From Puniceicoccaceae bacterium (GTDB taxonomy: Bacteria > Verrucomicrobiota > Verrucomicrobiia > Opitutales > Opitutaceae), in contig REEB01000168.1 of NCBI GenBank assembly GCA_007695295.1, positions 1 to 64,000 of the forward strand: a DNA stretch of 64,000 bases, given 5' to 3'. The position numbers and the translations under genes were made by a program. Shown here in pieces: positions 1 to 64,000 of this stretch. Position 1 is the stretch's first letter, and each line of letters opens with the position of its first letter. The notes below the pieces were generated by a model. It saw only the letters and a program-made list of their open reading frames with translations. It made no database searches and was not told the DNA's origin.

Positions 1-887
1 AGGCGGCCGCCGCACTCGCGGCGGATGAAGCGGATGATCTCCGTGGATCGGGTTCTCAGGGGTCTTCCGCTCAACCCGCCGGCTTGGTCCGATGCGGCCG
101 GCACCCCCGTCCGCGCCAGCGTCGTATTGGTCGCAATAATACCGGCAAGCCCGTGTTCCAAGGCCAGGCCGAGGATGGTCCCGATGGCCCGGAAATCCAG
201 ATCCGGGGCGATCTTCAGCAAGAGGGGCACGGCCGCTTCGCCACTGCGACCGGCCCGCCCGCGGTTTTCCTCCCCCAGAGCGCCGAGCAGCTCGGCCAAC
301 CGGTCGCTCTCCTGAAGTTGGCGCAACTGGGGCGTATTCGGGCTGCTCACGTTGATCGCGATGTAGTCGGCCGCATCCGCCAGCAGCCGGAAGGAGCCCA
401 GGTAATCCTCCACCGCTTCGTCCAGCCCCACCGTCCTTGATTTGCCGAGGTTGATGCCCAGGACCGGACCACCGCTCCGGGGACGACGCCGCAGGCGCGC
501 CGCCACCGCCTCCGCCCCTTCGTTGTTGAACCCCATCCGATTGACCAGTGCCTCCGCTTCCGGGTAGCGGAAGACCCGCGGGCGCTCGTTGCCGGGCTGC
601 CGCCGGTAGGTCACCGTGCCGATCTCCACATGCCCGAAGCCGAGTGCCCCCGCCCCGCGCCAGCAGACGCCGTTTTTGTCGAAACCGGCCGCCAGGCCCA
701 CCCGGTTGGGAAAATCGAGGCCGAACAGCCGCACCGGCCGCGCCCCCGCCGGCAACCGCAGGAGTGCCCGGGCCGCCCAGCGCACCGCCGGCAGGCTCAG
801 GAGCCGGAGCCCGTCGACGGCCCACTCATGGGCCTTCTCGGGATCCAGGCGAAATAACAGGGGGCGCAGCAAGGTTTCGTAGAGCAT
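1..887 (-). CDS. pyrD: Dihydroorotate dehydrogenase (quinone), class 2, 3' end cut by window
   Basis: Oxidises dihydroorotate to orotate with quinone as acceptor, the membrane-linked fourth step of pyrimidine synthesis. The first 295 or so residues are visible. The N-terminal LLRPLLFRLDPEKAH helix is the membrane-associating part typical of class 2 enzymes. FMN-barrel motifs follow: VGLAAGFDKNG near residue 63, GINLGKS near 144, and NVSSPNT, whose second serine (about 182) is the class 2 catalytic base. ATNTT and GGLSGRPL near the cut end belong to the FMN-phosphate site. The ATG at 887 gives the usual family start, although the frame stays open further upstream. The last roughly 45 residues lie outside the window. 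Confidence 0.95.
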   Translation of the reverse strand, partial: MLYETLLRPLLFRLDPEKAHEWAVDGLRLLSLPAVRWAARALLRLPAGARPVRLFGLDFPNRVGLAAGFDKNGVCWRGAGALGFGHVEIGTVTYRRQPGNERPRVFRYPEAEALVNRMGFNNEGAEAVAARLRRRPRSGGPVLGINLGKSRTVGLDEAVEDYLGSFRLLADAADYIAINVSSPNTPQLRQLQESDRLAELLGALGEENRGRAGRSGEAAVPLLLKIAPDLDFRAIGTILGLALEHGLAGIIATNTTLARTGVPAASDQAGGLSGRPLRTRSTEIIRFIRRECGGR

Positions 888-1093
888 GGCACAGGCAATG
901 AAAGCGGATTTGTAACTCCAGCCGCTAAACTCAGCCTGCCGCCGCGTCGACAAAAGACAAGCGCCGCCGGATCAACGGCCTCGCGGTTCTCATTTCCGCT
1001 CCCCGAGCCCCCGGGCCGGGTCGCTGAATTTTATCTCGACGATGAGTTGACTCGTTTCCTCGCAGCCGTTTTTGCTCCAGCCAGTTCCACTCT

Positions 1094-1894
1094 ATGGCGA
1101 AATCTAAAACCAGACTTGAATGGTGTACCGTCCGCCTCGGCGAAGACGTAAATTGGTGGGTCCACGAAATCAGCGACGATGTCCAATGGGACATCGATGG
1201 CCTCAGTATCATCGACCCCCGCCAAGTTGCTCACATCATTGACTTGATCGAACCACTCCGCGACTACGGCTTTGAGCCCGATGTCATGGATCGGGCTTTC
1301 ATCCCCTTCCGTATCGACAAGGATCTCGGCAAGGGATTCATCCGACTCGTCCGCACCAAGGAGTCCATCCTCGAGTCCGAGGATAAGCTTTTTGCCCTGC
1401 CCGATGTCATGGACGACGAAAACGGGCCTTACGCCGACTTTCTCGACCACGTCACCAAACTGCGGGTCAAGATGCTCAACGATGTCTTCGACTTCGAGCA
1501 GAAGCTCACCGTCGATGAGGTCGAGGAGGAGATCCGCGAAGGCGAAAACAACGAGTTCATCGAAGGCAAGGCAGTCCATCTCTTCACCGAGATCTGCGCC
1601 ATCCTCGATTATGTCCCCTCAGGCTGGGAAATCGATGACGAGGAGGACGGCGGCAAAAAAGCCGCCGAGGAGGAGGACGACTTTCCCGACATTGAAGACG
1701 CCGAGGGCGAGGAAGAACTCAAGGACGACAAAAGCCTCCGCTGGGACGAAGAGGAGGAGGAAGACGACTTTGATGAGGACCTCGAGGAGGAGGACGGCGA
1801 CGACCTCGGCGACGATGACGAGGAAGAAGAGGAGGAGGAGGAAGGCCTGGAAGACGAAGAGGAAAGCGACAAGCCGCCCCGCCGGCGCGGCTGA
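1094..1894 (+). CDS. Unknown protein with long polyacidic C-terminal tail
   Basis: A 266-residue protein I cannot assign to a family. Residues 1 to about 175 look folded, with a Trp-rich start (WCTVRLGEDVNWWVHEI) and mixed hydrophobic segments. From about residue 178 the chain becomes almost pure Asp/Glu, with runs such as EEEEEDDFDEDLEEE, and ends in the basic PPRRRG. There is no signal peptide or membrane segment, so it is probably cytoplasmic. Acidic tails of this kind occur on proteins that bind basic partners or nucleic-acid-binding proteins, but no function can be inferred from that alone. It is divergent from pyrD and abuts the convergent glycosyltransferase gene with no gap. Confidence 0.75.
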   Translation: MAKSKTRLEWCTVRLGEDVNWWVHEISDDVQWDIDGLSIIDPRQVAHIIDLIEPLRDYGFEPDVMDRAFIPFRIDKDLGKGFIRLVRTKESILESEDKLFALPDVMDDENGPYADFLDHVTKLRVKMLNDVFDFEQKLTVDEVEEEIREGENNEFIEGKAVHLFTEICAILDYVPSGWEIDDEEDGGKKAAEEEDDFPDIEDAEGEEELKDDKSLRWDEEEEEDDFDEDLEEEDGDDLGDDDEEEEEEEEGLEDEEESDKPPRRRG

Positions 1895-2989
1895 TCAAAC
1901 CCCTCGCAGCTCCTCCAGCACCTTTCGCGCACATTCCCCCCACCCCGGCACCCACCGGGCCCGGGCCTGCGCCCGCAGCTCCCGCAAATGGGCCGGATCG
2001 GTCAAGAGCCTTTCCATGGCTGCCGCCAGATCGTCCGGACCCGCATCAGGATCAAAGAGGACGCAACCACCGTCCGCGGCCGTTTCCCGATGGGCCGGGA
2101 GGGCGCTGGCCAGGCAGGGCGTGCCCGACGCGATCGACTCCAGCAGGGGCAATCCGCAGCCTTCCGCCCGCGAAGCCACCACCGTGAACGCGGCCGCCTG
2201 GTAAAGCCCCTCCAGTTCCCGGTCGCCACAGCGCAGCCGGTGCTCGAGGGGATACCCGGCGCGGCGCAACCGTTTCAACTCAGCGGCGAGCGGCCGACCA
2301 AACTCCGGATTCACCCGGCCGGCCAGAAGCAGCCGGAAGGCGCACCCTTTGTCCCAAAGCCTCCGGGCTGCTTCCGCGATCAGCGCCTGATTTTTCCGGG
2401 GCTCGACGATACCGACCCCCAGCACCAGGGACGGTGCGTCCTGCTCCGGCTCAGGCGCTGGGCTTGTCGCCGTCCCCCGGAACTCCGCTCCCGCCCACAC
2501 CACCGCAATGGAGGGTCGGGAGGTAGCCTCCAGCCAGTTCCAATACCCCTCCAGGCAGGCCGCCATCGCCCGGGTGAAAACAAACACCCGATCGTGGACA
2601 AGCAGCCCACGAAGATGATGAGGCATTCGCTCCACGCTTTTCGCCCAAGTGATCTCCGGAAGCTGCAGCGGGATGGCATCATGAAACCAGGCCGCCGTAT
2701 TCCAGGCCCTCCCGGCCAGAAACGACGCCGAGCCCGGCCGTTCCGCTTCCGCATAGACATCCGTGGTGAGAAACCAGTCGCCCGGAGAAGGGGGCGGCAG
2801 CCCCTTCCCCCCGTCGAGAACATAACCTCCGCGCCAGCGGCTCCAGTGCACTCCGACGAACCGCCCGCCCGCCTCGGAAATGGCCCCTTCCAGCGCACCG
2901 CCGAGGCTGAGAGCAACCCGCATCAGTCCGGAACGATGCCGGTGGCGGCGCGCGTTCGTCTGGTCGAAATAGAGCGTGAACGGCCTCAT
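1895..2989 (-). CDS. Glycosyltransferase, family 4 type (GT-B)
   Basis: Predicted retaining GT-B glycosyltransferase of about 364 residues. The C-terminal nucleotide-sugar domain has LVLGVGIVEPRKN (the strand that opens the donor domain), LLLAGRV, and the EGCGLPLLE element, which matches the E-x7-E motif of GT4 enzymes; SGTPCLAS follows. The ATG at 2989 is preferred over a TTG 12 bases upstream because it forms an ATGA overlap with the stop of the preceding glycosyltransferase, which implies coupled translation. It is the last gene of the asd-to-glycosyltransferase run. Acceptor and sugar are unknown. Confidence 0.85.
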   Translation of the reverse strand: MRPFTLYFDQTNARRHRHRSGLMRVALSLGGALEGAISEAGGRFVGVHWSRWRGGYVLDGGKGLPPPSPGDWFLTTDVYAEAERPGSASFLAGRAWNTAAWFHDAIPLQLPEITWAKSVERMPHHLRGLLVHDRVFVFTRAMAACLEGYWNWLEATSRPSIAVVWAGAEFRGTATSPAPEPEQDAPSLVLGVGIVEPRKNQALIAEAARRLWDKGCAFRLLLAGRVNPEFGRPLAAELKRLRRAGYPLEHRLRCGDRELEGLYQAAAFTVVASRAEGCGLPLLESIASGTPCLASALPAHRETAADGGCVLFDPDAGPDDLAAAMERLLTDPAHLRELRAQARARWVPGWGECARKVLEELRGV

Positions 2990-4233
2990 CGCCTCACCCA
3001 ACCAGCCTCAAGCGCCGCGAGCAGCCGGATCTGATTCAATGGCGCGGCGAATTCTTTCTCCACCCAGGCGCGCGCTTTTTGCCGGACGCGCCCGGCCAGT
3101 TCATCGTCCTGGGCCACCCGCCGCAGCGTGGCCACCCAGTCCTGCGGCTCTTCCAGCCGGTGAACGAAACCGTTGTCTCCATGTGCAATCACCTCGGGGA
3201 TGCCCGCCGCCGGGGTCGCCACCACCACCGTGCCCACCGCCATGGCTTCACCAATGGCATTGGGAAAGCCGTCTTGGTCGCCGTCCGGGGCAATCACCGA
3301 GGTGTGCAGGAGCACATCCGCCCAGCCGTGACGGTCCCAGACAGCTTCTTCCGAAACCTCGCCCATGAGATGGACACTGTCACTCAGTCCGGCTTCCGCC
3401 AGCGCCTGTTTGACCGCATCCTCCATCGGGCCGCCGCCCACGATGAGGGCCTCGAAGGGCAACCCGGCGGCCCGGAGCGCGGCATAGATCCGCACCTGCT
3501 CAAGGTAGCCTTTCTTCGGCACGAGTCGCCCGACCGCCAGCAGCCGCAGGGGGGTGCGGGGACTCCGCAGGGGTTTTATTTCGGGAAACCGATCAAGCCC
3601 CCTCCGCACCAGGACGATCCGGTCGCGCTCCACACCCCGCTCTTCCAGCCGTCGGCAACCCGCTTCCGTTGAGGTGCGCACCAGAAAAGCATCACGCGCT
3701 TTCTCCTCCAACAGCCAGTCCCCGCCGCGTTCATAGAGATCGTAGGCATGGGCGGCGAAGCTGTAGGGCCGGGCCAGCAGGCGTGCCGCCACCCAGGCGG
3801 CCGCCGCCGGCATGCTCGCCCAGACGGCGTGAAACTGCCACCGCCCCTCCCGGCGGCGGAAATCCGCCGCCAGCAGCACGCCCTGGCCCAATCCGCAGAG
3901 GTTTTCCCAGAAATTCAGCCAAGACCGCGGGCGGTGCCGGAATAACCTACCCACCATCGATCCCACCAGTTGCGGCTGCCGCCAGGCCTCCAGGGGCAAC
4001 CGCCAGAACAGCTCGAAGAGACGGCCTTTGTGGTGCCGCTGCACGGGAAGGCCGGCGAAGGCTTCATCACCCCGGTGCAAGGAGTGCAACTCCACCCGCA
4101 GCCCCAGCTCCCGCAGCGCCCGCACCTCCCGCTGCAGGAAGGTCTCCGTGGCCACCGGGAAGCGCGTGAACAGCAGCACCAGGGCCCCCTCGGGAGGCTG
4201 CCACGGCGAAGACTCTGGCAGGTTGGAAGCCAC
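2986..4233 (-). CDS. Glycosyltransferase, family 4 type (exopolysaccharide WcaL/AmsK-like)
   Basis: A 415-residue GT-B enzyme. The N-terminal acceptor domain opens with VLLFTRFPVATETFLQREV, the TRFPxxTETF pattern seen in colanic-acid-type transferases. The donor domain starts at LLAVGRLVPKKGY and carries the EGFPNAIGEAMA-like element (DGFPNAIGEAMAVG), where the E-x7-E first glutamate is replaced by Asp, then ATPAAGIPEVI. The start is a GTG only 6 bases after the stop of the upstream gene, and the gene overlaps the next by 4 bases, so it sits firmly in one operon. A role in building a surface glycan or glycolipid is inferred from its neighbours. Confidence 0.85.
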   Translation of the reverse strand: MASNLPESSPWQPPEGALVLLFTRFPVATETFLQREVRALRELGLRVELHSLHRGDEAFAGLPVQRHHKGRLFELFWRLPLEAWRQPQLVGSMVGRLFRHRPRSWLNFWENLCGLGQGVLLAADFRRREGRWQFHAVWASMPAAAAWVAARLLARPYSFAAHAYDLYERGGDWLLEEKARDAFLVRTSTEAGCRRLEERGVERDRIVLVRRGLDRFPEIKPLRSPRTPLRLLAVGRLVPKKGYLEQVRIYAALRAAGLPFEALIVGGGPMEDAVKQALAEAGLSDSVHLMGEVSEEAVWDRHGWADVLLHTSVIAPDGDQDGFPNAIGEAMAVGTVVVATPAAGIPEVIAHGDNGFVHRLEEPQDWVATLRRVAQDDELAGRVRQKARAWVEKEFAAPLNQIRLLAALEAGWVRR

Positions 4234-4239
4234 CGCAAC

Positions 4240-5451
4240 TCAGACCAGAGGAGCCGCCCGGGCCGCTTGCGCACTCGGACGAGGAAGCGGATGGGCCGCC
4301 TCCCGCGCCAGCGCGACCAGCTCCCGGATGACCCGCTCCGGCTCCTCTTCATAGCGCAGGCGCAAAAAACGGCCCTTCAACTCCGCAAAGGCGTCCTTTT
4401 CACGTATCCATCGCTCCAGAACACGCCGCAGATCATCGGACCGGCTGATCAGCACCGAGGCCCCGTCCTGCATGAAAAACTTCACCGTCAGCCGCTCCTG
4501 CGGCATGACCCCGCGGAAGCCATTGAGCAGGATCGGGCACCCGTAGTGGAGGGCTTTGGCGCAGGTGGTGGTGCCGCCGCGGCTCACCATTACGTCGCTG
4601 GCTTGGATGAGCAGGTGCATCTGCCGCGAATAGCCTTCCACCGAGCAGCGCAGCCGGGGATGGTGCCGCCGCCACTCCAGGACCTGGCGGTAGGCGCGCT
4701 GGTTTTTCCCGCACACCACCACCGCCTGGTAATGGTCACTGAGGGAAGCCAGTACTGGCAGGAGTTCGAGGTGGTTGTTGGCCCCGGAGCCGCCGGTGGC
4801 GAGAAAGACGGTGAACTTGTCCGGATCCAACCCGAGTTGCTCGCGGAACTGGCGGCGCCGGGGACCATCCAGCCTTTCCTCGTAAACACAGGGCGGCATG
4901 AGGTGACCGCGGACTTTGAGCCGGGCGGGCGGCAACCCGAGGCCGATCGCATAGTCCGCCGCCGTCCGCGTGCGCGAGAGGTAGAGATCGACCGTCGGCT
5001 CGACCCAGTTGCGACTGTAGCCGTAGCCGCCGGAAAACTCACTGCAGTAGGTGGCGCAACGGACGTTTTCCACCCCCAGCACTTCCCGGGCGGTCTGGAA
5101 AAAACCGCGGTTGAGACAGTCATGCACACTGAAGACGAGGTGCGGCCGGAAGTTTTTCAGCACCTCCCGGTAATAGGCGCCCCCCACGTGCACCCGGTCG
5201 CGGTTGAGCCACCCGTATGCCTCCACGATCCAGTAGAAGGGATGGTGAAACCAAGGCGCATGCTTTTGGATGAAGTTGTAGAAGTTGACGCCGAAGCGAT
5301 GCAGTCCGGCCGAGTCCTCCAGCATGCTCTCGATGTGAACTTCGACCTCCCAGCCGTAGAGCCGCCGCACCCATTGGGCGAAGGCCTCGGCCCGGGCGTC
5401 GTGGCCGCCGCCGGTGCTCGAGGTCAGAACAAGGATCCGCAATTGGGTCAT
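4240..5451 (-). CDS. MGDG-synthase-like lipid glycosyltransferase (GT28 type)
   Basis: A 403-residue protein resembling monogalactosyl- or glucosyl-diacylglycerol synthases and MurG-type enzymes. The N-terminal LVLTSSTGGGHDARAEA is the glycine-rich loop diagnostic of this group. The donor half carries FLATGGSGANNH and VSRGGTTTCAKALHYGCPIL, which corresponds to the GGxxTxxE region of MGDG synthases with Lys where Glu would stand. The ATG at 5451 is chosen because it places MTQLRILVLTSS at the N-terminus; an in-frame extension of 69 residues is Ala/Gly-rich and overlaps the SDR gene. It probably glycosylates a membrane lipid at the cytoplasmic face. Confidence 0.8.
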   Translation of the reverse strand: MTQLRILVLTSSTGGGHDARAEAFAQWVRRLYGWEVEVHIESMLEDSAGLHRFGVNFYNFIQKHAPWFHHPFYWIVEAYGWLNRDRVHVGGAYYREVLKNFRPHLVFSVHDCLNRGFFQTAREVLGVENVRCATYCSEFSGGYGYSRNWVEPTVDLYLSRTRTAADYAIGLGLPPARLKVRGHLMPPCVYEERLDGPRRRQFREQLGLDPDKFTVFLATGGSGANNHLELLPVLASLSDHYQAVVVCGKNQRAYRQVLEWRRHHPRLRCSVEGYSRQMHLLIQASDVMVSRGGTTTCAKALHYGCPILLNGFRGVMPQERLTVKFFMQDGASVLISRSDDLRRVLERWIREKDAFAELKGRFLRLRYEEEPERVIRELVALAREAAHPLPRPSAQAARAAPLV

Positions 5452-5456
5452 GGTGT

Positions 5457-6275
5457 TCAAAGTCCGTAATAGGCGCGCTGGCAGCGCCGCACCAGCCGCT
5501 GCGGGACCAACCGCGCCAGCAGAGGCGCCAAGCGGGCTTGAGCAAAACTCCCCGAGCGCACCACCCCGCCACGCCCGCGCTCCAGCGCCCGCCACAAATC
5601 CCGGGCAGCCCGCTCGGGCGGCGGCCCATTCGCCAGATGGTGCTCCAACCGCCGCCACACGGCTGCGGCCCGCGGATCGGCACTGCCATCAGTCGAGATG
5701 CTGGCCATCGCTTGATTGAAGTCGGTCCGGTAATCACCGGGTCGAAAATCGATCAGTTTGATCCCTGAATCCGCGAGTTCAACCTCCAAAGCCGCCGTCC
5801 AGGCGCAAAGCGCGGCCTTGGCCCCGGCATAGCCGCCCATCATCGGGATGGGAAATTCCGCCGCCAGGGAGGTCACGTTGACAATCCAACCCCGGCCCTT
5901 CGCCATCATCCCCGGCAGGGCCAGCCTCACCAAGGCCGCGGGCGCGTGAAACAGGACTTCCGCCTGGCGCCGGAGCGCGTCCCCGGCATCCGGCCCCGCC
6001 GCCGGAGAAAAAATCCCGAAGCCGGCATTGTTGACCAGCAGATCCACCCCCTCCCCTCCCGTGGCCGCCTCCACCTCCCCCCAGAGCCGCTCCGGGGCGC
6101 CGGGCGCCTCCAGATCGCAGCGCAGCCAGCGCAGGGTCGGCTCGGGCGCCGGCAACTCCTGGCGCGTGGTGGCAAGGACCTTGAGCCCGCCCTCCACCAG
6201 GCGGTGGCACACCGCCCTCCCCAACCCGGTGCGGCCTCCGGTGACGAGCGCACGGCGGGGAATCCTGTCAGACAT
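5457..6275 (-). CDS. Short-chain dehydrogenase/reductase
   Basis: A 272-residue classical SDR. The cofactor loop reads TGGRTGLGRAV near residue 11 (TGxxxGxG pattern), NNAGFGIF follows near 88, the catalytic Ser lies in NVTSLAAEF, and the catalytic Tyr and Lys lie in YAGAK. Arg residues after the glycine loop suggest NADP(H). The ATG at 6275 overlaps the stop of the ketosynthase gene by 8 bases, and the longer in-frame extension lacks a family-like N-terminus. Beside a ketosynthase, it is a plausible 3-oxoacyl or keto-sugar reductase, but the substrate cannot be read from the sequence. Confidence 0.9.
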   Translation of the reverse strand: MSDRIPRRALVTGGRTGLGRAVCHRLVEGGLKVLATTRQELPAPEPTLRWLRCDLEAPGAPERLWGEVEAATGGEGVDLLVNNAGFGIFSPAAGPDAGDALRRQAEVLFHAPAALVRLALPGMMAKGRGWIVNVTSLAAEFPIPMMGGYAGAKAALCAWTAALEVELADSGIKLIDFRPGDYRTDFNQAMASISTDGSADPRAAAVWRRLEHHLANGPPPERAARDLWRALERGRGGVVRSGSFAQARLAPLLARLVPQRLVRRCQRAYYGL

Positions 6276-7554
6276 GAGCCGGCAGGTCGGCGGAACGCAG
6301 CACCAAACTGGTGTTGGCCCCGCCAAATCCGCTGCTGTTGCTGAGCGCAACCCGCGGAGGGCGATTGAGGGTGGTCCGGGGCAGGTTGAATCCCGCCGCC
6401 TCCGGGTCGGGCTCTTCCAAGTGAGCGCAGCCGGGCGTGAAGCCGCCTTGCATGGCCAGCAAACAGAAGGCCGCTTCCATCAGGCTGGCCAGGGAAAGAC
6501 CGTGCCCGGTGAGGGCCTTGGTGCTGCTGATCGAGGGCCGGCCCGCCAGCGGACCGAAGACGGTCTTGATCGCTCTTAACTCGCTGGTGTCGCCGATCAG
6601 GGTCGAGGTGGCATGGGCGTTGATGTAGTCCACCGCCTCCAGCCCAACCCCCGCATCCGCGAGGGCATGGCGCATCGCCCGCACCAAACCTTCGCCATCG
6701 GGATGCGAGATGGCCACATTGTGGCCGTCGGAGGCTTGGCCCCAACCGGCAATTTCACCGTAGACGCGGGCTCCACGCTCCCGGGCCAGATCCTCCCGCT
6801 CCACCACCATGACCGCCCCCCCGCCGGTCCCGACAAAGCCGTCCCGCCGCCGGTCAAAGGGCCGCGAGGCGGTGTCCGGGTCCCGACTCAGCGTCAGGGC
6901 GCGCATCCCCGCAAAGGGCAGGATGCTGTCGCGGTTGCAGTCTTCACCGGCCACGACGAGCATCCGCCGCTGCCGGCCCGAGCGGATTTCCTCCACCGCA
7001 TAGCCGAGGGCATGGCCGGAGGAAGCGCAGGCCGACGAAAACCCGCAGGAGGCGCCTTTGATTTTGAAGGCCGCCACGAGGTTGAAACTCAGTGTCCCCG
7101 CGATCGAGGCCACGATCCCGAGCGGGTGGCAGCGCATCACGCCGAGGCGGTCCATGCGTTGAAAATTCCGGTGCATCAAAAAGGGCGATCCACCCGAGGC
7201 GGTGAACATGCCCGTCTCCGGCTCGCTCAGGTCGGCGGCGTCCAGCCCGGCGTCCCGGATCGCCTGCAAAAGGGCATGCCAAACATAGAGACCGTGCGGC
7301 GGCAGCCCGCGGATGATCTCCCGCTTCAACCTCATGCCTTCCGGGTAGGTCCAGTCTTCGGGGTCGGTCGAGTCCACCCCGAAGCCTTTGACCGTGCCCA
7401 CCACCCGGACCGGTGAATCCGGAGTGTCATACTCCGGAGGACATTCGAAGCCGTGGCGCAGCTCCCGCAAGGCCTCCGTCACCGTGGCCAGGTCATTGCC
7501 GATGCTGGTGACCAGCCCGATCCCCGTGACGACGACTTTCGGCCGGGCGCTCAT
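6268..7554 (-). CDS. Beta-ketoacyl-ACP synthase II-like condensing enzyme
   Basis: A 428-residue thiolase-fold condensing enzyme related to FabF. It starts VVVTGIGLVTSIGND, has the nucleophile cysteine at about residue 176 (GFSSACASSG), and the two catalytic histidines in NAHATST and KALTGHG. FabF joins malonyl-ACP to an acyl-ACP. No acyl-carrier protein or malonyl transferase lies nearby; the neighbours are an SDR and three glycosyltransferases, so it may be a pathway-specific paralogue making an unusual acyl or aryl chain rather than the housekeeping enzyme. It follows asd by 64 bases on the same strand. Confidence 0.88.
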   Translation of the reverse strand: MSARPKVVVTGIGLVTSIGNDLATVTEALRELRHGFECPPEYDTPDSPVRVVGTVKGFGVDSTDPEDWTYPEGMRLKREIIRGLPPHGLYVWHALLQAIRDAGLDAADLSEPETGMFTASGGSPFLMHRNFQRMDRLGVMRCHPLGIVASIAGTLSFNLVAAFKIKGASCGFSSACASSGHALGYAVEEIRSGRQRRMLVVAGEDCNRDSILPFAGMRALTLSRDPDTASRPFDRRRDGFVGTGGGAVMVVEREDLARERGARVYGEIAGWGQASDGHNVAISHPDGEGLVRAMRHALADAGVGLEAVDYINAHATSTLIGDTSELRAIKTVFGPLAGRPSISSTKALTGHGLSLASLMEAAFCLLAMQGGFTPGCAHLEEPDPEAAGFNLPRTTLNRPPRVALSNSSGFGGANTSLVLRSADLPAHV

Positions 7555-7618
7555 GCGGGTGCCGCCGCGCGGCGACGTGAAAAGCGGCGGGCCGGTTGTG
7601 GGCGGGGATGCGCTGCCG

Positions 7619-8647
7619 TCATGCCGCGGAGGTGGTCTTCAGGCGGGACTTGCGGTGCAGGAGTTCCGCGATCTGGAGCGCGTTCAAGGCCGCCCCTTTC
7701 CAAAGCTGATCCCCCACTACCCAAAGCGCGAGGCCGTTGGCGAAGGCACGGTCGATGCGCAGGCGGCCGACCGCACAGGCTTCGCGGCCCGCCCAGTCCA
7801 CCGGCATCGGGTAGCGGTTTTCGCCGGGGTCGTCCTCCAGCTCCACGCCGGGAAAATCCGCGATCGCCGCCCGCGCCCGCCCGAGATCCACGGGTTTCTC
7901 AAATTCGGCGTGGAGAGCGATCGAATGCGCCCGGAAGACCGGCACCCGCACGCAGGTACAGGAAACCTTGAGATTCGGCAGGCCGAGGATTTTGCGGCCT
8001 TCGTTTTCCATCTTCATCTCTTCCCGGGTGTAGCCGGAGTCGAGAAATCGATCCACGTGGGGCAGCAAATTGAAGGCGATCGGGTGCGGGTAAACCTCCG
8101 GCGCCGCCGGCGACGCCTCGCACCAGGCCCGGACCTGCCGCTCCAGCTCCGCCATCGCCGCCGCCCCGGTGCCCGAGACCGCCTGGTAGGTGGCCGCGAT
8201 GACCCGCTTCAATCCGAACGCACGGTGCAGGGGATAAAGTCCCATCAAGGCGATGGCGGTGGAGCAGTTGGGATTGGCGATGATGCCTTCGTGCTCCAAC
8301 GCCGCCCCGGGGTTGATCTCCGGCACCACCAAGGGCACCCGCTCGTCCATCCGGAAGGCCGAACTGTTGTCGATCACAAGGCAGCCGCGCTTCACCGCCT
8401 CCGGCGCCAGCTCCCGCGAGAGCCCGGCCCCGGCGCTGAAAATGGCCGCATCCAGTCCGTCAAAGGCCTCCGGGGTCGCCTCCCGCACCGTGACTTCGCC
8501 CCCGGCGAAGGACAGGACCTTGCCCGCCGAACGCGCCGAGGCCAGGGCCACCACTTCCCCCAGCGGCAGTTCCCTGCCCGGTAGAAGCGACAACAACGCT
8601 TGACCCACCGCTCCGGTGGCGCCGACGATTCCGATTCGATACTTCAT
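7619..8647 (-). CDS. asd: Aspartate-semialdehyde dehydrogenase
   Basis: Reduces aspartyl-4-phosphate to aspartate semialdehyde with NADPH, feeding lysine/diaminopimelate, methionine and threonine synthesis. At 342 residues it has full family length. It opens with the Rossmann motif IGIVGATGAVGQ; the catalytic Cys is about residue 128 in NPNCSTA, and the catalytic His is in VFRAHSIALH. A GGAG ribosome-binding site lies about 8 bases before the ATG. The start codon overlaps that of the divergent L,D-transpeptidase-like gene by two bases. It may be the first gene of the run into the ketosynthase and glycosyltransferases. Confidence 0.97.
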   Translation of the reverse strand: MKYRIGIVGATGAVGQALLSLLPGRELPLGEVVALASARSAGKVLSFAGGEVTVREATPEAFDGLDAAIFSAGAGLSRELAPEAVKRGCLVIDNSSAFRMDERVPLVVPEINPGAALEHEGIIANPNCSTAIALMGLYPLHRAFGLKRVIAATYQAVSGTGAAAMAELERQVRAWCEASPAAPEVYPHPIAFNLLPHVDRFLDSGYTREEMKMENEGRKILGLPNLKVSCTCVRVPVFRAHSIALHAEFEKPVDLGRARAAIADFPGVELEDDPGENRYPMPVDWAGREACAVGRLRIDRAFANGLALWVVGDQLWKGAALNALQIAELLHRKSRLKTTSAA

Positions 8648-9194
8648 GATTTCTCCGGATAGTCTCCTGAGTGGACTCATCGAAAGAGCGTCCGCCCTCG
8701 GCATCAAGCCAACAAATGACCGGCTGGTCGCCTCCATCGCCTCCCAGCGGCTGCTCTGGTTTTCCGGCGACCGGCTCCTTCGGACCTTGGTGATGTCAAC
8801 TGGCCGCAACCCTCCGTCCTGCCGCGAAGGCTCCGAGGGCACCCCCACCGGGCTGCACCGGGCCGCCGACCGGATCGGGCGGGACCAGCCAGCGGGCATG
8901 GTCTTCACAAGCCGCCTCCCCCAAGGAAGATGCTGGCCGGAGTTCCCCTCCAAGGAACAGGCCGGAAACCTCATCACCACCCGCATCATCCGCCTTCGCG
9001 GCCTCGAGCCGGGCCACAATGCCGGCCCCGGGGTCGACACCTACGACCGCTACGTCTACATCCACGGCACCAACCACCCCGATCGGCTCGGCCGGCCCCA
9101 GAGCGCAGGCTGCCTGTTGCTTGGTGACGACGACCTGATCGAGCTCTTCGACCGGCTCGAGGATGGGGCGCTTGTCTGGATCACACCGGACTGA
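8646..9194 (+). CDS. L,D-transpeptidase (YkuD domain), apparently cytoplasmic form
   Basis: A protein of up to 182 residues with an L,D-transpeptidase catalytic domain. The segment NDRLVASIASQRLLWF matches the strand that opens YkuD domains, REGSEGTPTGLHR follows, and the active-site region reads IHGTN...SAGCLLL, equivalent to HGT...S(H/A)GCxR with the nucleophile cysteine near residue 163. Such enzymes make 3-3 cross-links in peptidoglycan or attach lipoproteins. I see no signal peptide or membrane anchor, which is odd for a periplasmic enzyme but seen in short members. The ATG at 8646 shares CATG with the asd start on the other strand, so a later start is possible. Its end overlaps the convergent phosphatase gene by 14 bases. 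Confidence 0.8.
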   Translation: MISPDSLLSGLIERASALGIKPTNDRLVASIASQRLLWFSGDRLLRTLVMSTGRNPPSCREGSEGTPTGLHRAADRIGRDQPAGMVFTSRLPQGRCWPEFPSKEQAGNLITTRIIRLRGLEPGHNAGPGVDTYDRYVYIHGTNHPDRLGRPQSAGCLLLGDDDLIELFDRLEDGALVWITPD

Positions 9195-10017
9195 AGCGCC
9201 CCGCATCCGGAGGGAGGTTTTTCACCACCTCCCGGCAAACCTCCGGCGAACCGGCCACGTAGGCCAGCGGACGCATCCGCACATCGAAGGCGCGCACCGG
9301 AAACGGGTTCACCCCGAAGAACTCCAGGTGCGCCCCGCTCTCCCGGCAGAGCGCCACCCCGGCGGTGATGTCCCAGACTTTGATCGTGAAATCCGCCGCC
9401 GCATCCACCCGCCCGAGGGCCGCATAGGCCAGGTGAAGCGCACCGGAGCCGAAGCTGCGCAACTTGAAACGCTCCATCACCCCCGTCGCCCACGGGGCGA
9501 AGCGTTGCCCCAAAGGCGTGTGCACCGCCACCACCGTCTGCCTGCCGGGAGCGCGAAACTCCGGCCGGATCCGCTCCTGCCCCGCCCAGAGGCCCCGCCC
9601 CGGCCCGCCATGCAGCAAAACCCGCTGGCCGAAGTCATAGACCCAGCCGTAGACCGGCTCACCTTCGTGCAACAACCCCAGCGCGATCGCACACATCGGG
9701 ATGCCGAGGGCGTAGTTGTTGGTGCCGTCAATCGGGTCGAGCACCCAGGAAAAGGGCCGGTCCGCCGCCAACTCACCCTGCTCGGGCGGCATTTCCTCGC
9801 TGAAAAAACAGTCGCCGGAAAACCGCGCCGCCAAGGCCGAGAAGAGATCGCGCGACACCGCCAGATCGGCCGGCGTCACACGGGAGCCGTCTTCCTTCCA
9901 GCGGCTCTCGGACCGCCCGAAGTGCAGATGCAGAAACGCACAGCGGTCCATCACCGCCGATCGCCCCGCCTCGATCCGGGCCTGCAGGGAAGTTGCTGAT
10001 GACACCCGCCCCGGCAT
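9181..10017 (-). CDS. Inositol-monophosphatase-family phosphatase
   Basis: A 278-residue Mg-dependent phosphatase of the IMPase/CysQ/FBPase superfamily. Metal-binding motifs are complete: SEEMP (first Glu pair), WVLDPIDGTNNYALG, and WDITAG near the C-terminus. Members hydrolyse myo-inositol phosphate, histidinol phosphate or 3'-phosphoadenosine phosphates; the substrate is not decidable here. The ATG at 10017 gives a normal N-terminus. The same frame runs on upstream to an ATG at 10191, but those extra 58 codons translate the inverted-repeat arm of the neighbouring cassette (KWDYDYEQDYDYG) and low-complexity sequence, so they are unlikely to belong to the enzyme. Confidence 0.88.
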   Translation of the reverse strand: MPGRVSSATSLQARIEAGRSAVMDRCAFLHLHFGRSESRWKEDGSRVTPADLAVSRDLFSALAARFSGDCFFSEEMPPEQGELAADRPFSWVLDPIDGTNNYALGIPMCAIALGLLHEGEPVYGWVYDFGQRVLLHGGPGRGLWAGQERIRPEFRAPGRQTVVAVHTPLGQRFAPWATGVMERFKLRSFGSGALHLAYAALGRVDAAADFTIKVWDITAGVALCRESGAHLEFFGVNPFPVRAFDVRMRPLAYVAGSPEVCREVVKNLPPDAGRFSPV

Positions 10018-10110
10018 ACCCGCCCGCACCCGCAAGTCAACTGCCGCGCCGCCGGCATTGCCGCTTGCGGCCGGACCTGAGTTCAACAGTGGGACACCCT
10101 CTCCAAGCCC

Positions 10111-10140
10111 GTAATCGTAATCCTGCTCGTAATCGTAATC
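10111..10140. repeat. Inverted-repeat arm, left, copy A
   Basis: Thirty bases whose reverse complement matches 10408-10437 at 28 of 30 positions. On the minus strand it encodes the DYDYEQDYDY tail of the four-helix-bundle protein. The core is GATTACGAGCAGGATTACG. Confidence 0.85.
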
Positions 10141-10397
10141 CCACTTCCCGTTCTTCCGCAGGTCCTGCACCGTGCCCAGATGATTCTTCATGGATGCGGC
10201 TGGCAGAGGTGCTGCGGACTAGGCCCACGAATTGATGCCCTGTCCAACTGATGGTAAACCGCAAGGTTCCTGGGAAATCCTGCGAGCCATTCATCAACCC
10301 AGGAAACCCAGGAAACAAAACCGATGGCATCCCGGCACACATCCAACGTTTCATGACCAAGGGGTGTTTTCGTGGGGTGAAATGCAGTCACCGGCAC
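10141..10397 (-). pseudogene. Remnant of four-helix-bundle (S23/IVP-like) protein gene, copy A
   Basis: The minus strand reads GHETLDVCRDAIGFVSW, then VDEWLAGFPRNLAVYHQLD and RASI, the helix 1 to helix 2 region of the four-helix-bundle family first known from 23S rRNA intervening sequences. The frame then jumps straight to the C-terminal part in another frame (RSTSASRIHEESSG), so the middle of the protein, including the conserved stretch after RAS(T/I)SIPLN, is deleted. The open frame from the GTG at 10397 gives only 69 residues. It is almost certainly non-functional. The family is known; the assignment rests on my recognition of the motif pattern. Confidence 0.6.
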
Positions 10398-10407
10398 TCG
10401 ATCAGCA

Positions 10408-10437
10408 GATTATGATTACGAGCAGGATTACGATTAA
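10408..10437. repeat. Inverted-repeat arm, right, copy A
   Basis: Partner of 10111-10140, 28 of 30 bases matching as an inverted repeat. It lies upstream of the broken reading frame and is not translated as part of it. It is followed by GCGGGACACCC, which also follows the right arm of copy B. Confidence 0.85.
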
Positions 10438-10506
10438 GATGAGCGGCGGGACACCCAATCCAGCAATCCCACCAGCGCGAATCTACGACTATATGCGCCA
10501 TTGGAG

Positions 10507-10740
10507 AAGAACGCACCAAGGCTCGCACCGCTTGGAGAGTCTGGCGGCGCCGCAGTCGTCCCAGCTTGCGGCCGGTGGTTGAACCCCGTGCGGCGGGAAA
10601 ACTGGCACCGGATCACCGAGGCGCTTGGAAACCACCCCGAAGGCGGAGCCGAAGGAGTCGCCGCATCCCGGATGCCGAAACGCCCGCCGGGAAATCCCGG
10701 CGGGCGCTGGCACGTTTCGTCATAGCCTTCCGGCTGAAGG
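10507..10740. other. Non-coding gap downstream of cassette A
   Basis: No gene is seen. It contains the right-hand GCTTGCGGCCGG copy (10564-10575) and, near its end, a strong hairpin that would terminate the minus-strand TonB receptor transcript. Confidence 0.6.
10681..10706 (-). terminator. Intrinsic-terminator-like hairpin after TonB receptor gene
   Basis: A perfect 11-bp stem (CGCCCGCCGGG with its complement) and a 4-base loop lie 35 bases past the receptor stop codon. On the minus strand it is followed by TTTCGG, a weak T tract. Confidence 0.65.
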
Positions 10741-13608
10741 TCAGAAGGGCAAAGTGAGCGAGATTTCGTAGGACCGCCCGAGGGGCGAGTGCAGACCACC
10801 GTTGAAGCCGAAAACGGTGTTGGAGAAGGGCGGTTTCTCGTTGAAGATGTTGCCGATGCCGGCGCCGACGCGCAGGCCCCGGGCATGCCCCCCGAAGACG
10901 CCTTCGACAAACTCATAACTGCCGCGCAGGTCCACCGTGGTGAAGGAAGAGAAACCCTGCGGAGCGAGCCAGTTGCCGCCGCGGTTCGACTCGAAACTGC
11001 CAATGTAGTTAACAAACATGGATGCCGACCACGGATCGCGATTCCAGAGGACCGAACCCACGAAGCTCCACTTCGGCGGCGAGAAGGTGTCGCCTTCGTC
11101 CTCCTGCAGCGGCTGGCCGGGCTGGACTTCGATGCGGGAGCGCAGGGTGCGGGTGGCCGCGCCGGTGAAGCGGAAGCGGCCGAGTTCCTCTGTGTTGATG
11201 GTGTAGCGCAGGACCGTGTCGAGGCTGTGGCTCTGCACGAGGCCGAAGTTGACCAAGGTGAGGTCCACCTGGGTCACGGCCCCGGGCTGTCCGAGGGCGA
11301 TGTCATCCTCGGTCGGGGCCGCCCGCACCACCCGGCCTGGGAAGAGGTCTTCGTTAGCCACGAAGGCGTTGGCCGAAAGGCTGCGGATACTGTCACGCTG
11401 CTCGGTGCGGTGGTAGCCGACTTCGATGCCCAGACCCGGTACCACCGGCGGCTCGAAGACGAGACCGTAGAACTCGTTGGTCGACTTTTCGGGTCGGATG
11501 TCTTCGTTGGAGCCTCGCTGGAGCTGGACGCCGGAGGTTTGCGCGGGCTCGCGCCGCGGGTCGGTAATGGTACCGGTGAAGGAGGATCCGGCCACTTGGT
11601 ACTCCGTGAGATCGGGGGCGCGAAATCCGCGCGAGTAGGTCGCCCGCAGGAGCAGCGACTCATGGGGGACCCAGGCCACTCCGACCTTGGGCACGGTGGT
11701 GGAACCGGCGCGGTCCTGGTCCTCGTAGCGGGCGGCCAAGCTCAAGTCGAGCCGGCGCGCCAGCTCGACGGCATTGTCCCGCCCGAAGATCGGCACGGAA
11801 AATTCCGTGAAGAGCGCGTAGGTGTCCTCGCTGCCCCGGACGACCTCGTCGGGCGTCGTGCTCACGGTGCTGCGGTTGCGCTGTTTGTTGTATTCTCCGC
11901 CGGCCGCCATCTGGACCGGGCCGCCGGGAATGTCGAAGAGTTCACCGGTGGCATGGAGGTCGAGCGTCCAGAGGCTGGAACGGCCTTCTCGGAGCACGAA
12001 CTGCTCGAAGGCGCGGTAAATCTCGGACTGGTCCACCCCGCCGGCACGGGCGTCGGCAAAGGGATTGAGCCGGAGCGCGGGGTCGGGATTGGTGAGCGCA
12101 GCGGTGATGGCGGCCCCGCTGAAGTTGCGGGTCAGCTCGTCGGAGGAGCCGCGGCCGTAGTTGAGGCCGGCGTCCCACTCCCAGCTCGGTCCGATCCGGC
12201 CCCGGGCGCCGACGAGTGCGTGCACGCTTTTGTTGATCGTATCCTGGTGGATGGATCCGAACTCATAGTGGAACATGCCCACAAGTACATCCTGGCCGAA
12301 GGGGTTGTCGGGATTGGGCTGACCGTCGATTTCCGCCGGCACGATGCTGGCAAATTGGCCGAAGAACGAGGCGGCGGCGGCGGAAGACACGCCCGGCTGG
12401 GTGCTGAAGCGGCCGCGGCGGTCACTGTAACCGATTCGAGTATACACCTCGACAAGTTCGCTGGCTTCCGCAGTCAGGTTGAGCTGGGTGGCCCAGCGCT
12501 CGGACTCCGGGATGAGGTCGAGAAATTCCGCCGTGTTGCCGCGCCGGGCGCCGGAGGGAAAGGCCTGGGCCACTCCGATGAAGTCGGCGGGGGTGAGGTT
12601 GGTGCCGTCGGTTCCCTCCGGCGCCAGGGCCACCCGGGTGGGGTTGCCGTTGGGGTCGAGCACGCCGTTGAGATCCCCTACCCGCGCCTGCACGGTGGCG
12701 GGGTAGCCCCAGTTGAGCCGGAGGTCGCTGCCGAAGACGGGATTGCCGTCGCCGTCGATGCCGATCTGGATATCACGGTGATCCTGGTTGGCGGAGAAGG
12801 AGCGCTGGGAGGCTTTGAGGGAGGAACGGTCGAAATACTCGAAGGAGAAAGTGCCGCGCAGTCCTTCGCGCGCGAAACCGGTCGTGAGCAGGGTGCTCCG
12901 CTCGCGGGCGCCACCGTCGAAGGTGCCGCGGTAGTTGCCGCTCAGCTCACTGCCGATGTAGTCTTTTTTCAATACGATGTTGATCACTCCGGCGATGGCA
13001 TCGGCGCCATAGATGGCCGAGGCGCCGTCGGTCACGACTTCGATCCGCTCGATCATGCCCAGCGGGATGCTGTTGAGATCGACGAAGCCTTGGCGCGAAT
13101 CGGACGAGCGGTTGCCGAAGGCGGACTTGGGCAGGCGGCGCCCGTCGACCAGCACGAGGGTCGAGCCGGAGCCGAGCCCGCGCAGGCCCGCTCCGGAAAC
13201 ACCGGTCTGGCCGGGAGGCGCGGCGGACGCTCCGAGGACGAAGTTGAAGGCTGGCAGGGTGGTCTCGGTGCGCTGGCCGAACTCAGGGTTGAGCTCATTG
13301 GGCGTGCTCCCTCGGCCCGCCGCGATGCCGGTGTAATTCTGCGGCAGAGTGCGGAGCAAATCAGCCAAGGTGAAGGCACCGGTGGCGCGGATGTATTCCT
13401 CGTCGTAAATGGCGAGCGGGCTGGGGCCCTCGACCTCCGTGCGGGCAATGCGGGAGCCGAAAACGGCCACCGGCTCAAGGCGCTCGGCGTCGGTGGAGGC
13501 CGGCGTGGCTGATGGAGTGGCGGGCTGGGCGGAAAGAAGCGCGGGAAGCAGCGCTCCGGCAATAAGGAGGCGCGACAGCAGCCTCCGGTGGTTGCGGATA
13601 GAATGCAT
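10741..13608 (-). CDS. TonB-dependent outer-membrane receptor
   Basis: A 955-residue receptor that would import a bulky ligand across the outer membrane using TonB energy. Residues 1 to about 27 form a signal peptide (RLLIAGALLPALLSA). A plug domain follows with LADLLRTLPQ, GLRGLGSGSTLVLVDGRR and IERIEVVTDGASAIYGADAI, then a long beta-barrel with GFRAPDLTEYQ, and a terminal phenylalanine (SLTLPF) for barrel assembly. The plug type, with paired aromatic-rich loops, is common in carbohydrate and unknown-substrate receptors of environmental bacteria; the ligand is unknown. No ExbB/TonB lies adjacent. The gene is divergent from a Gfo/Idh/MocA oxidoreductase, which would suit sugar use. Confidence 0.93.
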   Translation of the reverse strand: MHSIRNHRRLLSRLLIAGALLPALLSAQPATPSATPASTDAERLEPVAVFGSRIARTEVEGPSPLAIYDEEYIRATGAFTLADLLRTLPQNYTGIAAGRGSTPNELNPEFGQRTETTLPAFNFVLGASAAPPGQTGVSGAGLRGLGSGSTLVLVDGRRLPKSAFGNRSSDSRQGFVDLNSIPLGMIERIEVVTDGASAIYGADAIAGVINIVLKKDYIGSELSGNYRGTFDGGARERSTLLTTGFAREGLRGTFSFEYFDRSSLKASQRSFSANQDHRDIQIGIDGDGNPVFGSDLRLNWGYPATVQARVGDLNGVLDPNGNPTRVALAPEGTDGTNLTPADFIGVAQAFPSGARRGNTAEFLDLIPESERWATQLNLTAEASELVEVYTRIGYSDRRGRFSTQPGVSSAAAASFFGQFASIVPAEIDGQPNPDNPFGQDVLVGMFHYEFGSIHQDTINKSVHALVGARGRIGPSWEWDAGLNYGRGSSDELTRNFSGAAITAALTNPDPALRLNPFADARAGGVDQSEIYRAFEQFVLREGRSSLWTLDLHATGELFDIPGGPVQMAAGGEYNKQRNRSTVSTTPDEVVRGSEDTYALFTEFSVPIFGRDNAVELARRLDLSLAARYEDQDRAGSTTVPKVGVAWVPHESLLLRATYSRGFRAPDLTEYQVAGSSFTGTITDPRREPAQTSGVQLQRGSNEDIRPEKSTNEFYGLVFEPPVVPGLGIEVGYHRTEQRDSIRSLSANAFVANEDLFPGRVVRAAPTEDDIALGQPGAVTQVDLTLVNFGLVQSHSLDTVLRYTINTEELGRFRFTGAATRTLRSRIEVQPGQPLQEDEGDTFSPPKWSFVGSVLWNRDPWSASMFVNYIGSFESNRGGNWLAPQGFSSFTTVDLRGSYEFVEGVFGGHARGLRVGAGIGNIFNEKPPFSNTVFGFNGGLHSPLGRSYEISLTLPF

Positions 13609-13803
13609 GGGAGTCGATCGTTTCGTAGTGGCTGGAGAAGGACGGGGTCTTTGTCCGTCGGTGTGATGACAAGGTTATAGAAACCAAGGAGATCGGGGAA
13701 TAGGCCTTTGGTCACAATTGATCAATCCTCGGGGAACAATAGCGGCGCACGAACCGGGCACGGTCGTTGACACCTCCGCCCCCCACGGAATGCTTGCCCC
13801 GCG

Positions 13804-14880
13804 ATGGCCAAATCATCCCCCCGCTCTACCGCTCCCGCACCCGTTCGCATCGGCATCATCGGCATGGGCATCGGCCGCGAAAACGCCCGCGGCTTCCTCG
13901 CCGATCCGCGGGCCCGCATCACCGCCCTCTGCGACCTCGATCCGGCCCGCATGCAGGACTTCGCCAAGGAACTGCCGGAGACGCCGCAGTTTTTCACCGA
14001 CCACCGCGCCATCTGCCGGGCCGCCGAGGTGGATGCGGTTTTTGTCGGCACGCCCAACCAATACCACGTGCCCGTGGCCTTGGAAGCCGTCCGCAACGGC
14101 AAGCATGTCATGGTCACCAAGCCGTTGGCCGACTCGGTCGCCGCCGGCAAACGCCTGGTGGAGGCCGCCGAGGCCGCCGGGGTGGTCAACATGATGTCCC
14201 TGAGCACCCGCTTTTCACCCGGCTGCCGGCATCTCGGCAACATCCGCGAGGAGGGTTTCTTCGGCGATCTCTATTACGCCCGCGCCCGCAGCATCCGCCG
14301 CAGCGGCATTCCGGCATGGAACCTCGGTTTCATCACTCCGGGCGGCGGAGCCTTTCGCGACATGGGGGTGCACGTGCTCGACGCTGCCTGGTGGCTGCTG
14401 GGCCGGCCCCGGCCGACCACCGTTGCCGGAGTCGCCGGCGCCCGCTTCGGGCCCCGTGGACAGGGTTACTGGGGATTCTCCCCCGTCGCGCCGGAAATCG
14501 CCGCCAAGTTCGACACCGATGACTACGCGGGCGGCTTCATCCGCTTCGAAAACGGCACCGGCCTGCAAGTCGAAAGCTTCTGGGCCTCCCACCAGCCCGA
14601 GGAACTCCAGGTCGAGCTTTTCGGCAGCGAGGGTGGCGCCCGCATGGCTCCCCCCACCCTCTACCGTACTGTGGCCGGGGCGCCCCACGACACCGCCGTC
14701 ACCCTGCCCAAGAGCCTGCCCGGCCCTTGGGCGGCGATGGCCCGCCATTTCCTCGACTGCATTCTCGGCAAAGCCACCTGCGAAGCGCCGCTCCGCGATG
14801 GTCTCGCCGTCCAGATCATGATGGAGGGCCTGCTCAAAAGCGCGGCCAACGGCAAGGAAGTCCGCTTCCCACGGATCTGA
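13804..14880 (+). CDS. Gfo/Idh/MocA family oxidoreductase
   Basis: A 358-residue NAD(P)-dependent oxidoreductase. The Rossmann domain opens with IGIIGMGIGRENARGF near residue 16, then ALCDLDPAR, TPNQYH and the family signature VTKPLADS (the usual EKP reads TKP). The second domain contains DMGVHVLDAAWWLLG, equivalent to the conserved D-x3-H element near the active site. There is no signal peptide or Tat motif, so it is cytoplasmic. Members oxidise or epimerise sugars and inositols; the substrate is undetermined. It sits back to back with the TonB receptor gene across about 195 bases. Confidence 0.9.
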   Translation: MAKSSPRSTAPAPVRIGIIGMGIGRENARGFLADPRARITALCDLDPARMQDFAKELPETPQFFTDHRAICRAAEVDAVFVGTPNQYHVPVALEAVRNGKHVMVTKPLADSVAAGKRLVEAAEAAGVVNMMSLSTRFSPGCRHLGNIREEGFFGDLYYARARSIRRSGIPAWNLGFITPGGGAFRDMGVHVLDAAWWLLGRPRPTTVAGVAGARFGPRGQGYWGFSPVAPEIAAKFDTDDYAGGFIRFENGTGLQVESFWASHQPEELQVELFGSEGGARMAPPTLYRTVAGAPHDTAVTLPKSLPGPWAAMARHFLDCILGKATCEAPLRDGLAVQIMMEGLLKSAANGKEVRFPRI

Positions 14881-14930
14881 GCAGCCGACCCGCGCGGAGC
14901 TCAAGTTTAACCACTTCCGGCATCCGCTCT

Positions 14931-15134
14931 CCCGCCGCCTTCGGAGTCTGAGCGGCAGGCTTGCAGGCGGCGGGCAACAATTGCCCGGCGGACCCGGCGG
15001 TGGCATGCGCCATGCTACTTCCCAAGCATCAGTCATGCATTCCCTGTCAGCAGGGATATTTGGGGTAACATGGATGTTTCGCTCAGCGAAACGAGAAAAT
15101 AAGGGGGCCGGCGTTAGGGGTAATCGCCGGCCCC
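14931..15134 (+). ncRNA. Candidate structured RNA or lipA leader (chain of perfect hairpins)
   Basis: The 324-base gap before lipA contains no credible reading frame but a run of self-complementary elements: 14931-14940 with 14965-14974; GGGCAA at 14972 with TTGCCC at 14981; GCATG at 15003 with CATGC at 15011; TCCCTG at 15041 with CAGGGA at 15051; GTTTCGC at 15076 with GCGAAAC at 15086; and a 10-bp terminator-like stem at 15104-15134. The first two share bases and could be alternatives. This could be a small RNA, a riboswitch-like leader, or simply the 3' region of the upstream oxidoreductase. I do not recognise it as a known family. Confidence 0.4.
15104..15134 (+). terminator. Terminator-like hairpin before lipA
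   Basis: GGGGCCGGCG pairs perfectly with CGCCGGCCCC around an 11-base loop. The + strand continues TTCTCATTGT; the minus strand continues CTTATTTTCTC, so it may act in both directions. Confidence 0.6.
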
Positions 15135-15204
15135 TTCTCATTGTCCCCGGGACCGACGCTGTTTCGCGGTTGAATTTTTCCCCGATTGCCGGAGTGTGTT
15201 CGAC

Positions 15205-16083
15205 ATGTCGAACCGGAAACCCGCCTGGCTCCGTGCCAAACTTCCCGCCGGACCTGAACACGCCCGGGTGCGCAACTTGGTGGACAGCCAGAAGCTCCAC
15301 ACCGTCTGCCAGAGCGCCCAGTGCCCGAACCTCGGCGAATGCTGGTCGCGCGGCACCGCCACGGTCATGATCCTCGGCAACATCTGCACCCGCTCCTGCC
15401 GCTTCTGCGCCATCGAGACGGGCCGCCCCACCGAGCTCGATCTCGGCGAACCCGCCCGCGTGGCCGAGGCCGTCGCCATCATGGGCCTGCGGCATTGCGT
15501 CATCACCTCCGTCGCCCGGGACGAACTGAGCGACGGCGGCGCTTCGGTCTGGGCCGCCACCATCCGCGCCATCCGCCACCGCACCCCCTCCACCGCCATC
15601 GAAGTCCTCATCCCCGACTTCCAAGGCCGCCTCCAGGATCTGGATACGGTGCTCGACGCCCGCCCGGACATTCTCAACCACAATCTCGAGACGGTCGAGC
15701 GCCTCCAGCGCAAGGTCCGTGTCCAGGCCCGCTACGACCGCAGCCGCTCCATCCTCGAGCACGCCAAATCCCGCGGCTTCACCACCAAGTCCGGCCTCAT
15801 GCTGGGCATCGGCGAGACCAAGCCCGAGATCGAACAAACCCTCCGCGACCTCCGCGACTCCGGCGTCGATATCCTCACCATCGGCCAATACCTCCAGCCG
15901 ACCGCCCGCCACCTGCCGGTCGACCGCTGGGTCACCCCGGAGGAATTCACCCATTGGAAGGAATTCGGCCTCTCCATCGGCTTCGGCGTCATCGAATCCG
16001 GCCCGCTCGTCCGCTCCTCCTACCACGCCGACGAACAGTCCGCCCGGTACGCGGACAAAGCCGCCACCCAGGCCTCCGCCTGA
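15205..16083 (+). CDS. lipA: Lipoyl synthase
   Basis: Radical-SAM enzyme that inserts two sulfurs into octanoyl-protein to form the lipoyl cofactor. All diagnostic elements are present in 292 residues: auxiliary-cluster cysteines 35, 40 and 46 (CQSAQCPNLGEC), radical-SAM cysteines 61, 65 and 68 (CTRSCRFC), and the C-terminal RSSY whose serine ligates the auxiliary cluster. The ATG at 15205 is chosen because GGAG at 15191-15194 is 10 bases upstream; the GTG at 15196 is too close to that site. It follows the hairpin-rich leader, and an oligopeptidase gene begins 28 bases downstream. Confidence 0.97.
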   Translation: MSNRKPAWLRAKLPAGPEHARVRNLVDSQKLHTVCQSAQCPNLGECWSRGTATVMILGNICTRSCRFCAIETGRPTELDLGEPARVAEAVAIMGLRHCVITSVARDELSDGGASVWAATIRAIRHRTPSTAIEVLIPDFQGRLQDLDTVLDARPDILNHNLETVERLQRKVRVQARYDRSRSILEHAKSRGFTTKSGLMLGIGETKPEIEQTLRDLRDSGVDILTIGQYLQPTARHLPVDRWVTPEEFTHWKEFGLSIGFGVIESGPLVRSSYHADEQSARYADKAATQASA

Positions 16084-16111
16084 GCCTTCCGCCGGGCTGC
16101 CGCCACCCTTC

Positions 16112-17923
16112 ATGGATTGGGATCTTTCGTCCTATTTCCCCGGCTTCGACCACCCCGAGTGCGAAGCCTTCGCCGCCCGTCTCCAGGGTGATCTCGAACT
16201 CCTCGAAACCCGCTTCGCCGAGCTGCCCGCCCCCGGAGGCGAAACTGCCGACGCCTGGGCCCAAGCCCTCCGCGCCCTTGAGGATTCTTTGTCGCGCCTT
16301 TCCCACTACAGCAGCTACCTCGGCTGCCTTGCCGCCGCCGACTCCGCCCACGAAGGCTATGCCTCCGAGGAAGCCCGGCTGGCCGGCCTTCACGCCCGCC
16401 TCGAACGCGCCCAAGTCCGCCTGCTCGAACACTTCCGGGGCATCGCTCCGGCCGACCTCGCCGCTCTCAGCGCCCACCCCGGTCTCAAGGACCTCGGCGC
16501 CACCCTCGAAATCTGGGCCGCCCGCGCCCGCCATCGCATGGCCCCGGACGAGGAAACGCTCGCCGCCGACCTCGGCGTCGACGGCCTTCACGCCTGGAGC
16601 CGCCTCTATGACAAGCTATCCGGCAATCTCGAATGGACGTTCGAACGTCCGGGACAAGCTCCCGAGAGGCTGCCCATGTCACGGAGACGCTCCCTCCTCG
16701 GCCACCCCGACCGCGAGGTCCGCCGCGCCGCCTTCGCCGGTGGCAACGCCGCCTGGGAGCAGGTCCGGACCACCACCGCCGCCGCCCTCAATGGTCTCGC
16801 CGGCGCCCGCCTCACGCTGCTTCGCCGCCGCGGGCTCGATGATGTCCTTGATGAACCGCTCCTCGACAACCGGATTTCCCGCGCAACCCTCGAAGCCCTC
16901 GTCACCGCACTGCGCGCCGAACGCCCGTTTTCCCGCGAGCTGACCGCTCCCCGGCGGGCCGCCCTCGGCCTCGAGCGGATCGCCTGGTTCGACCTCGAGG
17001 CCCCCATCCCCCAAGCCGTCTCCGGGCGGGGCGGCGGACCCGACTGGGAGGAGGGCGTGACCCTCGTCACCCGCGCTTTCGAGCGGGCCTATCCGGCCCT
17101 CGGCGCTTTTTTCAAGGAAGTGGTCAGCCAACGCTGGATCGACTGGCAGCCCCGCAAAGCCAAACGCCCCGGCGGTTTCTGCTCCACCTCGCTCCTGCAC
17201 GGCGAATCACGGATTTTCATGACCTACCAGGCGACCTTCGGCGACCTCCTCACCCTCGCCCATGAAGCCGGTCACGCTTTTCACGGCCGCATCCTGCGCG
17301 AGCGACGCCCGCTCGCCCGCCGCTACCCCATGACGCTGGCCGAAACCGCCTCCACTTTCGCCGAGATGCTGCTCGTGGATGGCCTCGGCGGCGATCCCGC
17401 CACCGATCCTGGCCTGCGCCTCGCCCTGCTCGACTCCGAGTTGCGGCATGCCGCTGTCTTTCTTCTCGATATCCCGGTGCGCTTCGACTTCGAGCGCCGG
17501 TTTCACGATCTCCGTGCCCGGGGCGAAGTCTCCCCCACCCGCCTCGGCACGCTCATGAGCGAGGTCCAGCGGGAATGGTTCGGCGACATCCTCGAGTCCG
17601 GCGGAGAGGATCCCCTCTTCTGGGCCTCCAAACTCCACTTCTTCATCAGCCAGCGCTCCTTCTACAACTTCCCCTACGTCTTCGGCTTTCTGCTCAGCCG
17701 CAAGCTCTTCGCCCGCTTCCGCGAGGAGGGGCCGGCCTTTCTTCCGCACTACGAAACCTTCCTGGCCGCCTCCGGCTCCACCCGCTGCGAAGCGCTCATC
17801 CGCGACACCCTCGGCGAGGACTGCACCGATCCGCGGTTCTGGACCTCCGCCATCCATGACCTCGCCCGCCCCCGCGACCGCCTCGCGGCCACCCTCAAGG
17901 ACGCCGGCCCGGCCCCCGTCTAA
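16112..17923 (+). CDS. pepF: M3 family oligoendopeptidase (PepF type)
   Basis: A 603-residue cytosolic zinc metallopeptidase that cleaves short peptides. The zinc motif is HEAGH at about residue 384 (LTLAHEAGHAFHG), and the third ligand is in LAETASTFAEM. Length and the acidic helical N-terminus match oligoendopeptidase F rather than the longer PrlC group, a member of which is also encoded in this window. The ATG at 16112 is chosen because it starts with MDWDLSSYFPGF; the frame itself is open far upstream through lipA in another phase. It is probably cotranscribed with lipA. Confidence 0.92.
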   Translation: MDWDLSSYFPGFDHPECEAFAARLQGDLELLETRFAELPAPGGETADAWAQALRALEDSLSRLSHYSSYLGCLAAADSAHEGYASEEARLAGLHARLERAQVRLLEHFRGIAPADLAALSAHPGLKDLGATLEIWAARARHRMAPDEETLAADLGVDGLHAWSRLYDKLSGNLEWTFERPGQAPERLPMSRRRSLLGHPDREVRRAAFAGGNAAWEQVRTTTAAALNGLAGARLTLLRRRGLDDVLDEPLLDNRISRATLEALVTALRAERPFSRELTAPRRAALGLERIAWFDLEAPIPQAVSGRGGGPDWEEGVTLVTRAFERAYPALGAFFKEVVSQRWIDWQPRKAKRPGGFCSTSLLHGESRIFMTYQATFGDLLTLAHEAGHAFHGRILRERRPLARRYPMTLAETASTFAEMLLVDGLGGDPATDPGLRLALLDSELRHAAVFLLDIPVRFDFERRFHDLRARGEVSPTRLGTLMSEVQREWFGDILESGGEDPLFWASKLHFFISQRSFYNFPYVFGFLLSRKLFARFREEGPAFLPHYETFLAASGSTRCEALIRDTLGEDCTDPRFWTSAIHDLARPRDRLAATLKDAGPAPV

Positions 17924-18007
17924 CGTTCGCCGCGTCCTCTTTTCACGACTACGGCCTGTTTCCCGGCGGCGGTTGACAAGCCCTTTCTTCCCTCCAAGGT
18001 CGGCCCC

Positions 18008-18745
18008 GTGATCGAAGCCCGCGACCTAACCAAGCTCTTCTCGGATCGCAAACGCGGCCTGGTGCGCGCCGCCGACGGCATCTCCTTCACCTGCCGGCCC
18101 GGCGAGATCTTCGGACTCCTCGGGGCCAATGGCGCCGGCAAAACCACCACCCTGCGCCTCCTCGCCACCCTCCTCCAGCCCACCGCCGGCACCGCCATCG
18201 TCGCCGGGCACGACATCGTCCACGAACCCGCCAAGGTCCGCGCCAACATCGGCTTTCTCTCCGGCAACACCGCTCTCTACGGCAAGCTCACCGCCCGCGA
18301 GATGGTCGCCTACTTCGGCCGCCTCCACGGCATGGCCGAAACCGATCTCGATGCCCGCATCAATGAAATCTTCACCGCACTCGACATGCACGGCTTCGCG
18401 CAAGGTCGGTGTGATCGCCTTTCCACCGGCCAGAAACAGCGTGTCTCCATCGCCCGCGCCATCGTCCACCGACCCCCGGTGATGATTTTCGACGAACCCA
18501 CCACCGGACTCGATGTCATCACCGCCCGCACCATCATGGGTTTCATCGAACGCTGCCGGGACGACGGCCTCACCGTCCTCTTCTCCACCCATGTCATGAG
18601 CGAAGTCGAGCGCCTCTGCCACCGTGTCGCCGTCATTCACGAAGGCCGCCTCACGGCCGAAGGCACGCTCGCCGAGCTGCGCGAAACCACCGGGGAAACC
18701 GCCCTCGAGCGGGTCTTTCTTCACCTCGTCGGAGTAACGGCATGA
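18008..18745 (+). CDS. ABC transporter ATP-binding protein (NatA-like)
   Basis: A 245-residue ATPase subunit. Walker A is GANGAGKTT near residue 39, the signature is LSTGQKQR near 138, Walker B is VMIFDEPTTGLD near 159, and the switch histidine is in FSTHVMSE. The overall pattern (LRLLATLLQPTAGTAIVAGHD) matches the NatA/ABC-2 exporter type. The start is GTG, with AAGG a short distance upstream. Its last codons overlap the permease start as ATGA. Related two-gene systems export sodium ions or drugs. Confidence 0.93.
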   Translation: MIEARDLTKLFSDRKRGLVRAADGISFTCRPGEIFGLLGANGAGKTTTLRLLATLLQPTAGTAIVAGHDIVHEPAKVRANIGFLSGNTALYGKLTAREMVAYFGRLHGMAETDLDARINEIFTALDMHGFAQGRCDRLSTGQKQRVSIARAIVHRPPVMIFDEPTTGLDVITARTIMGFIERCRDDGLTVLFSTHVMSEVERLCHRVAVIHEGRLTAEGTLAELRETTGETALERVFLHLVGVTA

Positions 18746-19965
18746 CTGCACCCGCCTCCGCCGCCCGGCCGCCCTCGCCGATCCTCACGGTCTTCCGCAA
18801 GGAATGCTTGGAGACGTTCCGCGACCTCCGCGTCCTCCTCAGCGTGGTTGTTTCCCCGCTGCTGCTCACCCCGCTCATCCTCCTCATCGCGGCGTTCTTC
18901 GGCGGCCGCAAGGCCACCGAGCAGCAGACCCAAATCCTCGAAATCGCCCTCCTCGGTGGCGGAACGCCGGCCGCCCTGGCTGAGTTTCTCCAGACCGACG
19001 ATACCCTCGTTTTTCTCGATTTCGCCGATGCCGAAGCCGCCGAGGAAGCCATCCGCGAGCGCCGCCTGCGCGCCGCCCTCGTCTTTGCCGATGACGACGC
19101 CGAGCGGTTTGCCGCCGGAGAACGCATCCGGCCCGAGTTGCTCTTCGACGCCTCCAACGAACGCTCCACCACCGCCCACCGCCGTCTCCTCGCGCTCCTC
19201 GAACGCTTCAACCAAGACGAACTCGAACGCCGCCTTGCCGAGGCCGAGCTACCGCCGGAATGGACCGAATCGGTCCGCTCCCGCACCCGCAACCTCGCCA
19301 CCGAGGCCGCCCTCGGCGGCTTCATCCTCGGGATCATCCTGCCCTACCTCGTCATCATGGGCGCGGCTTTCGGCGGCATGACCAGCGCCTTCGATCTCTG
19401 CGCGGGGGAGAAGGAACGCGGCACCCTCGAAACACTCCTCGTTTCACCCGCCTCCCGCCAGGACATCATTCTCGGCAAGCTCCTCACCATCGGTCTGGTC
19501 AGCCTCATCTCCGCCTTCTGCTCGGTCGCCGGCCTCATCCTCGCCTTGGAGGTCGGTCTCCAGTTTCTCGCCACCGAGCTGCAGGGGATGATTGCCGTCT
19601 CCTATCCGGCACTCGTCGCGGTGCTCTTTCTCGTGCTGCCGTTCGCCCTCATGACCTCCGCCCTTTTGCTCCTCATCTCGGCCGTGGCCCGAAACCAAAA
19701 GGAAGCCCAAGCCTACGTTTTCCCGCTCATCGCGGTCATCCTCCTGCCCGCCATGCTGAGCTTTATTCTCGATGCCGAAACCAGCTCCGCCCTCGCGCTT
19801 GCCCCCATCCTCAATACCGCTCTCGCCATGAAGCAAGTCATGGCCGGGGCCACCGATGTCTTGTTCGTCAGCCTCACCCTGTTCGCCTCCCTCGCTTACG
19901 CCGCCGTCGCCATGGCGCTGGTCGTGGTCCTCTTCCAGAAAGAGCGCATCCTCTTCCGGGTCTGA
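18742..19965 (+). CDS. ABC-2 type permease (NatB-like)
   Basis: A 407-residue membrane partner of the preceding ATPase. A cytoplasmic start (FRKECLETFRDLRVLLSV) leads into the first membrane helix (about residues 32-54), then a large extracytoplasmic domain (about 55-190), then five or so further helices. KERGTLETLLVSPASRQDIILGK is the coupling region typical of ABC-2 permeases of the NatB family. The extracytoplasmic loop between the first two helices is characteristic of this subgroup. Substrate unknown. The gene overlaps the ATPase gene by 4 bases and ends 30 bases from the convergent tamA. Confidence 0.9.
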   Translation: MTAPASAARPPSPILTVFRKECLETFRDLRVLLSVVVSPLLLTPLILLIAAFFGGRKATEQQTQILEIALLGGGTPAALAEFLQTDDTLVFLDFADAEAAEEAIRERRLRAALVFADDDAERFAAGERIRPELLFDASNERSTTAHRRLLALLERFNQDELERRLAEAELPPEWTESVRSRTRNLATEAALGGFILGIILPYLVIMGAAFGGMTSAFDLCAGEKERGTLETLLVSPASRQDIILGKLLTIGLVSLISAFCSVAGLILALEVGLQFLATELQGMIAVSYPALVAVLFLVLPFALMTSALLLLISAVARNQKEAQAYVFPLIAVILLPAMLSFILDAETSSALALAPILNTALAMKQVMAGATDVLFVSLTLFASLAYAAVAMALVVVLFQKERILFRV

Positions 19966-19995
19966 ACGGTCCTCCCCGCCGGGCTCGCGCTTTCC

Positions 19996-22113
19996 TCAGA
20001 AAGGAAACCCGATCGAAAAGTGCAGCGTCCCGCTCGGATCGGCCGTCCGTGGGTTCACGTTGTGCCCGTATTCGAGCCGAACCGGCCCGATCAGGGTGTA
20101 ATACCGCAGACCCAGGCCCGCCGACACCAGCACATCCTGAAACGGCAGCTCCGCCAGCCGACTGGTGAAACCCACTGCATCGACAAACACGACCGCAGCC
20201 AGGTTCGGCGCCAAGTCCTGCTCCAGCTCCATGTTGGTCAGCAGATAAAACTTCGCCCCCACGAACCGCCCGTCCTCCGCCCGCGGCGTGGCCCGGCCGC
20301 TCTGAAATCCGCGCACCGAGCTTTCACCGCCGGGATAGAAGCGCCGCCCCGCCGGCAGGCGGCTGTCATCCGAACCGAAGGTGGTGATAATGCCCGAGGT
20401 CGCCGACCCATGCACCCGCCGCCCGCCTCCGATGCCGCGGTGGTAGGATCCACCGTATTCGAAACGTTGATACTCCGCTTGGCCGCCCAGTGACTGGCTG
20501 GCAACCTCCAACGTGCCGAAGAGGCGGTGGCCGCGCCGCGGTCGGAGCGGATTGTCCCTCCGATCCCGGTTGAGGCCCAACTCCAGTGAGGCCACCCGGG
20601 TGCGCCCCTCGTCCACCCCCTCCGCGCTCGCCAAGTCGCTGCGGCTCACTCCGAGGGATTGAAAGTTGTAGCGCACGAAGGCATCCGCCCCCAGCCGGGT
20701 CAGCGTGGTCCGCAGCCCGAGTCCGAGGCCAAACTCTTGGCGCACGAAGGCCGCCTCCTCCCGCCGCAACCCGAAGGTCTGGATGGAGGCGTCGATCTGC
20801 TCGCCGAAAATCTCCGGCATGGTGTAGGTGTGATTGAAGTTGCTCGCTTTGAAGGACTGCACCAAGAGCAGCCGGCTCTGGTGGGCCCGCCCGAAAAGGT
20901 TGAAGTGCCGCATCTCCACCCCTCCGCGCAGCAGCTCATAGCTTCCCCAGCCCAGCAGCAGGCTGGCGTCCCACCGCCGCCCTTCCTGGAGCGTGAAGAC
21001 GGGGTTGCGCACCGGCCCGGTCTCCGGCTCGTAGTCGAGTTGGATGCGCTCGAACACGCCCAGTCGGGCCAGCCGCAGGCGGGCCTGCTCCAGCTCCAGC
21101 CGGTCCAGCGGATCCCCCGACTGCAGACGCACCCGGCGGTCCAGTACATGCGGCCGCGTCCGCTCATTGCCGGTGTAGACGATTTCCCCCACCCGCACCT
21201 TCGGGCCGGGCTCCACCTCCACGCGCAGCCTCACCGGCCGCTCGCCACCCGCCGTCACCTGACCCGGGCGCACCTGCACCCGCACCGCCGCATCGGCGTA
21301 TCCGGCTCTCAAGTACGCGTTGCGGAATTCGGTCACGATATCCTGCTCCAGCACGCGTGAAAAGGCCAGGCCCCGCAGCTCTTCCGCCCCTGGAAGATCG
21401 GGTAATGCCTCGCCTTCGATCACCACCTCCACTTCCGCAACCCTCCAGCGCGGTCCTTCTGTCACCCGCACATCCACCTCCACCGCCCCGGTGGCATGGT
21501 CCATCGTCATCACCTCGGCCTGCACCGTCGCCTCTTGAAAGCCGGTCCGGCGGAGATCTTGGGCGAGGCTCTGCTGGCTGCGGCTGAGCTCGGACGGGGT
21601 GTACACCCGGGCCGACCGCAGGGGCAGCAGAAACACATCCCCGTGGAAATACTCCTCCCCCTGCGACGCGGAAAAAGCCGCCAGCCCCGTGAACCGGATC
21701 GAGCGGTAATGGTAGCGCTGGCCCGGCCGCAACGTGAATCGCGCCCCGACCGCCCCCAAGGGCCGTGGCAGCAGGGTGTCGAGGGTGTGGTCCCAGGAAT
21801 GGGTCTGTTCGGTGCCATCTTCCAGGGTCAGCCGCACCTCCACCTCGGGGCGGAGAAACCCATCACTGGTGAGGGCGGAAAGCAGAATGAGAGCGCTGTC
21901 TTCGATGGTGTTGGCATCGAGCCGGTCGCGGGGTTGGTCGCCCAGGAGCAGGTCCAGGGTCTGGCGGAGTTCGCGGTTTTTCAGCCAGCCGGCGCCCGTG
22001 ACTTCGAGCCGGGCCCGCTCTTCGGCCGCAGCCAACTGCAGTGCGCCGGCCACCGCGACCAAGGCCAAGACCAGCGCCCGCCACCATTTCCAGCTCGGCG
22101 GCGACCCTCTCAC
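19996..22113 (-). CDS. tamA: TamA-type Omp85 outer-membrane protein
   Basis: An Omp85-family barrel of 705 residues that with TamB moves proteins or lipids to the outer membrane. A signal peptide (LVLALVAVAGALQLAAA) is followed by three or so POTRA-like segments (residues about 40-330) and a 16-strand-type barrel with GGESSVRGFQSG, the lid-lock RGF motif, and EYGHNVNPR, ending in IGFPF with the terminal aromatic. I place the start at the GTG at 22113: GGGAGG lies 7 bases before it, and it forms a GTGA overlap with the tamB stop. The ATG 45 bases upstream lies inside tamB and lacks such a site. Confidence 0.88.
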   Translation of the reverse strand: MRGSPPSWKWWRALVLALVAVAGALQLAAAEERARLEVTGAGWLKNRELRQTLDLLLGDQPRDRLDANTIEDSALILLSALTSDGFLRPEVEVRLTLEDGTEQTHSWDHTLDTLLPRPLGAVGARFTLRPGQRYHYRSIRFTGLAAFSASQGEEYFHGDVFLLPLRSARVYTPSELSRSQQSLAQDLRRTGFQEATVQAEVMTMDHATGAVEVDVRVTEGPRWRVAEVEVVIEGEALPDLPGAEELRGLAFSRVLEQDIVTEFRNAYLRAGYADAAVRVQVRPGQVTAGGERPVRLRVEVEPGPKVRVGEIVYTGNERTRPHVLDRRVRLQSGDPLDRLELEQARLRLARLGVFERIQLDYEPETGPVRNPVFTLQEGRRWDASLLLGWGSYELLRGGVEMRHFNLFGRAHQSRLLLVQSFKASNFNHTYTMPEIFGEQIDASIQTFGLRREEAAFVRQEFGLGLGLRTTLTRLGADAFVRYNFQSLGVSRSDLASAEGVDEGRTRVASLELGLNRDRRDNPLRPRRGHRLFGTLEVASQSLGGQAEYQRFEYGGSYHRGIGGGRRVHGSATSGIITTFGSDDSRLPAGRRFYPGGESSVRGFQSGRATPRAEDGRFVGAKFYLLTNMELEQDLAPNLAAVVFVDAVGFTSRLAELPFQDVLVSAGLGLRYYTLIGPVRLEYGHNVNPRTADPSGTLHFSIGFPF

Positions 22114-25100
22114 CGGACACCTCCCGACCGCGTTCCGCCCCGCGAGATGAAGCGCCATTTGATGCCCGCATTGTAGGCGTCGAATTCGTCATACTCCCCC
22201 ACCAGCAGCCACCGGGAGTCGATCTCGAATTCCATCCGGTAGGTCTCCCGGCCCTGCCGCGAAATCCGCTCGCCGGAATCGATGGTGAGCCGGTCCGCCA
22301 GTCCGCCGCCCGCCCCCGGTCCGCCGAACAGTCCGCGCCCGAGAAAGAAACCGATCCGGGTGGCCCGTTGTTGCTGGGTGAAGCCAATTTCCTCCGTCGG
22401 CAACTCGCCGGCCATGACCATGAGCAGGATGGTCTCGGAGCTGAGCGAGGGCGTCGAGGTCAGCACCAGCTGCGGGTCCGAGGCCGTCCCGCTGACTTCA
22501 AAGCGGAGGTCGTAGCCGTAGCGCCGGCTGGTGCCGGTGACAAAGATCCGCGGCTCGAAGGGATTCTCACGCGTCAGCACGACGTTTCCCTGCTGGACCG
22601 CAAAGGTCGCGAAGGGGAAAAGCACCTGCCCGTCCACCACCCCCGCTTCGCCGATCGCAATGGGATCGCGGAGCGTTCCCTGAAGGCGGAAGGCGGCGTC
22701 CAGTTCCCCGCGGAAGAGCGGCGTCTGCACCCGCATGAATCGGTCTCCGGTAATAACCACATCCAACTCCCAGTCCGCAAAGGGCGCCTCATCGACCGAG
22801 AAGTAGGGCGGCCTTTGGGCCGCGCCCCTGCCGCCCCCGGGCATGAGCGCCCGCAGGTCCATCAAAAAGAGGCCGTTGCGCAGGCCGACCCGACCGGTGA
22901 CCCGTGGATTTCCCCCCGGGGGCGCACGGACCGAAACCTCCAGATCCGACCGCAGCACCAGCCCGGCCTGCCGGACCAGCGGCAGGTTTTGTCCGGACAA
23001 CGTCAGGTCCATCCCGGGACTGTCTCCGGAAAAGGGATCGATCGATCCCGTGATCGACAGCAACTCTCCACCGGCCCGACCCGAGACATCCCGGAAGCGC
23101 AACTGGCCATCTGCGAAGGCGATGTCGGCGTTAATGTCTTGAAGCGAACCAAAGGGCAGAAAGGGCCGGGTGGCCGCATCCTCGATGCGGAGCCGCCCCG
23201 TCCAGTCCGCCCCGGGCCGCAGCCGCACGGAGAGATCGAAGAGGCCGCGCGGAGCGAGATACTCGGGAAAGAAACGCGCCAGCTCGGCCAAGTCGGTCTC
23301 CGGCACCTCCAGGTCGAGGGATGCCTCGCGCCAGTCCGGCAGTTCCGGCCTCTCCAGGAGCGAGGGCCAGAAACCGGCCGGTAAGGGCAGCAACCCCACC
23401 GCCCGCACCGGCTGGCCCGCCAGGCGGAGAGTCATCTGCTTCAATTCGGCGCGGTTCTGGTCCAGCACTGCTTCCAGCTGAAGGTCCGAAAGACGGGGCC
23501 ACGACACCGCTTCCACCCGCGGAGGCAGGCGAATTTCCTCGATCCCTAGATCGATCCTGCCGCTGAGGCGCTCCGGCCTTCCCGCGAGATCAATGGTGCC
23601 TTCCGGCCGCGTCAGGTGAATGCCGGTCCACTCGCCCACCGCCTCCCAAAAGGCCGGGTGCGGGCTCAACTCGACCCGCAGGCCCACCTCCAGGTTTTCC
23701 AACACGCGGAGCAACCTGTCGTCCGCTCCCGGATACAGCGCCACCGGCAGGATGCCATTGGCCGAAAGGATCACCCGCCCCAGGGCCTCGATATCCAGAG
23801 GATCAAGGTGTAGCCCGGCGGGACCGGCGGCAATGTCGACGGCCACCCGGAGGGGCCCGGTGTCCGCTCCGGGAGGATGATAGGATCCGGCGGTCTCCAG
23901 GCGGCCCGTGAGAGGGCCGTCGTCCCAGGCGGCCTCCAGGAAAATTCGGTCGAGGGCGGCCTCGGGCAGCGCTTCGCGATAGATCCAGGCCAGCCACTCC
24001 GGCTGCGGCTGCACCGCCTTGAGGAGGACCTCGCCGTGCTTCCTCCCGACCAGGCGGGCACCCAACACGAGCCGTTCGACGCCGCCCTGAGCCAGCTCCA
24101 GCCGCCCGAGTTCAATCTCCAGTCCGTCACCGTCATTCGGATACACCTTCCAGACTGCGGGAGCCGCCAGTTCGAGGGAAGGCTCATCCGGATCGAAGCG
24201 CCAGTGCAGTGTTTCCAGCGATCCCGCCCAGCCGCCGCCTTGCCCCGTGCCCGCGGTGGCGCTCAGCCGCACGCCGCCAGCGGCGTTGGACGCCTCCAAA
24301 TGGGCGGCAAGGCGGGCGATCCCGTCACCCTCCCATTCCATGACCACCGTCATGGTTTCCAAGGGGTCCTGGCTCAAATCCGCCACCTCCAGCCAGCCCT
24401 CGTGTTCGGGCTCCGCCAGAGCACCAAGGAGGGCGCCTCCAGCGGAGATCTTCCCCACCCTCAATCCTTCCGGTATCCATGGCTCCATGACATCGGGGGA
24501 AAGTTCGGTGCTCCACTCGATGGTTTCCAAGACCAGGGTTTCGAGGTCGATGGCCCCGGCCAGCTCAACCCGTGATCCTTCGCCGATCGAGGCCCGGACC
24601 TGTTCAATCGCGAGCCGGGGCCATTCCAGCCGGCCGGCGGCGGTCAGGGTTTCAATCCCGACGGCCAAATCCGCCCACCCAAGGCCACCGCCCCGCAGGT
24701 CGAAATCAAGCCGCGGCCAGATCCCTTCCATGGGGACCACATCCACCCTGCCCTCCACCCGCCCGCGGGCCTTGACCCAAGGCAGCGCGGCGAGATCGGC
24801 CACCAAATCCAAGCGGGCCGGTTCGCCGGGAAGCTCCGGCTCCCAGCCGAATACCACCGGCCGGTCCAACCGCAGTTCCACCCCGGGCATGGTGGCCTGC
24901 AGGGATCGTACTTCGATCCGATCGGGCTCCAGGGTGGCATCCGCCTCAATCACCAGGGGAGGCACTTCCAGGACCGCTTCCTCGGTCGGATCGGCTTCAA
25001 TCCGCAGGTCGACAGCCGCGGTCAACCCCCGGGTCCGCATCCGAAAGCTGCCTATGACCTCGCGGTAATACTCGTCCAATCCGATCCGCTCCGCCGGGAG

Positions 25101-25934
25101 GGCCCAATCTTCGCCGTCCAGGCTTCCGACCGATGGCACCCAGTCGTCGTCGACCCACTCCGCGGCCCACGCTGCGACGTTGCTCCCGTAAGCCAGTTCG
25201 CCATGGGCCCGGATCGACGCATCCTCGACGCTCAGCCGACCCGTCAGGGCCAATTGGTGGATCTCCTCAATCAACTCCAGACGGCCCTCACCTCCTTCCC
25301 GCAGGGGCGCCAAGTCGACGTCCAGCCGCAGGCGGTGATCCGGATCGGTGCCGGTCGCGGCCAGCTCCACCCGACCACGCTTCCAGCTGGCGGAAGGGAC
25401 TTCCCAACTCCGCCCGGCCATTTCGAAACGCCCTTCATTGGCCACCGCCCAAGGCATCCAGAAATCCAGCCCGAGCAGAATCCGCCCGACCTGCCGGAGC
25501 ACCTCCGAAGGAGCCGGAGCAGGGCGCGGATCGGAAGGCGGCGTGCGCTCCACGGTGCCGTCGTAGAGCACCGACCAGCCTTCGATCCGCAGGTAGGGGG
25601 CTTCGGGGGTTTGATCGGCCTCCGCCCGCACCCGCCGCAGCCAGCGCAGGGGCTGGCGTGCTTCGAGACGTTCAACCGCCGCCTCCAACCCGGGGCTGCT
25701 GTGGTGCAGCCCATGAAGCGCGAACCGGGCCTCGGGCAGCCGCTCATAGCGCTCGAAGGTCGTGCCGCCGGCTTTCAGAGCCGGGCGAAGCGCCAGCGGC
25801 AGCCACCAAGGCGTCAGCGCCACCAGCAGCAGAAGGAGCGCGAAGACCCCGGCTCCGGCCACTGCCAGCCATCCCAGCCAACGAATCCATCGCCGCCGTC
25901 GGCGCGGCGGTGTTGCTCCATGGGCGGGTGCCAT
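22110..25934 (-). CDS. tamB: TamB-like translocation/assembly protein (DUF490)
   Basis: A 1274-residue envelope-spanning protein. A basic cytoplasmic start (PRRRRRWIRWLG) precedes one membrane anchor at about residues 20-42. The rest is a long beta-rich periplasmic stretch of repeating DxxxxxR-type strands, as in TamB/AsmA-like lipid-transfer proteins. The conserved C-terminal domain carries DPQLVLTSTPSLSSETILL and GGLADRLTIDSGER. Adjacency and 4-base overlap with tamA supports the pairing. It lies 60 bases downstream of prlC on the same strand. Confidence 0.9.
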   Translation of the reverse strand: MAPAHGATPPRRRRRWIRWLGWLAVAGAGVFALLLLLVALTPWWLPLALRPALKAGGTTFERYERLPEARFALHGLHHSSPGLEAAVERLEARQPLRWLRRVRAEADQTPEAPYLRIEGWSVLYDGTVERTPPSDPRPAPAPSEVLRQVGRILLGLDFWMPWAVANEGRFEMAGRSWEVPSASWKRGRVELAATGTDPDHRLRLDVDLAPLREGGEGRLELIEEIHQLALTGRLSVEDASIRAHGELAYGSNVAAWAAEWVDDDWVPSVGSLDGEDWALPAERIGLDEYYREVIGSFRMRTRGLTAAVDLRIEADPTEEAVLEVPPLVIEADATLEPDRIEVRSLQATMPGVELRLDRPVVFGWEPELPGEPARLDLVADLAALPWVKARGRVEGRVDVVPMEGIWPRLDFDLRGGGLGWADLAVGIETLTAAGRLEWPRLAIEQVRASIGEGSRVELAGAIDLETLVLETIEWSTELSPDVMEPWIPEGLRVGKISAGGALLGALAEPEHEGWLEVADLSQDPLETMTVVMEWEGDGIARLAAHLEASNAAGGVRLSATAGTGQGGGWAGSLETLHWRFDPDEPSLELAAPAVWKVYPNDGDGLEIELGRLELAQGGVERLVLGARLVGRKHGEVLLKAVQPQPEWLAWIYREALPEAALDRIFLEAAWDDGPLTGRLETAGSYHPPGADTGPLRVAVDIAAGPAGLHLDPLDIEALGRVILSANGILPVALYPGADDRLLRVLENLEVGLRVELSPHPAFWEAVGEWTGIHLTRPEGTIDLAGRPERLSGRIDLGIEEIRLPPRVEAVSWPRLSDLQLEAVLDQNRAELKQMTLRLAGQPVRAVGLLPLPAGFWPSLLERPELPDWREASLDLEVPETDLAELARFFPEYLAPRGLFDLSVRLRPGADWTGRLRIEDAATRPFLPFGSLQDINADIAFADGQLRFRDVSGRAGGELLSITGSIDPFSGDSPGMDLTLSGQNLPLVRQAGLVLRSDLEVSVRAPPGGNPRVTGRVGLRNGLFLMDLRALMPGGGRGAAQRPPYFSVDEAPFADWELDVVITGDRFMRVQTPLFRGELDAAFRLQGTLRDPIAIGEAGVVDGQVLFPFATFAVQQGNVVLTRENPFEPRIFVTGTSRRYGYDLRFEVSGTASDPQLVLTSTPSLSSETILLMVMAGELPTEEIGFTQQQRATRIGFFLGRGLFGGPGAGGGLADRLTIDSGERISRQGRETYRMEFEIDSRWLLVGEYDEFDAYNAGIKWRFISRGGTRSGGVR

Positions 25935-25994
25935 TACCAGACAGGTTCGGGGCGTTGACGACCGGTGAGTGAGGGCATGCCGGACGCCGGGCCG

Positions 25995-28061
25995 TCAGGT
26001 CGGAGCGAGCAGACCGCAGCGTTCGAGAAGGGGATCGAGTTCGGGATCCCGGCCCCGGAAGGCCCGGTAGAGCTCCTCCGGCGGAGCGGAGTTGCCCCGA
26101 CTGAGGATGTGGCGGCGGAATTCCGCCCCCACGGCCGGACTGAAAAGCCCTTCCTCCCGGAAGCGGGTGAAGGCATCCGCATCCAGCACCTCCGCCCATT
26201 TGTACGAGTAGTAGCCGGCGGCATAGCCGGTGGGGCTGGAAAACAGGTGGCTGAAACGGCAGGCAATGGTCGGTGCGGGCGTGCGGGTCGGAATGGTGTA
26301 GGGCTCCAGCAGAGGGCGAAGCTTTTGCTCCGGATCCCCTTCCAGAAAAGCGGTGGTGTTATGATGCAGCTCCATGTCCATTTTGGCAAACGAGAGCTGC
26401 CGCATGAAAAAGGAAGCCGAACGGAAGTTCTTTGTGGCCACCATCTTCTGGAAAAGTTCCTCAGGAATGGGTTCGCCGGTCTGATAGTGGCGTGCAAAGA
26501 GGTCGAGGCCCTCCCGCTCCCAGCACCAGTTCTCCATGATTTGGGACGGCAGCTCGACAAAGTCCCAGCTGACGTTGGTGCCGGCGAGGCTGCGGATTTC
26601 GACTTCGCTGAGCAAGTGGTGGAGAAGGTGGCCGAACTCATGGAAGATCGTCTCCACTTCACGGTGCGTCAGGAGGGAGGGGCGGTCGCCGACCGGCGGG
26701 GTGAGGTTCCCGCAGATCAGCCCCAAGTGCGGCTCGCGGGGACGTCCGTCACGCGGCGGCAGCCCGGTCAGGAGCGAGTTCATCCAGGCTCCGTCGCGCT
26801 TGCTCTCCCGCGGGAACCAGTCGGCGTAAAACGAACCCAGGTACTCGCCGGAAACATCCTCGAGGTCGTAGACGGAGACTTCCTCATGCCAGGTTTCGGC
26901 TCCGTTGCGCGCGCGCACCCGGACGCCGAAAAGTCGCTCGGTGAGGGCAAACATTCCCTCCATGACCCGGCCCAGAGGGAAGTATGGCCGGACTTCCTCT
27001 TGGTCGAAAGAATACTGCTCCCGTCGGAGTTTTTCCGCCCAATAGGCGATCTCCCATGGCTCGAGCCGACGGCGTTCCTCGCCCGTGTGCCGGGCGCGAA
27101 ACTCCTCCAGCGCGGCGGCCTCCTCCGCGAAGGGAGCCGCAATCCGCTGCTGCAGGTCTTCGACAAACTCCAGCGCATCGGCGCCGTTTTTCGCCATTCG
27201 CCGCTCCAACACGAGGTCGGCGAAGCTTTCGCGGCCGAGCAGGGCCGCCTGCTCGGCGCGCAGCTTGAGGATCGAGCGAATGAGAGGGGCGTTGTCGAAG
27301 GGCTCTTTCCGGCCCAAGGAAGAAGCCGCCTCCCAGACTTCCTTCCGAAGGGCCTCGTCCTCGGCATAGCTCATCACCGGCTCCATCGAGGGCATTTGCA
27401 GTGTGAAGCGCCAGGCGGGTTTTTCGTCGCTGCCGCAGCCTTTTCTGCGGGCGCGGTCCCGGGCCGCTTCTTTCGCCGAATCGGGCAGGCCGGCCAGCCG
27501 GCTCTCATCTTCGATGACCAGCTCCCAGGCGTTGGTCGCATCAAGGACGTTTTCGGAAAACTTCTGGGTGATGGAGGCCAGCTCGAGCTGGATGGCGGCG
27601 AAGCGCGCCTTTTTCTCCGCCGGCAGGTCCGCCCCGTGCTGGATGAAGTCGGCCACCGTTTCGTCGAGAAAGCGCAGGTGCACTGGTGTCAGGACATTCC
27701 GGTCCGTCCGGTCGCGGGCCGCTTTCAGCACCTTCCAGAGCCGATCATCCAAGGGGATGCGGGTGTAGAATTCCGAAACCTTCGGTAGCATGGCATTGTA
27801 GGCTTCGCGGAGCGGCTTGGAGTCGGCCACCGAGGTGAGATGGCCCACTTTGCCCCAGGCACGGGACAATCGCTCGGTGGCCTCTTCGAGCACGGCAAAG
27901 GTATTGGCAAAGGTCGCACCCGACGGATCGAGCGAGGCCAGGGCGTCGATCCTGCCCTGCGCTTCGGCGAGGGCGGCGGAAATATCGGGCTCGACCCGTT
28001 CCGGAACTAGGGTCGTCCAGCGGATGAAAAAGTCGTCCTCGAGAAAGGGATGCGGCGGCAT
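25995..28061 (-). CDS. prlC: Oligopeptidase A-type M3 metallopeptidase
   Basis: A 688-residue cytosolic zinc peptidase that degrades oligopeptides and cleaved signal peptides. The zinc motif HEFGH is at about residue 474 (VETIFHEFGHLLHHLL), the third-ligand region reads FVELPSQIMENW, and FSSPTGYAAGYYSYKWAEVLDAD near the C-terminus is the substrate-binding segment of the PrlC/thimet group. Length is normal. It is the first gene of the prlC-tamB-tamA direction. Confidence 0.95.
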   Translation of the reverse strand: MPPHPFLEDDFFIRWTTLVPERVEPDISAALAEAQGRIDALASLDPSGATFANTFAVLEEATERLSRAWGKVGHLTSVADSKPLREAYNAMLPKVSEFYTRIPLDDRLWKVLKAARDRTDRNVLTPVHLRFLDETVADFIQHGADLPAEKKARFAAIQLELASITQKFSENVLDATNAWELVIEDESRLAGLPDSAKEAARDRARRKGCGSDEKPAWRFTLQMPSMEPVMSYAEDEALRKEVWEAASSLGRKEPFDNAPLIRSILKLRAEQAALLGRESFADLVLERRMAKNGADALEFVEDLQQRIAAPFAEEAAALEEFRARHTGEERRRLEPWEIAYWAEKLRREQYSFDQEEVRPYFPLGRVMEGMFALTERLFGVRVRARNGAETWHEEVSVYDLEDVSGEYLGSFYADWFPRESKRDGAWMNSLLTGLPPRDGRPREPHLGLICGNLTPPVGDRPSLLTHREVETIFHEFGHLLHHLLSEVEIRSLAGTNVSWDFVELPSQIMENWCWEREGLDLFARHYQTGEPIPEELFQKMVATKNFRSASFFMRQLSFAKMDMELHHNTTAFLEGDPEQKLRPLLEPYTIPTRTPAPTIACRFSHLFSSPTGYAAGYYSYKWAEVLDADAFTRFREEGLFSPAVGAEFRRHILSRGNSAPPEELYRAFRGRDPELDPLLERCGLLAPT

Positions 28062-28346
28062 GGAGCATCTCTTGGCTCCGCTCCACGCCCTGTCAATCCG
28101 TGGGACAAAGATCCATCGGACGTCAGCTTCCCACTGCCGCGGTCTGATGCTGACTCCCGGAACGCTGCCGCCGGGGGCTCGTTTCGCCTTTCCGGAACCC
28201 CTCTGCCCGGTGTCCGTTGCACTCCCGGCGGATCCGGGTGAGGACCGGTACTTGGGAATGAAATTGCTTCCCGGACCATCCCATCTGAATAGAGGAACGC
28301 CGCCCCCACCGGCTTGTCACTTCCAGCTCAGAGGAGAACGTTTGTT

Positions 28347-29249
28347 ATGCGCATCTTTGATCTCTCCGTTATCCGGACCGCCGCCGCGGCGGGGGTTCTT
28401 ACTTTCGCTCATACCCTCCATGCGGGGGTGGTTGAAGGCCAGTCCCGGGCCGAGGTCATTGCAGTCCTCGGCGAACCGATTGGCGAAGTCATCCTCGAAG
28501 ATCGTGCAATCTGGTTTTTCGACCGCGGAGAGCTGACCCTCCGCGACGACCGCGTCTCCGCGGTCAATCTCCGTTCCGAAGAAGAACACCGCGCGGCCGT
28601 TGAGCGCCGCCGGGCCGCCATCGAGCGCGAACAACGCCGCCAGGCTGAAGCAGAAGCCGCCCTCGAAGCGGAAGGCCGGGCGATCTTGGCCCGCCGGCAG
28701 GCCGACGAGGCGTTTCATAACGCCTCCGGTCTCTACCAACTGACCTATTGGCGCCAGTTTCAGCAGCGCTATCCGATGGTTCCCATTGCCGATGAGCTGG
28801 CCCTCGCCACCGCCCGCTATCAAGAAGAAGAGCGCTACCGGAGAGAGCTCGCCGCCGCCCGCGAAGCCGAGTACCGCCGGCTCGAGGCCGAATCCCGTAT
28901 TTCCGATGCGGAACGTCGCGCCGCCGAAGCCGAGTCCGAAGCGCGCCACCTCCAACGCGAATTGAACCGCCGCCCCGTTTTCATCCGCACCATCCCGGTC
29001 TGGATCACCCCGCCGGAAAAGGAGCAAAACCAGCCCAACCAGGCACCCGACCAAACAGGCCCGACAACCGGCCGCGGCCTCGAGATCCAGACCTCCAACC
29101 GGAGGCTCGAAGGCCCGGGTTCCGGGTCTTTCACACCGCCCGCCACCGACCGGGTCCGGATCATCCCTCACGGCACTCCGGACAGCTCTTCCCGAAGCCA
29201 GCGCACCGCCCATCCCCAGGCTCCGATACGGGCCGTCCCCCGCTCCTAA
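28347..29249 (+). CDS. Secreted coiled-coil protein of unknown function
   Basis: A 300-residue protein I cannot name. It has a signal peptide (AAAAGVLTFAHTLHA), a short domain of about residues 28-75 resembling the SmpA/OmlA-type fold (GQSRAEVIAVLGEPIGEVI), then a long charged helical stretch rich in Glu, Arg and Ala (RRRAAIEREQRRQAEAEAA) that should form a coiled coil. The tail from about residue 215 is Pro/Thr/Gln-rich and disordered. The ATG at 28347 is preferred because GAGGAG lies upstream and it starts the signal peptide directly; an in-frame TTG at 28314 would add 11 residues. Likely periplasmic. Confidence 0.75.
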   Translation: MRIFDLSVIRTAAAAGVLTFAHTLHAGVVEGQSRAEVIAVLGEPIGEVILEDRAIWFFDRGELTLRDDRVSAVNLRSEEEHRAAVERRRAAIEREQRRQAEAEAALEAEGRAILARRQADEAFHNASGLYQLTYWRQFQQRYPMVPIADELALATARYQEEERYRRELAAAREAEYRRLEAESRISDAERRAAEAESEARHLQRELNRRPVFIRTIPVWITPPEKEQNQPNQAPDQTGPTTGRGLEIQTSNRRLEGPGSGSFTPPATDRVRIIPHGTPDSSSRSQRTAHPQAPIRAVPRS

Positions 29250-29309
29250 GCCGGGTTTCCCGGATCGCCCGTGCCTAAAGTCCTTCCCTCGCACTCCGAT
29301 CCTCTTCCC

Positions 29310-29780
29310 ATGCGCGCTTTTTTCTCGATGGGGCCCGGGCCCGCCCGATCTTCGGCAAGGCTCATCGCCCTGCTGGCATTCGCCTTTCTGGCCGCTCCAT
29401 GGGTTTCCGCCGAAGAGGCCAAACCTCCTCCCGAACCGCCCAGCGAAGGCCGGCTCCTGCCCCGGCCCCAAGGCGGTTTTCTCCATCTCGTGATGGAGGA
29501 CAGCCGTTTTGCGATCAACTTTCTTGACGAAGCCTTTAGACCCGAGCCAGCCGATGTCGATCGGGCCGTCCTCCGGATCCGCCGGGCCGTGACCCGCCCG
29601 GAATCGATCGTCCTGCTCCCCGGCGACGAACCCCACCGGTTGGCCAATCCCCGCTTCATTCGCGCACCCTGGACCTTCCACTTGGTCGTTTTGCTCTTTA
29701 AAGGCGAAGGCGGCGACGCCGTGGAGTCCTACACCCTCAACTGGGTTTCCCCCGCCGGCAGTCCCGACAAAGAGGGCTGA
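29310..29780 (+). CDS. Small secreted protein of unknown function, 3' end altered by cassette B
   Basis: A 156-residue protein with a signal peptide (LIALLAFAFLAAPWVSA) and a compact remainder containing RLLPRPQGGFLHLVMEDSRF and FHLVVLLFKGEGG. No family is recognised. The end reads NWVSPAGSPDKEG and then a TGA that belongs to the shared left terminus (CTGAGTTCAA) of the downstream cassette. A second, untranslated copy of this gene end, reading NWVSPAGSPDEND and a TAG stop, lies beyond the cassette at 30385-30426. This indicates that the cassette arrived within or right beside the 3' end of the gene. A GTG at 29271 would lengthen the protein; the ATG at 29310 is favoured by the signal peptide. 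Confidence 0.65.
   Translation: MRAFFSMGPGPARSSARLIALLAFAFLAAPWVSAEEAKPPPEPPSEGRLLPRPQGGFLHLVMEDSRFAINFLDEAFRPEPADVDRAVLRIRRAVTRPESIVLLPGDEPHRLANPRFIRAPWTFHLVVLLFKGEGGDAVESYTLNWVSPAGSPDKEG
29742..29768 (+). repeat. 27-bp direct repeat, left copy
   Basis: Identical over 27 bases to 30388-30414. It encodes WVSPAGSPD at the end of the upstream gene and begins TGGGTTTCCCCCGCC. It lies 8 bases outside the left terminus of cassette B. Confidence 0.95.
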
Positions 29781-29782
29781 GT

Positions 29783-30216
29783 TCAATCTACTACTCCCTG
29801 TCCAAGCCCGTAATCGTAATCCTGCTCGTAATCGTAATCCCACTTCCCGTTCTTCTGCATGTCCTGACCGTACCCGGATGATTCTTCATCGATGCGGCTG
29901 GCAGAGGAGTTGCGGACAAGGCCCATGAACATCGGGACAATGCGTATTGGTATCGCCTTGAGGGACTCCGCTGAGTCGATTCGCTTCTTCGCGAATTAAC
30001 CACCTCAAGACACGCAGCGCAGAGCCGCGCGCGATAGCGAAGAATCGACAGCGGTCTGCCTCCGTGCACGTGCCTCCGTGCACTATTCAAGGGAATTGAA
30101 ATTGATGCCCAGTCCAACTGATTGTGAACCGCAGGGCTCTTGGGAATTCCTGCGTGCCATTCATCAACCCGGGAAGCAAAACCGATGGCATCCTGGCGCA
30201 CATCCAACTTTTCATG
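29783..30216 (-). pseudogene. Remnant of four-helix-bundle (S23/IVP-like) protein gene, copy B
   Basis: The minus strand reads HEKLDVRQDAIGFA, IPKSPAVHNQLDWASISIPLN, then after a frame break ADRCRFFAIARGSA and AACLEVV, and after further breaks MGLVRNSSASRIDEE and KNGKWDYDYEQDYDYG before a stop. In order these are the recognisable blocks of the roughly 120-residue four-helix-bundle family found in 23S rRNA intervening sequences and elsewhere (the Avd protein of diversity-generating retroelements has a similar fold). A TAA stands in frame just before HEKLDV, and at least two frameshifts follow, so no intact product is expected. Confidence 0.65.
29810..29839. repeat. Inverted-repeat arm, left, copy B
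   Basis: Identical to the left arm of copy A. It pairs with 30268-30297 at 28 of 30 positions. On the minus strand it encodes the acidic aromatic tail of the broken protein. Confidence 0.85.
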
Positions 30217-30267
30217 ATCAAGTGTATTTTAGTGGCGTGAAATGCAATCACCAGCACTCGATCAGTC

Positions 30268-30297
30268 GATTAAGATTACGAGCAGGATTATGATTAC
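30268..30297. repeat. Inverted-repeat arm, right, copy B
   Basis: Partner of 29810-29839. It differs from the right arm of copy A at a few positions, all at the variable third base of the GATTAN units, while the core GATTACGAGCAGGATTA is kept. Confidence 0.85.
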
Positions 30298-30387
30298 GAC
30301 GGGCCGCGGGACACCCAAGCCCGCCATCCCTCCATTGGTAATCAACGTCTTACGCACGCAATTGGAGGTGCTGTTGACCTCAGGAAT

Positions 30388-30414
30388 TGGGTTTCCCCCG
30401 CCGGCAGTCCCGAC
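30388..30414 (+). repeat. 27-bp direct repeat, right copy
   Basis: Identical to 29742-29768 and 4 bases outside the right terminus of cassette B. In the same phase it would read WVSPAGSPD followed by END and a TAG stop (30424-30426), so it looks like a duplicated or original end of the upstream gene. Confidence 0.95.
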
Positions 30415-30437
30415 GAGAACGACTAGCTCCCACCCCC

Positions 30438-30884
30438 TCAGTCGCCGCCCTCCAGGGCAAAGTGCACCGCGGTGATGCCGGCGGCGGTACAGGCATCCAT
30501 GACCATGATCACAAACCGGTGCGGGGTGCCGTCGTCGGGAGCGATCGTGACCGCCGCTTCCAGCCGTGCCGCTTCGCTGTTTTGACGGAATCGGCTCAGC
30601 AGGCCGGCCAACTCCTCGAAGCGCGGCGCCTCCGGGGAATCGACGGCAAACTCGTTCACCAATACCTGGCCTTCGGCCGTGATTTCGACGATCTGCTCTT
30701 CCGGCAGATCCAACGGGGCCGCCAGCTCCACCGATCCGGGGAGCTGAAAACTGATGTCGGCCTCCTGCCGCTGCAGGGTGGCGCTGACCATGAAGTAGAT
30801 CAGGAGCAGAAAAACCACATCAATCATGGGCGCGAGCGGGACCTCGGCCGGGGTTTCTTCAGGTGGTCGGCGGCGGATCGGCAT
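30438..30884 (-). CDS. exbD: ExbD/TolR-family protein, second of pair
   Basis: A 148-residue inner-membrane protein of the proton-driven ExbB-ExbD/TolQ-TolR motor class. One membrane helix at about residues 17-38 carries the essential Asp (LAPMIDVVFLLLIYFM). The periplasmic domain follows and ends with HRFVIMVMDACTAAGI, the usual dimer strand-helix region. It starts 5 bases after the stop of the other exbD gene. No ExbB/TolQ gene is adjacent, so the motor partner must be encoded elsewhere. It may energise the TonB receptors in this window. Confidence 0.92.
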   Translation of the reverse strand: MPIRRRPPEETPAEVPLAPMIDVVFLLLIYFMVSATLQRQEADISFQLPGSVELAAPLDLPEEQIVEITAEGQVLVNEFAVDSPEAPRFEELAGLLSRFRQNSEAARLEAAVTIAPDDGTPHRFVIMVMDACTAAGITAVHFALEGGD

Positions 30885-30889
30885 GAAGA

Positions 30890-31306
30890 TCAGTCTCCCT
30901 GGTGGGTGGCGTAAATAATGTCGGCGATCCCGGCTTCCGCTCCGGCCTGCAAAACTTCGCGGATGCGCCGAAACTCCAGCTCGCGGTCGGCGCGCAGGTG
31001 CAACCGCAGGCGGGGTGAAGCCGCGGCCAGCTCCCGCAGCAGCTCCGTCAGCCGCGCCGGAGACTCCACTGGCGCCGCCCCCAGCCAGATCTCGCCTTCC
31101 GCGGTCAGGGAGACCATGACGCGCTCCCCGAACTCATCCGGCACCACGCTGGTGGCTGATTCCGGCAGCTCCACTTCCACCAGGCGGCCGGCCTGGGAGA
31201 GCGTGCTCACGCACATGAAGAAGACCAGGAGCAGAAAGACCATGTCGATCATCGGGGCCATCGCAAAAGCGCCCTCGGGGGCGAAGGCTGCTTTCCGCCG
31301 GATCAT
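30890..31306 (-). CDS. exbD: ExbD/TolR-family protein, first of pair
   Basis: A 138-residue paralogue of the following gene. The membrane helix carries the same Asp (MAPMIDMVFLLLVFFM). The periplasmic domain has LPESATSV and LRADRELEFRRIREVLQAGAEAGI. Two ExbD-type proteins in tandem are common where an ExbB and TonB lie upstream; here polB lies upstream instead. It is probably cotranscribed with the second exbD. Confidence 0.92.
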   Translation of the reverse strand: MIRRKAAFAPEGAFAMAPMIDMVFLLLVFFMCVSTLSQAGRLVEVELPESATSVVPDEFGERVMVSLTAEGEIWLGAAPVESPARLTELLRELAAASPRLRLHLRADRELEFRRIREVLQAGAEAGIADIIYATHQGD

Positions 31307-31371
31307 GGCCGTGCCCTTTCCGCGAGGCCGTCTTTTCGGGTTTTGGGATCCATGGCGCGGCGTTTCATCAA

Positions 31372-33564
31372 TCAGTCGAAAAGGCTGCCCTGGCGGCCGC
31401 CCACCGAGGTGTCGTCCAGAAAGGTGGCGTAGCGCTTGGCCCAGTCGTCGAGCTTTTTCAGGTAATAGTCTGCATCGTAAGGGGCGGTCTCGGCATCGTA
31501 GAGTTCCACCGGGCGCGCCCGCTGCCAGTCCGGGGTCCTCGGCTTCGCCCCGCCGACGATGTAATAGGCGACCCGGTCGCCCATCCGCGGTCGGCCGGCG
31601 AGCTGGAGGGCCGCTTCGGCGGAGGCCCGCCGCGGCTTCCCGCCCGCTTCCATCGCCCTGCGGTAGACTTCGGGATTCTGGGAAAGGATCTCCGACTTGG
31701 CCAGGTGCCCGATCGGGATGCGGCGGGCCGGGATCTGCTCCCGCAGCTCGGCCAGGCGCTCCGCGGCGGAGGGTCCGCCGGCGCCCAGCAAATTGCGGAT
31801 CAGCAGGCGGGTCAGCTCCCGCAGAAAGGGCTCCATCCCGCGGGAGCGCAGGGCGGAGCCGCGCACGATGATGCGGTCGCCATCGAGCAGGGCGTAATTC
31901 TTCGCCTTGTAGCAGAGCATGGCCGCGTAGCGGCCGTCGAACTCCAGCTCGATGCCCGCGGGCAGCACCGGCGCGACCGCCTCCAGCAGTGCTTCGGGAT
32001 CGGCCCGCCGATCCGGGCAGGCGAGGTAAAGGCCGTCGGTGTCCGCCTCCAGAACTTGGGCGCCCTCCTTCTCGAAGGCTTCGATCAACTTTTGCAGCAG
32101 CTCCCGGCCGCGGGCCGTCACCTCCGCCGCCAGTTCACCATCCGCAAACCGCGCTCCCGAGAATCCGAGGTAGCCGTAGAAGCTGTTGATGAGGATTTTG
32201 AAGCTGGCCTGGCGCGCCTGGTATTCGAGTTTCAAGGACGGTTCGGTCTCCCGGGCCGCCCGTTGCTTGCAGTCGAGCCGGTACGTCCGCAGTTCCTTGA
32301 GCAGCGGGATGAAGATGCCAAGGTGATCCGGCCGGGGATTGCGGCCGATCAGGAGGAGCAGACTCGGGTAAAGCGAGGCGACGTCGAAGTGGAGCACGTC
32401 GCGGAAGACGCCTTCCCGGAAGCTCCGGGTGAAGCCGCCCGCGAAGGGTTTCACCTCCACCGGCAGAGGGCAGGCCCCGCGGGCCTGATGATAGCGCTCC
32501 AGCAGGAGCAGGTCGACTTTCGCCGCCGTGCCCCGAAGGACCGCCTCCTGCAGGGTCGTCGGTATGACGCGAACCTGCTCGAAGTAGGTCGGCAACAGGA
32601 CCGCGGCAATGCCCTCGGTCTCCCGGAGATCGTCTGCCAGATAGGCGCGGAACCGCTCCCGGTCTTCGCGAAAGGTTTCGCCGATGAGGCCGCCGTCGAG
32701 GTAGGTGCGCCCGTCGTCCTCCTCGGAAGTGACCCCGAGCTGCAGGGCCACTTCCTTGAGGCCGTAGGACTGCATCTCGCGGGTCGTGAGATCGTAGATC
32801 TGGGCCAGCAGGTAGGTGTCCACAATCTCCCGACCCGGCAGATCGCAGCGGGGATAGTCGATCCAGCGCTCGGCCACCCGCAGGCGGCTGTTGCGGAAAC
32901 GGGCGGGTTGCCCGAAACGCCCCCAGGCCAGGGGGACCTGCAAGCGCCGCGCCCGGCGGCGCAGGTAGTCGAGGTCGAACTTGAAGAGGTTGTGGCCTTC
33001 GAGAATGTCAGGGTCCTCGTCGCGGAAGTAATGGTTCAACTCGTGTAGCAGCGCCGCCTCCGCATCATCGGTGTCGGCCTCGAGCTCGAGCAGGCGGTTT
33101 TTTCCCTCCAGCCGCAGGCCGATGGCGAGGATGCGGTCCTCCGGCTGCTCCGGGTCCGGAAAGTCCCGCCCATCCCCGCAGGCCGTTTCGATGTCGAGCT
33201 GGCAGCGCCGCAAACGGGCGAAGGGAATACCCTCGAAGGTGCGCCGGCCTTCCGCGATCAGAAACTGGCTTTCGCGGGACCGGATGGTGTCGACCACGCC
33301 CGTGTTCGCTTTGACAAAGGCCTCATAATCGGCCGCGTCCCCGAAAGTGACGAGGTGGTCGAAGGCGCCGTCACCGGCGAGCGGCTCCACCCGGACCGCA
33401 TCGGGCAGGCCCGCGGGAGGCCCTTTCACCCACGCGAAGGGGCGGAGATCGGTCTGCACGGAGCGCCGCGCGGCCGAGCCGGAGGAACCCAGCGAAAGAT
33501 GAACCCGGCCGTCGGGCCCGGCCCAGATACCGCAGATGGTCTCCCCGCCCGGGCTGACGGTCAT
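31372..33564 (-). CDS. polB: Family-B DNA polymerase (Pol II-like)
   Basis: A 730-residue replicative-type polymerase with proofreading. Exonuclease motifs are QLDIETACG (Exo I), GHNLFKFDLDYL (Exo II) and YLADD (Exo III). Polymerase motif A is DVASLYPSLLL, motif B is KILINSFYGYLGF, motif C is ADTDGLYL, and the KxY-like element is YKAKNY. All catalytic acidic residues are present. The C-terminus ends RQGSLFD, which fits the beta-clamp-binding pattern QxxLF. It is slightly shorter than E. coli Pol II (about 780). The usual role is lesion bypass and restart synthesis. A small membrane-protein gene ends 10 bases upstream. Confidence 0.93.
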   Translation of the reverse strand: MTVSPGGETICGIWAGPDGRVHLSLGSSGSAARRSVQTDLRPFAWVKGPPAGLPDAVRVEPLAGDGAFDHLVTFGDAADYEAFVKANTGVVDTIRSRESQFLIAEGRRTFEGIPFARLRRCQLDIETACGDGRDFPDPEQPEDRILAIGLRLEGKNRLLELEADTDDAEAALLHELNHYFRDEDPDILEGHNLFKFDLDYLRRRARRLQVPLAWGRFGQPARFRNSRLRVAERWIDYPRCDLPGREIVDTYLLAQIYDLTTREMQSYGLKEVALQLGVTSEEDDGRTYLDGGLIGETFREDRERFRAYLADDLRETEGIAAVLLPTYFEQVRVIPTTLQEAVLRGTAAKVDLLLLERYHQARGACPLPVEVKPFAGGFTRSFREGVFRDVLHFDVASLYPSLLLLIGRNPRPDHLGIFIPLLKELRTYRLDCKQRAARETEPSLKLEYQARQASFKILINSFYGYLGFSGARFADGELAAEVTARGRELLQKLIEAFEKEGAQVLEADTDGLYLACPDRRADPEALLEAVAPVLPAGIELEFDGRYAAMLCYKAKNYALLDGDRIIVRGSALRSRGMEPFLRELTRLLIRNLLGAGGPSAAERLAELREQIPARRIPIGHLAKSEILSQNPEVYRRAMEAGGKPRRASAEAALQLAGRPRMGDRVAYYIVGGAKPRTPDWQRARPVELYDAETAPYDADYYLKKLDDWAKRYATFLDDTSVGGRQGSLFD

Positions 33565-33574
33565 GGTCGAGGCC

Positions 33575-33919
33575 TCAGAAGGGCTTCAGGTAAACCATCA
33601 GCACGGCGAGGATCAGCACTGCCGTGGCCGTCCATCCCAAGAGCTTGCCTCTGCCGGGCAAACGAAAGGCCAGTCCGGCCAAGGCCGAGAGAATCACCCA
33701 GAGCACAATCTTCACGATCATCCAGCCGGTGAAGTTGTTGCCGTAAATCACCGAGATCAGGCCGAAGGCCGAAACCAGCATGACGAGGCTGAGAATTCCC
33801 GTGCCGATGAGGATGGGCCGCCGCCACTCCGGGCGCGGCGCCGCGATGGCCAGGAAGGTCAGTCCGGTGAGGATGAGCAGGCTGGAAACATGCAGGATCT
33901 GGTAGATTTGCATCTTCAT
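33575..33919 (-). CDS. Small four-helix integral membrane protein, unknown
   Basis: About 114 residues and almost entirely hydrophobic. Four membrane helices can be drawn: LHVSSLLILTGLTFLAIA, ILIGTGILSLVMLVSAFGLI, WMIVKIVLWVILSALAGLAF and WTATAVLILAVLMVYL. I do not recognise the family. Several in-frame ATGs lie close together (33931, 33919, 33913), so the start is uncertain by a few residues. Same strand as polB and 10 bases before it. Confidence 0.75.
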   Translation of the reverse strand: MKMQIYQILHVSSLLILTGLTFLAIAAPRPEWRRPILIGTGILSLVMLVSAFGLISVIYGNNFTGWMIVKIVLWVILSALAGLAFRLPGRGKLLGWTATAVLILAVLMVYLKPF

Positions 33920-33966
33920 GCCCCCGACCATGGCCGGCACGCCCCGGCCTGCAACGCAGAAAAGCC

Positions 33967-34506
33967 TCAGCCACAGTCCCGCCTCTGCAGGAACGAAAGG
34001 GCCTTGGCCATCGAAGGAAAGGCCATCTGATCCGCCGCCACCTCGGCCAGCGGCGCCACCACCAGGCCCTCCGCCTCATCGAGCGCCCGGGCTGCTCCAA
34101 AATCCGCCACCCGGGCGTGAAAAAAGAGGTCGAGCGTCGGGTAGTCTATGCCGCGGTAGCGGTAGTGGTTGGGGTAGGACACGAGAAAGACCGCTTCCCC
34201 GAGCTCCAGCCCGACCTCCTCCCGCACCTCCCTCCGCAACGCCTCCGCGACGGTTTCACCGGCGTCGATGAAGCCTCCCGGAGGCGCCAGCCGGCCCTTG
34301 CCCGGCTCGCGATCCCGGCGCACCAGCAGAAGCCTGCCCGCGGCATCCTCGATGAAGGCGGCCGCCGCGGCAGCGGTGTTGAAATAGTAGAGAAACCCGC
34401 AGGCGCCGCATCGGACGGCCTTCGCTTCCACCGTTTCCAGCGGAGCCCGACCACAGGTGGGACAGTGGCGAAACGCGGCCAAGTGAGTCTGAAAGGGAGC
34501 ACGCAC
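33967..34506 (-). CDS. Nudix hydrolase with N-terminal zinc ribbon
   Basis: A hydrolase of about 179 residues. A zinc ribbon near the N-terminus (CPTCG ... CGACG) precedes the Nudix fold, and the Nudix box is complete: GGFIDAGETVAEALRREVRE followed by EVG. The zinc ribbon plus Nudix arrangement is that of NudC-like NADH pyrophosphatases and of a common uncharacterised group that cleaves nucleoside-diphosphate-linked compounds. I place the start at the GTG at 34506; the frame is open to 34686, but that extension would overlap the divergent acetyltransferase gene. Confidence 0.85.
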   Translation of the reverse strand: MRAPFQTHLAAFRHCPTCGRAPLETVEAKAVRCGACGFLYYFNTAAAAAAFIEDAAGRLLLVRRDREPGKGRLAPPGGFIDAGETVAEALRREVREEVGLELGEAVFLVSYPNHYRYRGIDYPTLDLFFHARVADFGAARALDEAEGLVVAPLAEVAADQMAFPSMAKALSFLQRRDCG

Positions 34507-34615
34507 GACGGAGAAGCGGACGGAGCCTAGGCGCTGCCGCCAGCACCCCGCAAGCCGCCACCGCCCGAAAGCATCCCGCTTGCCCCCGACCGTCTCCGGC
34601 GAAGATAACCGCGGC

Positions 34616-35110
34616 ATGCCGACAACTCCACCTCTCGTCCTCCGCTCCGCCACCGAAGCCGATCTCCCGACCATCCTGGCACTCATCCGGGAGATTGCCG
34701 ACTACGAAAAACTCTCCCACGAGGTCGTGGCCGATGCCGCCACGCTTCGCTCCGCCCTCTTCGGCAAGGAGCCTTCGGCGCGGGTGGTGCTCGCCGAGTG
34801 GGAGGGAGAGGTGGCCGGGTATGCCGTCTGGTTTCACAATTTCTCCACCTTCCTCGGCCGGCGCGGTTTGTACTTGGAGGACCTCTTCGTCCGGCCCGCT
34901 TTCCGTCGCCGCGGGATCGGGCGCGCCCTCCTGCAGCACCTCGCCCGCAAGGCGGTGCGCACAGGGTGCGGACGGATGGAATGGGCCGTGCTGGACTGGA
35001 ATCGTCCGGCCTGGGACTTCTACCGCTCTCTCGGCGCCAAACCCTTGGAGGAGTGGCGGATCTTCAGGCTGGCGGGTGATGACCTGGAACGGTTCGGCCA
35101 GACGGCCTGA
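34616..35110 (+). CDS. GNAT-family N-acetyltransferase (SSAT-like)
   Basis: A 164-residue acetyltransferase. The strand LYLEDLFVRPAFRRRGIGRAL contains the acetyl-CoA pyrophosphate loop RRRGIG, and DWNRPAWDFYRSLGA near the C-terminus is the conserved last element. Spacing and the phrase YAVWFHNFSTFLGRRG resemble spermidine/diamine acetyltransferases, though the real substrate is not certain. The ATG at 34616 gives a normal GNAT N-terminus (LVLRSATEADLPTIL). Confidence 0.88.
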   Translation: MPTTPPLVLRSATEADLPTILALIREIADYEKLSHEVVADAATLRSALFGKEPSARVVLAEWEGEVAGYAVWFHNFSTFLGRRGLYLEDLFVRPAFRRRGIGRALLQHLARKAVRTGCGRMEWAVLDWNRPAWDFYRSLGAKPLEEWRIFRLAGDDLERFGQTA

Positions 35111-35167
35111 ATCCTCGGCGTCGCCCCGGGACTTGACAGGCCCGCGAGGTTGGGCAGATCGGAGAAA

Positions 35168-35395
35168 ATGGCCGCCGTACCGACCCCACACACCCGCTGC
35201 CCGACGTGCTCCGAGCGCGGACCCTGGCTGGGTTCGCCCACCGCGCCTTTCTGTTCGGACCGCTGCAAGCTGATCGATTTCGGCAGGTGGGCCAACCAAA
35301 GCTACACCATTTCCGAGCCGCTTCGGCCAGAGCACTTCAGGGAGTACGAGGAAATTCCCGACGACCTCGATCCGGACGAACCGGAGTCGATCTGA
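35168..35395 (+). CDS. yacG: DNA gyrase inhibitor YacG-type zinc protein
   Basis: A 75-residue zinc-finger protein. The four metal ligands CPTC and CSDRC and the following KLIDFGRWANQSYTI match YacG, which in E. coli binds and inhibits DNA gyrase. An acidic tail follows (DDLDPDEPESI). The ATG at 35168 has GGAG about 6 bases upstream. It lies between the acetyltransferase and the convergent P-type ATPase. Confidence 0.92.
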   Translation: MAAVPTPHTRCPTCSERGPWLGSPTAPFCSDRCKLIDFGRWANQSYTISEPLRPEHFREYEEIPDDLDPDEPESI

Positions 35396-35414
35396 GCATC
35401 CCGGCAGACTTCTC

Positions 35415-37445
35415 TCAACCCGGAATCCGCTCCTGAGTGGACTGAAGCCCGGAAAGGGATGACGGCCCGTCCGCCCCGTGGGCGGGGGTCTCTTCCACCC
35501 GGCCGATGCGCAGGGCCCGCGCCGACACCATCGCGCTGGAGCCGAGCATGAGCAGGGCGGCCACCACCGGATGCAGAATGCCACCCGCGGCCAGGATCAT
35601 GCCGATCACGTTGTATCCAGCCGCAAAGTACATGTTGGTCAGGATGCCCTGCCGGATTTCGCGGGCCAAACGAATCGCCCGGGGAATGGCCCGGAGCGAT
35701 CCCCCGCCGAGGACGGCGGTGGCCGTGGAGCGGGCCAGAGGCGCACCACCCCCCATCGCGATGGAAGCATCGGCCAATGCAAGGGCGGGGGTGTCGTTGA
35801 TGCCGTCGCCCACCGCCAGCACCCGTTCTCCGGAGTCCTGCAGCTCCCGCACCCGAGCCGCCTTGGCTTCCGGAACAAGACCGGTGCGGCCGGTCGCACC
35901 GGCAAAGACGTCCGCCTGAAAGGCCCGGTCCCCGGTCAGAATCTCGCACTCCAGCCCGAGCGCTTTCAGCTCCGCCAGCACCTCGGGGACTTCCGCGCGG
36001 GGCTTCTCCCGGAAGTCCAGCCAAGCGGCCGCTTCCCCGTCGATGCCCAACACCAGACGGCGGCTGCCCGGTGCTTCTCCACCCGGCGGCTCGGGAGGTT
36101 GCCCCGCGCCGGACAAAAGCGAAGGCGCTCCCAGGCAGACCTCCCGCGGCCCGCCCTCGGAGCGGATGACCGCCGTCACCCCCTCCCCCGGCCGTAGCCG
36201 AGCTTCCTCGACCTCGACGGCCGCGGCGCCATTGTCTCCGAAGGCCGCGGCCACACTCCGGGCAAGGGGATGCGGATTTCCGCGCTCAACCGCCACCGCC
36301 ACCGCTTTCAGCCACTCCTCCCGTCCGACGTACCTGCTCCCGGGGGTGAAACGCTCCAGGGCCAGTTCTTCCTCGCAGAGCGTGCCCGTCTTGTCGAAGA
36401 CCACCCGGCTGACCGTCGACAGTCGGTCGAGAAAATCACCCGCCCCGGCCACCAGTCCGAGCCGGGAGAGCTTGAACAATCCGCTCCACAGCGCCATCGG
36501 CGTCGCCAGCCCGAGGGCGCAGGGGCAGGCCACCAGCAGCACCGCCATGCTGTTAAAGAGCGCTTCCGGCCAAGTCGTGCGCCAGAACCAAAAGGCAAAG
36601 GTTCCGGCCGCCACCGCCAACACTCCCGGCAGAAACCAGCCGATCATCCGATCCGCCTGCTCCTGGAGACGGCCCGTCCCCAGCCGCGCACGCTCCAACA
36701 CTTCGAGAATTTCATCCAACCGCCGGCCGGTGGCTTTGACGACCTCGACCACAAAGGTCCCGTCGAGCGACTCCATCCCCGCCAACACCCGGTCACCTTC
36801 CCTGCGGTGCACCGGACCCGGCTCGCCGGTCATGGCCATCTCCCGCACGAAGCCGCGCCCTCCCACAATGCGCCCATCGACGGTGAAGAGACTGCCCGGA
36901 CCCACCAGGACCCGCATCCCCGGCTGCAACGAGGCCGCGGGCACCGAGCGGCCCGGCCCCCCGCTTTCGGCCAGCTCCGCCGTGGCCAGATCCGCCCGCA
37001 ACCGCCGGATCTCCCGCAGGGCCGCCGTCCGCGAGCGAGCCCCGAGCGCTTTCCCAACCGTATAGATGGCCAACACGATCGCCACGACCTCATAGTAGAC
37101 CGCCCCGGTCCGCGTCAGGGTCGAGAGCAGGCTGGCCACAAAGGCGCCCGCCAGGGTGACGAGAAAGAGGCTGTCCACCGTCACCCGCCACTCCCGCCAG
37201 GCCGCCCAGCTCTCGCGCAGCAGGGGTCCGCCCAAGAGCAGAAACACCACCACCGCGCTCCCGATCAGGCCGCCGTGCACGATCCAATAGGCGCGACCCT
37301 CCGGCGGGGTCAGATTGACGGCCAGGCTGAAGACCATCCCCTGACCCGCCAGAATGGCCGCGATCCCGACCCGGAACCAGATGGCCTCCCAGTTCGGCTC
37401 TTGGAACGCTCCGGCCGCCTGCACGGAAACTGCCTCGCTTCGCAT
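35415..37445 (-). CDS. P1B-type heavy-metal ATPase, copper-like, without metal-binding domain
   Basis: A 676-residue metal pump. Visible motifs are the actuator TGEP, the ion-site ACPCALGLATP, the phosphorylated Asp in DKTGTL, HP in GNPHPLA, and the hinge GDGINDTPALA. The last helices carry YN and MLGSS, the P1B-1 signature for Cu(I)/Ag(I). No N-terminal heavy-metal-associated CxxC domain is present; the protein begins directly with short cytoplasmic sequence and membrane helices. It is divergent, across about 100 bases, from an ECF sigma factor gene. Confidence 0.9.
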   Translation of the reverse strand: MRSEAVSVQAAGAFQEPNWEAIWFRVGIAAILAGQGMVFSLAVNLTPPEGRAYWIVHGGLIGSAVVVFLLLGGPLLRESWAAWREWRVTVDSLFLVTLAGAFVASLLSTLTRTGAVYYEVVAIVLAIYTVGKALGARSRTAALREIRRLRADLATAELAESGGPGRSVPAASLQPGMRVLVGPGSLFTVDGRIVGGRGFVREMAMTGEPGPVHRREGDRVLAGMESLDGTFVVEVVKATGRRLDEILEVLERARLGTGRLQEQADRMIGWFLPGVLAVAAGTFAFWFWRTTWPEALFNSMAVLLVACPCALGLATPMALWSGLFKLSRLGLVAGAGDFLDRLSTVSRVVFDKTGTLCEEELALERFTPGSRYVGREEWLKAVAVAVERGNPHPLARSVAAAFGDNGAAAVEVEEARLRPGEGVTAVIRSEGGPREVCLGAPSLLSGAGQPPEPPGGEAPGSRRLVLGIDGEAAAWLDFREKPRAEVPEVLAELKALGLECEILTGDRAFQADVFAGATGRTGLVPEAKAARVRELQDSGERVLAVGDGINDTPALALADASIAMGGGAPLARSTATAVLGGGSLRAIPRAIRLAREIRQGILTNMYFAAGYNVIGMILAAGGILHPVVAALLMLGSSAMVSARALRIGRVEETPAHGADGPSSLSGLQSTQERIPG

Positions 37446-37547
37446 TTGCTTCCCACCATGGGAACGGGGAGCGGCTTGTCCATCCCGCCGGCATTCTTGC
37501 TTCCAGGCGGATCCGGGGAATAGTACCCGACTGTCCTGCTCTTACCT

Positions 37548-38096
37548 ATGATGCCAAAACGCGATTTCAGCAGCATCGTCGATGCCTATTACCGGGACCT
37601 CTTCCGCTTTGCCCTCAGCTTGGCGAGAAACCCGGATGACGCCGCCGACCTCACCCAGCAGACTTTTTTCATCTACGCCGAGAAGCAACACACCGTCCGC
37701 AATGAAAAGGCGGTCAAATCTTGGCTCTTCACCACCCTCTATCGGGAATTCCTCCGCAACCGCCGCCACGCCAATCGCTTCGAGCCGATGTCGGTCGAGG
37801 ACGGCCCCAACCACGAGCCCACGGAGTCCGATGACCCCATCACCGCCGTCGACGCCCAAACCGCACTCGATTGCCTGCAACAGCTCGATGACACTTTCCG
37901 CGCCCCCCTGACGCTCTTCTATCTCGAGGACTTTTCCTATCAGGAAATCGCCAATGTCCTCGATATACCGATCGGCACCGTCATGTCGCGGCTCTCGCGG
38001 GGCAAATCCCAGATCCGCAAACGCCTCCGCAGCAGTCGCCAGACGTCCGACGGGTCCGTGATTCCTTTCAACCCCCCTTTGCAACGCCATGGATAA
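37548..38096 (+). CDS. ECF-type RNA polymerase sigma factor
   Basis: A 182-residue sigma-70 family factor. Region 2 runs from about residue 8 to 80 (YYRDLFRFALSLARNPDDAA, then LTQQTFF and SWLFTTLYREFLRNRR), and region 4 from about 110 to 165 (LDDTFRAPLTLFYLEDFSYQ, then EIANVLDIPIGTVMSRLSRG). The downstream gene encodes a single-pass membrane protein and overlaps it by 8 bases, the usual sigma/anti-sigma layout. The target genes are unknown; the divergent copper-type ATPase is one candidate. Confidence 0.93.
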   Translation: MMPKRDFSSIVDAYYRDLFRFALSLARNPDDAADLTQQTFFIYAEKQHTVRNEKAVKSWLFTTLYREFLRNRRHANRFEPMSVEDGPNHEPTESDDPITAVDAQTALDCLQQLDDTFRAPLTLFYLEDFSYQEIANVLDIPIGTVMSRLSRGKSQIRKRLRSSRQTSDGSVIPFNPPLQRHG

Positions 38097-38838
38097 ACAC
38101 CAAATCAAGCTCATACTCCAAGCCAGCCGGGCCTCTGGAGCCGATGATGACCATCCCTGCATCCAGGAAGCCCTTCGCGCCGCCCGCCAGGACCCCGAAC
38201 TTGCAGCTTGGCTCGATCGGGAGCGCTCCTTCGACCGGACCATGGCCGGGCACCTCACGGGCATTGAGCCTCCGGCTGAGCTAAGAGATTCCATTCTCGC
38301 CGGGTTGCGCCTCGGCCGGCGCCGCACTTGGTGGAAGGTGGTGCTGCCCTTTCCCTTGGCTGCCTGCCTGATCGCGGCCTTCTTCTTTTTCCCGGGCCTG
38401 CACCAGTCCTCCTCCGGCACGCTGAGCGCGGCAGGGGTCAACTTTTTCGAACAATACGCCAGCCTCGCCGCTTCCCAGATCATCGAGGAAGCCCAGCCCG
38501 CTTTCGAGACCCGCTGCCCGCGGGCCACCCGCGCCTGGCTCCAGGACCGCGGCGTTTCCGTGCCCGAGGAGATGCCGGTCCGGATGGCCCGTCTTGGCAG
38601 CCGGGGATGCTCGTCCATTTCCGGCCCCGCGGGCAAGCTGGCCGTGATCTTTCTCGAAGGCGAAACGGCGGTTCAGCTCGTCGTGGCCGAGCGCGGCTCC
38701 GTCCGCAACGCGCCCCCCGCCGGCAGCCGCACCCGCCTCCAGGCCAACGGCATGAATGTCCTCGGCTGGGCAACCGAGACCCACGTTTTCTGGCTCATGG
38801 GCGGATGTTGCCCGGAGTCACTCGAGACTTACCTGTGA
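38089..38838 (+). CDS. Putative membrane-bound anti-sigma factor
   Basis: A 249-residue protein. A cytoplasmic region of about 80 residues (QIKLILQASRASGADDDHPC) should hold the sigma factor; it lacks the classical HxxxCxxC zinc anti-sigma motif. One membrane helix lies near residues 83-104 (VVLPFPLAACLIAAFFFF). The extracytoplasmic part includes FETRCPRATRAWLQDRGV and MGGCCPESLETYL, so it carries several cysteines that might sense redox state or metals. Function is inferred mainly from its overlap with the sigma gene. Confidence 0.72.
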   Translation: MDKHQIKLILQASRASGADDDHPCIQEALRAARQDPELAAWLDRERSFDRTMAGHLTGIEPPAELRDSILAGLRLGRRRTWWKVVLPFPLAACLIAAFFFFPGLHQSSSGTLSAAGVNFFEQYASLAASQIIEEAQPAFETRCPRATRAWLQDRGVSVPEEMPVRMARLGSRGCSSISGPAGKLAVIFLEGETAVQLVVAERGSVRNAPPAGSRTRLQANGMNVLGWATETHVFWLMGGCCPESLETYL

Positions 38839-38879
38839 CCGGCGCCGCGGCCCGGCCGCTTCTTCCTGCCGAACAGCCA

Positions 38880-39548
38880 ATGAAACGCTGCCTCATCACT
38901 GCGGGCCCCACCCGCGAGCACTTTGATCCGGTCCGCTATCTCAGCAACGGTTCCAGTGGGAAAATGGGGTATGCGCTCGCCGCCGAAGCGCTCCGCCTCG
39001 GCTGGGAAGTCGACCTTGTGACCGGCCCCGTCTCCCTGCGACCGCCCTCAGGCGCCATCGTCCACCGCGTGACCTCCGCCCTCGAGATGCGCGAAGCCTG
39101 CCTGCAGGTTTTTCCACACTGCCAGTTGCTTATCATGGCCGCCGCCGTGGCTGACTACCGCCCCGCCGAGCGCCTCGACACCAAAAGCGCCAAAAGCGAC
39201 GGTCCCCTCCAGCTCCAGTTGATTCCCAATCCCGACATTCTCGCCCAACTGGCCACCGGCCGGCTTCCCGGGCAGATCCTGGTGGGATTTGCCGCCGAGA
39301 CGGACCAAGTGGAAGCAAAAGCCCGCGCCAAACTCACTCGCAAGGGGTTGGACTGGATCGTGGCCAACGACGTCTCCAGCCCCGAGCTCGGCATGGAAGC
39401 CGACCGCAACGCCATCACCATGCTTTCCCGGACGGGCAAGGCCCTCTCCTTCGGTCCGGCCGACAAAGCCGACGTCGCGGCCTTCATTCTGGGGACCCTC
39501 GACCGCTCTCCGCGGGTACCCGCCCACCACCCCGCCGGGGCCCCTTAG
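38880..39548 (+). CDS. coaB: Phosphopantothenate-cysteine ligase (stand-alone CoaB)
   Basis: A 222-residue enzyme that joins 4'-phosphopantothenate to cysteine in CoA synthesis. ITAGPTREHFDPVRYLSNGSSGKMG is the nucleotide-binding start of CoaB, followed by AAAVADYRP and VGFAAETD with ANDVSS. In most bacteria this domain is fused behind CoaC; here only CoaB is present, so the decarboxylase must lie elsewhere. The ATG at 38880 is chosen because it precedes KRCLITAGPT directly. It starts 41 bases after the anti-sigma gene. Confidence 0.92.
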   Translation: MKRCLITAGPTREHFDPVRYLSNGSSGKMGYALAAEALRLGWEVDLVTGPVSLRPPSGAIVHRVTSALEMREACLQVFPHCQLLIMAAAVADYRPAERLDTKSAKSDGPLQLQLIPNPDILAQLATGRLPGQILVGFAAETDQVEAKARAKLTRKGLDWIVANDVSSPELGMEADRNAITMLSRTGKALSFGPADKADVAAFILGTLDRSPRVPAHHPAGAP

Positions 39549-39585
39549 CCGATAGCCGGCCAAGCCGGCCTTGCAGCGCGCTGCA

Positions 39586-39969
39586 TCAAGCCAGGCCGGA
39601 AATCCCCGGCACTTCGTCGGAGCGGCTTTCCGCCGGCACGTAGGCATGGCGCACTTGCCGGATATGACGGGTGGCAAAAGAGGTTTCCGCCAAAGAGGAC
39701 TTCAACTGCGCCAATTCCTGGCCGACCTGCCGGAGATGCTCACCTTGCTTTTCCGTGAGGGCCGCGATCCGGCCGTTCCAGCGTTCCCTTTCGGAATCTT
39801 CAAACTCCGCTTCCGGGAGGTGTCGGCAAAGCCCCTCGATGAGCCGGTTCTTTTTCGTCTGCAGTTCTCCGAGGTAGACGGCATCCTGCCGGGCCAGCGC
39901 AAAGGCTTCCAGCTCGGTGGTGCGCTCGTAGGCTTCGAGCAATAGGCGGCAACGCTCTCCGGAGTTCAT
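39586..39969 (-). CDS. FliT-like flagellar chaperone
   Basis: A 127-residue, highly charged helical protein (LLLEAYERTTELEAFALARQ and SERERWNGRIAALTEKQGEH). Its start overlaps the fliS stop as ATGA. Sequence alone does not name it; the position straight after fliS and the coiled-coil-rich character fit FliT or a FlgN-like export chaperone for filament-cap or hook-associated proteins. Confidence 0.6.
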   Translation of the reverse strand: MNSGERCRLLLEAYERTTELEAFALARQDAVYLGELQTKKNRLIEGLCRHLPEAEFEDSERERWNGRIAALTEKQGEHLRQVGQELAQLKSSLAETSFATRHIRQVRHAYVPAESRSDEVPGISGLA

Positions 39970-40406
39970 GCCGAAGTGAAGAGACAGGGGGCGCCGCTGG
40001 TCTCGCGGACCACGCCTTCCTGGTTGCTAAGCATTTCCTCCCAGGAGTCCCGCAGCTCCACCAGGAGACGGCGGACCGTGCGGATGGGCTCGGGCGTTTT
40101 CTTCAGGTTGGCCTCCTGAAGCTGGTCGCTCATGAAGCCGTAAAGGCGGAAGAGGTTCTCGGCGATTTCCTTGCTGCGGTTGAAATCCAGCGCACTCTGC
40201 AGCTCGGCGATGATTTTCTGGGCTTTGATGAGATTGTTGCTCACCCGCTCATATTTCTCGGCCAACGATCCGTCCATCGAGAAGCCGTCTTCCGCCCGGT
40301 CCAGGAATCCAATGGCGCCGTTGTACAGCATGAGGATGAGTTTGCCGGGGCTGGCGGTTTCCACCGCCATGGAGCGGTAGGATCCGTAAGTCTTTGAGGC
40401 GTTCAT
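39966..40406 (-). CDS. fliS: Flagellin export chaperone FliS
   Basis: A 146-residue cytoplasmic helical protein that binds flagellin and prevents early polymerisation. It begins with YGSYRSMAVETASPGKLIL followed by MLYNGAIGFLDRA, the FliS signature, and has family length plus a short extra C-terminal tail. It is upstream of the FliT-like gene with a 4-base overlap and downstream of the FlgM-like gene. A possible sigma-28 promoter lies just before it. Confidence 0.93.
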   Translation of the reverse strand: MNASKTYGSYRSMAVETASPGKLILMLYNGAIGFLDRAEDGFSMDGSLAEKYERVSNNLIKAQKIIAELQSALDFNRSKEIAENLFRLYGFMSDQLQEANLKKTPEPIRTVRRLLVELRDSWEEMLSNQEGVVRETSGAPCLFTSA

Positions 40407-40418
40407 AGGCAGTTGCTT

Positions 40419-40445
40419 ACATCGCCCGACGGGTGACGGGCTTTA
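40419..40445 (-). promoter_or_regulatory. Possible sigma-28 promoter before fliS
   Basis: TAAAGCCC, an 11-bp spacer and GGCGATGT, against the consensus TAAAGTTT-N11-GCCGATAA. It would start RNA only a few bases before the ATG, so it is the weakest of three such sites here. Confidence 0.3.
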
Positions 40446-40464
40446 GTGCCAGGGAGAAAACTGC

Positions 40465-40749
40465 TTATTGCAGTTCGTCGGTGGTGAAGGGCACGATGAG
40501 TGCCGCCACCTGCTGGATCACCCCGGCCGGCGGCCAGGAAGGATCGGCCGCGAGAGCCCGGCCGCGCTCCACCATCTCGGGGCGGATTTCAGGGCCCGGC
40601 TGCGGCAGGCGGATGTGATCGCCGGCGGTGGGCGCCGCCGGGCCGGCCGTGGCCGGCTCCTGATTCAAGGGAGTCAGGCGGCTGGTGCGCTCGGCCGAGC
40701 GGGGGTCGAGGGGGTTGGGTCCGTAGGGATTGGGTCCGTGGATATGCAT
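40465..40749 (-). CDS. Small protein, candidate FlgM-like anti-sigma-28 factor
   Basis: A 94-residue protein with a Pro/Asn-rich, probably disordered N-terminus (HGPNPYGPNPLDPRSAER) and a short amphipathic C-terminal part (RPEMVERGRALAADPSWPPA then GVIQQVAALIV). That layout and the RPExV start of the C-terminal helix resemble FlgM, which holds sigma-28 until the hook is complete. It lies between fliD and fliS and has the best sigma-28-like promoter of the region upstream. Identity is inferred; another late flagellar protein is possible. Confidence 0.45.
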   Translation of the reverse strand: MHIHGPNPYGPNPLDPRSAERTSRLTPLNQEPATAGPAAPTAGDHIRLPQPGPEIRPEMVERGRALAADPSWPPAGVIQQVAALIVPFTTDELQ

Positions 40750-40819
40750 GGCGTGGAGGGAGGTTGAGAGTGTTGGTGAACTGCTGGTTGAGGAAGGTTT
40801 TAAAACTTCTTTTACAGAG

Positions 40820-40846
40820 GTATCGGCTCAGCGGAGAACGACTTTA
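40820..40846 (-). promoter_or_regulatory. Sigma-28-like promoter before FlgM-like gene and fliS
   Basis: TAAAGTCG, an 11-bp spacer and GCCGATAC, matching the FliA consensus TAAAGTTT-N11-GCCGATAA at 13 of 16 positions. It overlaps the end of the lipoprotein gene and leaves a leader of about 60 bases. Confidence 0.6.
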
Positions 40847-41532
40847 GGCTCGCGCAGCGGAATCGTGGAAAAAACTTCCGCGGCCACATAACTCGAAAAC
40901 CGCCGCGGGCTCAGCAGCACCGTATCACTGCGGTCGAGCGGAAACTTGCCGCGCTGGGCGGAGAGGGCGTGCCGGCGGGCGGCATTGGCGACGCGCGGAT
41001 CGGCGGCATCGAAGAGGGAGTCGAACGCCCAGGTGATTTCTCCATTTCGCACGTGAACGAGCTTGGCGCGGATGCCCAGGGCCAACGGCGGATAGGGCCG
41101 CAGATGGGTGAACTCGAGAAACAGGATGCCATCAAAAGCTCCCGCCTCCGCCAGTCGGTGCAAAAAGTCGGCTGGGATGCGCTCGACCGAGGAAATCGCC
41201 CCTTGGCCCGTTATCCGGCGGACCAGCTCGGGGTCGACGGGCACCACCTCGAAACGGTGCGTCTTGCCCAGCTCGGCGAGAAAGACCTCCCGGTGGCCGG
41301 CGAGGTCGGCGTGCTCCCAGCCGGGGGCGTGGATCGGCAGCACGCCGACCCGAACGAGATCCGGGCCCGGCGGGCCGAGAGCGAAGATGTTTTCGGGATG
41401 GTAGCCGCGCCCGAGCACCAGCTCCGGCGGGCGATCGAAGGTGCGGCAGCCGCCACCCAAAAGCGCGGCCAGCAACAGCGGAAGCAGGATCCGGAAGACC
41501 CGGATCAGTGGGCGGGAAAGTCGAGTCGGCAT
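40828..41532 (-). CDS. Putative lipoprotein in flagellar cluster
   Basis: A 234-residue protein starting with a lipoprotein-type signal (RVFRILLPLLLAALLGGGC); the residues before the Cys are GGG rather than the usual LAG, so lipidation is likely but not certain. The body includes VRVGVLPIHAPGWEHADLAG, FDGILFLEFTHLRPYPPLAL and LSPRRFSSYVAAEVFSTIP. No family is recognised. It starts 13 bases after fliD, so it is probably cotranscribed and may be an envelope component linked to motility. Confidence 0.7.
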   Translation of the reverse strand: MPTRLSRPLIRVFRILLPLLLAALLGGGCRTFDRPPELVLGRGYHPENIFALGPPGPDLVRVGVLPIHAPGWEHADLAGHREVFLAELGKTHRFEVVPVDPELVRRITGQGAISSVERIPADFLHRLAEAGAFDGILFLEFTHLRPYPPLALGIRAKLVHVRNGEITWAFDSLFDAADPRVANAARRHALSAQRGKFPLDRSDTVLLSPRRFSSYVAAEVFSTIPLREPKVVLR

Positions 41533-41545
41533 GGGAACGGTTGCG

Positions 41546-43270
41546 TCACGTCGTCGGCATTTGCAGATTGCTCTGGAGGGCTTGGAGCTGGCGCTGGATG
41601 TTGGATTGCGCGATCTCCATTTGGATAAAAGCCGCTTCCATGGCTTGTCTCTGCCGGGTGAGTCTTCGTTCCATGTTGTCGATCTGCTGATCGATCTCCC
41701 GGTTTCTGGCGTTGAGCCGGTCCTGCTGGGCATTGAGGGATTTCCCGGGACCGACGCTGTTGTTGACTAGAGAGGTGATGCGGGCGAGCAGGCCGGTCTG
41801 AGGAGCTTGAAAGAGCTGGCGCACGCTTTCCGGATTCTCAGCCAAGGCTTGGTCGAGCCGGGCCGGATCTTTGATCTCCAGCCGCGAGGAGCCGCTCACG
41901 AAATCGATCCCAAGGCTCTCCAGGCGTCGGAACGCTTCGTCGGCATCCGGCACGGCCTGAAAGACCGCCGCGCGCAGGTTGCGGTTCAAGGAGGTGATCT
42001 CCCCATTGCGGGCCAGCGTCCCGGAGGTGACGTTGTCACTGTTGGATATGTCGATGCGGATCTGGCTTTCGATGTGGGACTGGGCCGCGTTGTATTTCTC
42101 AACAAAGTTTTCGACCGCTTTCTTCAGCCCGGCGGTGTCGTTGGAGACACTGATCTCCTGCTGCCCCACGGAAGTGGCGGTCACGCTCAGCCCCGGTGCA
42201 CCGAGCAGACTGGCATCGAAGGTGTTCGAGGAGTGCTCTTGCTCGATGCCCCCGTTGACGGAGAGGCGGGCGTTCTGGCCGCTGGTCAGGGCCGCGCCTC
42301 CTCCCAATCCGAGGGCGGCGATGAAAGTGCCTTCCCCATCACTCACGGGGAGCGCGAATTCACCGGTCTGGGTGTTGCTGAGAATAAAGCGGTCGCCGGC
42401 GCTGTCGTAGCTCAGACGGGCACCGGCGTTGGATGCGTTGACCCGGTCCATGACGGCCCGGAGGCTGTCGGTCGAGGCGTCGAAATCGATCCGCACCCCG
42501 TTGACCAGAAAATGACCGGCGCCCGAGAGCCCGCCGGCCAGGCCGCTGGACTCGATCGGCGCCGATAGGTCGATCCGCCCGAGGGTGTTGCCGCTGGTCA
42601 CGGTCAGACCGCCCCCCCCGTCGGGCTGCACGGCGCTTTGCTGCAAGCGCAGCGCGGAGAGGAAATTAGTCGTGTCCCCGGCCTGGCCCAGCTCGAGCTG
42701 GCCGTTCGAGCTGGCCAGCGTCACCCGGTCCGCAACCGGATCATAGCTCCCGGTGACAACGCCGCCGGTGGCGGTGCTGATCGCATCGAGCACCTCCCCC
42801 AGAGTCTGGCTTCCATCGACCTCGATGGCTTGTCCGTTGACGGTGAAGCTGCCGTCGCTGATGGGCTGCGCCAGGCGGAGATCGGCGATGAGGGTGGCGG
42901 CGGTGCCGGCGGTGCCGCTCACGGAAGATTGGCTGGTGCGGGAGGAAGCGGTCGCCAGCTGGGTCACGTTGAGAGTCAGGCTGCCCGGGAGAGAATCGGC
43001 GCCGGCAGTGGCGGACCACCCCAGGCCGCTCTGGGAAAAACCGACCTTGCGGGCGTTGAACAGGCTGTTGTTGAGCAGTGCCGTCGAAGCCGTGCGGAGC
43101 GACTCCAGGTTGCCCGAGATTTTGCCCAATGCATCGATCTGGGCGGTATGCGTGGCCTGCTGGGTGCGCATCCGTCTTTGGGGTGCGCGCTCCAGGTTAA
43201 TCAATTGATCGACCACCGACTTCCAATCGAACCCGGAAGCGAGGCCGGCAAGCTGCATACGTTCACTCAT
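41546..43270 (-). CDS. fliD: Flagellar filament cap protein FliD (HAP2)
   Basis: A 574-residue cap that guides flagellin assembly at the filament tip. The N-terminus reads LAGLASGFDWKSVVDQLINL, the conserved HAP2_N start. The middle contains a flagellin-like hook domain repeat, and the C-terminal helices run from about residue 480 with LNARNREIDQQIDNMERRLT, the HAP2_C motif. It is the first gene of the local flagellar run fliD, lipoprotein, FlgM-like, fliS, FliT-like. A GGTGG ribosome-binding site lies 7-9 bases before the ATG. Confidence 0.95.
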   Translation of the reverse strand: MSERMQLAGLASGFDWKSVVDQLINLERAPQRRMRTQQATHTAQIDALGKISGNLESLRTASTALLNNSLFNARKVGFSQSGLGWSATAGADSLPGSLTLNVTQLATASSRTSQSSVSGTAGTAATLIADLRLAQPISDGSFTVNGQAIEVDGSQTLGEVLDAISTATGGVVTGSYDPVADRVTLASSNGQLELGQAGDTTNFLSALRLQQSAVQPDGGGGLTVTSGNTLGRIDLSAPIESSGLAGGLSGAGHFLVNGVRIDFDASTDSLRAVMDRVNASNAGARLSYDSAGDRFILSNTQTGEFALPVSDGEGTFIAALGLGGGAALTSGQNARLSVNGGIEQEHSSNTFDASLLGAPGLSVTATSVGQQEISVSNDTAGLKKAVENFVEKYNAAQSHIESQIRIDISNSDNVTSGTLARNGEITSLNRNLRAAVFQAVPDADEAFRRLESLGIDFVSGSSRLEIKDPARLDQALAENPESVRQLFQAPQTGLLARITSLVNNSVGPGKSLNAQQDRLNARNREIDQQIDNMERRLTRQRQAMEAAFIQMEIAQSNIQRQLQALQSNLQMPTT

Positions 43271-43300
43271 GAGAAATCCACCAAGGGCGATTCTCTCCTC

Positions 43301-43327
43301 TCATCGACAGGTTTGCTTTCGGCTTGA
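43301..43327 (-). promoter_or_regulatory. Sigma-28-like promoter before fliD
   Basis: TCAAGCCG, an 11-bp spacer and GTCGATGA, close to the FliA consensus in the -10 part (6 of 8). The predicted start of RNA is about 25 bases before the fliD ATG. Confidence 0.45.
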
Positions 43328-43392
43328 ATTCCGAAGCCGGGGAACTGCGGCGGGCCTTGTCCCGGGCCACCGGATCGGCATGCTCCGTCAAC

Positions 43393-44295
43393 GTGGATCC
43401 TGTTCTAGTATTGCACGGAGGGGCGGGTGCGCTCCGCGCGGCCTTGGAGAGAGGGCTGGAGGAAGAGCCTTTCCACCAAGCGCTCCGGAACGCCGCGGCC
43501 GCCGGCTGGGCGATACTGACCGCGGGCGGGGCGGCGCTCGATGCCGTCGAAGCCGCGGTGGTGTCGTTGGAGGACGATCCGTGCCTGAATGCGGGCCGGG
43601 GTTCCGTGCTCAACCAAGACGGCGTCTGCGAAATGGACGCCGCCCTCGTTTGCGGGCGCACCGGCCGCGCCGGCGCCGTCGCGGCGGTGACCGGCATCCG
43701 CAACCCCATCAGGCTGGCCCGGGCGGTGTACGAAGCGAACGGCCCGGTCCTCTTGGCGGGCGCAGGCGCGTGCGCCTTCGCCCGCGCCCACGGAACCGTC
43801 ACCGCACCGCCGGAGTATTTCCACGTCGATCGCCGCCTGCGCCAGTGGCGGGAAGCCCGGGCCCGGAACCACGTCATGCTCGACCACGGCGAAACCGGCA
43901 CCGTCGGCGCCGTCGCCCTCGACCGCGCGGGCCGCCTCGCCGCCGCCACCTCCACCGGTGGCCTCACCAACAAGCTCCCCGGCCGCGTCGGCGACACCCC
44001 GCTGATCGGGGCCGGCACCTTCGCCGACCACCGCTGCGCCGTTTCCTGTACCGGCACCGGCGAAGCCTTCATCCGCACCGTCGCGGCCCACAATCTCGCC
44101 GCCCGTCTCCGCTGGAGTGGCACCGATCTCGAACGGGCCGCCCGGGCCGCCATCCACGAGGATTTGGCTGCGGCCGGAGGCAGCGGCGGCCTCATCGCGG
44201 TCGGAGCCGACGGCGCCGTCGCCCTGCCCTACAACAGCGAGGGCATGATCCGCGCGGTGGCGCGTGCAGGACAAACCGAAACAGCCCTCTTTTGA
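43393..44295 (+). CDS. Isoaspartyl peptidase/L-asparaginase (Ntn hydrolase)
   Basis: A self-cleaving N-terminal nucleophile hydrolase of about 300 residues that removes isoaspartyl residues from peptides or deamidates asparagine. The start of the alpha chain is VLVLHGGAGAL; NAGRGSVLNQDG is present; the nucleophile Thr begins GTVGAVALD after ARNHVMLDHGE; and STGGLTNKLPGRVGDTPLIG and STGxG-like CTGTGE line the active site. The start is uncertain: GTG at 43393 fits homologue length best, while a TTG at 43324 would add 23 residues overlapping the fliD promoter region. Confidence 0.9.
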   Translation: MDPVLVLHGGAGALRAALERGLEEEPFHQALRNAAAAGWAILTAGGAALDAVEAAVVSLEDDPCLNAGRGSVLNQDGVCEMDAALVCGRTGRAGAVAAVTGIRNPIRLARAVYEANGPVLLAGAGACAFARAHGTVTAPPEYFHVDRRLRQWREARARNHVMLDHGETGTVGAVALDRAGRLAAATSTGGLTNKLPGRVGDTPLIGAGTFADHRCAVSCTGTGEAFIRTVAAHNLAARLRWSGTDLERAARAAIHEDLAAAGGSGGLIAVGADGAVALPYNSEGMIRAVARAGQTETALF

Positions 44296-44503
44296 CTCCC
44301 TGATCATGCTGGTCTCTACTTCCCTGCCGTGACCAATCAAAGCACCACCGAAAGCAATTTCCGACCAGCAGGGCGATTATGCTTTCCACGCTCCCACCTG
44401 AGTTTTCATTATCCGGCCTAATGCTCCGCTCGGCGCCCCACTCGCCTGCTTCTCACCCGGCCGTCAGCCGGGAAACCCTCAACCCCTTGATTCTCTCCCA
44501 GCT

Positions 44504-46588
44504 ATGAAAGTCTACCACACCCCGGACATCCGCAACTTCGCCATCGTGGGCCACGCCGGCTCCGGCAAGACCATCCTTGCCGAGTCCATGCTCTTCCAGG
44601 CCGGCGTGGTCAACCGCTTGGGCAGTATCGAGGCAGGCACTACCGTCTCCGACTACCATGTGAGCGAGCAGGAGCACAAAATCTCCGTCCATGCCTCCCT
44701 GCTCCACCTCGAGTGGCAGGACCGCAAATTCAACCTCATCGACACCCCGGGCTACCTCGACTTCATCAGCGAGGGTCTCGGCGCCCTCCGGGTGGGCGAC
44801 TTCGCCCTCACCTGTGTCCACGCCAATCACGGCATCGGCGTCGGCACCGAACAGGTCTGGAGCTACGCCTCCGACTTTCACATTCCCAAGATTCTTGTCG
44901 TCACGGCCTTTGACAAAGAGCACACCGACTTTGACGGCCTGCTCGCCGCCCTCCGCGACCGCTTCGGCAAGCAGGTCCTGCCGATGACGGTGCCGGTCAA
45001 CCCCGGGCCCGGCTTCAATCGCGTGCTCGATGTCATGCGCAATGAATTCTTCGACTATGAGCCCGGCACCCGCGAAACACCCCGGGAGTCACCCGCCAGC
45101 GGCGAATGGAAGGAAAGCGTTTCCGAGCTGCACCGCGAATTGATCGAGTACGTGGCCGAATCCGACCCGAAGCTCATGGAGACCTTTTTCGAAAAAGAGG
45201 GACTCTCGGAGGAGGAAATGCGCGCCGGTCTTCACACCGCCATCCAGAACGAAACGTTCATCCCGCTTTTCTGCGTGTCCGCCCAGACCAATGTCGGCGT
45301 CTCGCGGCTGATGGACTTCATCGCCAAATACGGATCCTCCCCGCTCGACCGCAAGCGCGTGCCCGCCTTCACCCCGTCCGGAGAGGAGACCACCGTGGGC
45401 CTCGACCAAGCCCAGCCGGTCGTCTACATTTTCAAGACCCTCAGCGAGGCCCACGTCGGTGACCTCTCGTTCTTCCGGGTCTACTCCGGTGTGGTGAAGC
45501 CGGGCATGGATCTGCTCAATGCCACCCGCAACACCAACGAGCGTCTGGGCCAGATTTTTGTCCTCAACGGCAGAAACCGTGAAGCCGCCCCCCAGCTCGA
45601 AGCCGGCGATATCGGCGCCGCCGTCAAACTCCGTGACACCCACACCGGCAACACCCTTTGCGACCACAAAAAACCGGCCCGCCTGCCCGAGGTGATCTAT
45701 CCCAAACCATCCATCCATGGCGCCCTCCAGGCGGCCAAGGGCGACGAGGAAAAAATCGCCAACGGCCTCGCCACCCTCCACGAGGAAGACCCCACCTTCC
45801 TCTACCGTGTCGACCCGGAGATCCGCCAGACCGTCATTTCCGGCCAAGGCGAGCTCCACATGAAGGTCATCTGCGAGCGCCTCAAGCGACGTTTTAATGT
45901 CGAGATCCAGCTTGTCGAACCCCGGGTTCCTTTTCGCGAAACCATCCGCGGGCGCGGCGAGGCCAAATACCGCCACAAGAAACAGAGCGGCGGCGCCGGC
46001 CAGTTCGCCGAGGTCTGGATGCGCGTCGAGCCCGGCCCGCGCGGCGCCGGAGTCGATTTCAAACACTCCCTGGTCGGCCAGAATGTCGACCGGGTTTTCG
46101 TTCCTTCGGTCGAAAAGGGCGTCCGCACCGCCTCCGAGGAGGGCGTCATCGCCGGCTACCGGATGACCGATTTAAAGGTCGATTTCTACGACGGCAAAAT
46201 GCACCCGGTCGACTCCAAGGACATCGCCTTCCAGATCGCCGGACTCCATGCCTTCAAGGAAGCCTGCCTCGCCGCCAGGCCCTGCCTGCTGGAGCCGATC
46301 ATCCTCGTCACCGTGCGGGTGCCGGAAGACTGCCTCGGCGATGTCATGGGCGATATTTCCAGCCGCCGGGGCCGCATCCTCGGCATGGAGTCCGAACACG
46401 GCTTTCAGATCATCCGCGCCCACATCCCGCAGAAGGAGCTGTACCATTACTCCACCACCCTGCGCTCGTTGACTGGTGGCCGCGGTCTCCACAGCGAGGA
46501 ACTCCACCAATACGAAGAGATGCCCCGCGACCTCGAGGAAAAGGTCATCGCCCAGGCCAAGCAGGAACGCGAACACGCCCACGCCTGA
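44504..46588 (+). CDS. EF-G-like translation GTPase (subfamily II)
   Basis: A 694-residue GTPase of the elongation-factor-G family. The P-loop is GHAGSGKT, G3 is DTPGYLDF, and the later domains carry SGQGELHMKVICERLKRRFN and RGEAKYRHKKQSGGAGQFAE, then SSRRGRILGMES of domain V. The G4 guanine-recognition motif, normally NKxD, reads TAFDKE. It is presumably a second EF-G (EF-G2 type), as the housekeeping copy usually sits with rpsG/tuf. No neighbours suggest a partner. A hairpin follows about 100 bases after the stop. Confidence 0.88.
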   Translation: MKVYHTPDIRNFAIVGHAGSGKTILAESMLFQAGVVNRLGSIEAGTTVSDYHVSEQEHKISVHASLLHLEWQDRKFNLIDTPGYLDFISEGLGALRVGDFALTCVHANHGIGVGTEQVWSYASDFHIPKILVVTAFDKEHTDFDGLLAALRDRFGKQVLPMTVPVNPGPGFNRVLDVMRNEFFDYEPGTRETPRESPASGEWKESVSELHRELIEYVAESDPKLMETFFEKEGLSEEEMRAGLHTAIQNETFIPLFCVSAQTNVGVSRLMDFIAKYGSSPLDRKRVPAFTPSGEETTVGLDQAQPVVYIFKTLSEAHVGDLSFFRVYSGVVKPGMDLLNATRNTNERLGQIFVLNGRNREAAPQLEAGDIGAAVKLRDTHTGNTLCDHKKPARLPEVIYPKPSIHGALQAAKGDEEKIANGLATLHEEDPTFLYRVDPEIRQTVISGQGELHMKVICERLKRRFNVEIQLVEPRVPFRETIRGRGEAKYRHKKQSGGAGQFAEVWMRVEPGPRGAGVDFKHSLVGQNVDRVFVPSVEKGVRTASEEGVIAGYRMTDLKVDFYDGKMHPVDSKDIAFQIAGLHAFKEACLAARPCLLEPIILVTVRVPEDCLGDVMGDISSRRGRILGMESEHGFQIIRAHIPQKELYHYSTTLRSLTGGRGLHSEELHQYEEMPRDLEEKVIAQAKQEREHAHA

Positions 46589-46689
46589 ACAGCCAACGTT
46601 CTCCATCCCGCCTCCACCCTGGCGGCCGGCAGGGGAGCGGAACCCGGCGACACGCCGGACGCCCGTCGGCCCCATCGACCGCGTTGGGG

Positions 46690-46714
46690 CGGTCGGCTTT
46701 TCGCTTGCCGACCG
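46690..46714 (+). terminator. Hairpin after the EF-G-like gene
   Basis: CGGTCGGC pairs perfectly with GCCGACCG around a TTTTCGCTT loop. There is no T tract after it, so termination is only a possibility. Confidence 0.35.
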
Positions 46715-46727
46715 TTGAGCCGCTGCC

Positions 46728-47435
46728 TTGGGTCACTCGGTGACTCGCAGTCATGCAGGTCGTTTCTGGAATGTCGTCGCCGCGGCGCGGGCTCTCGCCA
46801 GCGGGGCGGCGGCGGCGCGCCTTGGTTGGCGGCACGGGGGCGTCGAGGCCGGCCGCGCCCGAGAACATCCAATCGGTGAAGTCGGCTTTTTCACCGCCAT
46901 GGCCCTCCTGCCCGCGGCGGGCATCCCCACCACGCCGTTTTTTGTTCTCGCCGGGGCCGTCTTCGGTCTCACCACGGGACTCATCGGCACTGCCGTGGCC
47001 GTCGCGATCAATCTCATCTTCTGCTACTGGCTGGCCCGGACGCTTCTGCGCCGGCCGCTGCGGCATCTCCTCGAACACTTCGACTACCGCATACCTCCCT
47101 ATGAAAGGCGCCGATCGGTGTCGTTCATCCTGCTGGTGAAAATGGCGCCCGGGGTGCCGGCTTTCGTGAAAAATTATGCCGCCGCCCTCGCCGGGGCGCC
47201 GCTCGGCATTTACCTCGCGCTCTGCTGGACCATCACCATGGGCTACGCCGCCGGTTTCATCCTCCTCGGAGAATCCATCCTTGAGCGCAATCCTCTCGGC
47301 GTGGCCGCGGCGGTCGTCATCCTCCTGCTCTGCATCGGCTTTTTCGCCTACCTTCGTCGTCGGGGCAAAGGCTCATCCGATTCAACGGCCGACCGTGATG
47401 ACGAGCCCGAAGCGGAGCAGCCCGCCCCGCGATAA
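46728..47435 (+). CDS. TVP38/TMEM64-family (DedA-like) membrane protein
   Basis: About 235 residues with four to five membrane helices. The family core is visible: FFTAMALLPAAGIPTTPFFV, then LAGAVFGLTTGLIGTAVAV, a re-entrant region, and FILLVKMAPGVPAFVKNYAA followed by AGAPLGIYL, equivalent to the FxLRxxPxxPxxxxN motif. Members are thought to move lipids between membrane leaflets. The C-terminal tail is charged and disordered. The N-terminus is unclear: TTG at 46728 or GTG at 46740 are the only upstream candidates. Confidence 0.8.
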   Translation: MGHSVTRSHAGRFWNVVAAARALASGAAAARLGWRHGGVEAGRAREHPIGEVGFFTAMALLPAAGIPTTPFFVLAGAVFGLTTGLIGTAVAVAINLIFCYWLARTLLRRPLRHLLEHFDYRIPPYERRRSVSFILLVKMAPGVPAFVKNYAAALAGAPLGIYLALCWTITMGYAAGFILLGESILERNPLGVAAAVVILLLCIGFFAYLRRRGKGSSDSTADRDDEPEAEQPAPR

Positions 47436-47491
47436 GGTGTCGCAACCCCTGGCGAGAGCCGATTGCCGCCCGGCCGATCCGACAGGGTTGC

Positions 47492-49789
47492 TCAAAGCTC
47501 CACTTCCCGCTCCTTCACCAGCTCGACGCCATCCAGCCGGGCCACCGGCGGCTCGCCCACGGCCGGGCGCACGCTCTCGGGCAGGAGAATCGGTGCATCG
47601 GCCCGCAGGGGCAGCACTTCGAAAATAAGTCTTTCCCCACCGGCCAAAACCTCGGCGTGAGGACGCAAGTCGAACTCAAGAGGGTCTCCGTTGTAAAAGT
47701 CGTCCAGCACCAAGTGACCGCCAAGCAGCACGCGGGCGACATCCCCGCGGTAGAAAAACCGCAGTCGCGGCGTGGTCCCGATCCCCCAATCCCCGGGCAA
47801 ACGCACTTCCCAAGCCGCCGCGGCTTCGAAGTCCTTCACCTCCGGAGCGACCGCCACCGGAGGCGTGGTCCAGCCCAGTGGAATCTCCCGCGGCGGCCCG
47901 GCTTCGCGGAGCAGGCGCAGCCCCACTTCAGCGGGCTGCAGGCCCCCCTCCGCCACCATCGGAATCTCATCAAAGAGCCTCCCGGCCGAGGCATGGTCGT
48001 CAATCGGCGGATACACTGCGACCTGCGGAGCGTCCCGCCCCCGGCAGGTCAGGAGGAGCCGCCTGCCTTCGATGCGCAGGGCGCCCGAGGCCAGCAAAGC
48101 CCGCTCCCGCCCGCGCCAGGGTAGAAACCAGAGCGCCAGGCTGTCCGTTTCGTCCAGCACCACCATGCGCACCAGGGTACTGTCTTGCGACCGCCACTCG
48201 GCGGCGACCCGGCGGCCCGGATCGACCCTGCGGGGCGGTTCGCCGTTGACCGCCAGCTCCACCGGCACGCCGTCCACGGCCCCCAAAAACACGGTCCGCC
48301 CATCCGCAGCTTCCACACTGCCGAGCGGCCAGGCGGTCGCGTGATCAAGGCAAACCCCCGGGACAAGATCCCAGCCGAACGGCCAGACCACGCTTTGACC
48401 GGATGGCAGGGTCACCGGCCGGGACGGTAGGAGCAACTCCGAGCCATCGGTCCGCCGGAGTGCAAACTGCACCTCTCTCCGATCGGGGAGTGCCCGCCCG
48501 CGCTCATGGTTGCTGACCAACACCAGTCCGGAATGTCCATCGCCGCGCACCGACCAGCGGACGGACTCCGTGTTTTCCCGACCCTCGGTTCGACCCGGGA
48601 ACTGTGCCGGCCAACCCGCCAGCTCCGCGCCGAGGACTTGGACGAGCCGGTGCAGGCGGCGCAGCCGGTGGTAATGCTCCCGGACTTGGCCGGCCGCGCC
48701 GACCGGCGCCTGGAAATCGTAGTTCTTCTCCGGCAGGTCATTCCAATAGCCCGTCGCCTGGGTTTCCTGCAGCGAAGTCAGGCGGCCGTCGGGATTAGTC
48801 CCGCCATGATACATGTAATAACCCGGCAGGTTACCGCCCGATCCGAGCTTGGTCAGGGCGACCGATTCGATGTCGCGCGGATCGATGCGGAGCCGGCGGT
48901 GGTAGCTGCTCATCATGCCGCCCCCGAGTTCGCAGGTGAGAAAGGGGTAACGCTGCGTGTCGGGTGGGCCGGCGGCTTCCCTCCGGCCCAGCAGATCGGT
49001 CGCGATGGCGGCGTCGGTGCGCAAGGGTGAAAACCGGAAACCTGCTGGATAAAAACCGGGCATGGGCGACAGCTCGCGGTCCCAAAAGCCTTCCGCATAA
49101 GCGCCATAAAGCGGCAGCAGTTCGCCAAAGCGAAGGGGTGTGGCCAACTCCGGCCAACCCGTCCGGGTATAGTAGGGCACATCGATTCCCGCTTCCCTCG
49201 CCAAGCGCTTCAAGGTCAGGAGGTGCTCGCCGGGGCCTCCATACTCGTTCTCGAGCTGACAGGCGATGACCGGCCCGCCCTGCTTCCAGTAAAGTCCGTC
49301 AAGCTGCCCATGGATGGCGGCGAAGTGCCGCCGCACCGCCGCAAGGTAGGTGGGATTGTCGCTGCGCGCGCCCGGCAGCGCGGCCACCCAGTCGGGCAGG
49401 CCGCCATTGCGCACTTCGCCATGGCACCACGGCCCGATCCGCACCACCACCAGCAGCCCGGCCTCGACCGCCGCAGTCACAAAACGCCGCAGGTCCCGGC
49501 CCTCGCTCCAGTCGGACTCACCCCGGACTTCCTCATGATGGATCCAGAAAACATAAGTGGACGCGATCGTGATGCCTCCGGCCCGCATCCGGCTGAGCGC
49601 CTCAGCCCATCGTGCGGGCACGAGCCGGGTAAAGTGCAGCTCGCCCATCACCGGCAACCAGCGCCTGCCGTCATAAAGCAGGCTGAGGGCGTCCACATCG
49701 AGAGTGCGACCATCGGGAGCCATCTGTGAACCGAGTCGGAAGGTCTCCCGTTTTGGCCGCAGCACCGGGTTCAATTTGCATGCGATCAT
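47492..49789 (-). CDS. Glycoside hydrolase family 35 beta-galactosidase
   Basis: A 765-residue retaining glycosidase. The TIM barrel opens with YDGRRWLPVMGELHFTR; the acid/base Glu is about residue 182 (CQLENEYGG), and the nucleophile Glu about 287 (FLTCELGGGM). YHGGTNPDGR is the conserved GH35 loop. Beta-sandwich domains follow to the C-terminus (DWGIGTTPRLRFFYRGDV). No signal peptide is seen, so it acts on imported galactosides in the cytoplasm. The ATG at 49789 has GGAG about 9 bases upstream. It is divergent from the TPR/solute-binding pair. Confidence 0.92.
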   Translation of the reverse strand: MIACKLNPVLRPKRETFRLGSQMAPDGRTLDVDALSLLYDGRRWLPVMGELHFTRLVPARWAEALSRMRAGGITIASTYVFWIHHEEVRGESDWSEGRDLRRFVTAAVEAGLLVVVRIGPWCHGEVRNGGLPDWVAALPGARSDNPTYLAAVRRHFAAIHGQLDGLYWKQGGPVIACQLENEYGGPGEHLLTLKRLAREAGIDVPYYTRTGWPELATPLRFGELLPLYGAYAEGFWDRELSPMPGFYPAGFRFSPLRTDAAIATDLLGRREAAGPPDTQRYPFLTCELGGGMMSSYHRRLRIDPRDIESVALTKLGSGGNLPGYYMYHGGTNPDGRLTSLQETQATGYWNDLPEKNYDFQAPVGAAGQVREHYHRLRRLHRLVQVLGAELAGWPAQFPGRTEGRENTESVRWSVRGDGHSGLVLVSNHERGRALPDRREVQFALRRTDGSELLLPSRPVTLPSGQSVVWPFGWDLVPGVCLDHATAWPLGSVEAADGRTVFLGAVDGVPVELAVNGEPPRRVDPGRRVAAEWRSQDSTLVRMVVLDETDSLALWFLPWRGRERALLASGALRIEGRRLLLTCRGRDAPQVAVYPPIDDHASAGRLFDEIPMVAEGGLQPAEVGLRLLREAGPPREIPLGWTTPPVAVAPEVKDFEAAAAWEVRLPGDWGIGTTPRLRFFYRGDVARVLLGGHLVLDDFYNGDPLEFDLRPHAEVLAGGERLIFEVLPLRADAPILLPESVRPAVGEPPVARLDGVELVKEREVEL

Positions 49790-49943
49790 GATCCGTCTCC
49801 ATCCAATCCCTCGGGCCAGTCCGGCCCCACTGTTCCAGCTTCGGACAGTGTGAACGCCACCGGCGTCTCCCGGCGACCGAAGGGACAAACCACTTGTCAC
49901 TGCCTGACCCGTGGCTTAGCTTGAGCCAACCTTGGTTCTCGCA

Positions 49944-50771
49944 ATGATCTTCCGCTGTCTCCCACTTTTCCTGACACTTTGCATGACCGGACTGCTGGCC
50001 CCGCCGCTGGCTCCCGCCTCCGCCGATGGCGACCTCACCGAGGTCTGGAAGCGCAACCGGCTCCTCCTTTTCAATGAAGCTCATCTCATCCTGAGGGATG
50101 CACTCCCGCCGGGAGCCGACGAGGCCACCATCCGGACCCACCGCTTCGCCCGTGCCGTCACCCTTCTCAATGTCCAGCCCCGCACCCAGGCCAATCTGCA
50201 ACAGTCCGAGCAGATCCTCCTCGACCTCAAAGAGCCCGGCACACCCGAAGACGAGATCACGGTCGCCGCCCTTTACTACTTGGGTCGGATCGACTCTTGG
50301 TACCGTAGCGACCGCAATCTCCGCCGTTCCCTGGACTGGTACCGCCAAGCCATGGACTACTGGCCGGATCACGACTACGCCCAGCAGGCCGCCCTGCGCT
50401 GGATTTCCCTCCACCTCTTTTTCGGCTCCGGCGACACCCACACCCGCCTCACCGAAGCCGAGCAGATGCGCTCCTTTTTCCAAACCACCTCCGCGTTGCG
50501 CGACTACCATTTCATGATGGCCAGCGCCTGGACCCACCTGGAAACGGACGGCGAGCGCATCCTCCACCACTCCAAAGCCACCCTCGCCCACGGCCTCGCA
50601 AGGGAAAACTCCCGCAAAGCAGCCCTCCTCCACGTCGCCGAGTGGTCCCGCGAACTCGGGGATCCCCACACCGCCCTCCTCTATTACCGGCAGTTTCTGG
50701 AGGAGTTTCCTCAGGACAACCGCGCCTACATGGTCGAACGCCGGATCGAGGAACTGGAGGACCTGTCATGA
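49944..50771 (+). CDS. Secreted TPR-like repeat protein
   Basis: A 275-residue exported protein. A signal peptide (CLPLFLTLCMTGLLAPPLAP) is followed by helical hairpins resembling tetratricopeptide repeats: YYLGRIDSWYRSDRNLRRSL, DWYRQAMDYWPDHDYAQQAA and LLYYRQFLEEFPQDNRAYMV. It probably acts as a periplasmic scaffold. Its stop overlaps the start of the solute-binding gene as ATGA, so the two products are likely to work together. The ATG at 49944 begins the signal peptide; an in-frame upstream start adds four residues. Confidence 0.78.
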   Translation: MIFRCLPLFLTLCMTGLLAPPLAPASADGDLTEVWKRNRLLLFNEAHLILRDALPPGADEATIRTHRFARAVTLLNVQPRTQANLQQSEQILLDLKEPGTPEDEITVAALYYLGRIDSWYRSDRNLRRSLDWYRQAMDYWPDHDYAQQAALRWISLHLFFGSGDTHTRLTEAEQMRSFFQTTSALRDYHFMMASAWTHLETDGERILHHSKATLAHGLARENSRKAALLHVAEWSRELGDPHTALLYYRQFLEEFPQDNRAYMVERRIEELEDLS

Positions 50772-52381
50772 CCCCGCGGACCGAAGCCACCCTCAACTGG
50801 ATTGGCGCCATTCTGCTCCTCCTCTGCTTCGTGATTGCACTGGGCCGCGTCGCCACCCGCGTCGTCGAGCAGGCCGATCCGGACACCAAGCTCATCCGCT
50901 TCGCCCACTGGCAGCTCGAACCCGGCTTGCGCGACGCTTTCGATTCCATCGCCCGCGAATACGAACGCCGCACCCCCGGCGTACGCGTCGAACAGATTGC
51001 CGTACCCGAGCGCGTCTACACCCAGTGGCTGCGCACCCGCCTCGTCGGCGGCGACGCCCCCCAGCTTATCCAGTGGGGCATCGGCGCCAGCGATGAGTTG
51101 CTCGCCCGCTTTTTCGAGCCGCTTACGCCCTGGCTGCAGGCTCCCAATCCCTACAACCAAGGCACCGACCTCGAAGGAGTCCCCTGGCGGGAAACGTTCC
51201 TCGACGGCCTCTCCGGCACGTTCAACCAGAACCTGCTCGAAAACTACCAGGTCTCCACCTCGATGTTCACCATCCGGATGTTCTACAATCAGGACCTCTG
51301 GAGAAAAATCTTCGGCGAGATCCGAACACCCGAGACCTACGAGGAATTTATCGTCCTCCTCCAGGAAGTCGAGGACTACGCCCGCCGCACCGGCGAAGTG
51401 ATCCTGCCCATCGCGGGCTCCCGCGTGAATGCACCGTTTCTCTTTGACAACCTCTACGCCTCCCAGACCCAGAGGCTCGTCCAGGAGCTCGACGCGGGGC
51501 GAAACCTCGGTGCCGACAACACCGACATGGCGCTCGCCCTGCTCCGCGGCGAATGGTCTCTCGAAGGGGAGGCCAGCAAAAGCGGCTTCCGTCTCATGCG
51601 CAGCATTGGTCGCTACTTCACCCCTGGCTTTCTCCAGCTTCAGCGCGAGGACATGGTCTTCTATTTCGTGCAGGGCCGCGCTCTCATGGCCTCCAGTGGG
51701 AGCTGGGACTCCCCCAGCCTCCGCCAGCAGGCCCACTTTCCGATCGGCGTTTTTGTCCTGCCGCTGCCGAGCGCTGAACATCCCGAGTACGGCCGTTTTC
51801 TCCTCGGCCAGCAAAGCGAAACCGTCAACACCCAGGGACCGTTCGGCATGGTCCGCGGCTCCGACCATGAGGACCAGGTGATCGATTTCCTGCAATTCCT
51901 CACCTCGAAAGAGGCCAACCAGATCTTCGTCAATGAAAGCGGCTGGCTGCCCTCCATCCGGGGCGTCGAGCCCACGCCGATGATCGAGCCCTTCATGCCC
52001 ATCCGCGATGGCTACGTGCCCGGCGTCAACCTCACCCTCAACAACCTCGGCGGCGACACCAGCCGACTCTTCCAGACCAATCTGCATGAGCTCTTCACCC
52101 CGGGGGTGAGCATCGACCGATTTGCCAGCACCTACCAGCGGGAGATGCTGCGGGCCGTGCGCAGCGACCTCGAACGCCGCCTCCGCAACGACGCCACCAC
52201 CATGCAGCGCGCCGACACCGTGCTTCCCGCACTGCGTGCCCTCGCCCAGGCCGAAGGCAGTGAAGGCGATGCCGCCGGCCACGCCTTCCGCTACGAATTG
52301 CTCCTCGAAACCCAGATCCAGCAGGAATACAACCTCCTCCGCCTCGAGTATGAACTGGCGGCCACCAGAGCCGGTTCCTGA
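50768..52381 (+). CDS. Extracellular solute-binding protein (family 1), membrane-anchored
   Basis: A 537-residue ABC-type sugar-binding protein. It begins with an uncleaved-looking membrane helix (WIGAILLLLCFVIALGRVA), then the family-1 fold: LIRFAHWQLEPGLRDAFDSI, FTIRMFYNQDLWRKIFGEIR with TPETYEEF, and DFLQFLTSKEANQIFV. The C-terminal 90 residues, rich in charged helices (RRLRNDATTMQRADTVLPAL), are an addition to the usual fold. No permease or ATPase gene follows; instead the next gene is an outer-membrane receptor. Translationally coupled to the TPR protein. Confidence 0.85.
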   Translation: MTPRTEATLNWIGAILLLLCFVIALGRVATRVVEQADPDTKLIRFAHWQLEPGLRDAFDSIAREYERRTPGVRVEQIAVPERVYTQWLRTRLVGGDAPQLIQWGIGASDELLARFFEPLTPWLQAPNPYNQGTDLEGVPWRETFLDGLSGTFNQNLLENYQVSTSMFTIRMFYNQDLWRKIFGEIRTPETYEEFIVLLQEVEDYARRTGEVILPIAGSRVNAPFLFDNLYASQTQRLVQELDAGRNLGADNTDMALALLRGEWSLEGEASKSGFRLMRSIGRYFTPGFLQLQREDMVFYFVQGRALMASSGSWDSPSLRQQAHFPIGVFVLPLPSAEHPEYGRFLLGQQSETVNTQGPFGMVRGSDHEDQVIDFLQFLTSKEANQIFVNESGWLPSIRGVEPTPMIEPFMPIRDGYVPGVNLTLNNLGGDTSRLFQTNLHELFTPGVSIDRFASTYQREMLRAVRSDLERRLRNDATTMQRADTVLPALRALAQAEGSEGDAAGHAFRYELLLETQIQQEYNLLRLEYELAATRAGS

Positions 52382-52654
52382 ATGGGTGGTCCCCGCCCGG
52401 AGCATGGCGATTGACGTTGATCGTTCCGCCCTTGGGCAGGCTAAGGACCCGCATCAACACCCGCCGACCCAGGTGCCCGGCCGGGGGTCGTTCACCCAGG
52501 ATTGAACGGATGGGGTCCACGGGCTCTCTCGCAGGGAAACCCCGGACCTGGGCTCGGAATGGGCGCCCCGGACCGTCCACGAAAGTGGGCGGACCCCGGC
52601 TCGCAAATTCGACACCCGCTTCACCGTCCAAAAAATCAATTTTTCGCTTGCTTA
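52382..52654. other. Non-coding gap before the FecA-like receptor
   Basis: About 270 bases with GC-rich inverted stretches but no convincing terminator, RNA or gene. The last 40 bases become A/T-rich (AAAAAATCAATTTTTCG) and probably hold the promoter of the receptor. Confidence 0.5.
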
Positions 52655-52671
52655 TTGATACTGAGTCTCGG
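52655..52671 (+). promoter_or_regulatory. Fur-box-like palindrome upstream of receptor
   Basis: TTGATACTGAGTCTCGG is a near palindrome centred on G52663 with inner arms GATACT and AGTCTC. It matches 12 of 17 positions of a TTGAGAATGATTCTCAA-type Fur site. It sits 16 bases before the receptor ATG, as expected for iron repression of a FecA-like gene. Confidence 0.45.
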
Positions 52672-52686
52672 TTGCATCAGGGCGTG

Positions 52687-55023
52687 ATGCATTCGATCCC
52701 ACACGTTTCCTCGCGTCTTCCCGCCCGCAGTTGAGCCGCCCTCCTCGGCGCCGCTCTCGCCGGCTCGACCACCTCGGCCGAGGATCTCGAAGTCTTCGGC
52801 TCCGTCCAGGAATTGCCGGCCTATGTCGTCATCGGCTCCCGCGCCGCCGTCGACCTGCTCCCGGGCTCGGGCAGCTTTCTCGATCTCGATGACATCACCG
52901 CCCAGGGCTATGACGACATCAACCAAGTCATGCGCCGCATCCCCGGCGTTTATACCCGCCAGGAGGATGGCTTCGGGCTTTTCCCCAATATCAGCATTCG
53001 CGGCGTTTCCACCACCCGCAACAGCAAGATCAGCGTCATGGAGGACGGGATTCTGTCGTCTCCCGCGCCTTACGCAAATCCCGCCGCCTACTACACCCCC
53101 ACCACCGGCCGCATGGCCGGGATCGAGGTGCTGAAGGGCTCCAGCCAAATCCGCTTCGGCCCGCAGACCACCGGCGGTATCATCAATTACCTCTCCACCC
53201 CCATCCCCTTGCGCCAGTCCGGCCGCGCCCTCATTCAATACGGCAGCGACCGCGACGCCCGCGCCCATGTCTGGTACGGCGATCGCCACCAGACCGAGGC
53301 GGGCACCGTCGCTTGGCTCGTGGAGCACTACTACCGCTCCACCGACGGCTTCAAAACCATTGATGGCACCGCCGCTTTTCCCGGCAGCGACCAGACCGGC
53401 TTCCGCAAGCAGGAACCGATGGGCAAGCTCCGCTTCGAGCCCGCCGCCCTTCCCGGCCACGCCTTCGAGATCAAAATCGGCTACACCGACCTCGTCGCCG
53501 ATGAGACCTACCTCGGTCTCACCGAGGCCGACTTCCGGGCCAACCCCACCCGCCGCTACGCCTCTTCGCGCTTCGACCGCATCGACACCCGCCAAACCCG
53601 CACCTACCTGCGCCACCATTTCGACCCGAGCCCGGATTTTTCCCTCACCAGCACCCTTTACTACAACAAGTTCAGCCGGTCCTGGTACAAGCTCCACGAC
53701 GCCCGTGTCGTCGGCGGGTCCTTCCGCTCGCTCTCCGAAATTCTCGCCGGCCAGCACGGCCAGGGGGCTATCGACATCCTCCGCGGCGAAGCCGCCGGCG
53801 ATCTGCGGCTGCGCAACAACAACCGCAACTACCGGGCCTCCGGAGCCGAAGTCAACCTGCGCCGCACTTTCGAAACCGGCGATCTCAGCCATCGCCTCGA
53901 AATGGGGGTCCGCTTACACGAGGACTACGAGGACCGCTTTCAAAACGACGATGTTTACCGGCAGAACAGCCTCGGCGGCATCGACTCCATCACCCGCGGC
54001 ATGCCCGGCACCCAGGACAACCGCCGCGGCACCGCCCGCGCCCTCGCCTTCTTTGTCGAGGACCGGATCGGCTTCGGCGACCTCGATGTCATCCCCGGCC
54101 TGCGCTACGAGCGCATCCGCTACACCAATGTTCGTCGCAACACCACGCCGGGCCCCGATTTCAACACCACCCTGCCCGGCTTCCCGCAGCGCCGCACCAT
54201 CGACTACTTCGCCCCCGGCATCGGCTTTAACTACCGCCCGGAAGGCAATCTCGGCTGGTTCGGAGGTGTTTACCGCGGCGTGGCCGTTCCCGGTCCGGGC
54301 GACGCCACCGGCGGTGCCCAGCTGCGCGAGGAAACCAGCCTCAGCTTCGAAGCCGGCCTGCGGTTTCGCGGCGACGATGGCATCACCACCGAGGTGGTCT
54401 TCTTCCACACCCGCTTCGATGATCTCATCGTGCCCGACAATATCGGCGGAGGAGGAGGCGGCATCACGGAGAATGCCGGCCGGGTCAACAGCACCGGCCT
54501 CGAGGTCTCCTTTGCCGCCGATCCCGGCCGCGCCTCCGGCTGGGCCGTGGGCACCCCGGTCTACAGTGCCCTCACTCTCACCCGCGCCCGCCTCGCCAGC
54601 GATGTCGAAGCCGCCGGCGCCGGCGGTGCCGCCGTCGAATCCATTTTCTCCGGCGGCCGCAAGGGCAACAAGATCCCCAACATCCCCGACTGGCAGCTCC
54701 AGGTCGGCGGCGGCCTCGAAGGCGAACGCTGGCGGCTCATCGCCGATGCCTTCTACTTTCCCGGCGCCTACGGCACCGCCAACAATACCCGCAACCTCCG
54801 CCGCGGCCGCGATGCCGATGGCGAACTCGATAGCCGCTTCGGCCGGCTCGACCGCTATTTTGTCGTCGATCTCTCCCTCCATTACCGTCTGACCGAAAAC
54901 GCCTCTCTGCGTGGCACCGTCGAGAACCTCTTCGACTGGGAATACGTCTCCAGCCGCATTCCCCATGGCCCGCGCCCCGGCCGGCCCCGCAGCTTCTCCG
55001 CCGGTGTCGAGCTGACGTTCTGA
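52687..55023 (+). pseudogene. FecA-like TonB-dependent receptor, interrupted by UGA in the signal peptide
   Basis: From the ATG at 52687 the frame reads MHSIPHVSSRLPARS, then a TGA at 52732-52734, then continues without further stops through AALLGAALAGSTTSA (the hydrophobic and cleavage part of a signal peptide) into a complete receptor. The plug has VMRRIPGVYTRQEDGF, SIRGVSTTRNSKI, YYTPTTGRMAGIEVLKGSSQ and FGPQTTGGIINYL, which resembles the ferric-citrate receptor FecA; the barrel ends in FSAGVELTF. Without read-through only a TTG at 52813 remains, which gives 736 residues but no export signal. The cause is a nonsense mutation, a sequencing error, or stop suppression. Confidence 0.75.
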
Positions 55024-55155
55024 TTTCCCTGCGTTCGTCGACTTCGTCCCGTGGTTGGCCCGGCGCCGGCCACGGGATTTTTCGTCGCGGGGGAAACCAC
55101 CCGGAGCGTTGACGGCGTCCTCCCATCCGCCCACCCTCGCCCGCTTCATTCCCTC

Positions 55156-56235
55156 ATGAAACCTGTAAAAACCGGCCTCGCCGGCTGTGGCGCCATCGCC
55201 CCGGCCTACCTCCAAAACCTAACCTCCACGCTCAAGCCTTGGGTCGAGGTGACCTTCTGCGCCGACCTCGTCCCCGAGGCCGCCCGTTCCCGGGCCGAGG
55301 CCTTCGGGATTCCGAAAAGCGGCACTTTTGATGAACTGCTGGCCGATCCCGAGGTGGAGTTGGTCATCAACCTCACCCCCGCCCCCGCCCATCACCAAGC
55401 CAGCCTCGCCATTCTCGACGCCGGCAAACACCTTTTCACCGAGAAGCCGCTGGCGCTCTCCCGGGCCCATGGCCGCGAAATCCTCGATCGGGCCCGCACC
55501 GCGGGCCTGAGGGTCGCGGGGGCTTCCGACACCTTTCTCGGGGCCGGCCTCCAACTCTCGCGCCGCCTCATCGACGAAGGCGCCATCGGCACACCCTTGG
55601 CCGCCACCTCACTCGTCAGCATCCCCGCCTATAATCGGGAACGCTACCACAGCGTTTTTCACGGCGCCCTGCTCGACCTCGGCCCCTACTACCTGACCGG
55701 ACTCGCCTACCTGCTCGGGCCCATCCGCAAGGTCGCCTCGGCCGCCGACCAGCGCTTCCGCGAAAAACCCCACCCCGCCGATTCAGACAAGGCCGGCACC
55801 ACCTTCCCGGTGAAAATCCCCACCACCGTGGCCGCAGCTCTCGACTTCGCCGATGGTTCGGTCGGCTCGCTCATCGCCAGTTGCGATGTTCATGGCTACT
55901 TTCCACGCACCGAGATCCTCGGTACCGAGGGCGTGCTCGTCCTCCCCGACTGCAACGGCTACGCAGGCGCCGCCGTCCTGCGCCGCCCCAAGGGCGAGGA
56001 ATCCATCGCCGCGGATCAGGGCTTCGCCGCCAAGGGCCGCGGCCTCGGTGTGGCCGAAATGGCCCGCGCCCTCCGCAACGGCACCGACCCGATGGCCGGC
56101 GGGGAACTCCTCTTCCACCTCCTCGACGCCATGCTCGCCGTGCACGATGCCTCTCGGGAGAACCGTCGCCTCACCCTCGAAAGCACCTGGGATCGCCCCG
56201 GGCTGCTCGACCTGGACGGTCTCACCGCCTCCTGA
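55156..56235 (+). CDS. Gfo/Idh/MocA family oxidoreductase
   Basis: A 359-residue NAD(P)-dependent oxidoreductase only distantly similar to the one at 13804. The Rossmann start is TGLAGCGAIAPAYLQNL; VINLTPAPAHHQASLAIL, then FTEKPLALS holds the catalytic-region EKP motif. The second domain includes GALLDLGPYYLTGLAYLLGP, where the D-x3-H histidine of many members is Tyr. Cytoplasmic. The start ATG at 55156 follows the receptor by about 130 bases. Sugar specificity unknown. Confidence 0.9.
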   Translation: MKPVKTGLAGCGAIAPAYLQNLTSTLKPWVEVTFCADLVPEAARSRAEAFGIPKSGTFDELLADPEVELVINLTPAPAHHQASLAILDAGKHLFTEKPLALSRAHGREILDRARTAGLRVAGASDTFLGAGLQLSRRLIDEGAIGTPLAATSLVSIPAYNRERYHSVFHGALLDLGPYYLTGLAYLLGPIRKVASAADQRFREKPHPADSDKAGTTFPVKIPTTVAAALDFADGSVGSLIASCDVHGYFPRTEILGTEGVLVLPDCNGYAGAAVLRRPKGEESIAADQGFAAKGRGLGVAEMARALRNGTDPMAGGELLFHLLDAMLAVHDASRENRRLTLESTWDRPGLLDLDGLTAS

Positions 56236-56243
56236 AACGAAAT

Positions 56244-56269
56244 CGGCCGGAGTCGGGTGACTCCGGCCG
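56244..56269 (+). terminator. Terminator-like hairpin after Gfo gene
   Basis: A perfect 10-bp stem, CGGCCGGAGT with ACTCCGGCCG, and a 6-base loop, 8 bases after the stop codon. TTCGCG follows, so the T tract is weak. Confidence 0.55.
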
Positions 56270-56408
56270 TTCGCGCCAAAATGGAGGCGCCGCTCCCGGG
56301 CCGGCGGGCGGGACTGGAGGGAAGGCCGGTCTCCGAAAACGGCGCCAATTCCCGGCTCGGCTTCAAGGCCATCGCACAAGGGCGGGGGAGGCGACGGCCG
56401 AAGCTTTT

Positions 56409-58241
56409 TTAGAGCCGGGAAATCAACAATTCCCGCTGAAAGAGGATCTCTTTCGGCAGGTCGTGGTAAAGGCTGACAAACAACTCATCCTGAAGATGAA
56501 CCTCTTTTTTCCATTCGTCCACATCGATATGAAGAACTTGGGCCAATTCTTCCTGCCCGAAATCCTTCATGCCTTCGATGTCGATGCCGCCGGGCCGCGG
56601 CATCCAGCCCAGCGGCGTTTCGTCCGCCGGCACGATGCCGTGGCAGCGATCGATGATCCATTTCAGGACACGCATGTTGTCCCGGAAGCCCGGCCAGAGG
56701 AACGCTCCGTCCGGCCCTTTCCGGAACCAGTTGACGTGGAAAATCTTCGGCACCCGGGTAATGAATTTGCGCATCATCAGCCAGTGGTCGAGGTAGTCGC
56801 CCATGTTGTATCCGCAGAACGGCAGCATCGCCATCGGATCACGGCGGACCTGACCCATGCCGCCGGCAGCGGCCGCAGTCATCTCCGAGCCCATCGTGGC
56901 GCCGACGAAAACACCGTGAATCCAGTTGAAGGCCTGAAAGACGAGCGGAATGGTCGACGCGCGGCGGCCGCCGAAAATGAAGGCCGAGAGCGGCACGCCG
57001 TCCGGGTTTTCCCACTCCGGGTCGATGCAGGGGCATTGCGACGCGGGTGCGGTGAAGCGGGCGTTGGGATGGGCCGCCTTGCGCCCGCAGTCCGGGGTCC
57101 ATTCCCTGCCCTGCCAGTCGATCAGCTTCTCCGGAAGGTCGGACGTTTTGTCCTCCCACCAAACGTCGCCGTCCACGGTCAGGGCGACATTGGTGAAGAT
57201 GGTGTTGGCCGCGATCGTCTTCATCGCGCTCGGGTTGGACTCGAAGGAGGTTCCGGGAGCGACCCCGAAGAAGCCCGCTTCGGGATTGATGGCGTAGGGG
57301 CGGCCGTCCGGGCCGGGCTTGATCCAGGCAATGTCGTCACCGATCGTGGTCACCTTCCAGCCCGAGAGATCGCGCGGAGGGATCAACATCGCGAAGTTGG
57401 TCTTGCCGCAGGCGCTCGGGAAGGCGGCGGCCACATAGGACTTCTCTCCTTCCGGCGATTCAACCCCGAGGATGAGCATGTGTTCGGCCATCCAGCCTTC
57501 GTCGCGCGCCATGCAGGAGGCAATCCGCAGGGCGAAACACTTTTTCCCCAGGAGGGCGTTGCCGCCGTACCCACTGCCAAAGGACCAGATGGAGCGCTCC
57601 TCCGGGAAATGCACGATATACTTGTGGTCCGGATTGCAGGGCCAGGGCACATCCTTCCGGCCATCCACCAGTGGCATCCCGACACTGTGGATACACGGCA
57701 CGAACTCCCCGCCCTTGATGTGACCGTAGACCGCTTTGCTCATCCGGGTCATGATGCGCATGTTCGCGACAACGTAGGGCGAATCCATCAGCTCGATGCC
57801 AATATGCGAGATAGGGGAGCCGAGCGGTCCCATGCTGAAGGGAATGACATACATCGCCCGCCCCCGCATGCAGCCCTCAAAGAGCCCGCGCAGGGTTGCC
57901 CTCATCTCCTTGGGATGGACCCAGTTGTTGGTCGGCCCGGTTTCGCCCTCGCGAGTTGCGCAGACAAAGGTGCGGTCCTCCACCCTCGCCACATCCGAGG
58001 GATCGGAGCGCACCAGGACGCTGTTGGGACGCTTCTTTTCATTGAGCCGGATGGCGGCTCCGGCATCGACGAGGAGCTGGATCATGAGAGCATACTCCTC
58101 CTCGGAGCCATCGCACCAGAAGATGTGTTCCGGCTGGCAGAGGTCGGCCATTTCCTTGACCCAGGCGAGAACCTTCGGATCCGACGGCTTGGCTTGGCCC
58201 AGAGTTGAAACGACGGGTGATGGCTGGGTGGCGTGCGTCAT
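56409..58241 (-). CDS. pckG: Phosphoenolpyruvate carboxykinase (GTP)
   Basis: A 610-residue enzyme that interconverts oxaloacetate and PEP with GTP, opening gluconeogenesis or working in the reverse direction. GTP-type features are clear: the P-loop-like kinase-1a [12 protein letters not shown] with the reactive Cys, kinase-2 [19 protein letters not shown], and [16 protein letters not shown] near the C-terminus. Length is typical of the GTP class. The ATG at 58241 is preferred over a TTG three codons upstream. Its upstream gap holds a divergent promoter region for a response regulator. Confidence 0.97.
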
Positions 58242-58490
58242 AGTTCTCAAGGGGTGAAGAGGTTAAATCACCTATTCGGGCAGGATGCAGTATCCGCCAC
58301 CCTGCGCGGCTGCACACGCCATGCATTGGGAAACTTTGGGCGGGAATTGTTTAATCCGGCCGGGACGGATAAACCCTGATGACCCCTAGGGGAATATTGA
58401 TCGTGCAAACGGGGTCTGCCCCGATGGGCAAAGTCTTTGGCCTTCAGTATAATGGGTGTTTGTGGAAGCGGAGGCAACCCACCGCCCGCC

Positions 58491-59129
58491 ATGAGCCCAA
58501 ATCCTCCCTCCCCCCCTCTGATATTCCACTTCGATCCCCACCCGGTCGTGCGCCGTGGTTTCGCCTTTCTCATCAATGCCCAATCCGACCTTGCCCTCGC
58601 CGGTGGCACCGGAAGCCCGGAAGAGCTTCTTCCGCTCCTCCAGAGTTCACGGGCGGAGGTTCTGGTTGCTGAAACCGGCCCTTGGGGCGTGCGCGGCTTT
58701 TCCCTTCTCAGGGAGGTCAAAACCACTTTCCCATCCCTGCGGATGGCTTGCCTCAGCTTTCAACCGGCCGCCGTCTACGCGCCCATTGCGATCGCGTCCG
58801 GAGTCTCCACTTACCTCCACAAGTCCATCCCACCCGATCAGCTTTGCACAAACCTCCGGCGTCTTGCCTGCGGGCAGTCCGTTGACACCTGCTCCTTGCC
58901 CACCGCGAAGCCGGCCGAACTGGTGCGGGCATTTGCCAGGCTGCAGCCGGATGACATCCTTTTCCTCGAGCTCCTCAACCGTCACCAATCACCCCGGGAG
59001 ATCGCCCGGGAAATGGACCTCAGCCCAAACTCGGTCTCCGCACTCGGTCAACGCCTGCGGCGCCATTTCAGCGTCTCCCGCCAGCGGGACTTGGTCCGTT
59101 TGTCCGCCCGCTGGTTCCGCCACAACTAA
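58491..59129 (+). CDS. LuxR/NarL-type response regulator with atypical receiver
   Basis: A 212-residue regulator. The N-terminal receiver-like domain starts LIFHFDPHPVVRRGFAFLIN; where the phosphorylated Asp should stand the sequence reads VLVAETGPWG, so no acceptor Asp is seen, although the later conserved Lys is kept (YLHKSIPPDQL). The DNA-binding helix-turn-helix is at about residues 150-205 (HQSPREIAREMDLSPNSVSA). A perfect TATAAT lies at 58448-58453, 38 bases before the chosen ATG, without a good -35. It may work without phosphorylation. Confidence 0.78.
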   Translation: MSPNPPSPPLIFHFDPHPVVRRGFAFLINAQSDLALAGGTGSPEELLPLLQSSRAEVLVAETGPWGVRGFSLLREVKTTFPSLRMACLSFQPAAVYAPIAIASGVSTYLHKSIPPDQLCTNLRRLACGQSVDTCSLPTAKPAELVRAFARLQPDDILFLELLNRHQSPREIAREMDLSPNSVSALGQRLRRHFSVSRQRDLVRLSARWFRHN

Positions 59130-59210
59130 TCCCTTTTCCTGCCCTCCGTAGAAGAACCGTTCAATAGAGCTTCCCTTATTCAACGCCTTACTTAAACAGT
59201 TTTTTTACAA

Positions 59211-59612
59211 ATGGGCCAAACCGACGACGTTAAGGTCTCCGGATCAGAGCTGGTTCTTCTTGCCGAAGACGAAGCCATGATTCGCGAGCTGATTCAAATT
59301 TTTCTCCACAACTTGGGCTACACGGTGGTCGAGGCGGTCAATGGCAGGGACTGCCTCGCCAAAGCCCGCAAGTTGCGCAAAAAGCCCATCCGCCTCCTCA
59401 TCACCGATCTCGTCATGCCCGAGATGGGCGGCATTGAACTGGCCGCGGCCATCCGCAAGGAATTCCCGGAAATCCGCATCCTCTTTGTCTCCGGCTACAC
59501 CGACGACATTGTCATCCTTGAAGGCCAGCTCAACGAGCGCACCGCCTTCCTGCGCAAACCCTTCAATTTCGACAGCCTGCGCGCCAAGCTCGAGGAGCTG
59601 CTGGCGGATTGA
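59211..59612 (+). CDS. Single-domain response regulator (receiver only)
   Basis: A 133-residue CheY-like receiver. The acidic pair is in LLAEDEAMI, the phospho-acceptor Asp is in LLITDLVMPEMGG (about residue 66), the switch Ser in LFVSGYTDD, and the conserved Lys in FLRKPFN. There is no output domain, so it acts by protein contact or phospho-relay. No histidine kinase is in the window. A T-run (TTTTTTTA) lies just before the start. Confidence 0.92.
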   Translation: MGQTDDVKVSGSELVLLAEDEAMIRELIQIFLHNLGYTVVEAVNGRDCLAKARKLRKKPIRLLITDLVMPEMGGIELAAAIRKEFPEIRILFVSGYTDDIVILEGQLNERTAFLRKPFNFDSLRAKLEELLAD

Positions 59613-59662
59613 AGCCCGGCCACGGGCTTGCCAACGACCGCCGGCGAGCCCACCTTCGCGCC

Positions 59663-59899
59663 ATGTCCAAGCCCACCATTGCCCGCAAAGCTCCGTTTGT
59701 TCAAAAGATGGCCCCCGGCACCTACTGGTGGTGTGCCTGCGGCCGCTCCGCCAATCAACCCTTCTGCGACGGCTCGCATGAAGGCACGGAGTTTTCCCCC
59801 GTCGAAGTCACCATCGAGGAGGAAAAGATGGTGGCTTGGTGCGCCTGCAAACACAGCGGCAACGGTCCCTTCTGCGACGGCACCCACAGCCGCCTCTGA
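59663..59899 (+). CDS. Double CDGSH iron-sulfur protein
   Basis: A 78-residue cytosolic protein with two CDGSH-type 2Fe-2S motifs: WCACGRSANQPFCDGSH and WCACKHSGNGPFCDGTH, each with the three-Cys, one-His ligand set. Such tandem forms occur widely in bacteria, with roles proposed in redox and iron handling. The ATG at 59663 gives a compact product; it starts about 50 bases after the receiver gene and is convergent with the uracil-DNA glycosylase gene. Confidence 0.93.
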   Translation: MSKPTIARKAPFVQKMAPGTYWWCACGRSANQPFCDGSHEGTEFSPVEVTIEEEKMVAWCACKHSGNGPFCDGTHSRL

Positions 59900-59929
59900 G
59901 GACGTCGGTCTGATCGGCGCGGATCCGGC

Positions 59930-60883
59930 CTACCGGAAAAACTCGCGTTGCCGCGGCGAGATCGGAAGGCCGACCCGCTCCATCACTGCCAGCATGTCCT
60001 CCCAGACCACGCGCTTGGTGCGGTTGGTGTTGTTCCGCAAAAGATAGGAGGGATGGTAGGTCGTCATCACCGGCACTCCATCGAACTCACGCCACCGTCC
60101 GCGGATTTCGCCGAGCGATTTGAAGGCCTGCCCGCCCAGCAGCCCTTTGGCGGCCGTCGCCCCGAGTGCGACGATGACTTTCGGCGCCACCACGTTCACC
60201 TGGGCCTGTAGGTAGGGCAGGCAGAAGGCCATCTCTTCGGCGGTCGGCGGTCGGTTGCCGATCCGGGTCGGCATCTCCGGGCGCCAGTTCATGATGTTGC
60301 CGATGTAAACCTGCTCGCGGCTCAGTCCCATCGCGCGGATGATCTTCGTCAGCATTTCCCCCGCCCGGCCGACAAAGGGTTCGCCCTGCACTTCCTCGTC
60401 CGCCCCGGGAGCCTCGCCGCAAAAGAAAATCTCCGCCTCGAGTGAACCGACACCGAAGACGATCTGGCAGCCGGGATGCACATGCTCCCGGCACACGGGG
60501 CACCCCAGCACCCGCTCCCGCAGCCACTCCCAGCGTTCCTGCTTGCCGCCTTCGGGGAGTTTGATCACAGGAGGCGGAGGGATGGGTTCCGAGGGTTTCC
60601 CCAGAGCTTCCATTCGTGGTGCCGAAGGGGGCGCGGAAGCGCCGGAGGCCGCCGGGGCGGAGGTGCTCAGGAGATCCGCCAAGGGTCCGGGGGCGGCGGC
60701 CGAACCACCGCCCGGGGCGGCCTGCGGCGCCGCCGGGGCGGTCTTTTCCCTCGGGACCGGCCGCTTCTCCAAGGCGCGTCCCAGCTCCTCCAGCACCTCG
60801 GAAGAAACCGCCACCGTGCGGTCGCCCGCGCGCTCCCGGCGGCCCAACTCGGCGATGACAGCGTCCAGGGCTTCGCGGATCAT
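59930..60883 (-). CDS. udg: Uracil-DNA glycosylase, family 4 type
   Basis: A 317-residue base-excision repair enzyme. The glycosylase domain (from about residue 115) has the iron-sulfur cysteines beginning CPVC and HPGC, the motif [26 protein letters not shown], and HPSYLLRNN with the catalytic-loop histidine. The first 105 residues hold a helical segment and a Pro/Ala-rich linker that is not part of the core fold. The start overlaps the riboflavin synthase stop as ATGA. Confidence 0.93.
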
Positions 60884-61473
60884 CGGCGCACCGCCAGCAG
60901 CTTTTCCGCGTACTTGGCCAGGATATCAAACTCCAGGTTGACCGCGTCCCCCGCCTTCCGTTCGCCCAGATTGGTCACCTCCAGGGTATGCGGGATCAGC
61001 CAGACCGAAAACCAGTCCTCACCCGCCTCCGCCACCGTCAATGAAATCCCGTCGATCGCGACGCAGCCTTTGTAGACCAGGTACCGGCCGAACTCCGCCG
61101 GCACTTTCACTTTCACAATGGTGTCCGCTCCCCGGGGTTCGATCACTTCGATCCGCCCGGGACCATCAATGTGACCGGTCACGAAATGACCACCGACCCG
61201 CCCGTCGAAGCGCAGGCTGCGCTCCAGGTTGACCCGGTCGCCGGGCCGGATGCCGCCGAGGTTGGTCAGCCGACAGGTCTCCTCCAGCAGGTCGAAACCC
61301 AGCCGCCGCGGCCCGATCACCACCGCCGTCAGGCAGCAGCCGTTCACCGCCACACTGTCGCCGGCGGCCACCCCGGCCGCGACAGCCTCCGCTTCCACCT
61401 CCAGCCGCCGGGCCCGCTCCTGTTGTTCGAAGGCGAGCACCCGCCCGGCCGCTTCCACGATGCCGGTGAACAT
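60880..61473 (-). CDS. ribE: Riboflavin synthase, alpha chain
   Basis: A 197-residue enzyme that dismutates two 6,7-dimethyl-8-ribityllumazines to riboflavin. It starts [12 protein letters not shown] and has two lumazine-binding repeats, the first with VNGCCLTAV, the second with [12 protein letters not shown] and [12 protein letters not shown]. The reactive-site start MFTGIVE and length match the family. It lies in a tight operon between the HtrA-like gene (3 bases) and udg (4-base overlap); no other rib gene is nearby. Confidence 0.96.
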
Positions 61474-61476
61474 TGC

Positions 61477-62861
61477 TTAGCGTAGTTGAATTCTCAGGAC
61501 GGAAGTATCCGCCCCGCGGGCCACCAGGAGCACGATTTCCGAGCGCCCGGACTCCCGATCAAGTGTATCCAGCTTCCGGATCGCCTGCTCATAGTCGTCG
61601 ACCGGCACCCCGTCGATCTCACGGATGAGGTCCCCGGCCTGCAGGCCGCTCCCGGAGGCGGGGCTGTTGGGTTTCACGAAGTTCGCGATGACTCCGCCGA
61701 ACTCCGAGCGGGGCAGCCGCCGGCTGATGCCGTCATAGACGACAAACTCCCTCAGGGTCACCCCGATGCGGTCGAAATACTGCCGCCGCGCCTCCTTGAG
61801 CAGGGTCGGCTGCCGCCCGAGCCGCGCTTCGATGGCGAGGCGTTCGCGGCCCCGCAGAACATCGACGGTGATCGTCTCCCCGGGCTGCCGCTCCAGCAGG
61901 GCGCGCTCGAAAAAGGTCGCCAGCACCCGGTCGGGGCTGAAGCGCGGAAACGGCTCCCCGTCCAGCGAGAGCAGGATGTCACGGACTTGGAAGCCGGCTT
62001 CTCCCGCCGGACTCTCTTCCATCACTTCGCTCACCACCAGGGCCGCCTGCCCGCGGATGTCCAGAAACTCCGCCACTTCGGGATCGACGGGTTGCAGGCC
62101 GACCAGGCCCAGCCAAGGGATTTCATGCCCGAGGGGGCTTTCCGGAATTTTCTCCAGGTAGGGCAACACTTCCTCGGCCAGAAAGAAGGAGCTGCTCGCG
62201 TTGGGGTTCTGGAATCCCACCGGATAACGGTCACTGTCCATGAACAAGACCCGCTCCTGGGTCAGCGGATTGCCGGCCCAGCCCACGAATGCGCCTTCGC
62301 GGTTGAAGACCGCCGAACCCGGATTCGCCAGGTCGCTGGCGGAGAATCCGATCTGCTGCGGCAGGCGCTGCACCAGGGCCAGCCGTCCGTTGAGGAAGTA
62401 GGGCTGGTAGTTGAAATCCCGCCCCATCAGGCCGATGCCCCAGATTTCCTCCCCGATGGCCACTTCGCCAATCCCGAATCGGGTGAAGGGCGCCAGCTCA
62501 CCGCGCACTTCCTCGCCCGCCCTCAGGAAGTGCCAGCCCGTCACGTAGCTCTGGCCCAGGTATTCGGCCGGCTTGCCGTCCCGCATCCCGGGAACAAAAA
62601 GCCGGAAGTCCCGGAGCTGGTCCGGCGGCAGCCAGCCCGGCACGGCTGAGTCGAGCAGGAGGATGTGGCCCTGCTCGTCCAAGACCAGGCCGACCACATT
62701 GACGGGGCGCCGCTCCAACTCCGTCTGGATGAAAAACTCCACCCCCACCACCGAGCGGGTGCGCTCTTTGAAGAGCGCCTCCAGATTCGCCGCCAGCGGC
62801 GTGGCGAAGAGTAAAAAGGTCGCCGCCAGACCGGCTCCGGAGCAAAGGCGTCGCAGCATCA

Positions 62862-62865
<4 letters not shown>
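61477..62865 (-). CDS. HtrA-like protein with lost protease active site and two PDZ domains
   Basis: A 462-residue exported relative of HtrA/DegP. A signal peptide (GLAATFLLFATPLAAN) leads into a trypsin-like domain in which the catalytic triad is gone: the region of the usual GNSGGP reads ANPGSAVF, and no NHVV-type His motif is present. Two PDZ domains follow (WLGLVGLQPVDPEVAEFLDI and GVIANFVKPNSPASGSGLQA). It overlaps the upstream active htrA gene as ATGA. It probably serves as a partner or regulator of that protease in the periplasm. Confidence 0.85.

Positions 62866-64000
<1,135 letters not shown>

Follow-up and report, generated by a model that had tools for sequence, protein, structure and literature searches.

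The two S23/IVP-related units in the window, the stretch of 64,000 nucleotides analysed here, are probably decayed copies of a small mobile bacterial element whose sole gene encodes the S23/IVP protein, and this is the best explanation overall. The units share a defined architecture, a link between arms and gene that holds across one clade of IVP proteins, dispersal in multiple copies and direct repeats at their ends. On the most economical reading of these features, the IVP protein would recognize the arms, with a catalytic partner acting in trans. The features of the two copies are as follows.

10077 to 10500, minus strand (that of the IVP gene): copy 1 of the element (blastn of this stretch against its own genome gave 113 matches, which fall at about 35 loci).
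10077: left end of copy 1, CTGAGTTCAACA; the right end is decayed, as judged from copies having both termini.
10110 to 10140, minus strand: downstream (3') arm of copy 1, hexamer array GATTACGATTACGAGCAGGATTACGATTAC.
10408 to 10440, plus strand: upstream (5') arm of copy 1, inverted, GATTATGATTACGAGCAGGATTACGATTAAGA.
10191 to 10409, minus strand: N-terminal remnant of the IVP gene in copy 1, profile positions 5-45 (hmmsearch E 6e-8).
Closer to the left arm: C-terminal piece of the IVP gene in copy 1, VGLVRSTSASRIHEESSG, from comparison with loci L090 and L164.
10043 to 10074, no strand: left direct repeat of copy 1, 32 nt, 78% identity to 10544-10575.
10544 to 10575, no strand: right direct repeat of copy 1, partner of 10043-10074.
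About 29779 to 30384, minus strand (that of the IVP gene): copy 2 of the element.
29809 to 29839, minus strand: downstream arm of copy 2, DYDYEQDYDY in the IVP reading frame.
30268 to 30299, plus strand: upstream arm of copy 2, inverted.
29794 to 30228, minus strand: IVP remnant of copy 2 (hmmsearch E 2e-15), which frameshifts have split into three pieces; the two weaker ones lie at 29889-30086 (E 1.5e-6) and 29786-29995 (E 6e-5), both on the minus strand.
29742 to 29768, plus strand: left direct repeat of copy 2, which comprises the final codons of gene 29271-29780 (...NWVSPAGSPD).
30388 to 30414, plus strand: right direct repeat of copy 2, the leftover 3' end of that gene (NWVSPAGSPDEND, then a stop), 27/27 identical to the left one.

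The sequence-only reading had described copy 1 as an inverted-repeat cassette around a broken four-helix-bundle gene, with a homologous unit 19 kb away, and this description withstood closer analysis in most respects. As an inverted repeat, the arms at 10111-10140 and 10408-10437 agree at 28 of 30 positions. The stretch 10077-10506 has an inverted-repeat score of 25, whereas none of 60 dinucleotide shuffles exceeded 12. With a profile derived from intact IVP genes of relatives, the enclosed sequence was identified as a decayed S23/IVP gene in both units, and the remnant of copy 2 was also found independently (contig C88, 29965-30225, E 9e-15). Pfam and NCBIfam scans of the window's reading frames gave nothing significant for the IVP fragments, and scans of the whole genome with TIGR02436 and PF05635 gave no match; this silence is not taken as absence, since the IVP gene is too decayed. 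The intergenic placement was likewise upheld, the copies lying outside rRNA, one beside an inositol-monophosphatase/TonB-receptor pair and one between a small ORF and ExbD genes. Rfam gave no match within positions 9000 to 31500.

The typical arm comprises 32 nt and five hexamers, (GATTAN)2-GAGYAN-(GATTAN)2-GA. Across 49 loci, arm lengths cluster at 32-34 nt and GATTA is by far the commonest 5-mer (405), followed by GAGTA (55), the sixth base being free. That one arm doubles as the C-terminus of the protein, as had been proposed, is true of copy 2 and of some relatives. A frame encoding DYDYEQDYDY is open over the left arm in both units, but it is the IVP frame in copy 2 only, where it reads ...SSASRIDEESSGYGQDMQKNGKWDYDYEQDYDYGLGQGVVD up to the stop; in copy 1 it is frame-shifted, and the IVP frame runs through the arm as ...EEREVGLRLRAGLRLRAW, giving GLRLRAGLRLR. 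The usual form among relatives is a stop in the first hexamer: 25 of the 48 with a downstream array have a stop codon inside it, usually the TAG of the first GATTAG, and a few carry a short array-encoded tail (DQDQD, DQDYD). Because the sixth base is free, with A, which gives TAA in that frame, the commonest, protein coding is not, in general, what maintains the array. Arrays of other hexamers also occur. At L169:955-1445 in G076, an IVP gene of the same clade stands between inverted arms of a CGATAC-type hexamer, the downstream one encoding the tail LDTDTDPDGG, and TTACAC, TTTCAC, GACAAA and CTTTTC types were seen at L233, L204, L200 and L246, respectively.

In the window's own genome (G000), the family comprises about 35 loci, recovered by blastn with a 430-bp stretch. 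A cassette built around a gene aptly describes the window copies and misdescribes most of the others, which are short (about 245-285 bp), lack the gene and consist of CTGAGTTCAACA, a TAATCN array that varies in length, a core, a GATTAN array and TGTTGAACTCAG(G). Extra sequence between the arms is present in only a few copies, namely the two of the window and those on contigs 75, 6 and 1, and is IVP-derived where tested. The arms had also been taken for terminal repeats; in this genome they are not outermost, as CTGAGTTCAACA...TGTTGAACTCAG(G) lies further out, with copy-specific direct repeats beyond it. A second hairpin repeat, GTAGCGGGAGCATCCTGCTCCC...GGGGAGCAAGATGCTCCCCCTAC, joins tandem copies of the element in the same genome (L024:362-500, L027, L029, L017 and L018). 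Searches with blastn for the element's DNA in 56 related genera found no match.

The direct repeats were evaluated in 30 copies by comparing each left flank with its own right flank and with the right flanks of other copies. Fourteen of the 30 own pairs score above the 99% level of mismatched pairs (15.3), with scores up to 114, and in 10 of the 30 the repeat abuts both ends within 10 bp, its length being about 27, 28, 30, 52, 66, 90, 108, 123, 147 or 206 bp. The repeat of copy 1 is borderline taken alone (14.5 against 15.3). At copy 2, gene 29271-29780 (...NWVSPAGSPDKEG, then a stop) is now terminated by the TGA of the element's end, and its duplicated last codons remain on the far side of the copy. 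The repeats of this genome are not only old relics, since the pair at L020 is identical at 52 of 52 positions.

Intact versions of the unit were reached through the arm motif in other genomes of the same order, three of which carry an intact IVP gene between two inverted arms (G239, L144; G182, L178; G076, L164). Intact relatives exceed the curated thresholds of the S23/23S_rRNA_IVP family profiles (PF05635, TIGR02436), with 72-79 bits (cut-off 33.8) and 65-74 bits (cut-off 24). When these intact proteins were scanned against 84,980 species genomes, 399 relatives were confirmed, the best 80 of which belong to Verrucomicrobiota, Kiritimatiellota, Lentisphaerota, Planctomycetota, Ignavibacteria, Bacteroidota, Desulfobacterota and SAR324; at least one host is a named isolate, Rhodopirellula rubra CECT 8075 (L215). 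A search of phages gave no IVP match, and a search of plasmids gave distant cyanobacterial IVPs only. Among individual relatives, L197 (Desulfococcaceae HSG9) has a second arm-IVP unit in tandem in its downstream flank, and at L298 (G124:C1:540130-540528), an inherited locus of a complete genome, the IVP match contains one in-frame TGA.

Arms accompany this clade of IVP genes across phyla. At the 74 loci with enough flanking sequence, TAATC/GATTA arrays lie upstream in 55, downstream in 49 and on both sides in 48, compared with 0.3% or less per side in shuffles, 1 of 67 for stretches 1 kb away and none of the 20 non-clade IVP genes examined. If any sequence with period 6 is counted, 58 of the 74 have an array on both sides. 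Shuffles, far flanks and non-clade IVPs replaced a between-locus comparison of arms, which was dropped as a poor control because the motif is common across phyla. In the protein tree, a branch with support 99/95 separates all armed IVPs from 35 armless ones; clade membership, unlike the presence of arms, is partly by design here, as relatives were retrieved by similarity to the clade. A search with the arm, which the sequence-only reading had called for, found inverted pairs at dozens of loci, with and without the gene, rather than nowhere else or solely as lone 3' ends of such genes.

The link extends to whole genomes. By a strict pattern, arrays were found in 25 of 26 genomes with IVP loci of the clade, up to 339 per genome, with a reversed-pattern control near zero. 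The genome with 339 arm arrays (L252, G319, labelled Akkermansia muciniphila) also has two IVP units; its label and its copy number are to be read with caution. Among 273 genomes of the order, arrays occur in 11 of the 12 that have a close IVP (E at most 1e-50) and in 20 of the 261 others (p 7e-11), or, with the IVP cut-off at 1e-30, in 15 of 28 and 16 of 245 (p 3e-9), figures that are inflated by shared ancestry. Dispersed palindromes without the gene were found in the genomes of the IVP clade (25 of the 26 tested), the short ones lying near gene ends. Some genomes, such as the window's own, G132 and G270, have arrays and no intact gene, as would be expected after gene loss or if another mobiliser acts. 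The latter may apply to G270, which is 99% complete and holds recent short copies and no close IVP.

Mobility, which the sequence-only reading had proposed, is well supported by dispersed copies, multi-copy units and direct repeats, also outside the window's own genome, several of the multi-copy cases being metagenome bins. In the metagenome-assembled genome Verrucomicrobia ADurb.Bin070, four IVP units (L196, L205, L211 and L214) share about 99% identity along a stretch reaching from GGCGCATGGCAGTTCTG across the IVP gene, and their four flanks are unrelated; at L211 the other end is CCAACAGAACTGCCATGCGCC and the unit is flanked by the 9-bp repeat CGAAGCCGA. Two IVP copies in one Akkermansiaceae genome, 93% identical, agree over 506 bp only. 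Short copies in G285 and G270, of about 170 bp, are 96-100% identical, with target duplications of 11, 12, 12 and 15 bp read off the flanks, and duplications of 13 bp and about 9 bp were found at L228 and L194. At L210, a 39-bp duplication around an intact arm-IVP-arm unit includes one gene's stop and the following gene's start, and leaves both genes intact. For the short copies of G239, G076 and G182, no long duplication rose above background, and no empty allelic site was obtained in a close relative. A single IVP locus is orthologous in G239, G182, G124, G192 and G145 (Puniceicoccaceae group), where short palindromes are dispersed; since it occupies one orthologous place, the IVP unit is regarded as vertically inherited in these five genomes.

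The AlphaFold model of IVP has four helices (pLDDT 89), and its best matches in the PDB are the S23-family structures 2gsc (TMt 0.86-0.89) and 2rld (TMt 0.86-0.90), both deposited with five chains, followed by Avd and Avd-like chains of a retroelement reverse transcriptase complex (TMt 0.78-0.86). As RNA, the short palindromes fold well (z -2.3 to -6.9), and the arms are predicted to close a stem around the IVP message; the arm stem was seen in the predicted fold of L144. To our knowledge, IVP has no nuclease or polymerase activity, and no catalytic enzyme linked to the element was found. No reverse transcriptase was found in G182 and only a fragment in the window's own genome; the matches in that genome, G239 and G076 are on other contigs than the IVP unit, and none is linked to it. 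A reverse transcriptase as constant partner is unsupported by these genome searches.

An intact unit would consist of an outer, lineage-specific inverted repeat, which is not always recognizable, (TAATCN)5, the IVP gene of about 130 codons, an inverted (GATTAN)5 and the outer repeat again. The element would insert beside genes and duplicate its target, the duplication measuring about 8-15 bp in certain lineages and, in the window's genome, 27-206 bp, and derivatives with both arms and no gene would spread as palindromes in larger numbers. IVP may bind the hexamer arms, either as DNA or as an RNA hairpin, and could join the ends with a cutting or polymerizing enzyme provided in trans, as Avd does with reverse transcriptase. 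In some families, such as Puniceicoccaceae, the gene would now be a fixed single-copy locus, in parallel to the RAYT of REPINs. A broader and more speculative proposal, which we offer only tentatively, is that S23/IVP is the mobility protein of a class of prokaryotic mobile elements with no known transposase. It would read arms of five hexamers, with each subunit of a pentamer perhaps taking one hexamer, and direct insertion with long variable duplications, the rRNA intervening sequences (IVS) being the rRNA-targeted branch of this class.

The units could alternatively be miniature inverted-repeat elements (MITEs) moved in trans by DDE transposases through the outer repeats, with arms and IVP as passengers, which we judge rather unlikely. 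The outer repeats do vary by lineage (CTGAGTTCAACA; GGCGCATGGCAGTTCTG; GCATCTCAGATTTTTC; GAATGGCRCGAACTTAAGG), the last of them also bounds array-free pairs (L333, L335), duplications there span 11-15 bp, and the recent copies of G270 lack a close IVP. Nevertheless, the arms and the IVP clade stay linked across phyla while the outer repeats change, and the duplications of 27-206 bp in the window's genome and of 39 bp at L210 fit a DDE transposase poorly. Long and variable duplications make a single transposase of fixed stagger unlikely as sole cause in the window's own genome, an argument that does not extend to the lineages with 11-15 bp. A search of nine genomes with one end only, GAATGGCRCGAACTTAAGG, gave MITE-sized pairs or single ends, and no inverted pair bracketed a transposase-sized gene. 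GAATGGC..CTTAAGG may resemble IS4/IS231 ends.

A route through RNA, in which the transcript folds on its arms, is bound by IVP and is copied into nicked DNA by a cellular reverse transcriptase, would be a special case of the mobile IVP element, and one that we find doubtful. Widely spaced nicks would explain the spread of duplication lengths, and both the stem around the message and the Avd-like fold point the same way, but no reverse transcriptase accompanies the units, and pairing arms within a locus gives only a moderately better match than pairing them with arms from elsewhere (mean percentile 0.68). Finally, arms and gene could be immobile, the arms being regulatory hairpins or terminators around an inherited IVP gene and the dispersed arrays arising by slippage and duplication. 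The orthologous locus of the five related genomes, other shared sites and the position of short palindromes near gene ends agree with such a scenario, yet the copy-specific direct repeats make it very improbable, as do multi-copy units that are nearly identical, end sharply and have unrelated flanks; against these units it survives only if the contigs are chimeric.

If the units are copies of a mobile IVP element, they bear on the role of S23/IVP and the spread of rRNA IVS, a puzzle of about three decades. The origin and function of S23/IVP were described as unclear in 2016 (PMC4990558), and the domain was still functionally uncharacterized in 2024 (PMC11270868). Because the family is free-standing and multi-copy and has a defined arm motif, recent insertions and a named isolate host, IVP binding and mobilization become directly testable, and the element would also explain a palindrome dispersed through the genomes of PVC and other bacteria. 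The open-access papers searched gave no description of the element or of this palindrome, and a survey of GTAG/CGTC palindromes that includes Opitutus has no GATTA or TAATC strings.

Several known systems share part of this organization. MITEs dependent on DDE transposases are also short and non-coding, with terminal inverted repeats, as found here, and target duplications; those of the element are not of fixed length (27-206 bp in the window's genome, where they are very variable, and 11-15 bp in G270/G285), and its hexamer arms are tied to IVP. The Avd protein of diversity-generating retroelements (PDB 4dwl, 8ub7) has its fold in common with IVP; the reverse transcriptase, template and variable repeat of such retroelements were not found near the units. 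Like REPIN/RAYT systems (PMC3116915, PMC8266576), the element combines one gene with many gene-less palindromes, dispersed and paired, and the gene is frequently a single, vertically maintained copy with the same arms on either side, but RAYT is an HUH nuclease whereas the gene of the element encodes a four-helix bundle, and direct repeats bound many of its copies. The IVS of 23S rRNA, in which an IVP-family ORF has long been suspected as the mobility component of a mobile unit, is exemplified by that of Coxiella, with 428 nt and a 28-bp stem (PMC4990558). It shares with the element the IVP protein, a size of about 430-480 nt and an ORF between two complementary arms, each of about 28-32 nt, which would pair into a stem. 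An IVS differs in residing within rRNA genes, where neither window copy is inserted, and in being excised by RNase III; the element has hexamer arms, gene-less copies, target duplications and a distinct IVP clade. By analogy, the unit resembles an rRNA intervening sequence set free and organized in the manner of REPIN/RAYT.
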